NCBI RefSeq assembly: GCF_002127325.2
Contig: NC_035435.2
Coordinates: 14,143,893 to 14,207,892, forward strand
Source: Helianthus annuus
Lineage: Eukaryota > Streptophyta > Magnoliopsida > Asterales > Asteraceae
Direction: 5' to 3'
Length of the DNA stretch: 64,000 nucleotides
The notes beneath the pieces were generated by a model. That model made no database searches and was not told where the DNA came from. It saw only the letters and a list, made by a program, of their open reading frames with translations. Below, piece after piece: positions 1 through 64,000 of this stretch. A program made the translations under genes and the position numbers. Each line of letters opens with the position of its first letter. Positions within the stretch are counted from its first letter, which is position 1.

Positions 1-849
1 GAGTTTGTGATTTTCTGGTGATACAAACGGTTCGACGTGGAATGTTTTGCACAGACACATATTTGAGAATTTTAATTAATTCTCCAGCCAGCGTGAAGGG
101 TTTTGCACGGAAACATACAGGTATCTAAAGTCGACAGTTGTTTCAAAGCGCTGTTTACTGAAGACCTGGGGAATCTTTATGGAAGTTGATAGTTCAAGGC
201 TGAAGACCTGCAGGATTCGGTTTTGGGTTTGATGTTTCTTTGGGATTTTACAGGGATCTGGGGGTAACTCAATTCGTTGAGTTTGCAAACGATGTACTTG
301 GTCAAGCTGACTTCCTGAGTACTGATGCTGAAGATCCGTAGTGCATTACGTGGTCAACTTCACAAAGGCGAGACAATGAGATCTGGATGTAGTTCAACTA
401 AGCGTGCCGTTTGGTTGAGCTTGCAAGGGATACACTTGGTCTAGCTGACTTTCCTGAGTGTTGATGCTGAAGATTAAAGTGCATTACTTGGTCGATTCCA
501 CAAAGACGGTTTACAGAAGACAGTTCACCAGAAATCTCTATCAATGTAGTATGCTTGAAGATCAAGACTTGATGTAGTTTTTAAAGAATGGAACCCTTAT
601 CAAATGCCGGTTGGCGTATTGGAAGATCAGTGGAAGATCGGTCAATTGAGCCTTTTGAGGAAATTGCACAACACCCAACACGGATATGCGTACTTTGAAG
701 GGGAAATATTATACAGGGAGCATCAAGATACTACTTACCTGGATCATCGGTCAAGGGGGAATTTGTTAACACAGAGAAGATGAATACTTGACTGAAGATC
801 GATTGCAGTTGCATTTTCAGCATTCGACAGCAACGGACAAGGGGGAATT
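1..849 (+). other. 3' internal region of a Copia-type LTR retrotransposon (5' part outside window)
   Basis: Non-coding sequence leading into the polypurine tract and LTR that follow. Two imperfect direct repeats lie at about 295-370 and 433-510; both contain 'gatgctgaagat' and 'gtgcattac'. Two near-identical purine tracts followed by TTTGTT occur, at about 744-761 and 838-852, and only the second directly abuts the LTR. Duplicated polypurine tracts upstream of the 3' LTR are known from Sirevirus-type Copia elements; placing this element there is inference. No open frame of note. Confidence 0.6.
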
Positions 850-1513
850 TGTTGATGCAGATTTTGTGTCCGATGCTTGTCGAATAGATTAGTTATTATT
901 GTACGCTGAATTTGTAATAGTTAGTGAAACGGTCTATCGAACGTGTATAGACCCGCTCGTTTGAAGTGGTCAAACGAGAGGGTTATTCGGTTGACCGTGT
1001 GTGTTTGCTTGACAAATTATGGTTGTATAATGTTTGGTGTCGAAGGATAGGGCATCGAAGGATTGTGTATATCCTTCGATGAGCTCGAAAGATATCCATC
1101 AAAGGATGAAGATGGACCTCGAAGGATATGTCATCCTTCGAGGTATATGTGTATCTTTCGAAAGCTGAATGATCGACAGATGATCTATCGATCAGTCAGT
1201 TAGATCCTTCGACCATACAACCTGTGTTTGGTATAAATACCAACACTTTGTCATTTGCAACACAAGAGTGAGAGCACAAGTGTGTGCAAGAGAGTGAGAG
1301 GAGGTTTGAGACCTCACCGGGAGAAATCACCACTTGGTTTCTCCCCGGATGTATACTTCTTTGGTATTAGTTCGGTTATCATGTAATCGGGCCGACTTGT
1401 AATGTTTTACTACCGGATTAATACAAAGTTTGTTTGTTTATCATCTCTTATCTCTTCCATCTATGAACATAATCATGAAAATCACGGAATCGATCCCGAA
1501 ACCGGGACCTACA
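850..1513 (+). repeat. 3' LTR of a Copia-type element
   Basis: Starts TGTTGATGCAG directly after the tract CAAGGGGGAATT and ends GGGACCTACA, so it has TG...CA ends. A TATA box (TATAAATA) lies near 1232. The U3 half (about 1040-1205) holds many copies of CGAAGGAT in both orientations, an enhancer-like array. The sequence after 1513 matches units B and C in mid-sequence, so the LTR marks an insertion or junction that removed the 5' end of unit A. The matching 5' LTR and target duplication are outside the window. Confidence 0.75.
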
Positions 1514-2183
1514 TTTTCGTTTTTATTAGAACAATAAGAAAGAAAATTTTGATCAAATTTCTATTTCCTTATATTTGAGTAATCCATAAGTAATACATAC
1601 ACACAAATAACCATTTGCAAGATTCTTGCAGTGGTGTAATTTTCTTGATGATGGAGATGAGGATCGAATCTTATCACTTGCTAAAAACTTTAAAGTTATT
1701 TTTAAATTTACAACACTTTATAGGAAGTGTTAAAATGCAATACGGTTTGAAAATGATTACAGTTTTGTATAAAATTTGCAATACTTGAAGTGTTGCATTA
1801 CATCTTTATATGGCATACTTATTTTAGTATGGTGTATAATATGGTTCATATAAACTCTAAAGCAACGATTTTTAGAAAGTGTTTGCTCGTTAAGTGTTGC
1901 TTTAGCTTTATTCTATTGTAATGACATCAGATATGTTTAGTATGGTGTATAATATGGTTCATATAAACTCTAAAGCAACGATTTTTAGAAAGTGATTGCT
2001 CGTTAAGTGTTGCTTTAGCTGTATTCTATTGTAGTGACATCTGATATGTCTAGTATGGTGTATAACATGGTTCATATAAACTCTAAAGCAACGATTTTTA
2101 GAAAGTGTTTGCTCCTTAAGTGTTGCATTAGCTTTATTCAATTGTAATGACATCTGATATGTAAGTGTGTTGTGCCGTCACGT
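1514..2183. repeat. Composite repeat unit, copy A, 5' non-coding part
   Basis: Nearly identical by eye to 26338-27008 and 45418-46088. No coding sequence recognised. It carries a three-fold tandem repeat (listed separately) and ends with CGTCACGT, the left target duplication of the hAT-type element. Copies B and C extend further 5' into a fold-back MULE that copy A lacks. Confidence 0.85.
1825..2163. repeat. Tandem repeat, 3 x 113 bp (unit A)
   Basis: Repeats begin TAGTATGGTGTATAA at 1825, 1938 and 2051, each followed by ATGGTTCATATAAACTC and a TGTTGC(T/A)TTAGC segment. The same three-copy array is in B and C, so the expansion predates the duplication of the unit. Confidence 0.9.
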
Positions 2184-3080
2184 TAGGGGTGTTCAAAAAA
2201 ATCCGAATCCGAATTATCCGAAAATTCGGATATCGGAATTCCAGATATCCGAAAATTCGGATTTGGATTCAGATAGTGATATTCAATTATTCCGGATAAT
2301 TTCGGATATCTGATATCCGAAAAGTTAAATAAGATAATATTTATATTATTAAATATATATGATAGATGTTGCTTGAAAACCCTAGATCTGCTCAAACGCC
2401 TTTTATCTTTTCACTCTGTGCCCCCACCTCCTAATGAACTGTGGCTTCTCCTTCGATCTTTGTATGTGTCATTCCACAACCAGCTTTTTCGACCACCATA
2501 ATCATCATTCGAAAACAGGCTGTAACCATTGCCGACCGTAACTAGAATCGTTCGACAACCAATTGAGATTTATGCTCTAATTATTAGTTTAGGTATTTTG
2601 TATCTAAAATCAAATCACGATGTGAGATTATCAATTGTAGTATAATGTGTTTAGTAGAAAGTTGCTAGTCGCAGAGTTGTTTCATTTTGATTTAAACAAA
2701 TTTATTTTCGTTGTCTTCTGCAAATTGGGTTATTGAGTGGTAATTCAATCTCAAGGCTTACTTGTTATTTCTAAATTTGATTACTGTGTCTGCACGTTGA
2801 TAAATTGTTGATAACTATGGGTGTTTTTTCAATTTGTTGGTTTGGGAACATGGATTCTGTTCTTGTATGTGGGAACAATGTTTTTTTATTTTATTTTTTT
2901 TGGTTTTGGATATCCGTTTTATTACCAGAATCTGTATCCGAAAATTCGGCTATTACCCGAATCTGTATCCGAAAATTCGGATATTCGGATATCCGAATTT
3001 TCGGATACGGATTCTGATAGTAAAATTAACTATCCGAAATTTTCGGATATCCTTCGGATATCCGGTTTTGAACACCCCTA
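2184..3080. mobile_element. hAT-type non-autonomous element (unit A)
   Basis: Terminal inverted repeats TAGGGGTGTTCA / TGAACACCCCTA, flanked on both sides by the 8-bp duplication CGTCACGT (2176-2183 and 3081-3088). An 8-bp TSD with (C/T)AGGGGTG ends is typical of the hAT superfamily. Both subterminal regions are full of the palindrome ATCCGAAAATTCGGAT and variants. No transposase is visible, and the short open frames at the right end are by-products of these repeats. Confidence 0.85.
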
Positions 3081-3088
3081 CGTCACGT

Positions 3089-4011
3089 GTTATCATGAAC
3101 ATTTTTTCCACATGAGATTTTGATTTTATAATCTTAGTATAGCTGTATAGACAAATAATTAAGGATAGAGGAAGTAAGGAAACATAATTATGTAAACCAA
3201 AACCAATTAAGTCATCAGTTTTCAGATTGAAAACTTAATTTGGGTAAAACGGAGTAACTTAATATGTCCTGATAAGGCGATAACACTCATTTTTTATACT
3301 TTGGGTTTTTCAGATTGAAACGGAAACCAAACTGAATTAGAATGTGGTTTTTGATTCGGTTTTTCTAGCTTTGAATTCAATTCGGTTCAGCTATTTTGTT
3401 TCAACCGTGTTAACATGCAAACCATGAATATCAATAGTTGGAAGTATGAAACTATGATACGGGTGCTACATAATACTGGTGATAGTCTCGGATGGTTATC
3501 TTTTTTATTTCATACACTATTCGTAAAACAAAAGTTTTTTTTTTGTTTTGGAACTTTTAGTTTGTAACCACGTCCATGTAGAAAGTTGACAGATATAACA
3601 CAACTCGGTTATATAAAATGGGGTTGCCAAAAGGTTTAGAAGAGATCAAAAATTATTTGTGAAGTTAGAAATGTAAATGTAAAAGTGAGAATTAAAATAG
3701 TTAAATAAATTGTTTCAAATAAATTGGAAGGTCCCGGGAAAATGATAAATGTCAACTGAAAAAAGAGTTTGCATATATGAGAAATCATTAGTAAATTAAT
3801 TGGTTGTTGATGTTTATACATGGATTTCTATGTGAGAAAAACATAGCTAGTTTGTGATACGTTGATAGGCTCGATCTAAATTTAAGAATACTAGTATTGC
3901 GTGCGATAACTTAATAAATAAATATGTGTTTAGTTTCCCATTTCGATTTTTATGGTCAAATATTGAATTCCGACAAAAATAAATTGAGATGTATATTATC
4001 TTTCACACATC
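3089..4011. other. Shared non-coding spacer of unit A
   Basis: AT-rich sequence matching 27930-28852 and 46990-47900 with few differences. No gene, no inverted repeat ends and no convincing coding frame. Confidence 0.7.
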
Positions 4012-4204
4012 ATGTTTATGTTTGAGGCTGACTTCGATAGGGTGTTTAATAAATTTTATGATGAGGGTACTTTTTCGCGTGGGTGCTCGTTGTCTTACAT
4101 TACTCTTATTCCTAAGTCTAAGGATCCGGTGGACTTGGGGGACTACCGTCCTATCAATCTTGTTGGTATCATTATTAAAGTGGTTTCTAACGTCTTGGCT
4201 AACC
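4012..4204 (+). pseudogene. LINE (L1-type) reverse transcriptase fragment
   Basis: The frame reads FNKFYDEG...SLSYITLIPKSKDP then GDYRPINLVGIIIKVVSNVLANR. This is the conserved block at the start of the plant L1 ORF2 reverse-transcriptase domain (canonically LIPK...DFRPISL...KI.AK.LANRL). The homology stops abruptly at TAACCG and minus-strand gypsy sequence follows. Copy B breaks at the same base, whereas copy C continues in LINE sequence. Only about 65 codons remain, so it is non-functional. Confidence 0.85.
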
Positions 4205-5361
4205 GTTGCCGCCAAACGATTTCCGATCCAAGCAATCTCCCCAAGAATTTCGAGTACAATTCCTGGATCCATGATTAGGTTGTCTTCCATCTCTTTCCAC
4301 AAGGAGGTTGGCATTATTATCCATGCGTTGCCTAAGATAGGGCTGTATGCATACCAAAACGGTAATTGCTGAAGTAGAACTCACCCAAAGATACGTGTCC
4401 TCCCAATGGTTTATCAAAGTCAATCACACACATGCTCGCAACATGTCTTCGAGTGTCAGGACGGTTCGTTCACTTTGACCGTTTGTACGATGCTCATGTC
4501 TAGACGTGAGCCAAGGGTGTTGTGTGCCGCCTGTCATAAATCAAGCATAGATCAAAATCGAAGGTAACAAAAGTTGGCACCTCGTGCCTAACAGCCGCCT
4601 CTCTTAGAGGAACATTCACAGCTGTGGAGACTCGTCAGTTTCCTTGATTGCAAGAAAGTGTGTCGGTAACGTGAGACAATCAACGATCACAACGTAATAT
4701 TGTTTCCATTTCGAGTTGTGAGTAGGCTAGTGACAGAATCCATGGCAGTCTGTTCTCATTTCCATATGGGTGTTTCTGGTTATTGATACTCCACCTTGAC
4801 TTTCCCACAAGTCAAATATCATTCACATATATAGCCAGGTGGGCCTTCATGCCCGATCACCAGTACGAGATTTATAGATCCTAATAACTCTCATCAAAAA
4901 ACCCAGATGGCTAGAATATCAAGGCCGGTGTGCTTGCTCACACAACTTCCCTACAGTTGTCGTATAATGAGATCCATACTCGTTCCCGGAGGTAGCGAAT
5001 ATCATCCACCTGCCAAAGGTTGCTTCTCCATGCCCCGCATGGGTTCAACTTGAAAATTCTCTTCCTTTTCTCCAGGTTGAAAAGAGCGAGTCCGATCAGG
5101 TGGGTTAGAATCGATAGTGAGCTGCAAAGCCCGCGCACATTTAAGTTTCACAGTCATAATCATCCAAAAGTTCCACCCAACCATGCCATTAACTGATTTA
5201 GCTCTTTCGAAACTAGGGTACACGGGAGGCCCTTATGATCGGTCTAAATAGTGCATTCGGTACCATCCAAGTAATGCCTCCAACTTAAACCCAAAGCCCA
5301 CGGTTTCCACCGCAGGTTGTGTGTCGTGCAGCTCCTCTTCGTAACTCCATTATGTAAGTCA
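4205..5361 (-). pseudogene. Ty3/gypsy pol fragment, integrase/RNase H part (unit A)
   Basis: Minus-strand remnant of a Ty3/gypsy polyprotein, colinear with 29046-30205 in unit B. It continues beyond the CACTA insertion at 19284-20073, where the reverse transcriptase lies. Frames are broken repeatedly by frameshifts and stops. The low-coordinate end abuts the LINE fragment with no 3' LTR, so the element is truncated there. Identity rests on colinearity with the recognisable RT and RNase H motifs in the same orientation. Confidence 0.65.
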
Positions 5362-5364
5362 TCA

Positions 5365-5715
5365 CACTACAAGAAAATGAAGTTATTGCAACCCTAGAAA
5401 AATGTTGCATTAGGCCTTAAAAAGGTTGCATTAGGCCTAATGCAACCCTTTATCAAAAGCTGCATTAGGTGAAGTTGCATTAGATCTAATGTAACCTTTT
5501 TATTAGATAATGCAACCTTTTAAAAAACAGTTGCATTTACTATTCAAATACAACCTTTTTGTAATGCAACCTTTTTATAAGCTAATGCAACTTTTGTAAG
5601 GCTCAAATGCAACCTTATTAACACTCAAATGTAACCTTTTTTAAACTCAAATGCAACTATTATTATATTATTTAGTAAATGATGCAACCTTTTTTACAAT
5701 CAAATGCAACTCTAT
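5365..5715. repeat. CACTA left subterminal repeat region
   Basis: About 15 copies of AATGCAACCTTTT or its complement (GTTGCATTAGG) in 350 bp, facing both ways near the end. Such arrays bind the CACTA TNPA protein in characterised elements; the function here is inferred. Confidence 0.8.
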
Positions 5716-5879
5716 AACATAATTGTTTGAAATACTAAAATTTATATTAATATGCACAATTACAACAGTACAATAATAACAAATATCTTATATCATAATT
5801 TAACATATGTACAAACTCAAAATAACAATATAATCAAAATAAAGTTGTCAATAACAATAATAAAAACTAACAAAACCTC

Positions 5880-6180
5880 CTACTCATCTCTAAAATCTTG
5901 AAGTACTCCAATAGGTATCTTTTCCATTACACTTCGCATTGTATCTTCAAAGTTATCTCATTGGCTCTCAAAATCTTTCTATATAGCATGCTATAGTGAT
6001 TCTTGAAGAAGCACCTGGGCAGTGTTGAACAGCTATTTACAGCACTATCCCTATTCTGAACTTGAGACTCATTTGCTTCAAGTGCAAGGGCTTCAAGATT
6101 AGGAGATGACCCAAACGCAGGTGGTGGATGATGAATGCTGTCATAATACATACATTTTAGAAATGACATAAAAAATCAAA
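5880..6180 (-). other. Exon-like segment of unknown origin inside the CACTA
   Basis: On the minus strand a stretch bounded by plausible AG and GT splice sites (about 6014-6140) reads IHHPPPAFGSSPNLEALALE. A later stretch reads MRSVMEKIPIGVLQDFRDE before a stop. This could be part of a captured gene or the CACTA's own regulatory gene. I do not recognise the family. Confidence 0.25.
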
Positions 6181-6272
6181 TGGTAAAGAAAGTAGGACCT
6201 AAGGACACAAGAAAACTGATTAGTAAATGGCCTAACCGGGCAGTTTGGAATGGACTGAAAGTAGCATAAGAA

Positions 6273-6659
6273 TGTTGGGGAAGATGACCCATATTGACAG
6301 CGGAAGTTGCAGACATAGTTCCATTCATGTTCTCCATTGTTTAGTGTAGAAACGAATAACAGGAAATGAATAACAAAAGAGAGTTGTGTGTGCAGAATTG
6401 GAATCGAAAGGACAAATCTAATGTAACAGAAATGTCTTGGTACCGGACATGGATTCCGGTGACATGAATTTATACTAGGCATTTTGGCGGTTCCGGGATT
6501 TTGGCGGGTAACTGTTTATCACAGTTATTTAAAATGAACTCCCGCTTATCCCTTGATCATTACATATACATATCATAAACTAATCTTATAAGTGTTCCTA
6601 ATTATTGATAAATCCGAAAATATAACAAATATAACATAACTAGTTTAATAATTCTAACA
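6273..6659 (-). repeat. 3' LTR of the CCHC-ARID element
   Basis: Reads TGTTAGAATTATT...CCCCAACA on the minus strand. The polypurine tract (AAGGGGGG, about 6661-6669) directly precedes it on that strand. Confidence 0.93.
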
Positions 6660-6668
6660 TAACCCCCC

Positions 6669-8174
6669 TTAAACTAGGTTATGTTTACGAGCTTGATCCA
6701 TTACGCTGCGATTTGCTTCGTCCATTGCCCATTTTGCATAATTGAAGTTGAAGCGCTTTCTTCGCTTCCCTTTGCTCCAGTCATCATCGTCTACTCCAGC
6801 AAACAGAACGACGGATTCCATCTCAACCGCACTTTGATTTCCAGTTTCTGCATTATTGACCGATCCTGCATTCTTCAAGCCTTCCTGTTGCATGCCTGTG
6901 GATGTTCCTTCGTCCCGAACCATCTTCTTATCCTGCATATTCTGTTGTACATAATTGAAGTTGTAGTAATACTCTAAAACATCAAGGTATGCGGCGTATG
7001 TGGCTCTCATGTAGTCACCATCTTCATAGTTGAAACCCATGTCTTTTGCGATTGCAGGCCAAGTATTCTCGGTTGTCACTGTTTGATAACCCCCATCCAT
7101 GGCAACGAGTAGATATAGGCTAAGTAAATTAACCCTCCTCTTGTATGAATCCACCGGTGGAACTTGCCTAGTTCTTATCCCCATATAACTACATAGGAAC
7201 CATTTTACTAATTCCTCAAATTTTGTATCAAGTATGTGTTTATATTTGATAACAAAATCTCGATCATCAAGCAGATTCATGAAGGCTCGGCAGTCTTCAA
7301 ATTCTCTAAATTCCATGGCGTTGACAATCATGACACTCCAATCCGATTCTTGTGACGACAAATTGAGTTCCTCAAAATAAGAATTCAAATATCTTTGTTT
7401 GAACTCTTCATCAAGAACGTTCTCTTCGATGATCTTTTGCTTTTCTTGTAAACCTAACTCTTCTTCCCGTGTCATCCCACTTGTTTCATTAAACAAGTTG
7501 TTCACCGGGCATGAAAACATCGGATAAATTCTACAAGTATCACCGGCCTTCTTGACCGTGAATCCTTGCAACGTCAATTGATCTAGACTCAATACATTTC
7601 GATCGAGTTCCGGTGAGTAAAAGACGCTTTGAATTCTCATGTTTTCATTTCCGTTTTTTATCTCTATTGATCCAACCCCCCTTGTGAACAGAAAATTATG
7701 TTCCCCCGTGCGTGTATTCACCCCGATTATATGTTTGATTCGTTTGAACACGTTTAAATTTCCGGCAATATGATGTTTGAATACAGAACTTACGTACCAA
7801 ATATCATTCCATAATCCTCCTTCGGTACCAACAACGATCATCTCTTGATGACTGTTGACATCTTCATCTTGTCTCTGTACTCCTTCGTTTATTGCCTGCC
7901 TTATTAATTGTGTTGCTTCATCGGTTTCCTTCCTTTTACACGCATGAATCTTGTGCCCCGGTAGACGGCAGTAGTAACATATCTTTTCTATTGGATTTCG
8001 GTTGTTTTTTTTCTTTGCTTCATCCGTGCAGTGTTGACAAGGAAGTAGCGTAGAGGTTGGTTTGATTTCAGTGTGGTTCATCCTTCCCGGCATCGCTCTG
8101 ATACCACTATGTTGGGGAAGATGACCCATATTGACAGCGGAAGTTGCAGACATAGTTCCATTCATGTTCTCCAT
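6669..8174 (-). CDS. Retroelement protein: CCHC zinc knuckle + protease-like region + ARID domain (501 aa)
   Basis: Single intact ORF of the element. C66-x2-C69-x4-H74-x4-C79 is a retroviral-type zinc knuckle; a CQHC pair precedes it. Residues ~112-230 resemble the Copia protease/pre-integrase segment (WYVSSVFKHHIAG..., later FYSPELDRNVLSLDQL), but the catalytic Asp-Ser-Gly triplet is replaced by Ser-Ser-Val, so protease activity is not expected. Residues ~315-400 match the ARID/BRIGHT DNA-binding fold (VNLLSLYLLVAMDGGYQTVT, then W-x2-IAKDMG and YLDVLEYYY). A basic run KGKRRKR at ~468-474 may be a nuclear signal. The start chosen is the first ATG after the predicted LTR transcription start, in context AACAATGGAG; it lies inside the 5' LTR, and the frame runs through the primer site. 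The stop overlaps the polypurine tract. I recall similar CCHC-ARID predictions from Asteraceae. Function unknown; nucleic-acid binding is inferred. Confidence 0.88.
   Translation of the reverse strand: MENMNGTMSATSAVNMGHLPQHSGIRAMPGRMNHTEIKPTSTLLPCQHCTDEAKKKNNRNPIEKICYYCRLPGHKIHACKRKETDEATQLIRQAINEGVQRQDEDVNSHQEMIVVGTEGGLWNDIWYVSSVFKHHIAGNLNVFKRIKHIIGVNTRTGEHNFLFTRGVGSIEIKNGNENMRIQSVFYSPELDRNVLSLDQLTLQGFTVKKAGDTCRIYPMFSCPVNNLFNETSGMTREEELGLQEKQKIIEENVLDEEFKQRYLNSYFEELNLSSQESDWSVMIVNAMEFREFEDCRAFMNLLDDRDFVIKYKHILDTKFEELVKWFLCSYMGIRTRQVPPVDSYKRRVNLLSLYLLVAMDGGYQTVTTENTWPAIAKDMGFNYEDGDYMRATYAAYLDVLEYYYNFNYVQQNMQDKKMVRDEGTSTGMQQEGLKNAGSVNNAETGNQSAVEMESVVLFAGVDDDDWSKGKRRKRFNFNYAKWAMDEANRSVMDQARKHNLV
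8095..8107 (-). promoter_or_regulatory. Primer binding site, initiator tRNA-Met type
   Basis: Minus-strand TGGTATCAGAGC two bases inside the 5' LTR end, complementary to the 3' end of initiator tRNA-Met, as usual for Copia elements. The ORF is open through it (SGIRA). Confidence 0.9.
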
Positions 8175-8496
8175 TGTTTAGTGTAGAAACGAATAACAGG
8201 AAATGAATAACAAAAGAGAGTTGTGTGTGCAGAATTGGAATCGAAAGGACAAATCTAATGTAACAGAAATGTCTTGGTACCGGACATGGATTCCGGTGAC
8301 ATGAATTTATACTAGGCATTTTGGCGGTTCCGGGATTTTGGCGGGTAACTGTTTATCTCAGTTATTTAAAATGAACTCCCGCTTATCCCTTGATCATTAC
8401 ATATACATATCATAAACTAATCTTATAAGTGTTCCTAATTATTGATAAATCCGAAAATATAACAAATATAACATAACTAGTTTAATAATTCTAACA
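8110..8496 (-). repeat. 5' LTR of the CCHC-ARID element
   Basis: Matches 6273-6659 except at one base (TATCTCAG here, TATCACAG there). It holds the probable promoter and the ORF start codon. Confidence 0.93.
8305..8311 (-). promoter_or_regulatory. TATA box of the CCHC-ARID element
   Basis: Minus-strand TATAAAT in the 5' LTR, about 130 bp upstream of the ORF start. A transcript starting about 30 bp downstream would have ATGGAGAAC as its first AUG by eye. Confidence 0.55.
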
Positions 8497-8583
8497 AAGA
8501 AGACCCTAGGAGTTCCAACCTCATTGAAATTTGACGAGCAAAAGAAACAAAACTGTTGGATATTTTCAATAAAAAAAATTTAC

Positions 8584-9106
8584 CTATTGGCTGGTTGTTG
8601 TGTAGGAGAGCTTAAATAAACTACATCATCAGAGCTGCCATTAGTTGTTGCAGAAACTTGCATATAAACAATGGTTATGCCATCACTTAAAGGGGATGAT
8701 GAACTTTGACTTGGCCAAGACTGTTTCTGCACAGATTTCAATGGCCATTTATACAACGAAGCTAAACTCCGATAGTGAAAAAAGTGCTTGTAACATACAC
8801 AAATTAACTAGCAGTACATTATATTTAGCTAAAATCTTGATTGGCAGGTTCATACCTCAAGTTTTTTTTCGAGGGCAGTTCGGAGCTGCTCAATTTCCTG
8901 AAAATAGGTGCAACAAATTTTCAATCTGAAAGACAAAGTCAAACTAAAAGAGTAGACTTCTTATATAACATAACTTTAGGAGTTCACGAAGATACCTCAT
9001 ATGGCCAACCAACAACCACAAAGACGTCTAATGAGTAGCGATCCACTGTGGAAAAAGCATGTGCTTCTTGGATGTTCAGTCCAACTTCAGCCAGCAATGT
9101 TGTCAA
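8584..9106 (-). pseudogene. Captured exons of an ACT-domain protein kinase gene (STY46/STY8-like)
   Basis: Three exon-like blocks with GT/AG borders on the minus strand. Exon a (8996-9106, 37 codons) includes [20 protein letters not shown] and [13 protein letters not shown]. This is the ACT domain of Raf-like plant STY46/STY17 kinases, which phosphorylate chloroplast transit peptides. Exon b (8856-8897, 14 codons) reads EIEQLRTALEKKLE, the linker after that domain. Exon c (8584-8726) begins KQSWPSQSSSSPLSDG, like the following linker, but its later part is less clear. No kinase catalytic domain is present. Introns are retained, so capture was at DNA level, as CACTA and other DNA transposons do. 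Unlikely to be functional. Confidence 0.75.
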
Positions 9107-9145
9107 CTGGAATCTTAACCATGTTAGTGTATGTGAACTGATAAA

Positions 9146-9616
9146 GCCTACTCATAGTTGTTAATAGCGAATAGCGATAAATAGCGACCGCTATTTTATA
9201 AATAGCAATACACTAGAAAAAGAATTTTGAAAACTTTTATATGTATATTATATCAAATTACCTTGGTATATATGCTATTTTACATGTATATTTAACAAAA
9301 ACCTATAAATCCAGCTATTGTATATCTATATCTAATTGCTATTTACATAAAAAAAAAAACTAACTGTCGCTATTCACGCTATTGGTCACTATGACCCAGA
9401 TAGCGTCACTTGGTCGCCTCGCTTCATAGCGCACTATAGCGGTCGCTATAGCTGCTATTGACAACTATGCATTTACCTATCTAATTGCTATTTACATAAA
9501 AAAAACTAACTGTCGCTATTCACGCTATTGGTCACTATGACCCAGATAGCGTCACTTGGTCGCCTCGCTTCATAGCGCACTATAGCGGTCGCTATAGCTG
9601 CTATTGACAACTATGC
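9146..9616. mobile_element. MITE-like inverted-repeat element with a duplicated right end
   Basis: Ends CATAGTTGTTAATAGCG and, reversed, CATAGTTGTCAATAGC. Interior rich in AGCGACCGCTAT-type repeats. The right part (about 9334-9476) is repeated in tandem at 9477-9616, differing mainly in an A-run. No clear target duplication found, so the superfamily is open. Confidence 0.6.
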
Positions 9617-11448
9617 ATTTACCAAATGACAAACTCTTCAATATTTTGCATGCTAGTTAAACCAACTGTAATCATCAACAAATAATTCTAATTTATGCTT
9701 GTCCACATCAAACTCATTAGAATTGTATAACAAATATGATTATATGACCACTCAACCCACTTATCTCATTTCTCGTTATATAGGACTCACTGATTCATTC
9801 TATGGTCGTCTCGTAGTTCCTACTTCCCACTTCCATTTCATTATCTCGTCTCTTTGAAGCACTGCTACTTCTAAATATTCTTACTTAAACTGTATAAAAT
9901 CTCAGGTCAAATACATGCTCGACTTATGCAAAATCTAACTTAGTAAAATAATTCGAGGCCAACATAAATCAAAACTTCATTATTATCCCTTTAAATCGCA
10001 TCATTCAAGGGATCTCGGAACTCAGTTAACTTTACACTGACTACATTTCGCATCTCCTAACCTGTTTTAAAGCTTAACCTATGTCCATTTAGTCTTCTTT
10101 AAATCTCAAAAACATAAAATGACTAACAACACCGAAAATCACCAGCATAACTCAAGTACATGCCGCCAAAATTAACAATTATTTGCGTACTTGAATTAAA
10201 ATTCAACCTTCAGAAAACAGGTATGAGTAGTAACGTGTCAACAACCATGCATACTCGTCTAAGTTTTCATGTACATACATAAGACTTGATATTAACTTTG
10301 AAGCTTCCCATACGATGCCGTTTACAAGATTTGCTATTTATGACAAGTATTTTGACCTGCAGCAATTTAGTAATATAGCCGCATAGAATTAGTAATAATC
10401 TCTAGTAACATGCTGGTAAAATATGTTAACTCTTCTTAATTGGTAAATTTGTACCTGTACTTAGCCGAAGCCAGACAACTGGTTGTCAGTCACCAGAAGT
10501 TTTAGTCCCAAAATCCCGGGTCGACGTCGATCAAGTTCCAGTGTGGCTATCAGGGTTTGAAAACATATATACATTAAATGCGATTACAATCACAGGATAC
10601 AGGCCCAACAAATGACGTTACAAAAACAAGAAGTAAAATATAAGAATTTAGCATTTAAGCGAGAAATAAAGACCCGTAAAAGGTTGAGGCAGCTTACCTG
10701 CTGTAGCTGGTGGATTAAAGTTGTGATTCACCATTGTTGCGACTTCAACTGGGTGATACTACTCATTCATTGGTTGGTGTAGTTGATGTCTCAAGTTCGA
10801 GCCCATCAGATGCTTTTTTCCTCTTTTTTGTGGCTTTTTCCCTGGTGTTCTACCTTTCAATGCATTATTTAATGTTTAAAAACAATAAGTTTCATGGTGT
10901 TTTGCCATTCAATGCATCATTTATCAAGAAACTTAATGTGTTCAAAATAAATGGGAATTTTGAGATTTGTTATAAGCATTCACTAGTTTTAGAAGAATTG
11001 AATCTTGGGACTTTCGGCTATGGTTTTCAGTATAATATTTTTCGTTTTGTTATTTATATGTTAGGATTTAGATTCAGTTTTAAATTTTGGGATAGTATTG
11101 TATTTATTTTCTGTAACTAATTATCAAATCATTAATATGGTTTTATTTTGGAATCTTGTGATTCTTGCATCAGTTTAATTAAATGAGTTTTCTTACATCA
11201 ATATAACGTAACACTAGATGCACAACGTAATAAGTTAGACAAACTGTTGTAGCAAGAGAAAACCACGTGTAAGCAAAATTCATTACAACAACCAGTCTTA
11301 CCTTAAAGATTGTACACAACTTCATGACGAAACTTATCCAAACCATCGAACCGACCTGATTTTTTTTATTTTTCGGACATATGAAATTGGAATATTTAAA
11401 AAAAGTGAACCCCTTGGAAAAAATTCCTGGATCCGTCACTGGTTGGTG
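9617..11448. other. CACTA interior without recognised gene
   Basis: AT-rich sequence. On the minus strand ATGGTGAATCACAACTTTAA, from about 10735 downward, ends in a plausible donor and could be a first exon. The plus-strand open frame 10734-11120 has no recognisable domain. Around 11340-11445 is a GTGACGGATCC-type stretch of probable repeat origin. Confidence 0.4.
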
Positions 11449-11515
11449 TTTCACAGCCAACAAGAAATAGTAGCTCTTAAAGAACTCTTGGTTTTGTTCA
11501 ATAAGAAGCTGCAAA
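11449..11515 (-). pseudogene. Exon fragment of a plant TIGR01589-domain gene, 3' half
   Basis: Minus-strand reading LLIEQNQEFFKSYYFLLAVK. This matches the second half of the plant-specific domain TIGR01589 (canonically QKLEEQNPEFFKAYYLRLMVK...). The first half is at 17235-17305, and the Harbinger element lies in the presumed intron between. The reading breaks off after KHQ. The family's function is not established. Probably captured by the CACTA with the kinase exons. Confidence 0.5.
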
Positions 11516-11830
11516 ACCGAAAGAAACTAATTATATGTAGGAGAAACATAAATATGAATTTATTATAAAAATTAACATATTAAGACCGTGGGGTATGGTG
11601 GGGCGAGGGTTTGGGGCATGGGTTGACACATGGAGTCCCCCCCCCCCCCGCACTGGTGAGTGACGTGTCCGCGGGGTATGGCGGGGCGTGGCTAGCCCGC
11701 GTGGGTTGGCCATGTTTATTAAAATAAAAAAAAAACCTAAATTTAAAAAATACACACAAAATTAAAAAAAAAGCCTAAAAATTACAAAATTCTACAAAAA
11801 AAAAAGGATTACAAAATTAAAAAAAAAAGC

Positions 11831-11981
11831 CTAAAGCGTTAGGTAGATTTCGAAAAGGGCGAGCTTGTCAAACGACTTCTGCTCCTTGCCCCGGAACTCG
11901 ATGTTGGCCACCTCCACCCGGTCTTCGTGACTTAAATTGTGCCGGTCGTTCCCCACGTTGTGTCGGTAGCTAGCGAAAGCT
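11831..11981 (-). pseudogene. 3' half of the small Harbinger-borne ORF
   Basis: Reads AFASYRHNVGNDRHNLSHED, then VEVANIEFRGKEQKSFDKLA to a stop at 11831. The 5' half is at 16783-16885, and together they make about 83 codons. It resembles the truncated product typical of short Asteraceae Harbinger derivatives; no catalytic domain. The split coincides with the target duplication AAGCT. Confidence 0.55.
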
Positions 11982-12637
11982 TGTAAGTGCAGTTCCTGCC
12001 AGGTAACTGTCGCTTATCAGTTCTGGTCAACCAAAGCAGAAGTCCAAGTTAAAGTCCACCATAACGAAGAATTCAAGACCACATGAAGACCTGCATTGAT
12101 CAAGGGGGAGTTTGTTAATGCACTTTTGGTGATAAGTGCAAGGCTTCCAACATTTGGGGTCTTTATTGAACAAGTGTCCAAACTTAGTCCCAAGAAGTTC
12201 CTAGGGACAATTTGTCCCAAGAAGTTCCTAGGGAGAACTTTTGTCTGAGTTTTGGTGTAGAATTGGTTTGTCCGAGGTTTAGTCCCTAGCCTATATATAT
12301 GTGTGTATTGTGTAGATTAGGGCAAGGATTTTAGAGAAAGCTTTGTGCAACTCTTGTAGCTTGGTGCACCTCTCCCACTCGTTCATCCTTCTGTGTGAAT
12401 TCTAGAGAGAGAGAGAGACTATGTGTTAGTGAGAGAAAGCTAGGGTTTAGATCTTTGTGATCTAAACCAGCTTGTAGTAGATGATGTATACTCCTTTGGT
12501 TTGTGTAATCTGTGATGACTGATTCATAATAAAGAGTTTATCTTCTACATCTTTCTATCATGTTCTTCATATTTTGTTCTTCATGTCTTGAATCAAGTGC
12601 AATGTTTGATGTATGTCATCGATCCGGTGCTTTCACA
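11982..12637 (+). repeat. 5' LTR of the 4.8-kb element
   Basis: TATA-like CCTATATATATG near 12290, a GA microsatellite near 12405, and an internal CAAGGGGGAGTTTGTTAATG that looks like a second polypurine tract plus LTR start. The same internal feature is in the other LTR. Confidence 0.9.
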
Positions 12638-12639
12638 AG

Positions 12640-12651
12640 TGGTATCAGAGC
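12640..12651 (+). promoter_or_regulatory. Primer binding site, initiator tRNA-Met type
   Basis: TGGTATCAGAGC, two bases after the LTR end CTTTCACA. Confidence 0.9.
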
Positions 12652-12829
12652 TATGGTTACTGATTCAGAATGGTCTAACCGCCTTCTGAATCACCATTGC
12701 TCTTGATTTGATGTTTGTTTCCGCCAAACATCTTGAAGACTTGAAGATTTTGGAGAAAAGTTGAAGAAAATGAAGCTGTTCGTGGTTGTTTTGTTCTCCA
12801 AGTTGTTGCAGACATGAGGTTTGATCCAA

Positions 12830-14340
12830 AAATTGCTCTGTCCGAGTTTTTCTTAGTGTTAAACTTGTCTGAGTTTCTAAAACTCTGTGTTTGTTGTTTC
12901 CGGGGTTTTGGTGAACTAGTGTGAAGTCACACTAGGGAGATAGTCCGGAGACTTGATTCTTCTGAGCTTCAGTTTGTCTGAGTTTATGTTTCAGCTAAAT
13001 AAATTGTCTGAGTTTTGGTTTTAAGTGTTCTGAGTTTCCAATAGTCTGAGGTTTAACCTCTATTCAATAGTCTGAGTTTCCTTTAATTGTTTGTTGTCGC
13101 CGAGTCCTACACAAGGGTAGTCTCCGAGTTTTTGAGTTTATTTGGTTCCGAGTTTTCAGGCTTAAAACAGTTAGCAGTTTTTAGATGTGAGGTAAAAGCT
13201 AAAACAGTTATCAGTTGTAGTTGATATTCCGAGTTTCAGGCTATGTCTCCGATTTTTCCTTATAATCGTATATGTCCAAGTTTTGTCTCATGTATCTCCG
13301 AGTTTATTCAGTTCCAGCTCCCAGCTCCGAGTTTCTTGTGTGACAACTCAGAGCTCAGTTCCGAGTTTTTTAAACTTTGTACTCTCCGAGTTTTGAGTTT
13401 TCAGTACCGAGTTTTTATAACACAAACAGTCTGACTTTCGACATCCCTAGCTCAGAGTTTATGCAGATTCTGTTCGATAGTGGTCCGAGGTTTGATCATC
13501 ACTTTTACGTCTCTGAGGTTCCGAGTCTTTTTTGTTCCTATCTGTTTCCGAGTAACAGTCTTTTTATTCCGAGGATTGTGTCTCCGAATTTTTTTTTTTA
13601 AGTTTTTTTTGTTGTTTGGTCCGAGTTTATACCGAGTTTTGAAAAAGATTTCTGCTCCGAGGTTTGACCTCTCAACAGTCAAAATCAAATCAGAGGACCG
13701 AATTTTGACTTACACAGTTCCGAGGTTTGACCAAAACATTATGCTCCGAGTTTTGACCAAACGTTCCCGAGTTTTTGGTTTAAAAGTTAATGCTCCGAGT
13801 TCTTGGAACTCTTTGGGACCGAGTTTTACTCGAGGGTAGTCTCCTAAATGTGTTAACGGTTCTGACTTTTACAAGGGTTTTGTCTCCGAGTTTTAATATC
13901 AATGTTGACATGTTGACTGTATGTTATGTTCCGAGTTTTAATACATCATCTACACAGAGTTTTGATGTCGATCATAGCTTTGAGGTTATAGGTCAGAAGT
14001 TTGATAAAATGTTCCGAGTTTCAATCATTCAATAGTCCGAGTTTTAACAAGCTGTTGTTCCGAGTTTTATATATCTTCAGCTTCTCCGAGTTTTACATAT
14101 GGCTCGATGTTTTTGCAGTATCCGAGTTTTTCTATCAAAACAGATCTGAGTTTTCAACAACTGAGTTTTCAACAAGTATCAAGTTCTGAGTTTTTATGTC
14201 AAATGATGTTAAATGATCAGTTTCCAAGCTTTATAGACGTTAATGTCTGTGTCCTCTGTTCTCCGAGTTTCAGTCTCTTATGTCAGTCGATGTTGTTATT
14301 CCGAGTTTTTGAGAGCGGATTGTTATTCCGAGCTTTTGAG
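12830..14340 (+). repeat. Dense array of degenerate TCCGAGTTTT motifs
   Basis: Several dozen copies of (T/C)(C/T)(C/T)GAGTTTT, spaced irregularly at about 20-50 bp and all on the same strand. The spacers are unrelated. The motif starts in the LTR (near 12243) and resumes after the receiver fragment (14880-15010). No tandem period, so this is a motif cluster and not a satellite. Open frames across it (for example 13480-13839) are weak and lack domains. Confidence 0.85.
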
Positions 14341-14348
14341 AGACGGTG

Positions 14349-14836
14349 ACACGACGTCGTTTGGGATACCGAAGCAGATTGTGGTATACGAGCTAGAGAA
14401 GTTGAGTATTTTTAATGAAACGGCGTCGTTTGGTGAGGGTTTGAACTTGAAGTTTCCGGTGATTGCGAAACTGTTGGTGGCTGACGGTAGTGCGAAATTG
14501 CATAAGATGTTGTTGGTATTTATCAATGAGGGTTTCGAGTGCTTGAGCTCGCTCGGGCCCACAATGAGCCCGTTTTACGTCGTGATTTTGAATCTCCACA
14601 TGCCTGAGATGGACGGCTTCGAAGTTGCCACACGGACTCGTAAGTTTCGTAGCCGTAATCGACCGTTGATTATTGTGACTGCGAGCGCTGAAGAACAAGT
14701 GTGGGAGCGATGTTTGCAAGTGGGGATGAACGGGGTGATCAGGAAACCGGTTCTGTTGCAAGGCTTGGAAAATGAGCTTCGAACGGTTTTACAACGAACT
14801 GGTGATCGGTTATGGGTTTTTCGGATGTCTTTGCTT
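14349..14836 (+). pseudogene. Captured receiver-domain fragment of an ethylene receptor (ETR2/EIN4-type)
   Basis: The open frame includes FECLSSLG, VVILNLHMPEMDGFEVATR, KFRSR, TASAEEQVWERCLQVGMNG and VIRKPVLLQGLENELRTVL. This is the C-terminal receiver domain of subfamily-II plant ethylene receptors. In the functional domain the phospho-acceptor sits in LDLHMPE; here it reads LNLHMPE (Asp to Asn). One residue is missing before TAS, and the N-terminal part of the domain is degenerate. Lysine of the RKP motif is kept. No sensor, GAF or kinase part. It lies inside the LTR element, with the TCCGAGTTTT motif cluster on both sides. Confidence 0.85.
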
Positions 14837-16117
14837 GTTCTGAATTTCTTTGTACTCTAAGTACTATTCCGATGATCTGATTCGAGGTTTCAAGAGCTTT
14901 CGGGTTTTACAAGTTCCGAATTTTCTAAGCTTCCGGGATACCTGGGGTACCGGATTTTTAACTAAGTTTAGAAGCTTGTGTAGTTCGGAAGTTTCGAGTT
15001 GTGCATGTTCCGAGTTTTTCTAGTTATTCCGGGTTACCTGGGGTACCGGATAACTAACTAAGAGTCTGAATTATGCGTAGTTTGAAGACTTGAGGTCGGT
15101 TTTGGATTATCGAAAAGTTTTATGGTACTTATGTTGTCCGGATCAAGTGAGGAGGTGAAGAGAATAAGGCTTGCTTGAATTCTGGTATTGTTTACAAAGA
15201 AATAGGGGGAGTAAGAAATTCTGAAATTCCTGTTTTCTTTGTAAACAACAAGCTCGTGGTGCTACATCGAAACAAGTTCATGTTTACTATCCTTGAGATC
15301 AACTGAGTGTTAATCTTAACGGTGGCGAAGTGTTTAAAACATGAAGCAAGTTAGAGCTCGTGTATGATTGAGTTTTGTCAAGTTTGTTCGAGGTTCAATC
15401 AAGTGTTAACGTGATGAAGCAAATTGTTCGTTTGGCAACTAGTTGAAGGTCATGCCTTTATAGTATGCCGGTTAGAGTAGAGAAGATTAGTCTTCTTGGT
15501 ACCTCTTCCAAGTTGGTGACTGATCGGATTCTCGAAATAGGGGTTCTTACATTGAGGGGGAGATCAGAGACGAAAGTCATCGGGTAATTGGTGGATTTGT
15601 GAAGATACGAGATTGGATCTTGAAGATTCGAGATGAAATGATTTCAGACACTCGGTTGAAGACTCTAATCAAGATGGTGGATGTACTTTTACAAAGTTCA
15701 GTTTGTTATTAACTTATCGAACTGAGCTTCATGTCTTTGTGAAGTTTGAAGTGTTCAAGGTTAGGCATTGGAAATCCAATGTTTCTTTCTGCTACCAGTT
15801 AGGTTTGAAGATTAATGTATCGAGCGATATTCCTACATGTGGTTGTAGGTCGGTTCGCGTTAATTTGATTCGGGAGTAGTTTGAGGGGGAGGATCTATAG
15901 TGTTCGATGTTGGATTCTTCGGGTTTCTCAAAGCGGCCTTAAGTGATCGTCAGCAAGTCTTTAATTAGAAGGGTTGAAGATCGCTGTGCTCTACCTAAAA
16001 GATCAAGTCTCAGCCAAAGTTGAAAGCTGACATGATATCTTCAGTTAAAGGGGAGTCTCTAAGTGCAGTATCCGTGATTGAAGATTATCGATGCCACACA
16101 GAACTGATGCAACAGTT

Positions 16118-16128
16118 AAGGGGGAGAC
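16118..16128 (+). promoter_or_regulatory. Polypurine tract of the 4.8-kb element
   Basis: AAGGGGGAGAC directly before the 3' LTR start TGTAAGTG. Confidence 0.85.
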
Positions 16129-16782
16129 TGTAAGTGCAGTTCCTGCCGGGTAACTGTCGCTTATCAGTTCTGGTCAACCAAAGCAGAAGTCCAAGTTAAA
16201 GTCCACCATAACGAAGAATTCAAGACCACATGAAGACCTGCATTGATCAAGGGGGAGTTTGTTAATGCACTTTTGGTGATAAGTGCAAGGCTTCCAACAT
16301 TTAGGGTCTTTATTGAACAAGTGTCCAAACTTAGTCCCAAGAAGTTCCTAGGGACAATTTGTCCCAAGAAGTTCCTAGGGAGAACTTTTGTCTGAGTTTT
16401 GGTGTAGAATTGGTTTGTCCGAGGTTTAGTCCCTAGCCTATATATATGTGTGTATTGTGTAGATTAGGGCAAGGATTTTAGAGAAAGCTTTGTGCAACTC
16501 TTGTAGCTTGGTGCACCTCTCCCACTCGTTCATCATTCTGTGTGAATTCTAGAGAGAGAGAGACTATGTGTTAGTGAGAGAAAGCTAGGGTTTAGATCTT
16601 TGTGATCTAAACCAGCTTGTAGTAGATGATGTATACTCCTTTGGTTTGTGTAATCTGTGATGACTGATTCATAATAAAGAGTTTATCTTCTACATCTTTC
16701 TATCATGTTCTTCATATTTTGTTCTTCATGTCTTGAATCAAGTGCAATGTTTGATGTATGTCATCGATCCGGTGCTTTCACA
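16129..16782 (+). repeat. 3' LTR of the 4.8-kb element
   Basis: Nearly identical to 11982-12637; followed by the duplicated AAGCT. The high similarity implies a young insertion. Confidence 0.9.
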
Positions 16783-16885
16783 AAGCTTCCGGCCAGTAAC
16801 GGGTCTCACCGGGTTGGCGGCCCTTCATCGCGTCAACGACGCTCGTGACAAGTGCTAGCTCTTCCTCGTGTGTCGTTGAGGCCAT
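16783..16885 (-). pseudogene. 5' half of the small Harbinger-borne ORF
   Basis: Starts MASTTHEEELALVTSVVDAM on the minus strand and is cut at residue ~32 (RYWP) by the LTR element. The remainder is at 11831-11981. Confidence 0.55.
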
Positions 16886-17234
16886 CGATCAAGTGTGTGT
16901 GGGTAGCGGGTTCGGGTAGGTGGAGTGACTTGGGTTGGGGTAGCGATGTGGACAGGCGGTAGGGTTGAGGGTTTTATAGCAAGTTGGGTGAACCGTTTGG
17001 CTTGGCTAAACGGTTATTTTTTGAAATTTAAACATAGCCGCTATGACCTAGCCAACAAGCCAATAAGAGCCGGCCATGTAGGACCGTTAGGCATGCCCAA
17101 CGCCCGGGCTGAAACCCCCGCCCAAGGGGCCACACCGAAACCCAAGCCCACCCGGGGTGGTAACTTGGGCGTTTGTACCCAACCCACGCCCCAACCCCAA
17201 CCCCCGCCCCATACCCCATAGTCTAATTGCATAC

Positions 17235-17305
17235 CAGTCTTTGTCAAAGAAGGCTCTATATTTTCTTTCTTATACAGAATATCCACCATCTCCTTCTGGC
17301 TCATT
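17235..17305 (-). pseudogene. Exon fragment of a plant TIGR01589-domain gene, 5' half
   Basis: Reads HLMSQKEMVDILYKKENIEP then SLTKT, ending at a canonical donor GTATGC. It matches the start of TIGR01589 (canonically LYMNQKEVV..L...ANIEPGFT). The partner exon is at 11449-11515; the simplest splice between them is not in frame, so the gene is broken or incompletely captured. Confidence 0.5.
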
Positions 17306-19059
17306 AAATGGACTAAACTAGATACTTAACCTGAATCATACAACACGTAGCAAATCATGATTAAGTGTACCTAATTTCTTCATTAACAACTTCACAAGAT
17401 TTGAGTGCATTGTTTGATGTTCAACCGATCAATAGCAACATGATTATCATAAATCAAAATTCATGAGAATCCTACAAGGATATAACCCTAAACAAATCAG
17501 TTTAATAAAAATTAAACAACATATTTAGTCCATTTGCATCTCGTCGTCTAGTCTGCTAGTCATTTTCTCAAGCAAAAATTGTGAAGCTCCATGATGAAAC
17601 ATTCTACAATCTCCATACTGATACTGAAGACTAATAATTCATTACATATACAACAAAGAAACAAGAACTATAGCTCTGTTCAAAATCGGATCTAGTAGGT
17701 CAATTCGGTCCGAGTTTGACTTAAAAAATAATAGAACATAACTTACATGACTATCTTATTAAATAATGAATATCATTTTCACGTATTTTGTTATAAATAT
17801 TAGTAAATTTATGTTATTAAACATATATTTAATTTCCGAAAACTAATTTCTTTATAATTTAGCATGTCAGAGTACTCCCCGAGTACTCTCCGCCTATGCC
17901 GAGTACTCTCAACTCCCCGGTCGATCGACTAGGGAGCGCCTAGCGACTTTTGCAACCATGGCTAAAAGTAAACTTTGGGAATGGAAGAATGACTCGAACA
18001 AGAACTACCATAGCCAGACTATATGCAATTCGAACTATGTGCTAACCAAATGGAAGTTCTATCATCTGGTAAACATACTAAATATTTCAGTTAGTTAGAA
18101 CCTGATGTCGGTTGGTGGTGTCTGTAGCCGAAGAAAATCATGGGGTAATGCCTGTAATCGAAGCCCTTGAGGTCGGTTGGTGGTGGTTAGCGGCCAGTCA
18201 CCATCTCTACGTAGCGATTCAGGGAAAAGAATTGAAGTAGCGGCCACACGAGTCTTCAAGGATGAATCCAGTTTTGGAGAATAAACCAATTTAGGGTTAA
18301 GGTGTGAGCGGGTAATTAATGAGTGATGAGGGAATTTTCATCAGGAGAGGGAACGGTTTGAATATTTGATAAACTTGGGATGGGATTTGTAATTTCCGAA
18401 AAGTACCAATTTTAGATAAAAAATTTATATAAAACTACTTTTAGATAAAGAATTTATATAAAATGACTTTCAGTTAGTAGAGTTTTATTTTATTTTATTT
18501 TATTTGTATTTACAAATTATAATCAACATAGACTTTATAGAATTCCCAATTATTTTATAACTATTAGACTGTTAAAGAATTTATAGGGTGTGTATAAACG
18601 CACCCCACTCCTTAATGAACCTTAGGGTGAGAGGGGTGGCCACCTCTTGGGGATAACCTACCGCCAATGATTTCTTCAAATTTAAGACTTTCTAACTCCC
18701 CCATTTTTGGCTTTGTAGATTAGCATACATTAGAGTTCAGGGTTTTTTTGCACCAAATAGATATTGCCCATATTGTGACTTTCCAACTTCACTACATTGA
18801 TATTTTGACTTTATTTGACCTACTTTGACTTTCGCAATCTATCAATTTAATAATTTTTCATCATGACATTGACTTTTTACCTTAATCTTCACTTTGCCAG
18901 TTTTCATCAAGGTCAAAATTATAGTAGTTCTTTGACATATTAGGTGACTTTCTAGAGCAATCTTTGACTCAAAACAGACCTACAATAACTTATTGATGTT
19001 TTACCATGAGATCCATATACCATTTAAATATATATAGCAAATCTACAACCATTTATTCT
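17306..19059. other. CACTA interior without recognised gene
   Basis: AT-rich sequence; no domain, inverted-repeat ends or long frame recognised. Repeated GTCGGTTGGTGG occurs near 18110-18190. Confidence 0.4.
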
Positions 19060-19283
19060 TAATGTAACCTTTCATGAAAAAAGTTGCAATTATATATAAA
19101 ATTTGCCACTCTTTATTAAAAAGGTTGCAAATATAACATAATTTTGCAACTTTTTATGAAAAAGGTTGCATTAGATCTTTAAATGCAACTTTTACGTTCA
19201 ACTATGTTGCATTATAGTCAAATGCAAGTCATCTGAAAAAGGTTGCTTCTAAAAAGTTGCATTAGACCTATTTTCTAGTAGTG
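19060..19283. repeat. CACTA right subterminal repeat region
   Basis: Repeated AAAAGGTTGCA(T/A) and complements up to the terminal TTTTCTAGTAGTG, mirroring the left end. Confidence 0.8.
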
Positions 19284-20073
19284 TCACCTTCTAATGTTGC
19301 ATCTGCGCGTAGCTGAGACTCTGATTCGAACCATCATGATATACCACTAGATCATCGGTATTCTCGGATAGAAGCGATGCTCCGTGCATTGCAGAGTTGG
19401 GTTTCAAAGGCTGAAAAGACGTCCTCCTGCTTTGTATTCCACGAACACAACACCCTGCTGTGCTACAAGGGTTACAGCGGCGCAATTTTCTAAAATCACA
19501 CGATGAATCAACGATAGTATCTAGCGAAACCAAGGGATTGCTGTATCCCCACAGAAATCTTTGGTGTCAATCAGTTTCTAATCAAAACGGGTCTTAACGA
19601 AATTCACGTATATTCCCACTTCGTTGGTTATATGACCAAAAAGATACCTCTCGAATCCAGAAGTTACATTTAACAAGTCTTCACGCGGAGTGGCTCCTCC
19701 CTCAGGAGCTCTAGAATAAGATACAAATGCCGCCCAATATGTTCCTTCCTCCTGGGAATGATCCAAAACGTCATTAGTAAACACGGTCGATTCTTGTGGT
19801 CCATAAAGCTGCCAGTGTGTTGGTTAACCCCATAGGTCATGGAATACAAAGTCGCAATGGCCGCATTGCGTTTGATATGCCGTTTTAGGAACATTCTTCC
19901 CTTGGACTTCCTTCTAATGATAGTTCGCTCGTTAGTCAATCTTCAAATGGAGCTTACTCTCGCAGCTGGTCAACTGGTTGTTAATACATGGTCGTGGCAA
20001 ATGGTTCTTGACTGTCACCTTGTTGAGTTCTCGATAGTCAGATCACATACGAAAAGGCTTATCTTCACGGATT
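19284..20073 (-). pseudogene. Ty3/gypsy pol fragment, reverse transcriptase/RNase H (unit A, continued)
   Basis: Minus strand, colinear with 30222-31001 in unit B. RT hallmarks remain across frameshifts: LILELLREEPLRVKTC (C-terminal RT helix region), FTNDVLDHSQEE where FIDDIL is canonical (one catalytic Asp is Asn), and ITNEVGIYV. RNase H start DLVVYHDGSNQ. The sequence ends at CACGGAT, where EG45-like gene sequence begins; unit B continues in gypsy. Confidence 0.75.
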
Positions 20074-20507
20074 AGCAATCATTGAAAATGCTTCTTGTGA
20101 AAGATCAATTTGGTTGTCTGCACATCCTGGACAAAGATCAACAGCTGTAACGACAATCGATTTTCCAGTGCAAGGGTGCGGAACGCCAGCGTTGGTTCCT
20201 CCAGTGCAGCGCACACGGTACCTCTTCCCACATGCACCTTTGTTATCAAACAAACCACCGTTCAGCGCTACAATCATGATGCCACGGTCATTGTAGCCAT
20301 AACATGATGACGCTACAAAATACAAAGATACACTCTTAAAAAAGATGTTACATTATATAAAATATTTTTGTTTATTTGTTGTTATGTCAGTGTGCTTACG
20401 AACGTAGGCAGGAGTGTAGAAAGTGGCTTGACCCCTAATTGCATGAGCAACAGAGGTAAGACATGTGAGAATGGCGATCAAGATGAGAGCTTTCTCACAA
20501 AACCCAT
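20065..20507 (-). pseudogene. EG45-like (expansin/natriuretic-peptide-like) gene, truncated and frameshifted
   Basis: Secreted double-psi beta-barrel family. Exon 1 (from the ATG at 20507 to 20400) encodes a hydrophobic signal (ALILIAILTCLTSVAHA) and GQATFYTPAYV. A canonical intron (20313-20399) follows. Exon 2 reads PSSCYGYNDRGIMIVALNGG, ACGKRYRVRC, GVPHPCTGKSIVVTAVDLCP and IDLSQEAFSMIAN. The ATG is one base out of frame with the signal, implying a 1-bp indel. The 3' end is cut at 20073 by gypsy sequence, so roughly the last 15-20 residues are missing and the stop is element-derived. A matching TATA box lies upstream. Family members act in the apoplast; this copy is presumably dead. Confidence 0.85.
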
Positions 20508-20580
20508 TTTTGTTATGGCTGTCTCTAAAAACCCTAAATTTCGTTTGTGTATTGGTGAAGAGAGGAGAAAAATGGTTTCC

Positions 20581-20588
20581 ATTTATAG
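20581..20588 (-). promoter_or_regulatory. TATA box of the EG45-like gene
   Basis: Minus-strand CTATAAAT about 75 bp upstream of the ATG at 20507, consistent with a once-real promoter. Confidence 0.5.
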
Positions 20589-20879
20589 CCGAAAAAACTC
20601 TAATTTGAACCCCATAAGATATGCCAAATTTTGTTTGTAATCGATATAATGCGTACAAAACATGTAATTCGTCAGCTATTCGTGAATAAAAAATGCTTTA
20701 GCTTTATTTATGCATGTGTTCTATTTTGTTTCAAGCTAACCATTGTTTGACCTATTTTAAATAAATGAGTGGGTTATGTTCATAAATCTTATATTCGTAC
20801 ATAAGGATAAAAATAAGCGGATTTTAATATCTTCTAAATTTTATAAATTTGAAAGAAAACAAAATATGTTACATTGATC

Positions 20880-23611
20880 GAAAGCTAGAAAACAAATATT
20901 GCTACCGATGTTGACGTTGTTTTGTAGCATTAGGATCATGTATGCCCTCATCGGCAGAGATTGGCTTTCTTTTTCTGTTGAATAGCTTTGGTTGTGATGT
21001 AGGAAAGGTGAGAGCAGTGGTGGATGGTTGACTAACAGTGGTTGAAACAACTGGTGTCTCAACTGCTGTTGTCACTACAACTACTGATATATCAGCAGAT
21101 GTCTTCTGCTTTTGAGCAGGGGTTGGTGATGAGTGGTTGACTAACAGCAGTTGAAATAACTGGTGGTTCGACCACTGTTGCCATTACAACAGATGTTGTA
21201 ACATCTGTTGTCTTTTGCTTTTTGGTAGGAGGTGATGATGGGGTGGCAGATTTTGATGGTGATGATGGTTTTGGTGCTGTAGACACAGATGGTGGTGGAG
21301 CAGTAGTTGTGGTGGTGTGTGGTGATGTTGTGTGTGTTGATACTGCAGTTTTAGTTTGGCTATTTTCTGGCTCCACATATATACCATCATCAATTCCCTT
21401 TTTCTTCCACTTGATCTTCTCCCCCTTTTTGGCATTATCTGAGAAGGGTTCGTTCATGAAGAGAACAGTGGAGGGAACTTTTCCGGAGGCACTTTGAATG
21501 TGAGCTTTGATAGCTTTGATATCTGCTTGGGTATCTTTGAATCTTGATTCCACCATATTTGTCAGCTTTTGAACATGTATAGCATGCTGCTGATCTGCCA
21601 TATATTTTTGTCTTTCCTGCAGTGGTTGGAATAAGTTCCATAACTCATTTGCAGTAGGTGCCTGTTGAGCAGGTGCTTGAGCAGGAGGAGCAGTAGATTG
21701 GGCTTTCTGAGCTTTTAACCGCTGCTGCACCATATCTTTTATTTCAGCAACTGAGGTTTCAAGGTTTTCGACCCTGCCCGTCAATTCCTGATATTTTGAA
21801 TCATCTCCTGAATTAACAGGATCATCTGAATCCCCACCAGCAGTGGTTTTACCAATGTCTGACTTAGGAACAGAGTCCCAAAAATCAGCCGTTGATGCCC
21901 CTTGTTCTTGGTACTAGGACTTCTTTCTTCAGCACTTGATAACCTTTTGATGTTGCCAGTAGTTAAAACAATCTCACTGGTGGTTCTCAGTGGTGTTATT
22001 GAAGAAATTGCCTTCAAGGGAGTCTTATGAATGTAACCACTGTCCAAATGCAAACCAGTGGGTTCAACATTTGTAGTGGTTGCTCCACTTGAACTACTGA
22101 CAGGAATCCACTTGAACTACTGACAGGAATTACTTGTAATTCCTGCAGTGTAACCTCCTCAGTTGTTGCTGGGATAACAGAAATGTCAACATCAGACCCA
22201 GTCACTTGTTGAAGTATACTCTCAGTGATAGGTGTTTGAGAGGAACTGGTTTGTGTCTGAGTAACATCAGCTGCATGCAACAAGGGTATAGTGGATGGTG
22301 GTATTATGTGGGGTGAGGATAAAGGAGTTAAAAGAGAGATGTCATTGGGATCAGGACTGTGGAGGATGGATCCGAGTGGGTCCAGAGCTTCATATTGTGG
22401 GTTCCCTGTGCTTACAACATGATTCTTTTGTGAGGATGCAGGAGGAGTTTGAGGCAAGGGTTGAGATCTTTATTCCATCTGCTGTGAGGAAGTAGCAGCA
22501 GTGGTTATTGGTGACTTTTGTGCTGTCACTGGCATTGACTCTGGGATCTCATCTTCCAGAGTTGCCTTTGGTTTGGGTTTGGTGGGCTTTCTGGTTGTTT
22601 TCTTTTTGGTTCTTTTTGTGGTGGCAGGTGTGGGTTTCAAAACAGTGGGTGTGCTGCTTTGATCACCTGGAGCAGTGGGCTCAGCAGCAGATACCTGAGG
22701 AGCAGTTTCATCTGGTAAATTCTGCTCAGGCACCTTTGCTTTTGTTTTTATTGGTGCCAACATTCTAGAGAATGTTTCAGGTGTTAAACAGTTTATTTTA
22801 AAAGAAGCACATTTTTTGGGTAAATCTGCATCTTTCTCTACAAATTTTTGTTCAAAATAGTAGCTTAAAAATCTTGGAAAGAGCAGAAATGCCTTATTAT
22901 CAACGTTTTTTTTACCAAATCATCAAATATTTCCTGGGAGTAATTAAAGTTTTCATTGTTTAAAATTGCATACCCCAGGCATTGAATTTTTGTTGGTATT
23001 TCATTAAAAGACGTTGTTTTATTAGAAACACACAGTGTGAAACAAAAATCTGGGTGCAGAAGGGAAATAACCCTTTTGTAAGGTATCCCTTTTTGGTTGC
23101 TCTGCATAGCCCTTGTTCATGAAATCTTTTTTCAACTCGGTTTTAGAAAATGAGGTTTACCTTTCAAGTCATCGAGTTTGAAGACTTCAGAAATAGATTG
23201 TGGAGAGATTTGAACCTTCTTACCCTGTATCGAGGAGTTGATGGCTGTGATGATGTCTCCTTGTTTTTCAAGGGTGGCATTTTTCCAGAACTCTCTCTGG
23301 GTTTGAAGATAAATGGGAGCGTCTGCTATTAACAAAGTTTTATACTTTGATGCAGATAGGGTATCAATGATGGAGTCGAAGGTGTTGTCAGTTGTGGGTT
23401 TTATGAGTATACACACATAATTGTGAGGGGCTTTGTAACGGATTTCTGTGGTTTCAGCGGCCATTTGAGTGGCGTCTGTTGGGGTGGAGAAAGAAGATGG
23501 TTTTGATTTTGACTTCGATTTTGGTTTCCTCATTTGTGATGAAGAAGATCGAAGAAATTTTTTTGTGAAGAAGAGTGGGAAACTGTTTGAGAAGAGAATT
23601 TTGGAATTCAA
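20880..23611 (-). pseudogene. Decayed Copia additional ORF (Asteraceae type)
   Basis: One long minus-strand coding region broken by frameshifts. N-terminal part (23611-23132): basic PKSKSKSKPSS stretch, then YKAPHNYVCILIKPTTDNTF and LLIADAPIYLQTQREFWKNA. The middle (23107-22865) includes NKTTSFNEIPTKIQCLGYAI. A long Pro/Thr/Ser-rich and Lys-rich part follows (22763-22014), then a Gln-rich segment with heptad-like spacing (VENLETSVAEIKDMVQQR, about 21784-21700) and a Thr-rich tail. I recall this protein as an extra ORF of Asteraceae Copia elements; function unknown. It lies on the same strand as the primer site and LTR at 25600-25935. No gag-pol lies between, so the element is internally deleted. 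Confidence 0.6.
22084..22132. repeat. 23-bp tandem duplication
   Basis: CCACTTGAACTACTGACAGG plus AAT occurs twice in direct succession inside the decayed ORF and shifts its frame. Confidence 0.8.
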
Positions 23612-25599
23612 TTCGACAGTGAAACCCTGTTTGGGGTTTAATCAGGGGTTTATTTTAGGGAAAAAGTGAATGCTGATGTGGCGGCGGTTATAATGATCTG
23701 ACGGCTAAAGACTGACCACGTGCCAACCCCTGATGAAAGAGTAAATAATGGAGGACAGTTGTTTTGAGGGCCACTGATGAAGCAAATATCAGTGGTTACA
23801 ACGGTAATAAATGAAGCAGTGGGTGATTTTTACCATCAGTGGATGCTTTTACTGCATCAGTGGATAGCATATCAGTGGATACATCATTGATTTTGAACAT
23901 CAGTGCTTATCAAAGGACATGAGGACAGGGATTGACTTTCAGCAGTGGACAGCCATTAGAGAGCAGATGTTGAGGCACGACAGCAGTTTAAGGGAGAACA
24001 GTGGTAGGAAAATGAAGACCATTAGTACAACAACTGTTAGTGCAGCAATGTTCTAACTTTTGACAAATAGTTTTAACATCTGCTTGATCAGATGTGGGTA
24101 TTGATTTTGCCTTGTGTAAACACAATATCATATCCAACATCTGTTTAGTTTCAGAAATGCTATACTCAACAATTTACACTTTGGATGTAAATTCTCAAGT
24201 TTAAATTGCCAGAAGTTATCTCAGAAATCTTTGTTCAAGGCTTTGCCACATGTTCATTATTCCTGACAGTGGTTTAGCATCCCAGAGATGAAGACTTTTC
24301 TACTAAGGCTACTCATTTTATGTCTAACTATTTCAATTAGAATATGAGTATCTTAGTATTTTAAAATCATTTTACAATCAATTTGCAATCAATTTTTGAT
24401 CAGTGACAAACGAACTTGAGCTTAACATGACTATGACATGTGTGCCATTTCCTTTTGATCAGATTTAGGGATACAAATTTCACACAAAAATAAGGAAATT
24501 ATATCCTGACTGGTGAGGAAACTTTTACTATCAAAAATGAGTATAAGTCCAAAATATATTACCAAAAAAAATATTGAAGTAATATATCTGGTTTTATTTG
24601 AGAAAAACACCTTAAGAAATAGTTAAAGGATGTTTTGAAAGTAACCTCAAAAGGATCTGACAGCTTTTCAAGTAAGAACATGATCATATCATTCTCAAGT
24701 TATTTTGACCATTGTTTAGGGTCATTTTCTTGACAATTGATTGTAAATACTTCTTTTAAGGTCAAGCACTGGAGATGCCATTGTTACCTGAACGATTCCT
24801 ATATTTGATGAAAGCACACAGTTACATGATGACCACTGTTTACCAAACTTTGACCTCATAAGTGTTTTATGCTTATACTCTTTTTCTTTTGGCTTCAAAA
24901 GTTTTGAGGTAAGCACACTTTTGAGTTTTGTTCATTTTCTTCTTCCCTTTTTACCCTTCCCATTCATAAGTAATAAATTACTTACTGGGAGGTTTTTATG
25001 TAAGAATCCTCAATCCAAAATCATTTTCAGCAATGTTTTGAGAGATCTGGCTACATTTGTACATGTTTTATTACCAGTTCTCACATTACATATGATTTGG
25101 ATAGTTTTGACCCCAGATTTTCTTCATGTGTTTTAACAGAGTTGATTTGGTCCTATTGAGGATTCTCAACCTGCCTTTTAACACATAAGATTTCATGACT
25201 AAAGTATTATTTCCCTCTTTCTAAGTTAGCAAAACACTAGTGTTTATTATGAACCTAGGTTTTGTTAATCTGAGGTTCATACTTTAGCATAAAACATGAT
25301 GATATCATCACAAATTTCATAACAATAGTTGAAATCAATTTTGAATGAAGATATATCATAATTACCAGATAAGTTTCCAGATCTGGACACTGTGAGCGAT
25401 TTGTGCATGATATCACCTATTGTTTGAAATTTGTGAATCTTATGACATCTTGGTTGTTTTACAGAGAATCAGATTCATCATTTTGAACATGATTTCACCT
25501 GCTCTGTTTTTCAACTAAATACAATCAACCTTAGTATCAATGAATTTTGAGCTTAACTGTTATGTCAAATTGATTGTTAGATCGAATTTGACCGTCCAA
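23612..25599. other. Leader region of the minus-strand Copia element, no gene seen
   Basis: AT-rich, only short random frames. It lies between the primer site and the additional ORF, where gag and pol would be expected. Confidence 0.5.
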
Positions 25600-25611
25600 G
25601 CTCTGATACCA
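25600..25611 (-). promoter_or_regulatory. Primer binding site, initiator tRNA-Met type
   Basis: Minus-strand TGGTATCAGAGC just inside the LTR end (CCTAACA). Confidence 0.8.
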
Positions 25612-25613
25612 AT

Positions 25614-25935
25614 TGTTAGGATCGGAGGGACATGTTTATGCTTGTTTGTAAGATTTTGACAAATCAATGGATATAAAACAATGTAAAGTGCAGCGGAACT
25701 GAATACAAACTTTATAAACATAATCTAAGAAGAGAATAGTTTGATAAACACATGCTTTCTCATTAAGTTGAATGATTACAAGGAAAATCAAAAGATTACA
25801 AGCATGCTTACAAAACTAAACTGCCTCTCAGCCTGATACCCGAAGGTTGGTTGCACAAGATGAAAGGATTGGACTGAAGAAGAAGAATCCACTCAGTCAA
25901 TCAAATGTAACAGTACAGGGTACTGCTCCATTTAT
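25614..25935 (-). repeat. 5' LTR (partial) of the minus-strand Copia element
   Basis: Begins TGTTAGGATCGG (plus strand). The far end is cut by fold-back MULE sequence at about 25936, so U3 is probably incomplete. Confidence 0.65.
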
Positions 25936-26302
25936 TCATTTTACTAGTATTTGTGGATTTTTCACATTTCTTTAAAAAAATACACATCTATTCATTTTTA
26001 CTATTTTTACTAAAACTTAAACACTGAAATAAACCGTTAAACTAGTAAAAATCTGCGAAAATTAGTACAAATGAAAAAAATTGTATTTTTATTAAGTTTT
26101 AGCAAAAATAAGGGTAAAAAAGTCATTATATAACTTGTTTTTAATGAAATAAATCAAAATGGGTAAATTTGCAATTTTATTAGTTAAAGAAGGGGATATA
26201 TGCAATTTTAATAGTTAAGGGAGGGGATATATGCAATTTTAATTTTAAGTTAGGTAAATACACAATTACGCAGTTTTTTAAGGGGAAATATGCAATTGTC
26301 CC
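25936..26302. mobile_element. Fold-back MULE, truncated copy (loop and right arm)
   Basis: Matches the central and right part of the complete element at 44362-45382 and ends GCAATTGTCCC like it. The left arm is missing. It has the uninterrupted form of the site where copy C carries a MITE (CAAATGAAAAAAATTG). Confidence 0.75.
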
Positions 26303-27008
26303 ATATTTTTAGGATCCCGCATATTCGAATGAGTTTTGTTTTCGTTTTTATTAGAACAATAAGAAAGAAAATTTTGATCAAATTTCTATTTCCTTATATT
26401 TGAGTAATCCATAAGTAATACATACACACAAATAACCATTTGCAAGATTCTTGCAGTGGTGTAATTTTCTTGATGATGAAGACGAGGATCGAATCTTATC
26501 ACTTGCTAAAAACTTTAAAGTTATTTTTAAATTTACAACACTTTATAGGAAGTGTTAAAATGCAATACGGTTTGAAAATGATTACAGTTTTGTATAAAAT
26601 TTGCAATACTTGAAGTGTTGCATTACATCTTTATATGGCATACTTATTTTAGTATGGTGTATAATATGGTTCATATAAACTCTAAAGCAACGATTTTTAG
26701 AAAGTGTTTGCTCGTTAAGTGTTGCTTTAGCTTTATTCTATTGTAATGACATCAGATATGTTTAGTATGGTGTATAATATGGTTCATATAAACTCTAAAA
26801 AAACGATTTTTAGAAAGTGATTGCTCGTTAAGTGTTGCTTTAGCTGTATTCTATTGTAGTGACATCTGATATGTCTAGTATGGTGTATAACATGGTTCAT
26901 ATAAACTCTAAAGGAACGATTTTTAGAAAGTGTTTGCTCCTTAAGTGTTGCATTAGCTTTATTCAATTGTAATGACATCTGATATGTAAGTGTGTTGTGC
27001 CGTCACGT
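26303..27008. repeat. Composite repeat unit, copy B, 5' non-coding part
   Basis: Same sequence as 45383-46088 and, from 26338, as 1514-2183. Ends in the hAT target duplication CGTCACGT. Confidence 0.85.
26650..26988. repeat. Tandem repeat, 3 x 113 bp (unit B)
   Basis: Repeats start at 26650, 26763 and 26876; same array as in A and C with scattered substitutions. Confidence 0.9.
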
Positions 27009-27921
27009 TAGGGGTGTTCAAAAAAATCCGAATCCGAATTATCCGAAATTCGGATATCGGAATTCCAGATATCCGAAAATTCGGATTTGGATTCAGATAG
27101 TGATATTCAATTATTCCGGATAATTTCGGATATCTGTTATCCGAAAAGTTAAATAATATAATATTTATATTATTAAATATATATGATAGATGTTGCTTGA
27201 AAACCCTAGATCTGCCCAAACGCCTTTTATCTTTTCACTCTGTGCCCCCACCTCCTAATGAACTGTGGCTTCTCCTTCGATCTTTGTATGTGTCATTCCA
27301 CAACCAGCTTTTTCGACCACCATAATCATCATTCGAAAACAGGCTGTAACCATTGCCGACCGTAACTAGAATCGTTCGACAACCAATTGAGATTTATGCT
27401 CTAATTATTAGTTTAGGTATTTTGTATCTAAAATCAAATCACGATGTGAGATTATCAATTGTAGTATAATGTGTTTGGTAGAAAGTTGCTAGTCGCAGAG
27501 TTGTTTCATTTTGATTTAATCAAATTTATTTTCGTTGTCTTCTGCAAATTGAGTTATTGAGTGGTAATTCAATCTCAAGGCTTACTTGTTATTTCTAAAT
27601 TTGATTACTGTGTCTGCACGTGGATAAATTGTTGATAACTATGGGTGTTTTTTCAATTTGTTGGTTTGGGAACATGGATTCTGTTCTTGTATGTGGGAAC
27701 AATGTTTTTTTATTTTTTTTTTTTTTGGTTTTGGATATCCGTTTTACTACCAGAATCTGTATCCGAAAATTCGGATATTACCCGAATCTGTATCCGATAA
27801 CTCGGATATTCGGATATCCGAATTTTCGGATATCCGAATTTTCGGATACGGATTCTGATAGTAAAATTAACTATCCGAAATTTTCGGATATCCTTCGGAT
27901 ATCCGGTTTTGAACACCCCTA
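27009..27921. mobile_element. hAT-type non-autonomous element (unit B)
   Basis: TAGGGGTGTTCA ends with duplication CGTCACGT at 27001-27008 and 27922-27929. Differs from copy A mainly in the number of TCCGAATTTTCGGA palindromes at the right end. Confidence 0.85.
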
Positions 27922-27929
27922 CGTCACGT

Positions 27930-28852
27930 GTTATCATGAACATTTTTTCCACATGAGATTTTGATTTTATAATCTTAGTATAGCTGTATAGACAAATAAT
28001 TAAGGATAGAGGAAGTAAGGAAACATAATTATGTAAACCAAAACCAATTAAGTCATCAGTTTTCAGCTTGAAAACTTAATTTGGGTAAAACGGAGTAACT
28101 TAATATGTCCTGATAAGGCGATAACACTCATTTTTTATACTTTGGGTTTTTCGGTTTGAAACGGAAACCAAACTGAATTAGAATGTGGTTTTTGATTCGG
28201 TTTTTCTAGCTTTGAATTTAATTCGGTTCAGCTATTTTGTTTCAACCGTGTTAACATGCAAACCATGAATATCAATAGTTGGAAGTATGAAACTATGATA
28301 CGGGTGCTACAATACTGGTGATAGTCTCGGATGGTTATCTTTTTTATTTCATACACTATTCGTAAAACAAAAGTTTTTTTTTTTTGTTTTGGAACTTTTA
28401 GTTTGTAACCACGTCCATGTAGAAAGTTGACAGATATAACACAACTCGGTTATATAAAATGGGGTTGCCAAAAGGTTTAGAAGAGATCAAAAATTATTTG
28501 TGAAGTTAGAAATGTAAATGTAAAAGTGAGAATTAAAATAGTTAAATAAATTGTTTCAAATAAATTGGAAGGTCCCGGGAAAATGATAAATGTCAACTGA
28601 AAAAAGAGTTTGCATATATGAGAAATCATTAGTAAATTAATTGGTTGTTGATGTTTATACATGGATTTCTATGTGAGAAAAACATAGCTAGTTTGTGATA
28701 CGTTGATAGGCTCCATCTAAATTTAAGAATACTAGTATTGCGTGCGATAACTTAATAAATAAATATGTGTTTAGTTTCCCATTTCGATTTTTATGGTCAA
28801 AGATTGAATTCCGACAAAAATAAATTGTGATGTATATTATCTTTCACACATC
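27930..28852. other. Shared non-coding spacer of unit B
   Basis: Corresponds to 3089-4011 and 46990-47900; no gene seen. Confidence 0.7.
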
Positions 28853-29045
28853 ATGTTTATGTTTGAGGCTCACTTCGATAGGGTGTTTAATAAATTTTAT
28901 GATGAGGGTACTTTTTCGCGTGGGTGCTCATTGTCTTACATTACTCTTATTCCTAAGTCTAAGGATCCGGTGGACTTGGGGGACTACCGTCCTATCAATC
29001 TTGTTGGTATCATTATTAAAGTGGTTTCTAACGTCTTGGCTAACC
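28853..29045 (+). pseudogene. LINE reverse transcriptase fragment (unit B)
   Basis: Same fragment as 4012-4204, with the same breakpoint after VVSNVLANR; one early Asp is His. Confidence 0.85.
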
Positions 29046-31406
29046 GTTGCCGCCAAACGATTTCCGATCCAAGCAATCTCCCCAAGAATTTCGAGTGCAA
29101 TTCCTGGATCCATGATTAGGTTGTCTTCCATCTCTGTCCACAAGGAGGTTGGCATTATTATCCATGCGGTGCCTAAGACAGGGCTGTATGCATACCAAAA
29201 CGGTAATTGCTGCAGTAGAACTCACCCAAAGATACATGTCCTCCCAATGGTTTATCAAAGTCAATCACACACATGCTCGCAACATGTCTTCGAGTGTCAG
29301 GACGGTTCGTTCACTTTGACCGTTTGTACGATGCTCATGTCTAGACGTGAGCCAAGGGTGTTGTGTGCCGCCTGTCATAAATCAAGCATAGATCAAAATC
29401 GAAGGTAACAAAAGTTGGCACCTCGTGCCTAACAGCCGCCTCTCTTAGAGGAACATTCACAGCTGTGGAGACTCGTCAGTTTCCTTGATTGCAAGAAAGT
29501 GTGCCGGTAACGTGAGACAATCAACGATCACAAGGTAATATTGTTTCCATTTCGAGTTGTGAGTAGGCTAGTGACAGAATCCATGGCAGTCTGTTCTCAT
29601 TTCCATATGGGTGTTTCTGGTTATTGATACTCCACCTTGACTTTCCCACAAGTCAAATATCATTCACATATATAGCCAGGTGGGCCTTCATGCCCGATCA
29701 CCAGTACGAGATTTATAGATCCTAATAACTCTCATCAAAAAACCCAGATGGCTAGAATATCAAGGCCGGTGTGCTTGCTCACACAACTTCCCTACAGTTG
29801 TCGTATAATGAGATCCATACTCGTTCCCGGAGGTAGCGAATATCATCCGACCTGCCAAAGGTTGCTTCTCCATGCCCCGCATGGGTTCAACTTGAAAATT
29901 CTCTTCCTTCAGTTCTCGAGGTTGAAAAGAGCGAGTCCGATCAGGTGGGTTAGAATCGATAGTGAGCTGCAAAGCCCGCGCACATTTAAGTTTCACAGTC
30001 ATAATCATCCAAAAGTTCCACCCAACCATGCCATTAACTGATTTAGCTCTTTCGAAACTAGGGTACACGGGAGGCCCTTGTGATCGGTCTAAATAGTGCA
30101 TTCGGTACCATCCAAGTAATGCCTCCAACTTAAACCCAAAGCCCACGGTTTCCACCGCAGGTTGTGTGTCGTGCAGCTCCTCTTCGTAACTCCATTATGT
30201 AAGTCATCGATCACCTTCTTATGTTGCATCTGCGCGTAGCTGGGACTGTGATTCAAACCATCATGGTATACCACTAGATCATCGGTATTCTCGGATAGAA
30301 GCGATGCTCCGTGCATTGCAGAGTTGGGTTTCAAAGGCTGAAAAGACGTCCTCCTGCTTTGTATTCCACGAACACAACACCCTGCTGTGCTACAAGGGTT
30401 ACAGCGGCGCAATTTTCTAAAATCACTCGATGAATCAACGATAGTATCTAGCGAAACCAAGGGATTGCTGTATCCCCACAGGAATCTTTGGTGTCGATCA
30501 GTTTCTAATCAAAACGGGTCTTAACGAAATTCACGTATATTCCCATTTCGTTGGTTATATGACAAAAAAGATACCTCTCGAATCCAGAAGTTACATTTAA
30601 CAAGTCTTCACGCGGAGTGGCTCCTCCCTCAGGAGCTCTAGAATAAGATACAAATGCCGCCCAAGATGTTCCTTCCTCCTGGGAATGATCCAAAACGTCA
30701 TTAGTAAACACGGTCGATTCTTATGGTCCATAAAGCTGCCAGTGTGTTGGTTAACCCCATAGGTCATGGAATACAAAGTCGCAATGGCCGCATTGCGTTT
30801 GATATGCCGTTTTAGGAACATTCTTCCCTTGGACTTCCTTCTAATGATAGTTCGCTCGTTAGTCAATCTTCAAATGGAGCTTGACTCTCGCAGCTGGTCA
30901 ACTAGTTGTTAATACATGGCCGTGGCAAATGGTTCTTGACTGTCACCTTGGTGAGTTCTCGATAGTCAGATCACATACGAAAAGACTTATCTTCACGGAT
31001 ACAACTGGGGCTCCCCAAAGCGAAAACTAGGTCCGACAAAACTCCTGTCCAACAGTCCCAGCAGTTGATTTGACAATTCTCCCAACCCTCCTGGTGCAAG
31101 ACGATAAAAAGTACGAAGAATCAGGGCTGCCTCTGGCGTGAGATCAAACTGAGAGTCTGTCTAATAGTTGTGGAAGTAAACCTGAGAGTTCCTCGAGTAG
31201 CACAACAAAGGAATCACGAACAATTGGTGGATCCTCGATCCTCTTTTCCTTAGCCTTAACATCAGTAACGAGTGCAAACATAGCGGGGTAATCTCTCTGT
31301 AGACACTTCTAGCCTTCATAGCTGAAATGGCGCTCACCTTTGCACCACTCTGACGCTTTAGAACAAATAACGATTCTCCACACAAAACTTTCTCCTCACT
31401 GGTATA
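29046..31406 (-). pseudogene. Ty3/gypsy pol (integrase, RNase H, reverse transcriptase), unit B
   Basis: Colinear with both unit-A pieces but uninterrupted by the CACTA. RNase H is readable in one frame at 30460-30089: LVVYHDG..., KVIDDLHNG, TTHNLRWKPWALGLSWRHYL. The RT C-terminal part lies at 30505-30866 (LILELLREEPLRVKTC; FTNDVLDHSQEE with a catalytic Asp changed). It continues through 31384 toward more upstream RT sequence. A 7-kb LTR element interrupts at 31402-31406 (GTATA), after which gypsy resumes at 38453. The 3' LTR is absent: the integrase end abuts the LINE. Confidence 0.8.
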
Positions 31407-33274
31407 TGATGTGGTCTAAATTATACATATTTTAGATAAATATTTCCTACATTTTTGAATAGGTTTTAGGTTGTTTTTATTAAAATCCACTTGTAGTTGG
31501 TTCATATTTGGATTTTAATGGTTTTAAAAGAAAATGAGCTAAAATGGTTTGAAGATGACATTTAATGGACATTGAGGTTAAATGGAATTAAATTAGAAAT
31601 TAATTATGAAATTAATCAACACATGTTTTGAAAAGAAAAATTCTTACACGTAAAAGAAAAGAAAGGAATGTAAATATAACTCACATTTATTGCCATGACT
31701 TCACTAATGTGTGCATTTAACTTATTTATCTACAGGTAAATATTAATACTTGTGAGGTTAAAACTAAATCAAGAAATTTGGCATCAATGTTAAGGAATTT
31801 TAGTGGGCCGCCAGAACAAAAAAAAATCAAGTGGTTCAGCCATGCATATTTTGACAACATCATATTGGGCTTTGGCATCAAATAAGTGTATTAATAAAAA
31901 AACCTTAAAGCATAATATATATATAGGGGACGTGAGGTGAGGTTCCAGAGATTATCATTGTTTTCGAAAACAGTTGGACAGAAAGCATAGGACGGCAGAG
32001 AGCAAAAGCCAGGGACGATTTGGAGCAATATTATTGTGAAGGAAGCCTTTGAGTTGAAGAGTAGTATCATAATGTCTATTGCTTTCGGTTAGAGAACTTT
32101 TGTTTATTCATTTGGTTTTTTATTAAACTTGAATCTCATGACAATGTTTCCTGAACCCGTTTGCTTGGATTTTATTTATGATTCGTTCTTGACCATTCTT
32201 GGCTAAATTTCTTTGTGCTACCTCGGCTATGGATAATTGTTAGTTTTATTTACGGTTTCTTGGTTATTTAATGTTTTGGCTCATTGTTATGGATAATGTT
32301 TTGGCTCATTGTTATGGTAAAAGTGTTCTAATTTGGGTTCTAATGGTTATGCGTATTTAATAATAAATGGTTTATATTTGTTCCACCATTTCTTGGTTAA
32401 AATTAATTGCGTATTAATTGAAGCTAGGGTTAGGTGATTTCGTTAACTTTGTGTTTTCAATTAAATCTTGTGGTTGCTAGACGTAGTAAACCCTAGGAAC
32501 AAATTAATAAACTATTTGGAAATTAAATATTCTACCATCTTTGAGACCGAGAGGAGATTAGATGTCGGGTTGTCTTAATCATTAGACGGGTTAGGTGTTA
32601 ATTGCACGAGAGTGAATTACCCTAGGTTTTCTTGTGATTTTTAGCAAACCGTGTTAGAACCTAATTAGAGTCACCTCCCCGTACATCCCTTACACTTCCC
32701 GGATGTACCGTTTCTAGTGAGACCGAGAGGTAATCTAGATTTAGGGTACCATAACCTAGTTAGAGAGACCGAGAGGTGATCTGACATTAACCGGTGAGTT
32801 TATACACTTTTCTTGACCCTAGATTGCGACCTGTTTGGAGAATGATCTGCCAGCCAGTTTAGGTCTTGTTTAGTGAACCTTAAGATCCCGGTAGCCAAAA
32901 CTTAGTTATTCCATTCTGAGAACCTGTGAGTGAATTGACATGCATCTTGCCTAGGTAGCCACTTTTCCGTCATCTAAATTCACCTAAATTTGTTCTCTGT
33001 TTGTTTTGCTTTCGTATTTGCTCTCTTATTTAATTTTAGTAGTTAATATAAATCCAAAACACAAATTAAAACCAGTTAAGTATTAGTTGAGTCAGAGTCT
33101 AGTTTAGCGTCGCTAGTGTCTCGTGGGTTCGATACTCAGACTTCATTAGGCTTTACTACGTACGATAGGTACACTTGCCTGTCAGTGGTCTAGCATTTAG
33201 AGAATCTTAGTTTATAAATTTAAAACTAGGGTGTCTAGGTTAGTAGTTTATTATAGACTACATTTAGCACATCA
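31407..33274 (+). repeat. 5' LTR of the 7-kb element
   Basis: Contains about 60 bp (about 31868-31928), including AATATATATATAGG, a probable TATA box, that the 3' LTR lacks. Also has a duplicated GTTTTGGCTCATTGTTATGG (about 32273-32318) that is single in the 3' LTR. Confidence 0.9.
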
Positions 33275-33280
33275 AGTTTT

Positions 33281-33297
33281 TGGCGCCGTCACCGGGG
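33281..33297 (+). promoter_or_regulatory. Primer binding site region
   Basis: TGGCGCCGTCACCGGGG follows the LTR by six bases. This sequence type is widespread after Ty3/gypsy 5' LTRs in plants. Confidence 0.7.
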
Positions 33298-33452
33298 ACA
33301 CTTAGGCAATTGCGTTATTAGCTTTGACTTATCTTATTTGTTTAATTGGTCTTTTTGTATATTGAGTCGTAGGTTAGTGTGTCTAGTCGTTTTTGTAGAT
33401 ACTTTTTTTTTCTTTCGTTTTTCTTTTTTGTTGATCGTTTAGTTTTAATATC

Positions 33453-34725
33453 ATGTGTTTAATCTGTGGAGGGGACCATTACACTAAATATTGCCCATTT
33501 CGAACGGGGTACCCTCCCTGTGTTATGAAGTTTGCGGATGCAATTACATGCTTCATTCAGAAAACTGAAATGGCAAAAGAGCAAGGGGATCAGAGATTTC
33601 CCGACATGCTCGCCTTTTCTGAGCAAGCGCTCGTGTTACTACAGCTATTGGTGGATAATTATAGGATTCAGCAAGTGGATCCGGAGTGTCAGGGCTGCGG
33701 TGGACCGCATGAATATGAAGATTGTCCGGTCGCCTTTCGATGGGTAATGCCCGATACTACATATTGGCCGGAGGATTTGGTGTGGTTCATTAATGACGAG
33801 ATGATATATACCATCGAGCCTACTGACAAGGAGACGCCGTTGGAGGGCGAAGAAAGCGGTGGAAGAGAAAAAGAGGATGATAAAGCAGTTGAAGAGCTTC
33901 AAGGCGACCCAGAGCTATCGGATAAAGAGCCGGAGACGATAATGGACATTGAAGTCCCACCTCCGGTTCAACTGGTCGCTAATTCCAGCCATTGGTGTCC
34001 CACGCCATGGAATATCGACGATAGATAGCTTCTGGAGTGATGATGAGGGGGTAGTAGAAGAGGCCGAGTTAGAGATGGCTGACTACACCGCCCCGATGGA
34101 AGAAGGTGCAAAGTCTCCCGATAGTATGGACGATTATGAGGGTGGTTGTTACCCCACTAACCCGATATGGGACATGTCTGACGCATCAGAAGTGGGCGAT
34201 GATCATACTCTATCATGGGAGGAGGAGTTTGGTGACGAGTTGGGTGGTTTACCAACTCTCGTAGATGAAGAGCGATTTGACCCAGTCGGCGATTTAACTG
34301 AACTAGAAGCATTATTGATGGAGAAGCCGACCATGGAGTTCAAAGAGTCACCAAACTTAGCAGCGGAGCGAGTGGATGAGGAGTTTGATAGTCGACCCGT
34401 GGAGAATCCAGGAGATGGACGCCCACCACGATCAAAGACACGGGAGAAGGCAAAAAGGAGCCTGGACAGACCTTTCGCAGAGATTCGGGGATGGTGCCGA
34501 AGGAAGAAGGAGATGGAAGTGCTGAAGTCTACTCGACACCACTCTTCTCATTACATGCCTCGAATCAGGTTTGGTCCAGGTAAGTTTAAATATTGGTGGT
34601 CCAACCCATTCGAGAATTTTAAACGGTTTATAAATTCCACCATTAAAATTTTAATTAATAATAAGGAACGGGTGAAATTAAACGGGTTGGACCGAGGTTG
34701 GATAAAGGAGAAACCTCCTGATTAA
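33453..34725 (+). CDS. Zinc-knuckle acidic protein of the 7-kb element (frameshifted)
   Basis: First frame 33453-34028 (191 aa) has two CX2CX3HX4C knuckles: C2-C5-H9-C14 (CLICGGDHYTKYC) and C79-C82-H86-C91 (CQGCGGPHEYEDC). An acidic stretch follows (EGEESGGREKEDD...). A second frame, open to 34725, continues with the same acidic character (SFWSDDEGVVEEAELEMADY) and ends in a basic region rich in Arg/Lys and aromatic residues (KFKYWWSNPFENF, GWIKEKPPD). Overlap of the two frames near 33949-34028 suggests one ORF of about 420 aa broken by a single frameshift close to 34022. It resembles gag-type nucleic-acid-binding proteins; function inferred. Confidence 0.6.
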
Positions 34726-36390
34726 ATTCAAGTGTAGGGAGGTTTGTAGAGTTTGTATTTTGAGTCGTTTATTTTGTATCATGAGTCTAATTTAGTAGTT
34801 TCGAGTCGGTATTGCTTTGGTTGTTGCTTGTTTTTGTTAATGCAGGTTTGGATATGTACCACCCGTACTTAATCTCCATTCGGGTGTTTTTGAAGCTGCT
34901 TATCAGATATTAGGCATTTTCTGAGTGTACCAGTTAGAGTCAGAGCCGATCGCGACCAAAATGCTATACGATCGAGCTGGATAGGACGAGAGTTTTGGAG
35001 CTTACATGTTATAAAACCAGCTAAGTCCTTTCCAATTATGCCCTTAGTCTTTTTATTTCTTATTTATTTTTAGTCTTTTCAGTCGGTTTCCATCCTACAT
35101 TGAGGGCAATGTAGAGTTTAAGTGTGGGGATGGGAAACTATCATTTAGTCTAGTTAGTAGAGTCTTGAGTCATAAAAATTGAAAAATACAAAAAAATAAA
35201 AAAAATCGAAAAAATTGAAAAAAAAAGTTTGTTGCGAGTCCCGGTCCTTTAGTGCGTAGAAAACGAAAAACCTTTTCAAAACGTCGGTCAAAAACGGTTT
35301 AATTGTTGAATTTACGAGTCGAGAGCACATGTTTCTTTAAGTTGCGGGATAGTAGGTTGATTGGTTCTGTTTTTGGGAAGTAAAAGGTTTTGGGATGCCT
35401 AGGATAGTGGATTCAGCCGGAGAGTTGATTGATTGTGCATTGTCGATATCGGTAGCCCTTATTTACCACATGATAGTGAGATTTGAGCCTTTACATGTTT
35501 CATATTTATATGTTCACTATTTTCATTTCATGTGTGTTTACCGACTTGTTGCATTACTTTAGAACTTGTGCGTTTCGATACAGTTTGAGACCTTCGGTTA
35601 GGATTTGGCATGGATATGATAGAGGCATTAGGATCACCTTGTTTATGTAGCCTTTGTGTTTAACCCGTTTCACCACTACCCTTAGATACCACTTTGAGCC
35701 TAGTCATTCGTTTTTTACCCGTTTGTGATTTGATAACCGGATCGTGTTACGTGATTATTATATTTGTTAAGAAAGAAAAAGAAAAAAAATGATGAAATAA
35801 AAAAAATTGAAAAAAAAGAAAATGAAAAAAAGAGAGAGAGAGAAAAAAAAATATATGAAAAAAAAGAAAAAGAAAAAAAAGAGAAAGAATAAAGTTGTAG
35901 GTAATATGTGTTTAGTGCTTATCCGGTTTTTTGTGTGTTTACGTGTTTAGCCATATACTCCCAAAATAAAATAAAATAAAAATAACCTACCTTTAGCCCT
36001 TGCCTACCCAATAAAGTCCTTTTGATCCGTGCCAAGTTTTAACAAATAGGTGAAAATCTGATTGACGTACAAGCTTATGATAGTCTTGCTTCATAGTTTG
36101 GTTTTGAGAGTTCACTTGAATCATCATATATATTAACCGAGTGTCGAGTGAAATTGTGAGGGGTATTGACATTGCATGATTGGTTGCTTGAAGGTGAGAA
36201 AAACTTGATTAGGTAGGCCCGTTTTCATTTAAATATTATGATTCGTCAACCTTTTGAACGTTGTAAGTCTTGCGAAACCGCTGTGCTTGATGATTTCGTA
36301 GTTCGCGTTATAATTTGTTCGAGACTTGCGTTATTGTTAAGTGTTTAAGTTGACATGTTGCTTGGGATTTTGCTTAGGGACAAGCAAAAG
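34726..36390. other. 3' internal non-coding part of the 7-kb element
   Basis: No gene seen. Contains AAGTGTGGGGATGGG near 35120, a polypurine-tract-like sequence, and an A/G-only-rich run at about 35767-35891 (GAAAAAGAAAAAAA type). Confidence 0.6.
35767..35891 (+). repeat. Purine-rich simple tract
   Basis: Almost pure A/G on the plus strand, with AAAAAGAAAAAAAGAGAAAG character; low complexity. Confidence 0.85.
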
Positions 36391-36408
36391 ATAAAGTGTG
36401 GGGATATT
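36391..36408 (+). promoter_or_regulatory. Polypurine tract of the 7-kb element
   Basis: ATAAAGTGTGGGGATATT directly before the 3' LTR start TGATGTGG. Confidence 0.7.
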
Positions 36409-38452
36409 TGATGTGGTCTAAATTATACATATTTTAGATAAATATTTCCTACACTTTTGAATAGGTTTTGGGTTGTTTTTATTAAAATCCACTTGTAGTT
36501 GGTTCATATTTGGATTTTAATGGTTTTAAAAGAAAATGAGCTAAAATGGTTTGAAGATGACATTTAATGGACATTGACGTTAAATGGAATTAAATTAGAA
36601 ATTAATTATGAAATTAATCAACACATGTTTTTTTTTTTTTTTGAACGGCAAATTTGGATCACTAACGGACCACTTGAGTATCATCGTGCCACCCGCAGAA
36701 CCACCCGATCATATCCATCTCCACTAGGCAATCATGCCTATACACCAATTCAGGAGAAAACCCAATAAATCTGGAAAAACCACCTTTGTGGGAATCGAAC
36801 CCATGACCTAATGGTCATAAGCCTTATCCCACCACCAAGATACCACTAGGCTATAATGCCATGGGTTAATCAACACATGTTTTGAAAAGAAAAATTCTTA
36901 CACGTAAAAGAAAAGAAAGGAATGTAAATATAACTCACATTTATTGCCATGACTTCACTAATGTGTGCATTTAACTTATTTATCTACAGGTAAATATTAA
37001 TACTTGTGAGGTTAAAACTAAATCAAGAAATTTGGCATCAATGTTAAGGAATTTTAGTGGGCCGCCAGAACAAAAAAAAATCAAGTGGTTCAGCCATGCA
37101 TATTTTGACAACATCATATTGGGGACGTGAGGTGAGGTTCCAGAGATTATCATTGTTTTCGAAAACAGTTGGACAGAAAGCATACGACGGCAGAGAGCAA
37201 AAGCCAGGGACGATTTGGAGCAATATTATTGTGAAGGAAGCCTTTGAGTTGAAGAGTAGTATCATAAAGTCTATTGCTTTCGGTTAGAGAACTTTTGTTT
37301 ATTAATTTGGTTTTTTTTATTAAACTTGAATCTCATGACAATGTTTCCTGAACCCGTTTGCTTGGATTTTATTTATGATTCGTGTTCTTGACCATGCTTG
37401 GCTAAATTTCTTTGTGCTACCTCGGTTATGGATAATTGTTAGCTTTATTTACGGTTTCTTGGTTGGTTAATTAATGTTTTGGCTCATTGTTATGGTAAAA
37501 GTGTTCTAATTTGGGTTCTAATGTTTATGCGTATTTAATAATTAATGGTTTATATTTGTTCCACCATTTCTTGGTTAAAATTAATTGCGTATTAATTGAA
37601 GCTAGGGTTAGGTGATTTCGTTAACTTTGTGTTTTCAATTAAATCTTGTGGTTGCTAGACGTAGTAAACCACAGGAACAAATTAATAAACTATTTGGAAA
37701 TTAAATATTCTACCATCTTTGAGACCGAGAGGAGATTAGATGTCGGGTTGTCTTAATTATTAGATGGGTTAGGTGTTAATTGCACGAGAGTGAATTACCC
37801 TAGGTTTTCTTGTGATTTTTAGCAAACCGTGTTAGAACCTAATTAGAGTCACCACCCCGTACATCCCTTACACTTCCCGGATGTACCGTTTCTAGTGAGA
37901 CCGAGAGGGAATCTAGATTTAGGGTACCTTAACCTAGTTAGAGAGACCGAGAGGTGATCTGACATTAACCGGTGAGTTTATACACTTTTCTTGACCCTAG
38001 ATTGCGACCTGTTTGGAGAATGATCTGCCAGCCAGTTTAGGTCTTGTTTAGTGAATCTTACGATCCCGGTAGCCAAAACTTAGTTATTCCATTCTGAGAA
38101 CCTGTGAGTGAATTGACATGCATCTTGCCTAGGTAGCCACTTTTCCGTCATCTGAATTCACCTAAATTTGTTCTCTGTTTGTTTTGCTTTCGTATTTGCT
38201 CTCTTATTTAATTTTAGTAGTTAATATAAATCGAAAACACAAATTAAAACCAGTTAAGTATTAGTTAAGTCAGAGTCTAGTTTAGCGTCGCTAGTGTCTC
38301 GTGGGTTCGATACTCGGACTTCATTAGGCTTTACTACGTACGATAGGTACACTTGCCTGTCAGTGGTCTAGCATTTAGAGAGTCTTAGTTTATAAATTTA
38401 AAACTAGGGTGTCTAGGTTAGTAGTTTATTATAGACCATATTTAGCACATCA
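36409..38452 (+). repeat. 3' LTR of the 7-kb element, with SINE insertion
   Basis: Corresponds to 31407-33274 apart from the SINE, a ~60-bp deletion that includes the TATA-like sequence, and scattered substitutions. Confidence 0.9.
36628..36865 (-). mobile_element. tRNA-derived SINE
   Basis: Minus strand: pol III A-box-like TAGCCTAGTGGTATCTTGG near the 5' end, B box GGTTCGATTCC, and a 3' A-tail seen as a T-run at 36628-36642. It is flanked by the duplication TTAATCAACACATGTTTT (36614-, 36866-). The 5' LTR shows the empty site (near 31613-31635). About 240 bp; resembles the plant Au-type SINE layout. Confidence 0.88.
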
Positions 38453-40059
38453 GTATATCTGCGCGATTTATGGATAACCAATCCACACTAACTACTGCAT
38501 TGTAATCATCAAGGGTAGTAGAAGAAAGGTCGATGTCGAACACTTGTCCCACAAGGTCGAGTTTGCATCCCAGCGAACATATAAGGCTTCAATTGACTTG
38601 CATCAGCCGACTCCACTACAGGTTCGGTTTCAAGAAGCATCAGGGCTAAACAGAACAGGGACGAAGCGATTAGCTACCCATACAAGCTACCATGGTGCTA
38701 TTTTGGCTGGCGTCGCCTACGCCAATCCTAAATGCCCTTCCATGAGCATCATTTCCAGTATTGTTAATTTCGTCATTTCCTTGGTTGTTGTCGTCTTGAT
38801 TCTAACAACGGCCAACCCCTGTTGTAGGCACCTTCATTTCCATACTGTAGGCCATTGTTACAAATACCTTGATGTCGCCGTGACTGTTGTCTCTAACGTC
38901 GTCGCTTGAAACGGAGCCCTACGATCCTTCACCCCTCGAGTCCATCTTGTCACATTCTGTGCCACGTCCTATCGTGCTACTCACTGTGCTGGTAGCTACA
39001 CATTCCACACCGTAGTCGATGGTCATTGCTTATGTCTCGATTAATTTGTAAGAGTTGACTCCCATGAGTCGCTGACTAGGGTTAAGGATTCGATTGAAGT
39101 CAATTCGCTGGTGTTCGTTGTCGGTAACCATGTTCGTCCTAATACTGAGGTCGGTAAGATACTACGCTCATTCTTTTGTCCATCGATCGAGCAAGTTAAT
39201 GGAGTAATGCATGGTATGTTGCTAGAGTGTTACAGAAGTGATCACACTTCGGGATCTAAGGCGCCAATACACTGAGTTCCAACCAATGAAGAAGAGTGAG
39301 AAGGGTATCGACCAAACATTCGACGCTGCGACATCCAACTCAGGGATGTTTGTACTAGCACCTAACATTCTATCCAGTTTGCTAGGCGTTCAGATGGGTG
39401 TTCAGGTAATACTCGGTAGCATCGAGATTCATAAGAATTCAGAGAGGAATGAGAGGATCACATTCAAGTAAGAGGCAATCATTGCTAGGACTACTATAGA
39501 TTTGTTACGTTTCTCATAGATCAAATAACATAACAAACCCCCTTCTTCACTTGTTAAGGCTCACTGGGACTCGCATGCACCCCACATTATTATTATGTGT
39601 GCACCCATAATAATATTGTGATTTGCATGCTCGTCTCAGTTCCTCCTAACTCGTGTCAAATGGTTCTTCAAACTCAGATGTCAAACGGAGGTTGTCAAGA
39701 TAGTAAGTTCACAGAAATCCAAGGACTATAACATACTATCAACGTACCATGATATTGTCCGCTTCGGCAGCCAGCACGCTCTCAGCACCCCCCCCCCTCA
39801 CCGTTTTAAAATGCATCATAATGTAAGCAAGCAATTCATGCAATCATGCTATAGTGATGAATGCGTGTTCATATGTTACGTCATAAACAAATGTGTACTA
39901 GTCATGTAATGTATGCAACAAGTGAGAAAGACGAACCTTGCAATCTGGAGCTGAGTATCATGGTCGTATTCACGTATTCAGAACTGTTCAGTTATAGTCT
40001 GGTTTTATAAAAACATTTTTAAAACCAAGTTCACTATAACCAGTGGCTCCGATACCAAA
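38453..40059 (-). pseudogene. Ty3/gypsy gag-protease region and leader (unit B, continued)
   Basis: Minus strand, resuming after the nested element. Protease-type wording AVVSVDWLSINRADI near 38460-38510 (canonically VVIGMDWLS...AEI) confirms gypsy order gag-protease-RT. The remainder toward 39480 is a frame-broken gag and 39480-40040 is leader. The primer site lies at 40043-40056. Confidence 0.65.
40043..40056 (-). promoter_or_regulatory. Primer binding site of the gypsy element
   Basis: Minus-strand TGGTATCGGAGCCA, a Met-type primer site, three bases from the LTR end. Confidence 0.75.
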
Positions 40060-42521
<2,462 letters not shown>

Positions 42522-42717
42522 CAACCCTTGGTTGAGCACACAACCAGGTCATTCACCATTATTAAATTTTTGATTAAAAAAGTGGCTTTGTTTTTTTGTG
42601 TTATTAGCCAACCACATGGCAATCGGTTAAAGGAAAAAATCACCATAATGGATACTCTTACGCTTGCTTGATAAACAATCCTATATATATTACACTAAAT
42701 AAATAAGAATTTTTTGA

Positions 42718-43156
42718 CTTATGGGTAAAGATCCTGTACAAATAGTCTTATTGTACAAAACATACAAAAGACATGAAAAGATAAAAAAACGCAGTGACAT
42801 TTTCGTAATTTTTTTTACTCGTAATTACCCTATAGGATCAAAATTACCCTACAAGATCATTTGTAGAGTAATTATGATACACTACAAAATTACCCTACAA
42901 GATTAAAATTACCCTACAATATCCAAATTACCTTATAAGATCATTAGTAAACTAATTATTGTGCTCTACAAAATTACCCTATAAGAAAAAATTACTCTAC
43001 AAGATCATTTGTAGAGAAATTATGATACTCTATAAGATTACCCTACAAGATCAAAATTACCGTACAAGGTCATTTTACAAAATTACCCTACAAGATTAAT
43101 GGTAGGGTAATTTTAATAATTACTCTACGAGTAAATAGTCACGAAAATGTCATCCT

Positions 43157-43197
<41 letters not shown>

Positions 43198-43258
43198 TTT
43201 TCATGCATTTGGTACGTTTTGTACGATAAAGCTATTTGTATTTGATCTTTTCCCCTAA
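42718..43258. mobile_element. MITE with long imperfect inverted repeats and a central ATTACCCTACAAGATC array
   Basis: The left arm (GGGTAAAGATCCTGTACAAATAG, CATGAAAAGATAAAAAAACG, GACATTTTCGTAA) is mirrored on the right, reversed. The centre (42820-43110) is a run of ATTACCCTACAAGATCAAA-type units of about 20 bp. A 37-base T run lies at 43158-43194. Target duplication not resolved. Confidence 0.6.
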
Positions 43259-43609
43259 CCTATAAACAAACATAATGGAATATAAACAAAGAGATAAACT
43301 AATCTGGAGTATAATTTTATATATATTTGTGCATAAAAACATATAACCGTTTACTTTATATTGCCAAGAAAAAAGCAAGAATTACAAATCTACTTATATA
43401 AATGCTAAAAGTTTACTATTTAGCCATGGGGATGGATATATATTCTTGTAGTAACCGGCAAATCATACTATTTTTTTATTTATGTCTTAACTTGTAGCTA
43501 ATGGAAACTAATTGTATGTATGCCTTTCGTTGCATCAACAATGAAACCGGTCCAGCGCGTTACCAACTTTTCCATAGAAAAATAATTATTACTTGAATTT
43601 TTTTTAAGT

Positions 43610-44160
43610 CAAAATATGTATATAATTGAAAAAAAAAAAAAAAAACCTTTTATTAGATCTTGAGACATATTAATCCACTCTCGTGCCAACACTTCCTCTT
43701 CTTTCGTCATCCAAGGTATGCTTTCTCTCTTACCTCTCGTTTCATCTTGCGTCCGTTTTTCCCTTTGGTTTCTTCGATTTTTGTGCTTGTGTTTCAGGCA
43801 CAACTTCCTCTTCATCGTTTTGGGTGAGAGAAACTAAATCGTGCTCGACTTATTAGAATGATTGATGCAGGGGCATTTGTTGTTGTTGCATTTTCATTTG
43901 TTGCATATGCAATTGAAAAGCGTTCAAAGCTTGACTAAAACCAGAAAACGTCGGTTTGCCTCCATTGAAAAAACAATTGAGTAAAGTGATGTAAAATAGT
44001 ATAAAGAAATGGTGTAGGATGGTGTAAATTTTAAAAAGGTTATTTGATTCAAATAATTGCCAGTAAAATGAATATTTTGTATTTAAAATTTCGACTGGTA
44101 AACGGGCCTCACCAAAGGATAGCCTAATGGGCTTCGTGGAGATTTCCACGATCATCATGA
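43610..44160 (-). pseudogene. Remnant of a Harbinger-associated Myb-like ORF
   Basis: Minus-strand pieces in different frames: FSQALNAFQLHMQQMKMQQQ (43860-43950), then an acidic VPETQAQ stretch, then WMTKEEEVLAREWINMSQD (about 43640-43710). The last matches the Myb/SANT-like segment of plant PIF/Harbinger accessory proteins (WTKEEE..LA.AW...S.D). Broken by stops. Confidence 0.5.
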
Positions 44161-44361
44161 TTCATGACTGGGGGAGAATGTTCACTAGACCATCATGCCA
44201 CATGGCTACGACACCCTCCACAGGCCAAATGCTCACACCCCATTACCTTAGGATTTGATCATTTTACCCACTTTTATATTTTTAGATGTTGAATTTTCAA
44301 TACAATATTATTAAGGGTTTCAAAAATTATAACCTATTTGTCACTATTCTAAATATTATTA

Positions 44362-45382
44362 GAGACAATTGCATATTTCTCCTTAAACACTGTTTAATTA
44401 CGTATTTACCCAACTAAAAATTAAAATTGCATATATCTCATTCCCTAACTATTAAAATTGCACATATCCCCTTCCTTAACTAATATAATTGCAAATTTAC
44501 CCATTTTGATTTATTTTATTAAAAACAAGTTATATAATGACTTTTTTACTCTTATTTTTGTTAAAACTTAAAAAATACAAATTTATTCATTTTTACTAGT
44601 ATTTGTGGATTTTTCACATTTCTTTAAAAAAATACACATCTATTCATTTTTACTATTTTTACTAAAACTTAAACACTGAAATAAACCGTTAAACTAGTAA
44701 AAATCTGCGAAAATTAGTACAAATGAAAAGAGTAAACTGCCATTTTGGTCCTTGTGGTTTGGTCACTTTTGCCACTTTAGTCCAAAACTCAAACTTTTTG
44801 CATCTGGGTCCCTGTGGTTTCAGTTTTATTGCCATTTTGATCCAAAAATGAAATCAAATCATATTTGTCTTATAAAATTCTGCAATTTTGTCATTTTCCT
44901 TAGAGGCAAATAAGGTCATATTTGTCTTATAAAATATGGTATTTATTTATAAAAAGAAATGATCATATTGCCCCTGCGAAAAATGACAAAATTCAAAGGA
45001 TTTTATAAGACAAATATGACATGATTTATTTTTGGACCAAAATGGCAATAAAACTGAAACCATAGGGACCTAGATGCAAAAAGTTTGAGTTTTGGACTAA
45101 AGTGGCAAAAGTGACCAAACCACAGGGACCAAAATCGCAGTTTACTCAAATGAAAAAAAAATTGTATTTTTTTTAAGTTTTAGCAAAAATAAGGGTAAAA
45201 AAGTCATTATATAACTTGTTTTTAATGAAATAAATCAAAATGGGTAAATTTGCAATTTTATTAGTTAAGGAAGGGGATATATGCAATTTTAATAGTTAAG
45301 AAGGGGATATATGCAATTTTAATTTTAAGTTGGGTAAATACGCAATTACGCAGTTTTTTAAGGGGAAATATGCAATTGTCCC
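44362..45382. mobile_element. Fold-back MULE (long inverted arms) containing a nested MITE
   Basis: Arms of about 230 bp (44362-44590 and about 45160-45382) are inverted copies; termini GAGACAATTGCATATTTC / GAAATATGCAATTGTCCC. It is flanked by 9-bp repeats ATATTATTA (44353-44361) and ATATTTTTA (45383-45391), with one mismatch. A 9-bp TSD is the Mutator hallmark. No transposase. Confidence 0.75.
44730..45147. mobile_element. MULE-type MITE nested in the fold-back element
   Basis: 418 bp with terminal inverted repeats of over 100 bp starting GAGTAAACTGC(C/G)ATTTTGG. Exact 9-bp duplication AAATGAAAA at 44721-44729 and 45148-45156. The empty site is present in unit B near 26068. Confidence 0.9.
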
Positions 45383-45391
45383 ATATTTTTA

Positions 45392-46088
45392 GGATCCCGC
45401 TTATTCGAATGAGTTTTGTTTTCGTTTATATTAGAACAATAAGAAAGAAAATTTTGATCAAATTTCTATTTCCTTATATTTGAGTAATCCATAAGTAATA
45501 CATACACACAAATAACCATTTGCAAGATTCTTGCAGTGGTGTAATTTTCATGATGATGAAGACGAGGATCGAATCTTATCACTTGCTAAAAACTTTAAAG
45601 TTATTTTTAAATTTACAACACTTTATAGGAAGTGTTAAAATGCAATACGGTTTGAAAATGATTACAGTTTTGTATAAAATTTGCAATACTTGAAGTGTTG
45701 CATTACATCTTTATATGGCATACTTATTTTAGTATGGTGTATAATATGGTTCATATAAACTCTAAAGCAACGATTTTTAGAAAGTGTTTGCTCGTTAATT
45801 GTTGCTTTAGCTTTATTCTATTGTAATGACATCAGATATGTTTAGTATGGTGTATAATATGGTTCATATAAACTCTAAAGCAACGATTTTTAGAGAGTGA
45901 TTGCTCGTTAAGTGTTGCTTTAGCTGTATTCTATTGTAGTGACATCTGATATGTCTAGTATGGTGTATAACATGGTTCATACAAACTCTAAAGCAACGAT
46001 TTTTAGAAAGTGTTTGCTCCTTAAGTGTTGCATTAGCTTTATTCTATTGTAATGACATCTGATATGTAAGTGTGTTGTGCCGTCACGT
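45392..46088. repeat. Composite repeat unit, copy C, 5' non-coding part
   Basis: Matches copies A and B; ends with the hAT target duplication. Confidence 0.85.
45730..46068. repeat. Tandem repeat, 3 x 113 bp (unit C)
   Basis: Repeats start at 45730, 45843 and 45956. Confidence 0.9.
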
Positions 46089-46981
46089 TAGGGGTGTTCA
46101 AAAAAATCCGAATCCGAATTATCCGAAAATTCGGATTTGGATTCGGATAGTGATATTCAATTATTCCGGATAATTTCGGATATCTGATATCCGAAAAGTT
46201 AAATAATATAATATTTATATTATTGAATATATATGATAAATGTTGCTTGAAAACCCTAGATCTGCCCAAACGCCTTTTATCTTTTCACTCTGTGCCCCCA
46301 CCTCCTAATGAACTGTGGCTTCTCCTTCGATCTTTGTATGTGTCATTCGACAACCAGCTTTTTCGACCACCATAATCATCATTCGAAAACAGGCTGTAAC
46401 CATTGCCGACCGTAACTAGAATCGTTCGACAACCAATTGAGATTTATGCTCTAATTATTAGTTTAGGTATTTTGTATCTAAAATCAAATCACGATGCGAG
46501 ATTATCAATTGTAGTATAATGTGTTTGGTAGAAAGTTGCTAGTCGCAGAGTTGTTTCATTTTGATTTAATCAAATTTATTTTCGTTGTCTTCTGCAAATT
46601 GGGTTATTGAGTGGTAATTCAATCTCAAGGCTTACTTGTTATTTCTAAATTTGATTACTGTGTCTGCACGTTGATAAATTGTTGATAACTATGGGTGTTT
46701 TTTCAATTTGTTGGTTTGGGAACATGGATTCTGTTCTTGTATGTGGGAACAATGTTTTTTTAGTTTTTTATTTTTTGGTTTTGGATATCCGTTTTACTAC
46801 CCGAATCTGTATCCGATCTGTATCCGAAAATTCGGATATCCTGTATCCGAAAATTCGGATATCCTGTATCCGAAAATTCGGATATTCGGATATCCGAATT
46901 TTCGGATACGGATTCTGATAGTAAAATTAACTATCCGAAATTTTCGGATATCCTTCGGATATCCGGTTTTGAACACCCCTA
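46089..46981. mobile_element. hAT-type non-autonomous element (unit C)
   Basis: Same ends and duplication CGTCACGT (46081-46088, 46982-46989). The left palindrome cluster is shorter than in A and B, and the right cluster has extra GTATCCGAAAATTCGGATATC copies. Confidence 0.85.
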
Positions 46982-46989
46982 CGTCACGT

Positions 46990-47900
46990 GTTATCAAGAA
47001 CATTTTTTCCACATGAGATTTTGATTTTATAATCTTAGTATAGCTGTATAGACAAATAATTAAGGATAGAGGAAGTAAGGAAACATAATTATGTAAACCA
47101 AAACCGAATTAAGTCATCAGTTTTCAGCTTGAAAACTTAATTTGGGTAAAACGGAGTAACTTAATATGTCCTGATAAGGCGATAACACTCATTTTTTATA
47201 CTTTGGGTTTTTCGGTTTGAAACGGAAACCAAACTGAATTAGAATGTGGTTTTTTATTCGGTTTTTCCAGCTTTGAATTCATTCGGTTCAGCTATTTTGT
47301 TTCAACCGTGTTAACGTGCAAACCATGAATATCAATAGTTGGAAGTATGAAACTATGATACGGGTGCAACATAATACTGGTGATAGTCTCGGATGGTTAT
47401 CTTTTTTATATTTCATACACTGTTCGTAAAACAAAAGTTTTTTTTTTTTTTTTTTTTTTTTTGGAACTTTTAGTTTGTAACCACGTCCATGTAGAAAGTT
47501 GACAGATCCGGTTGTATAAAATGGGGTTGCCAAAAGGTTTAGAAGAGATCAAAAATTATTTGTGAAGTTAGAAATGTAAAAGTGAGAATTAAAATAGTTA
47601 AATAAATTGTTTCAAATAAATTGGAAGGTCTGGGGAAAATGCTAAATGTCAACTGAAAAAAGAGTTTGCATATACGATAAATCATTAGGAAATTAATTGG
47701 TTGTTGATGTTTATACATGGATTTCTATGTGAGAAAAACATAGCTAGTTTGTGATACGTTGATAGGCTCGATATAAATTTAAGAATACTAGTATTGTGTG
47801 CTATAACTTAATAAATAAATATGTGTTTAGTTTCCCATTTCGATTTTTATGGTCAAAGATTGAATTCCGACAAAAATAAATTGAGATGTATATTCTCTTT
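46990..47900. other. Shared non-coding spacer of unit C
   Basis: Corresponds to 3089-4011; contains a longer T run at about 47439-47462. No gene seen. Confidence 0.7.
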
Positions 47901-47904
47901 CACA

Positions 47905-49522
47905 CATCATGTTTATGTTTGACTTCGATAGGGTGTTTAATAAATTTTATGATGAGGGTACTTTTTCGCGTGGGTGCTCGTCGTCTTACATTACAGTCTA
48001 AGGATCCGATGGACATGGGGGACTACCGTGCTATCAATCTTGTTAGTATCATTAATAAAGTTGTTTCTAAAGTCTTGGCTAACCGGCTTAAGCAGGTCAT
48101 TCGCAAAGTGATTTCGGAGTCGCAGACGGCGTTTTTAAAGGACAGATTAATTCTTGATGGCCCGCTCATCCTCAATGAAGCGATTGCTTGGGCCAAGAAG
48201 AGTAGGTACAAGGCCTTTCTTTTTAAAACTGACTTTGCTAAAGCTTATGACAACGTTAATTGGGAGTTTGTCAATTCTGTCATGAGCCAAATGGGGTTTC
48301 CTTTGTCAATGGATTTATGGAATTCTCTCCACGGCTAGGTCTTCGGTTCTCGTTAACGGATCTCCAACCTTCGAATTTCAATGTTTCAAAGGTATGAGAC
48401 AAGGAGACCCGATTTCCCGTTCCTTTTTCTCCTTGTGATGGAAGCATTTTCTAGTATGTTGAAGAAAGCTGGGATGGTGGGTGCCGTTAGGGGATTGGTT
48501 TTACCTAATGAGGGACCGACTCTCACTCACTTATTATACGCGGACGATTATGTGATTATGGGAGAATGGGGGATTAATAATATTAAGAATGTTGCTCGTT
48601 TACTGAGTTGCTTCTATCTAGTTTCTGGCCTCAAGATTAATTTAAGGAAGTCGAGTCTGGTTGGGTTGGGTTTGTCGCAGGCAGAGGTTACGGATATGGC
48701 GATCATTGTATTGTTAACTGTAAAGTGGGAGAGATCCCTTTTATCCATCTTGGGGTTTTTGGTGGGTGCGAAGATGCATAGAATAATTAATTGGAAATCG
48801 GTGTTTGACTACTTTGAGGCTAGGCTTGCGTTGTGGAAATCCTCATTGTTGTCTATAGGGGGAGAGTGACGCTTATTAAGTCGGTTTTGGAAAGCATTCC
48901 TAACTATTTTCTCTCCTTGTTCAAAGCGCCATCTTGGGTTATTATAGGGTTAGAGAAGATTATTAGAAGGTTTTTATGGGGAGGGAATAGCTCGACTAAT
49001 AAATTTGATTGGGTTTCTTGGCATCGGGTGACGGCTCCGACGGATATGGGTGGTATTGCATTATCTAAACTCTGAAGTATTAACATGGCTTTACTTTCAA
49101 AATGGATTTGGCGGTACCGACATGAAGACTTTGGGTTATGGAGAATGGTTATTGACTCCATTCATCTGTCTAAACAGTGTTGGAGTTCGGTGCCTTGTAA
49201 CAAGACTGTCAATAGCATTTGGAAAGGCATTGTTTCTGCGGTGGATAAAACGAAGGTTGGTGACACAAGTTTAATTCATAATTTCAGAGGTAAGGTGAGT
49301 GACGGTAGAAAAATTAGATTTTGGTTAGACCCTTGGGTTTGCAATGTGCCGCTGAAGGATAAATTCCCGCTTTTATTCCGGATCGAATCAAATAAGAGAT
49401 GTTGGGTCTGTGATCATTACAACATATCGGCCCAGGCTTTTGTGGATTTTTGGGAGTGGAACCAGCCCCCCAGCTCTGAAGCGGAAATGTCTGAGTGGTT
49501 GGTGTTAGGCCCTAAAGTATGA
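47905..49522 (+). pseudogene. LINE (L1-type) ORF2 remnant with reverse transcriptase
   Basis: Continues where A and B break off: VSKVLANRLKQVIRKVISES, QTAFLKDRLILDGPLILNEA, LFKTDFAKAYDNVNWEFVN, GMRQGDPIS, LLYADDYVIMG (the RT catalytic YADD is kept), SGLKINLRKSSLVG, RVTLIKSVLESIPNYFLSLF and KWIWRYRHEDFGLWRMVI. These are RT motifs and the downstream region of plant L1 ORF2. At least three frameshifts (about 48330, 48420, 48850) and a stop near 49075 break it. The endonuclease is absent upstream and the end of ORF2 is missing. Confidence 0.88.
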
Positions 49523-50669
49523 GACTGACGCATCAAATTAACACAACGGGTTCTGGTTACGAACTAGGCCTTACCGGGTTAGTTTATATTAGGTTTTGGA
49601 CCTTTATAGGTCACTTGGGCCAAGCTTTAGGCCATGTGGGCCAAGTAGGCCCAAGGGGAGCCCATGTAGGGAAGTGGTCTTGCCTAGGTATATAAACAAG
49701 TTTTCAACTTGTCTTAGGGTTGGAAGCCTCATTCACACAAATTCTAGAGTTAGAGAGAGATAGGCTATTTGGTTAGGAAGAACAATTGTACCAGACGGTT
49801 TTGCTTATTCACAAAATTTCATCTGGTTTCGCGTCACTTCTACGATTTCGAGTTCCGGTTGCGAGTAACATAACTGTTCTTAAGTTGAAGGTTTCGAGTT
49901 AGATTATTCCCAGTCGCAATCATCATCAAAGACATAAGTGAGGTTTCGAGTCCCCTCTATCTTGAGGTTTCGGTTCACTGTTTCGAGTTCGAGAGTTCGA
50001 GTCCAAGATTTCGAGTTGCTTTTTTCGAGTCATTATCCGATCGCAATCACCATCACTCAACCATCATCCTCCATCACAATACCATCCCACGCCTCGACTT
50101 AAAACAGTTGGTTTCGTGTAAAAAGGGTGTTCAACATAATTGATTTCGAGTTCTTGTCGCAATCACAGCCTGTCATCATCTTCAACCTCATCGATCATCA
50201 CCTCCTCACCTTCTCCGATCTTCGTCTCCGTTCTTCTCCATCTTCATCGGACACCATCATTCTCAGACCAACCACCAACCAGTTACGTCCATAACAACCA
50301 TCCATCTCCGTCGACCAACCGTATCATCTTCTCTCACAAACCGTTCATCGTCTTGTTCAAACATTGAACATCATCTCTGACATTTCGATCACCTCCGGCG
50401 ACCACCACCTTCACCATCTTCTCCATTCATACAGTAACCATCATCGTCACTTCATAGTCATCATCCTCCTGGTTGTGGCGGTTGAAGATTGAAATTAGGG
50501 TTTGGGTTTGGGTTTGGTTCTGTTGGTGTACCAAGAAGAATAATTACAGAATTATTGTTTTTAATCGTTAATAGTATAATAATAACAATAATAATATAAT
50601 AATAGGTTTAATAATTAGTTAATAATTATAATAATCATTATTAGGTAATCATTAGTTCAATCATTAGGT

Positions 50670-50715
<46 letters not shown>

Positions 50716-50914
50716 GTCTTTATTATATTGTTAAATAAAATTAAAAAAAATTATTTTGTTGGTTTTGTGAAAAGTTTTGACAGGTTCTGAACTGCGGTTC
50801 AGAAAGCGGGTCATTTGATCGCGCGTAAAGTATTTGAGTGAGCAAGTACACGGGTTCTCATTTTGACTTGTGTTTTGAGGAGAAGAACAAAAGTGTCAAC
50901 CACCCACTGACATC
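49523..50914 (+). other. Probable 5' LTR/leader of the following Copia gag region
   Basis: Starts TGAGACTGACGC next to the LINE. TATA box TATATAAAC at 49689-49697. Then a stretch with repeated TTTCGAGTT (49840-50040) and a CATCATC-rich stretch (50040-50470). LTR borders and primer site not identified. Confidence 0.4.
50671..50715. repeat. (TAA)n microsatellite
   Basis: About 15 uninterrupted ATA/TAA repeats. Confidence 0.95.
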
Positions 50915-53900
50915 ATGGCATTCATGTTTAACAAACCCTTGGCTCAGTCTCAAGGAATAATTGTCGAAGAAATAATTTCTGTATTTTGCACTCCTGAATG
51001 TAGAGAAATGGTTGAGGCATATCGATTACACAACACTGAGCTAATACAAGATCACAAAGATATAGAAAATAAAAATTTTACTTAAGTAAAAAATGAAAAG
51101 CTTTATAAAGAAAAAATCGAAGCTCAGCGAAAAGACATCATTCAACTTAAGGATGATCTATGTGTAAAGACTTGCCATTACCTAGAGGTTAAAGAAAAAG
51201 TATGCCTTTTGACCAAAGAACTGGAAGACATTAGAGAAAAATTATTAGATTAACGAAATTAATATTAAAAAAATATGAGTCTTCCAATAAATTGGTCAAA
51301 GATCTATGTGACCTCCAACTAGCATACAAGAGAAAGAAAGGGTATGGTTTAGGCTTCAATTAAGTTCCTCCTCCATATAATAACAACTACACATATTTGC
51401 CTGTTGCTGAGGAGGAATTGATGAATGAGGACAAGATGATTTACGGTCCTAAAACTAATAAGTCATCAATCAACAGCAGATTTGTTGATAAACAAGCGAG
51501 TCCTTCAATAAATTTTGTTTCTAAGGGTACCTTTGATCCTAATGGTTCGTTCACATGTGTAGATGAAGTAGTTGAAGTTTGGAGATATTCTTGGGGATGA
51601 ACAAGATTTAAATTCTGTTTTTTCTAAAACTTCATTTAATGAAACTGATTCTGGTTGTGTGTTTGGACAAGCTTTTCTTAACTCGTTTCATAGTTATGTC
51701 TCGTCTAGTGGGCCTGATGTTTTGGGCAAAACTGTTGATGCTTGTGATGAACTTTTGAATAATGCGTCTGATGATGGGTGTTTTTCAGTAGTTAATGATT
51801 CTGATTGTGATGTTTCTAACTCTACAGCTAGCTACTGATAGTGTGACAGGTGAGGTCCCTCAGGATGCATTCAGTGGTCACTAAAACTTTTTCTCAAGAA
51901 AATCAACAATGTTCTGATTCTTCTTTTGAATCGGTCTTAGTGGAAGTCCCTAATGTTGAATCTAGTGGGACCACATTGGAAACTGAAGTTGAAAGTGAAC
52001 CACAATTAAACTCACATGATACATGTGTTGATGAAACATGTGTTGATGAAGCTTTTACATCTTCTGAAATTAAAACTGAACAAGATTTTGAAAAAGAAGA
52101 GGTGGTCACATTGGATGTTGAATCACAAGAGAATTTTCTTGAAAAAGAAATTAAAATTGAATGGTCTTCTGAAAATAAACTTGATAATGATATGAAAGAC
52201 GATGATCATCATAGGTCTAAATCTCATACATGTGCTAGTTATGATCAATAGGTACCTAAGAGCTCAGAAAAGGCACTTGGAACACAAGCAAAGAAATCTA
52301 AATAAGCTCATTCATCCAAACCCATCAGATCAACTACTGCTGCTAGCTCTTCGAATCTCCATTCATTTAAGCGACAGACATGTTTCAACTGTGGAATTCC
52401 TGGACACATTGCTAGAAATTGTGTTCATCGCCCAAACGTGCAACAGAATGTTAATACTAACTCTTGTGCTGACGTTTGTGAGCCGGTTCACAACAAGCGA
52501 AAGGAGCTAAAACGAGCAGATCAAAGTCGAGGGTACAAGAAGTCTGCTCGTCCTCATAAGGCTCGTGACAAGGTGAATGAAAGCTCCAATCAAGGAGAGA
52601 AGACGAAGAATGGTGCTCAGAGCAACAAGACTTCTGCAAACAACAAATACAAGCACCCAAATTCATCTTCGTCTGAAATTAATGTGCAGGCGTATCTGAT
52701 GTGCACAAAATGCAACATATAAATTACATCAATTGTGGCATAAAACTAACCCTTTTTTAGTAGTAATGTTGGAAAAAGTGTGTTTTTGTCTTCCTTTTAT
52801 ATTTTCAGGATTAAATGAGCTCAAATGAACAAAAGAAGCAAAAAGACAGCTAAATCTAACATAAATACAAGAAAAGGAACAAACGTGGCATGCCCGACCC
52901 CCGAAAGCATCTTCCCAAGCAAAAACAAGAAAACAGAAGGCTGAACACGCCCCGTGCTCAATGAGCACGGGGGCGTGCCCAAGTCTCTGCAGAAAAGACA
53001 AAGTTGTAGAAGCTTCTATCATCAACCACGGGGGCGTGCCCAGCGGACACGGGGCCGTGGTCAACTCTAAGATTCACAGAATCTGAGGAAATCTTGATAG
53101 TAAAGATACGCTTCTGCACACGGGGTCGTGCCCAGCGGACATGGGGGCGTGGTCAACTAATGCAGACAAACTGCAATTAAAAAAGAAAGAGAAGGAGGAT
53201 GGACACGAGGCCGTGCCCAATGGACACGGGGCCGTACCCGAGCTGTTGTTCAGGCTATAAATATGGGTTCTTGGCTCATTTGCAAACCATCCCTTGGCAC
53301 ACCACCTCTCTCACACTTCATCCATCCACCACCACCATCACAACACCATCATCCACCACCATCATCCATCATAGAGTGTGTGAGTCGTTTCGGGATCCAA
53401 GATTGATCGTAAGAGTTCTTGACAATCAAAGGCCATATTTGCCTAAGTCTCTTACATCATTTGGTGAAGACAAGTGTCTAGTGTAATACTTTTTATTTTT
53501 AATCTTTACGCACTTTTTATTTGGTTATGTATTAATGACTTTAATAACTAGTTTCTTATGTTGAAGGTGAGTCTTCCTTATCATTTGTCCGTGGTGTCTT
53601 GGCATTATTTTACTGTCTATATAAAATAAAAGATTTTCACCATTCATATCTCCACGGTATATATGGAGATATGTTGGCTACCTGGTAGGGGGTTAAGGGA
53701 ATGGTTTGGTAAGAGTCTTGCCTTGTTCAGTGTATAGATCCTACAAGGACCTGGGTTCAATTTAGTAGGACCTCCTTCAATACCCACTGGTATTGGATGG
53801 CGGGGGTCCAAACTCTTTGATCCCCTCATATGTAAGCTACTATTAAAACTTTAACCCGACTACTTAGGACTGTATCCCTGCTGACTCATACTACTTAGCC

Positions 53901-54963
53901 GAGGGTAACGTCACCTTCAAAAGAGGGGCCTACCACATTATGCATTAATAACTTAATTAGTTATCTTTCAATAATCCGACCCTTTAGGATTGTATCCTTG
54001 CTGACTCAAACTACTGGGTTGAGGGTAACATCACCTTCAAAAGAGGGGCCTACTACAATAACTAAGATAATCTCTTAAAAAGTGCAAAAGTGCGGAAATA
54101 ATCAAAGGTTACACTAAACACGAGTCGGATCCAAGTGTTTCTTCTTGTCTATCTGTTTTTTACTTTTTATTTTTATTTTTCAGCATTTTAGTTAATTTTA
54201 TTTTTCTAGTTTAAAAACCTTTTTCTAACTTTTGATTTGATTAGACGTTGAGGATAAACCGGTATTAAAAGCTCTTGTGTCCTTGGACGACCTCGGTATC
54301 TTACCAACACTATACTACGCTCACGATGGGTGCACTTGCCCATATGTGTGTTTAGTGTTAGTAAATATCGTGTTCTATAAATTTAAAACTTGGCTAAAAA
54401 GTGTTAAAAGGGCTTAAAATCTACATTAAAAATCTATAACACTACACGCGCATGAGTATCTAACACAAAAAGGACCGGTTTGTCCTTCAGGACCTGCTAG
54501 AGAAAATCAAGTTGCTCAAAATGTCTTTCTGATGAAAAGACAAACTTGCTACAACTGTGGCATTGCATGTCATATTGCAAGAAACTGCACAAATCGTCCC
54601 TATGTACCTTATTTTACACAACATCAGAGGGTTACACCAAGATATAAATCTCATTCTAAGCCAATGAAGGTATCTTCACCTAAGGCAATGAAGAATGTGA
54701 ATCCCAAGGTTAAACCATCTGATGGGGATTGGAACGCTGCTAAAAACTTACGTAAAGCTAATAAACTTGTAACGGCTAAAGTTGCTCAACCGAAGGCAAC
54801 AAACACGTTTGTTAAACCAAAACAGATTTGGAAACCCAAATCCAAAGCAGCGACGTCTCCAATCCTTGAAATGAAAGGGGACATGTGTTTGAAAGAAGTG
54901 TCTTATTTTGATACTTCAGGAAATCCCAGGACCACGATGGCCTGGGTACCCATGTCTTACTAA
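50915..54963 (+). pseudogene. Copia gag (Asteraceae type), decayed and split by a solo LTR
   Basis: Begins at an ATG with MAFMFNKPLAQSQGIIVEE. A coiled-coil-like charged region follows, broken by stops, then a Ser/Asp/Glu-rich middle (51397-52250). Two CX2CX4HX4C zinc knuckles are present: CFNCGIPGHIARNC (52381-52422) and CYNCGIACHIARNC (54547-54588). The C-terminal part is basic (KPKQIWKPKSKAATS) and ends NPRTTMAWVPMSY at 54963. The frame is the same on both sides of the insertion at 52697-54455 if one copy of GTATC is removed, so gag was open there when the LTR entered. Other frameshifts and stops mean it is dead now. Gag would bind element RNA. Confidence 0.75.
52697..54455 (+). mobile_element. 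Solo LTR inserted in the Copia gag
   Basis: 1759 bp from TGATGTGCAC to CGCGCATGA (the terminal CATCA expected from the start appears as CATGA). Flanked by duplicated GTATC (52692-52696, 54456-54460). TATA box GGCTATAAATATGG near 53254. Contains several CACGGGG(C/G)CGTG units, including the palindrome CCGTGCTCAATGAGCACGG near 52951, and an 83-bp direct repeat (about 53856-53938 and 53975-54057). No internal coding sequence, as expected after LTR-LTR recombination. Confidence 0.75.
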
Positions 54964-54989
54964 TCTCCTTACTTTTCTGGAACAACCAA

Positions 54990-55100
54990 GGAGGAGCTGT
55001 TGATAATCTCTGGAATGTTGATAGCGGTTGTTCCAGAAATAAAAGAAATAAAACGGGTAACATTTCACTGTTTCAAAAAGTTCAAATTTTTTTACAGATG
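54990..55100 (+). pseudogene. Copia protease N-terminal remnant
   Basis: Reads GGAVDNLWNVDSGCSR, the Copia aspartic-protease active-site block, in a different frame from gag. It is lost within about 30 codons; the rest of pol is absent. Confidence 0.6.
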
Positions 55101-56066
55101 ATATATTTCCTTTGGAGGAGATAACAGAAGTAAGAAATGATCAACAAAAGGTACCGTTTAAATTCAGTACTTTGATTTAAATTTGATTAGTCTTTAATCT
55201 GATGACAGAACGATTAAGCAAAAATATTTTTTCTCTTTCCTAGTTCATTACTTTGTACATAAAGTGTCCTTTCCCTAGTAAATGTTAAATTTGCTCATAA
55301 GTTTTATGCACAAATTTAGGGGGAGAGAGAGACAAATATATACTTTAGGGGGAGAAAAGTCAGAAAAATACAAAAAGAGTTTGCTGTAAATATGCTTTGT
55401 TTTAGGGGGAGAAAATGAGAAAAATACAAAAACATTTGAAAAATGAAAAAGCCAAAAAGATAAATTGCATGATATGGGAAGTGAAATAAATGTTCATATT
55501 AAAGGGTTTGACTAACACATGTAAGGTGCCATAGCTGAAAAGAGTAGGATCTACTACGATATGTTGATAGGCTTGACGCTCAAAATGATAAAAGATACTA
55601 AGTGATATAAACACAACGAACTATGTACCATGTGGGTAACATACCAACGTTGTATGATTTTTTGGTCTTAAATCTTGCGTTAATAGGTAGCCAACATCTG
55701 AGGTTTCGGGTCTTTATAATGTTGAATCATCTGGGGATATCTTGGCTGTCCTTCTGTTGCATCCAGATTATATGCAGACCTAGACACAGTCAGGATATCT
55801 TAAAAGATCCCAAGAGGACAAAACCCTAAGGAATCAAATCTCAAAAAGAGAAATTTCCCAAAGCTCAAAGAGCCAAATTCGTACCAAAAATGGTATTTGC
55901 CTCGCCCTCGTTAGACAAAATCATTGGTTGCTCTGCTGTACGAAAGTACTGACCTATCACCAATGGTCTAACGTTGTAAATCAAAAATGATGACATCAAT
56001 ATACTCACCTGTTACCATGAATCGTTGTGCTTACCTTGATCGCGGGGGTATGCCTTGGAATGGGAC
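55101..56066. other. Copia 3' internal remnant with repeated polypurine tracts, no gene
   Basis: Three TTTAGGGGGAGA tracts at about 55315, 55347 and 55403, resembling the multiplied polypurine tracts of Sireviruses. The rest is AT-rich without recognised features. Confidence 0.5.
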
Positions 56067-56766
56067 TGTTGATCCCAGATAGAGATACCCAAACTTAATA
56101 TGGCAAATGATTTCAACAAATGTGAAAATAGTGTGCGGAACTAGAAATCAGACTTTCAAGAAACAAGATATAGAATTTTTCAAGTGTATTAAATGACTTT
56201 GTAAAGACAAAGTTATTAGATATTACAAAATGAATACTCAAAGAATTCTAAGTGAAGGGTAATGGAGTTTGTAGTGTGTGTATTGAATGCTAAGCATAAC
56301 TCATTTATCCTTCGGGGTTTGACATCTCTATTTATAGAAAGTTTAGATCTGAATAAACAATTGTTTATTCACTACTTGCTCTGCATAAAAGGAACTTCTT
56401 GGCATATTCATTGAATTGGTTATTGCCAACTTGCTCCTTTTTGGGTTTGCGTCGGGCCTTATCTTGAAGACAAGTGGGTCTACTTACCAGAATTCTAATG
56501 AACTTGATTATCAGATTTCTGGTGATCAGACTTTACAAGATTCTGATGATAAATGATTTATCATCAGACTTCATTAGAAAGGTTCTATTTAATTGTTTTC
56601 TTTGTTTTGATCTTCTCCTAATTCTTAGTTGAAGACGTATCGTTCTTTTCTTCTTGTCAAGATATCATGTAGGTACCTTCTTAGTAATACTCCTTGACTG
56701 TATCTTCATCTTATGATCAGGATGATCATCTTTTTCTTCAATACTTATACTTGAGGTTTCCTAACA
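56067..56766 (-). repeat. 3' LTR of a minus-strand Sirevirus-like Copia element
   Basis: 700 bp, on the minus strand TGTTAGGAAACC ... GGGATCAACA, directly preceded on that strand by the tract AGAGGGAAAT. Its start resembles the LTR at 25614 (TGTTAGGA). Confidence 0.8.
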
Positions 56767-56780
56767 ATTTCCCTCTAAGT
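56767..56780 (-). promoter_or_regulatory. Polypurine tract of the minus-strand Copia
   Basis: Minus-strand ACTTAGAGGGAAAT abutting the LTR. Confidence 0.75.
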
Positions 56781-57085
56781 ATTGTAAGAAAAATAAACTA
56801 CCTCATAAAAATTTTTCCCAAACAATGGAAACAGAATTTGTAAATCAAGCAAGTTACTTCTATTTTGAAAACAAATTCCATGATAAATAAAATCAAAAGA
56901 CATGTTTTTCAAAACAACTTTGCCCATTTGAGTCCATCTCCAGACTTCAATTTCTTTTTGTAAAAGATGTATTTGTTGCAGATGTCATACATATCCTTGT
57001 ACCAGCTTCTTGCTTGTATCCATTCTTCAATCATTTGTTCAATATCCTACCTTTGCTTTTCTTTGTTCATTCCTGTCTTCTAAAG

Positions 57086-60000
57086 CTATTCCTGCCTTTT
57101 GTTCATGCACTTCATAATAAACCTTAGTGTCTGATTGGAGTACTTGCAGATATCAACACTTCTGAATAGAGCTTTGTTCTTTTCAAAATCTCTGTAGACT
57201 ACACTGTAGTTGTGTCTGTCTCTTACCTTTGGTAGCTCAATGATGTCTCCAGATCTTGCTTCTTTTATCAGCTCTGAGGGAATTGTTGTATTTGGTGTAG
57301 TGAGATAGACCTTCTTGTTATGCACATAGTCATAATTGATGCATAGATCAAAGTCAAAAAAAGCTACTCTTTCAAATAGCTTTATTCCAGCATTTGATAC
57401 GCTTGTTAAAGCTCTTCTGATAAGTTGGTTGTTCCCTCTTTCCTTTTCATAGTATTCTTTCATGAACAGAATGTCTAGGGGATGCAATTTGTCAGCAAGG
57501 TCTCCATCTGTCACTTTCTCTTCTGCACCATTCTCTCTGAGAAGTGTGTATCTGTTCTACACATATGTTCCACCAACACCATCAGTTCGAATCTTCTCTT
57601 CATCTACTTTTATGATTATTTTTATTGGATTTTCATTGGTGTAGTGGATCCTCCTTAAACCTCTTTCTAACCTCTCTTCCCATATAGCCAATCTGTAAGG
57701 AGTTGGTGCCGAGTCAAATAATATTCCACCAGATTGTATTCAGGGAATATCATAATATCCCTGTCAATCTCTTGAACCATGACAGATTGAGTTTCAGAGA
57801 TTTTTCTTTTAACAATCTGTGGTTGTCTTGAATCAGCTTCTTCTTCCCAGTCTTTCATTGCTTGTTGATTCATTTTTGTACTTATAACAGTGTCACCAGA
57901 AGAAGGTGGCTTTGGACCATTTTGAGAAGTTTTGAGTTTCAAATTTGAGATAACTAGAGGCATGGAAGTTGCTAACCTTTTTAACATTTCTTCTTTTGGA
58001 ACTGCAGGAGGTGGACCCATTACAGTGGTTCCAGCTTTAGTGATTGGTGTAGCTGTTGATTGTTGTGGGGTTGACTTTGGGAGTTCCTGGTGACATTGTT
58101 CAACAGGAATTGCCTTCATGATTTCCTTAGGGTCAAGCTTAGCCAATCTGGCAATGTTAAAATGCATTCTCTTCATGAGAGACTGCACTTCTCCTACCAG
58201 ATTTGTGTTGTTGGCTACACGTTTCTGTACTTCTGCAAATTCAGTTTTACTTTTCTCCTGCAAGGCAACCCATTCTTTTATTAATTTTTCCAGGGCAACA
58301 GTGATATTGTTGTTGCTTGCCCTTATAATGGTGACTTCTTCCAAGACTTTATTTGAGCTGCTTGATTGTCTTGTCTCCATAACATTTGTAACTTGTTTTT
58401 TAATTTTCTCCATTTCTGTGAAAATCTTTTGAATTTCTGATGCTGAAATGCTGGTTTCTAGTGCCTTTTCTTTTTGCTTTTCCAGTGCTTTTAGTGCTTC
58501 AGTGTTTCTTTCAGTCTGTGCCTTTATGAACTCCACTGATTCTGATAAGGTCTTCATTTCTGCTATTTGACCTTGTATCTCTGACAACAATATATCAAGC
58601 TTCTCTTCTACAGGGCTCCTTTTGTAGGCCTTGAATACATTTTCTAAAACTGTTTCCAAGTTCTCTTGTGTCATGGGTGGTTCAGGGATATTTGGAACAA
58701 CAGGTGTTCCTTCTAACATACCAGCTATAAACACATTTGTAGCTATTTTAGAAATGATTGGTGTACTTTTAGTTTTACCAGAATCTGAATCTGGTGCAAC
58801 CTTGAGTATGTCAGAATCATCTCCACCAGAAGTGAAAAACAAATTTTCATCATGGATTTCCTTATGTCCTTGAATCATATCAGTGAATGATTCTCTATAA
58901 CTTGTTGAGGTAAAGAAATTACCTCTAACCAGATTTCCTTGACCAGTTTCCTGATCTCCATCTGTTGAGATCCCAATCTCTTCTTCATTTTCTGATTCAG
59001 AGTTAAGATGAATTGCATTGGTAACATCCTCATCAACAACAATTTTTCTATATTCAACTTTATAAGATGCAGTAATTGAATCTTCTGAGTTTGTTCTTTC
59101 TAAAGAAGTATTAATTAAAACTGTGTTTAAGAGAGAGTCTGTACCAGCAATTTGAGATTCATCAAAGTGTAGAACTTTAATGGCTTCATGTGTTGTATCA
59201 ACAATGTGGGATTCTTCATACTGATGGACCTCAGTCTCTTCATGAGTTCCTCCAGCAAAATGAGATTCTTCATAATGTTGGTCTTCTGTTTCTTAATGAA
59301 CTTCAAACTCAAAATGAGTTCCACCATCAGTATTCTGATGACTTCCAGCAGGTTCTGAATCTTCCTTATTTTCTGGTGAATTTCTTATCATCGGAATTTG
59401 GTCTCCTCTTGCAGGTTTTATTTCTGATGTCCAAGACTTTTCAACTTCTTCTTCTTCTGGTGAAGAAGAGTTGTTATAGACTTCTTTCCTGGGTTCTTCT
59501 GTTGGTGTATCTGATTTGGTAAGAAGTTCTTCATGTTGCAGTTTGTATGGTGAGTCTGATACAATTAGACTCAGCATACTTTCTGGTAACTTAGGAACAT
59601 CCCTATCTGATGTCCATCCATGACGGGCACTCCAAGGTTTCATTGGGTTTGAACTCCAAGCATCTTCCAAAATAGGAATTTCTACATTTCTTTCAACAAA
59701 AGTTTCAAAGATGAGGACTGAAATGAACCTTGGATATGGTAGATGTGAAGTGATTCTCCCATTTTTAGTAAGAATTGATCTCTTGATTAAATTGAAGATT
59801 TTTGTCCCATAATCAAGTTTGAACCCAATTATGAGTCCATACATGATTAACAGAATAGCTTGACTCACTTGATCAGCTCCTCCTATCTTTGATGTGAGAC
59901 ATTTGTTCAATACTACCATCATCACTTGCCAGAATGCTGGCATTTCATTTCCTCTGACTCCTCTAATTTTGCTAATCTTCTTGTTTTTGTATCCAAGCTC

Positions 60001-60387
60001 AATAAGAAAGCTTATCAAGTCTTCTCTTCTTGGTGCTTCAATGTAGTTGTCAAAAATCGGAAGTTCGAGCCATTCTCTTACCCTTGCAGGAGTTAATGTC
60101 ACTGAGACATTTCCCCAAAGATGAGCAGAGACTTGATTCTCTCCATCTTCACTAAAAGTGTGAATAAATTGTAGCAATAATCTTTCTGGTACTTCTCTTC
60201 CTTTGGTTAATGCTCTTGAGATTGGACATCTTAAAAGAAATTCTATCAGAAGTTGACATCTTTCTTCGTATTTTGTTTGTTCTGTATTCATCAGCAAGTT
60301 GTTCTCTTTCATTGGCAAAAATTCTCCATCTTCAATGAATGGTACATCATGTTGAACGATTGGAATGTTAAGATTTACTTCTGCCAT
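57086..60387 (-). pseudogene. Large additional ORF of the Sirevirus-like Copia (about 1100 codons, three breaks or fewer)
   Basis: First segment 60387-59293 (364 aa, MAEVNLNIPIVQHDVPFIED) contains a globular region (RVREWLELPIFDNYIEAPRR, AFWQVMMVVLNKCL, PYPRFISVLIFETFVE) and an acidic tail. A single stop near 59293 separates it from an acidic stretch. The frame continues through 58878-57667 (403 aa), with a long predicted coiled coil (about 58690-58120: EKLDILLSEIQGQIAEMKTL, EALKALEKQKEKAL). A one-base frameshift near 57670 leads to a third piece ending at 57086 (GDIIELPKVRDRHNYSVVYR). It lies between pol and the polypurine tract, the place of the additional (env-like) ORF in Sireviruses. No signal peptide or membrane segment seen; function unknown. 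Confidence 0.7.
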
Positions 60388-61629
60388 TGCTTCATTTTGT
60401 GAGTTAGGGTTTGAGGTTTGGGAATTTTGGCTTTTGAAAAAAAAAACAGAGGATTTTGAGGTTTAAGGTTTTTGATGAGGAAGAAGGTGAGTGATTTGTG
60501 AATTTCTGCTAAGGTTGTGTTTTATAGTGAGGGTTTTAGCAGAGATGAGTGTTTATGGGGGTTGACGGGACATGGAACGTGGCTTGTAATAGCAGTTAAA
60601 AGGTCATTAATTACCTTTATTATCGTTAGATCGTGTGATGTGAAATGTGGTTCAGAAAGCAACCGTTGGATCGTGGGTATCAAGGTATTTAATGAGAATT
60701 AATCGTGTAATCATGGTTATGCCTTCTCAACTTGTAATTTCTTCAATCATTCCATTTGTTTGGAACTGAATTTTGATTAGAGAACACTACCGGTCACATG
60801 ACACCTTTCCGTTCTTGTGGGACCCATTTTTTAGTATGGTCCAATCAACTGTCTTTGTAATATTCCCCCTTTTACAAAGTCAAAATTCAATTCTGATGAT
60901 GATGTCATCAGAAATAGAACTCAAATTCTGTTGAATATTTGCATTTCCTCCTGTATCGAATTCTATTGACTTGTCAACAGAAGTCAACAGATTTTAACAG
61001 AATAAAGTGATATATTTTAATAGAATTCAACAGAATTCCTCAGTTGAAATTCCCCCTTAACTTGTGAACTTCTTCAATAGATTTAGAAGTTTTTCTTCTG
61101 ATTGAATAAAAGATATTCCAGTGCATCATCATCATTTTTTTTGAGAGATGAGAGGGAATTAGCAAAGGTTAGTAGACCAACTTACATATGATTTTCTGGT
61201 AGCATCCAAGTTTCTTGTTCTTTCTTCAAGGAATCTTTTTGGAAAAAAAATGAACAATTGTATTGGTGTTTTCTAAAACTTTTCACTCATTTTTTTTATT
61301 TTATCATTTTTATTCCTTTTGTAGTTCAACAGTTCAGAAAAAATCATCAGAATTTTGAAGTTATATCACCAGATTTTACTAGATTTGAACCTTATGTTAT
61401 CAGAAACTTAAAGTTTTGTGACAAATATTTTGTTTCTGATGATCATATGTTGTTATTTTTTGTGGTATTTAACTTCTTTCCTTTATCATATGTCTTTACC
61501 CATTTTTGTTTTTGCTTCCCCCCAATCAATGAACCAGAAAACAAAACAACTTTAAAAACATGATATATTAACATACAAAAAAAACATAACAACAAACAAC
61601 AAAAAAAAAAACTTAAACTAAAAAATGAC
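60388..61629. other. Copia internal non-coding region
   Basis: No gene seen. Minus-strand AAAAGGGGGAATATTA (near 60870) and TTAAGGGGGAATTTCA (near 61050) are further polypurine-tract-like sequences. Confidence 0.5.
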
Positions 61630-62432
61630 CTAATCAAGGTCCATCCCTCCTCCATAGATGATCTCCAAGAACAACCAGAGGGCAGTCACCAGGCCAGAGT
61701 TCTGGTTAGTAGGTATGAGCATGTTGAGGTTCATGTTTTGTTGAAGCCTCATCTCAGCCCTGGGGAACCCTACAGGAACACCTCCAAAGTCCAGCTGACT
61801 TGTGATTAACCTCATCAGAAAACGAGGATATACCAAGAATGGTCTGCCAGACCATAGGTTGCTTGCAAGATCTTTCATTATGTAATGAGAGAAATTGTAA
61901 GGGATGTCCTGTACAAGTGCATGTACAGGCTCCATCAACCTATAGGAGACTTCATGATGGTTGATGATTTTCTTTGAGAAGCATGCCCCTATTTGTGTGA
62001 CCAGATACTGCCATGGCTTGGTAAAGCCATTTTTGTGATCGGCCCTAGTGGGTTTGCAGGATTGTACCCCATTTGCTTAAGAGTTTCATCTATTTATGCT
62101 TTTGTAAAAAGCACAACATCATTATCATCATCAATTTCTAAAACTCTTCTGATAATGTCTTTAGTTACCACTATCCTTCGGTTAAGCACCACACTTCCAA
62201 TGGAAGTCAAACCTCTACCCTTATGCAACAACAAAATTGCATTTTTTCCAAAACATTTGAAGAATGTCTGGGTAGACCATGATGTGAGCTGTGAGGGCGT
62301 ATCTCAAACGACTCCCTATAATCAAGTTTAGGATGATTTGACATCCCTCCCACTGAGGACCCTCAATGTTGGTCCTTATTCTAAGATTATGATGTGGGTG
62401 GTGAGGAAGTGGGAATCGATCAGCATTGATGA
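61630..62432 (-). pseudogene. Second additional-ORF-type fragment (Copia)
   Basis: Minus-strand pieces: IILNLIIGSRLRYALTAHIM (near 62300), then after frameshifts FSHYIMKDLASNLWSGRPFL, VYPRFLMRLITSQLDFGGVP and NMNLNMLIPTNQNSG, to a stop near 61630. It resembles the N-terminal half of the additional ORF of other Asteraceae Copia elements and differs from the ORF at 57086-60387, so two lineages may be joined here. Confidence 0.5.
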
Positions 62433-62446
62433 TTCTCAATTTTGTG

Positions 62447-62468
62447 GAGAAGAAGAAGAAGAAGAAAA
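62447..62468. repeat. (GAA)n microsatellite
   Basis: GAAGAAGAA run at the seam between RNase H and the additional-ORF fragment; it reads as a Phe run on the minus strand. Confidence 0.9.
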
Positions 62469-62469
62469 A

Positions 62470-63384
62470 GTTTTCTCTAGGGGTTTCAACCAGATCTTTT
62501 TTGAAATGATATCTGACATCTATATGTTTGGTTCTAGAGTGATGAACAAGATTTGTGGTTATTGCAATTGCACTCATAGAATCACACAAAATAGGAATTT
62601 TTGTCATATTTACTCCATAATCTTTTCGTTGAGTTTGCATCCACAGAACTTGTGAACAACAGCTTGCTGCTGCTAAGTATTCTGATTCTGTTGTGGATGT
62701 GGCAACACAATTTTGCTTTTTGCTTGCCCAACAGACTAATTTCTCTCTCAACATTTGACAGGCACCAGATGTGCTTTTTCTGTCAATTTGCATCCTGCAT
62801 GATCTGCATCTGTGTATGAAATTAGTTCTAAATTTATGTTCTTAGGATACCATAGGTTAAGATTTGAAGTTCCTTTTAGCTATTTAAAAATTCTTTTCAC
62901 AGCTTTCATGTGTGAATCTTTAGGATTACATTGATACCTTGCCAGAAAACAGGTAGAAAACATTATATCAGGTCTGCTGGCAGTTTGGTATAGTAGTGAT
63001 CCTATCATTCCTCTATAAGTTTTTATATCTACAGGTTTTCCTTCTGGATCAGAATCTAGTTTGTTTCCAGTGGCCATGGGAGTTTTTGAAGATGAGCATT
63101 TTTCTAGTGAATACTTTTTCAAAATTGTTCTGACATACTTTGATTGACTCAAAAATATGCCATCACTTTGTTGTTTTTCTTGTAAGCCAAGGAAAAAAGT
63201 TAATTCACCTATCATACTCATTTCAAAGTGGCTGGTCATCGGTTTCTCAAACTTTTTGCAGAATTTATCATTAGTGGATCCAAATATTATGTCATGAACA
63301 TAAATGTGAACCAATAGTGTGTGCCCCTTATGTGTTTTTAGAAAGAGGGTTGTTCAATTGTACCTTTGGAGAAGCCAGAATTGA
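62470..63384 (-). pseudogene. Copia reverse transcriptase/RNase H remnant
   Basis: Minus strand. RT: VHIYVHDIIFGSTNDKFC, where canonical YVDD is YVHD (a catalytic Asp is lost), ELTFFLGLQ, DGIFLSQSKYVRTILKKY, TYRGMIGSLLYQTASRPDIM. RNase H (62793-62475): CWASKKQNCVATSTTESEYL, ILCDSMSAIAITTN, HSRTKHIDVRYHF. A frame break separates the two near 62800-62880. The upstream RT, integrase and gag are cut off by the LTR starting at 63385. Confidence 0.88.
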
Positions 63385-64000
63385 TGTCACACCGTGACTT
63401 TTGCGGAAGCATGATTATGGTGTGACTTTCTTAATATCATTGCATTCAATCAAAACATCAACTATATGATAAAACCATAGGTTTGTCATCCATTACATAA
63501 GTGTAAATCATAACAACATCGTTTTAAAACGTAGACTTCAGATTCAAGTTTTACAAATCTTACAAATTGTTTATGAGTTCATTAAAGACTCATTAAAAAG
63601 TTATTGAATAACACCAAGGTTTGGAAGACATGTCTCGTCCAGGAATAAGACACACTAACCAAACTCAAAGACCATGGATGACATCTTTTTTCTTAACGCA
63701 GCATAAAAACTTCCAACACCCGCCAGATCCACTTTACAATTTCCCTGAAATACATGTAGTTTGAAAAACATCAACAAAAGTTGAGCGAGTTCATGTGTTT
63801 GTTTATGTGTATGTATAAACCTTTGAAATGTTGTAAGTATTTATGTAAGTCCCTGGTATGTAGCAATAAGGAAAAAGAGATCACCACTGGGTTGCAAAGC
63901 CAATGATATGTGTGAAGTGATGCAGGAAGACTCAAACCTAGCAGATTTTGCACCGGGCTCCCGGCTGTAAGACATAGTCACCACATGGTCCACTCAGCGG
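63385..64000. repeat. Start of another LTR element (probable gypsy LTR), runs off the window
   Basis: Begins TGTCACACCGTGACTTTTGC exactly where the Copia RT stops. The first nine bases equal those of the gypsy LTR at 40060. Orientation and far end not visible. Confidence 0.5.

What the first reader, a model, noticed from the sequence alone, without database searches (positions are those of the whole stretch)
6273..8496. Complete mini LTR retrotransposon encoding a zinc-knuckle + ARID protein
All structural marks are present: 387-bp LTRs with one difference by eye, 5-bp TSD, primer site and polypurine tract. The only gene joins a retroviral-type CCHC knuckle and a Copia-protease-like block to an ARID DNA-binding domain, which is normally a chromatin/transcription domain. 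An LTR element carrying a sequence-binding domain instead of pol could steer its cDNA or RNA, act on host genes, or be an acquired gene spreading as a parasite. I recall CCHC-ARID proteins as a large predicted family in Asteraceae; this copy suggests that some or all are retroelement-borne.
Basis: partly seen in the sequence, partly recalled or inferred. Interest (0 to 1): 0.88.

Follow-up and report, generated by a model that had tools for sequence, protein, structure and literature searches.

The report
Mini-retrotransposon family carrying a chromatin-protein domain
In sunflower, a small copy-and-paste DNA element has a piece resembling a plant chromatin protein (ARID) where its replication enzymes should be, shows strong natural selection to keep that protein, and has its products listed in databases as ordinary gene regulators.

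Summary
Of 44 non-tandem copies examined with LTR pairs, 38 have perfect 5-bp TSDs and 15 have identical LTRs. The protein is a retroviral zinc knuckle, a retropepsin-like block without the catalytic Asp (0 of 54 relatives) collinear with sunflower Copia pol, and an ARID (40.3 bits, cut-off 24.1). Selection is strong: pooled dN/dS about 0.12, against no codon bias in the LTR/PBS-coded N-terminus. The copies' LTRs date to at most about 1.2 My, so selection must act on the element lineage. Two copies of a subfamily at about 50% protein identity are also complete LTR elements. The enzyme donor, DNA binding and the exact job of the ARID remain unshown. Nine paper searches showed no description of it.

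The parts
6268..6272 (.). target-site duplication AAGAA, left copy
   Evidence: flank ...AAGAA before 6273
8497..8501 (.). target-site duplication AAGAA, right copy
   Evidence: flank AAGAA... after 8496
6273..6659 (-). 3' LTR (element sense), 387 bp, TGTTAG...CCAACA
   Evidence: 386 of 387 bases identical to the other LTR
8110..8496 (-). 5' LTR (element sense), 387 bp; holds a TATA-like box and the ORF's start codon
8305..8311 (-). TATAAAT, putative TATA box of the 5' LTR (LTR position 186)
   Evidence: promoter function inferred
8095..8106 (-). primer binding site TGGTATCAGAGC (initiator-Met tRNA type, name recalled), 3 bp inside the 5' LTR; read in frame as part of SGIRA
   Evidence: LTR-PBS junction pattern at 1283 places genome-wide, reversed control 0 (these include Copia elements)
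6663..6670 (-). polypurine tract AAGGGGGG, overlapping the stop codon of the ORF
   Evidence: PPT-LTR junction pattern at 128 places genome-wide, reversed control 0
6669..8174 (-). single ORF, 501 aa
   Evidence: selection
7938..7979 (-). CCHC zinc knuckle CYYCRLPGHKIHAC, residues 66-79
   Evidence: knuckle motif in 59 of 61 long relatives; family profile weakly resembles Ty3 and HIV nucleocapsid, E about 0.02-0.06
7515..7862 (-). retropepsin-like block without catalytic Asp, residues 105-220
6951..7244 (-). ARID domain, residues 311-408
6753..6773 (-). basic cluster KGKRRKR, residues 468-474, possible nuclear localisation signal
   Evidence: basic cluster near the C-terminus in 53 of 63 relatives; function inferred

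Best explanation
It is a non-autonomous, Copia-derived LTR retrotransposon family of sunflower. SHOWN: LTRs, PBS, PPT and TSDs; no integrase, reverse transcriptase or RNase H match; one intronless gene whose product keeps the knuckle and a catalytically dead retropepsin block of a Copia polyprotein, and carries an ARID where integrase-RT-RH would be; young copies; long purifying selection on that product. INFERRED: the LTR promoter makes one RNA, translated from an ATG in the 5' LTR straight through the PBS. The knuckle binds the element's own RNA, the dead protease serves as a folding or dimer module, and the ARID with a basic tail holds the complex at nuclear chromatin. Capsid, RT and integrase come in trans from Copia elements with the same PBS and LTR ends. 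Because the family encodes its own adaptor and the adaptor is selected, it must favour its own RNA or cDNA (cis preference), most likely at the nuclear or chromatin step, i.e. nuclear delivery, choice of chromatin, or keeping its LTRs transcribed.
For: Structure. Family: 86 scored of 10434 candidates; 36 of 40 scored LTR hits lie at loci, 2 more have mini spacing; 85 matches with P0123, 42% identical to the window; no locus shared. Age: K2P median 0.0026, 15 of 44 identical LTRs, max 0.024. TSD in 38 of 44 and 2 of 2 of another subfamily. ORF at least 485 aa in 32 of 44. dN/dS 0.11-0.13 in the four bins with dS above 0.03; Pol_BBD part 0.05-0.06, ARID 0.04-0.13. Codon-position control: LTR/PBS-coded residues 1-27 ratio 1.00, Pol_BBD part 0.18, ARID 0.29. 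Singletons 52% nonsynonymous against 28% of shared changes, neutral 72% (cluster of 18). Dead site: WYLDSG (2) or WYLDNG (1) of three Copia elements against WYVSSV; no D in 54 of 54 relatives with a residue there, 9 gapped. ARID. Likely host-type source: profile 74 bits to L082.
Against: No helper was identified: no pair of LTR hits has the spacing of an autonomous element (40 scored of 281 candidates; one pair is 10.5 kb apart, around a broken ARID copy), and 20 of 20 sampled PPT junctions are ARID-family. The ARID is slightly acidic, so DNA binding may be weak. No targeting is visible at chromosome scale. In the 9-copy cluster singletons and shared changes do not differ (39% against 34% nonsynonymous, p 0.45). 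Copies were ranked by protein similarity, which biases dN down somewhat, and pairs are not independent. 12 of 44 copies lack a long ORF.
Confidence: 0.6

Rival explanations
1. The ORF is a neutral passenger: only the LTRs, PBS and PPT matter, and the protein does nothing for the element.
For: Non-autonomous elements without any ORF (TRIM, LARD; recalled) spread well; 12 of 44 copies have shorter ORFs.
Against: dN/dS about 0.12 and codon-position bias in every part of the ORF after residue 27, none in the LTR/PBS-coded part; reading frame kept between subfamilies at about 50% identity.
Confidence: 0.04
2. A host gene family, domesticated or duplicated, that happens to lie between repeats; selection is for host function.
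For: Databases name the proteins 'putative transcription factor interactor and regulator CCHC(Zn) family' or 'chromatin remodeling ARID family'.
Against: Copies are bounded by matching LTRs and copy-specific TSDs and have LTRs of at most about 1.2 My, whereas the most distant copies are near saturated at silent sites (pooled dS 1.5); host selection on single loci cannot produce that.
Confidence: 0.02
3. The protein is a trans-activator or anti-silencing factor: the ARID sits on LTR chromatin and keeps the family transcribed.
For: ARID is a chromatin and transcription domain (established); basic C-terminal cluster in 53 of 63; the LTR carries a TATA-like box.
Against: No binding data; ARID net charge -2; the conserved knuckle and dead protease point to RNA or particle roles as well.
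Confidence: 0.25
4. The protein targets integration, as chromodomains do in chromoviruses (recalled): the ARID tethers the helper's intasome to chosen chromatin.
For: The ARID lies where integrase-RT-RH would be in a Copia polyprotein; loci lie closer to chromosome ends than uniform (31 of 80 in the outer 10%, 16 expected, KS p 1e-4).
Against: 42 Copia loci with frames of 1000 aa or more are as distal (22 of 42; p 0.23) and the P0123 subfamily is less so (19 of 77; p 0.009); flank GC of 35-36% is close to the window's 37%.
Confidence: 0.15

Closest known systems
TR-GAG elements (terminal-repeat retrotransposons with a GAG domain)
   Same: two LTRs and one ORF from the gag side of a polyprotein, no pol; six TR-GAG transcripts were reported in sunflower (PMC9784723; outline, abstract and passages seen)
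   Different: no capsid family was found here; the ORF runs from a knuckle through a dead protease into an ARID; ARID occurs 0 times in that paper's main text
Gene-transducing LTR elements such as maize Bs1 (PMC7264820, passages seen)
   Same: host-gene sequence inside an LTR element
   Different: that review says such transduced ORFs are present in one or a few copies; here the fused ORF is at 157 loci at least, in several subfamilies, and under purifying selection
Plant LTR elements with conserved additional ORFs (Grande, Retand TRP28, PvRetro13 SMC; PMC7264820 and PMC11963269, passages seen)
   Same: a conserved nuclear or DNA-binding-type protein carried by an LTR element
   Different: those are extra ORFs, the examples named antisense between pol and 3' LTR of elements that have or had gag-pol; here the chromatin domain is fused in sense to knuckle and protease remnants and is the only gene
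Chromoviruses (chromodomain on integrase; recalled)
   Same: a chromatin-reader domain carried by an LTR element
   Different: no integrase, and the domain is ARID
Domesticated GAG-host fusions HadGAG1-3 of sunflower (PMC9784723, passages seen)
   Same: fusion of a retroelement gag part with a host domain
   Different: those are LTR-less genes of 4-10 exons; these are intronless and LTR-bounded

Membership tests
LTR retrotransposon | matching LTRs with TG..CA ends, PBS, PPT, TSD | tested here: met
   window copy; 38 of 44 copies with perfect TSD
LTR retrotransposon | own reverse transcriptase and integrase (autonomous) | tested here: not met
   only Pol_BBD, ARID and a sub-threshold zf-PHD-like match in Pfam; internal region is 1450 bp
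Copia (Ty1) superfamily | Copia-type polyprotein homology, knuckle then protease | tested here: met
   residues 66-207 collinear with three sunflower Copia elements, E 1e-18 to 2e-13; Pol_BBD
Copia (Ty1) superfamily | order integrase before RT in pol | not testable with these tools
   the element has no pol
TR-GAG | ORF with a capsid (GAG) domain | tested here: not met
   only ARID, Pol_BBD and zf-PHD-like match among 63 relatives at E 0.001
TRIM / LARD | no coding capacity (recalled definition) | tested here: not met
   501-aa ORF under purifying selection
Active aspartic protease | catalytic Asp (D-S/T-G) | tested here: not met
   aligned site is S in 33, N in 20, R in 1, gap in 9 of 63; WYLDSG or WYLDNG in the three Copia elements
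ARID domain family | profile score over cut-off | tested here: met
   40.3 over 24.1 bits; 61 of 63 relatives match at E 0.001
ARID domain family | ARID fold | tested here: met
ARID domain family | DNA binding | not testable with these tools
   net charge -2 here, family median -1 of 61 leaves it open

The most novel reading that the evidence does not exclude
A class of retroelement that lives without any enzyme of its own but encodes a selected chromatin-binding adaptor (nucleocapsid-dead protease-ARID), with which it takes over another Copia's enzymes in favour of its own copies and places or keeps them in chosen chromatin; a parasite of a parasite built on a stolen host chromatin domain, old enough to have diversified to about 40-50% protein identity and active within the last million years.
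Probability: 0.45. Interest if true: 0.87.

Novelty: new variant of a known kind. Interest (0 to 1): 0.74.

Why it matters
Non-autonomous LTR elements are usually seen as passive RNA parasites. Here one carries its own protein, fused to a chromatin domain, and silent-site statistics indicate that the element lineage depends on it. That makes cis preference and chromatin choice testable with a 501-aa protein. Practically, at least some, and probably many, of the 'CCHC(Zn)' and 'chromatin remodeling ARID' genes annotated in sunflower are products of this mobile element and would need to be set apart in transcription-factor counts and expression studies.

Full report
THE OBSERVATION. The two LTRs (6273-6659, 8110-8496) are 387 bp and differ at one base, the 5-bp duplication is AAGAA, and on the minus strand the PBS TGGTATCAGAGC lies 3 bp inside the 5' LTR and the PPT AAGGGGGG just before the 3' LTR. 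The internal region is 1450 bp with a 501-aa ORF. Its start codon lies in the 5' LTR (LTR position 323, 137 bases after the start of a TATAAAT), it is read through the PBS (SGIRA is the PBS in translation), and its stop codon touches the PPT.

THE HOST. The genome has 17 large contigs summing to 3.00 Gb. Several contig lengths equal those printed for Helianthus annuus proteins (173346949, 208320189, 195042445, 174800439), so this is common sunflower.

THE FAMILY. A protein search of the genome scored 86 copies of 10434 first-look candidates. I read 50 loci (L001-L050), a part of the 86. Six were set aside (five in tandem arrays and L032 without an LTR pair), leaving 44. Of these 38 have a perfect 5-bp TSD: 37 by script and L041 on re-reading. 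Six have none; three of those have a damaged 3' LTR end. LTR divergence is small: median K2P 0.0026, 15 of 44 identical, maximum 0.024, i.e. at most about 1.2 My at an assumed 1e-8 per site and year (in a few copies the script's LTR borders were some tens of bases short). An LTR-only search scored 40 places: 36 at loci, 2 more at mini spacing (C11:176.09M), and 2 at C8:10.6M in a shorter copy not read. A search with the relative P0123 (42% identical to the window) gave 85 matches, none at a locus; together 157 distinct loci. The LTRs of the P0123 subfamily were not read, though some of its loci stand in tandem at 1812-1875 bp. A PPT-LTR junction pattern occurs 128 times, reversed control 0; 20 of 20 sampled places outside hold ARID-family sequence, mostly decayed. 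Among the genome's 150 best ARID matches, 88 lie in open frames of 400 aa or more and at least 15 are loci by coordinates; of the rest only two were checked. Those two, from a subfamily about 50% identical to the window's protein, are complete: LTRs of about 346-356 bp (99.1 and 99.7% identical), ARID and Pol_BBD over cut-off, perfect TSDs TTACT and CTAAG (flanks read by eye), a PBS (one base off in L080).

SELECTION. On 32 of 44 copies, those with ORFs of at least 485 aa, pooled Nei-Gojobori dN/dS is 0.13, 0.13, 0.12 and 0.11 in rising dS bins above 0.03 (the top bin from 200 of 260 pairs) and 0.24 on the 2 pairs below; the Pol_BBD part is at 0.05-0.06, the linker 0.04-0.05, the ARID 0.04-0.13, the C-terminus 0.14-0.17, residues 1-60 0.37-0.45 in those four bins. 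By codon position, the LTR/PBS-coded residues 1-27 show no bias (1.00), which serves as an internal control; Pol_BBD 0.18, linker 0.22, ARID 0.29, residues 28-60 0.51 and 406-470 0.54 do. In the 18-copy cluster, changes private to one copy are 52% nonsynonymous and shared ones 28% (p 1e-6; neutral 72%); in the 9-copy cluster 39% and 34% (p 0.45). Selection therefore acts while the element multiplies, and in the larger cluster is partly relaxed after insertion. Limits: copies were picked by protein similarity, which lowers dN, though hardly to a tenth; pairs are not independent.

HOW IT WORKS. Shown: it was mobile in the recent past, lacks enzymes, and its protein is kept by selection. Inferred: enzymes come from Copia elements. 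The LTR-PBS junction (1283 places in all) is shared with at least two long-frame Copia elements, one of which has the same terminal TGTTAGA and CCAACA, but no full element with the family's LTR or PPT was found. That the lineage keeps its own protein implies that the protein helps its own RNA or cDNA more than others'. Knuckle plus ARID suggests a bridge from element RNA or cDNA to chromatin. I give about 0.6 to the composite account; the activator and targeting variants have about 0.25 and 0.15 as rivals. Against targeting: the chromosomal spread is no more distal than Copia's. Against DNA binding: the ARID is slightly acidic.

KNOWN OR NEW. It is closest to TR-GAG and to gene-transducing LTR elements, but has no capsid domain and keeps an ARID under selection in many copies. 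Databases list the relatives as 'putative transcription factor interactor and regulator CCHC(Zn) family' or 'chromatin remodeling ARID family' of Helianthus, with a few other names. Nine paper searches showed no description of an ARID-bearing LTR element; most subscription journals and bioRxiv preprints are not in that library.

On re-reading the calls I narrowed the LTR-search, ARID-count and annotation statements and added; the odds did not need changing.

Noticed in passing
G000:C14:167083343-167088462, C6:55569080-55574153, C1:89442561-89445904, C13:40759021-40762298, C11:150079358-150086302, C1:4987553-4993420: Tandem arrays of the element or its ORF/PBS (2 to 4 units, period 1811-1949 bp) recur at several loci, as from LTR-LTR recombination. 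For C1:4.99M only one unit was read (L078), for C11 and C6 none.
   Followed up: partly
P0042, P0043, P0118, P0142, P0157: Database gene models fuse element ORF parts with host genes (glucosyltransferase, inositol-polyphosphate multikinase, NPH3, receptor-like kinases). P0043 equals the ORF of L079 for 482 residues and then turns into the kinase; splicing from the element or misprediction.
   Followed up: partly
L079:239-2343, L080:301-2385: A deep subfamily has LTRs beginning TATTAG instead of TG, yet perfect TSDs in 2 of 2 copies: non-canonical LTR ends.
   Followed up: partly
L046:1412-1585 and 3831-4004; L050:3827-4174 and 5073-5420: L046 shows 174-bp direct repeats (98.9%) around its LTR ends; L050 has a 348-bp perfect direct-repeat pair starting near its LTR end, perhaps another mini LTR element inserted.
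   Followed up: no
window 14237-14857 (+): One open frame joins an inositol 1,3,4-trisphosphate 5/6-kinase fragment and a response-regulator domain, like captured gene fragments.
   Followed up: no
window 48357-48866 (+), 62883-63353 (-); similar frames at 3983, 28824, 47880 (+): Fragments of other retroelements: an RVT_1 match (below cut-off) and an RVT_2 match (Copia type), and three like-sequenced frames.
   Followed up: no
window 5927-6169 and 8583-8929 (-): Exon-like open stretches flank the element on the same strand, so it may sit in an intron of a host gene (read by eye).
   Followed up: no
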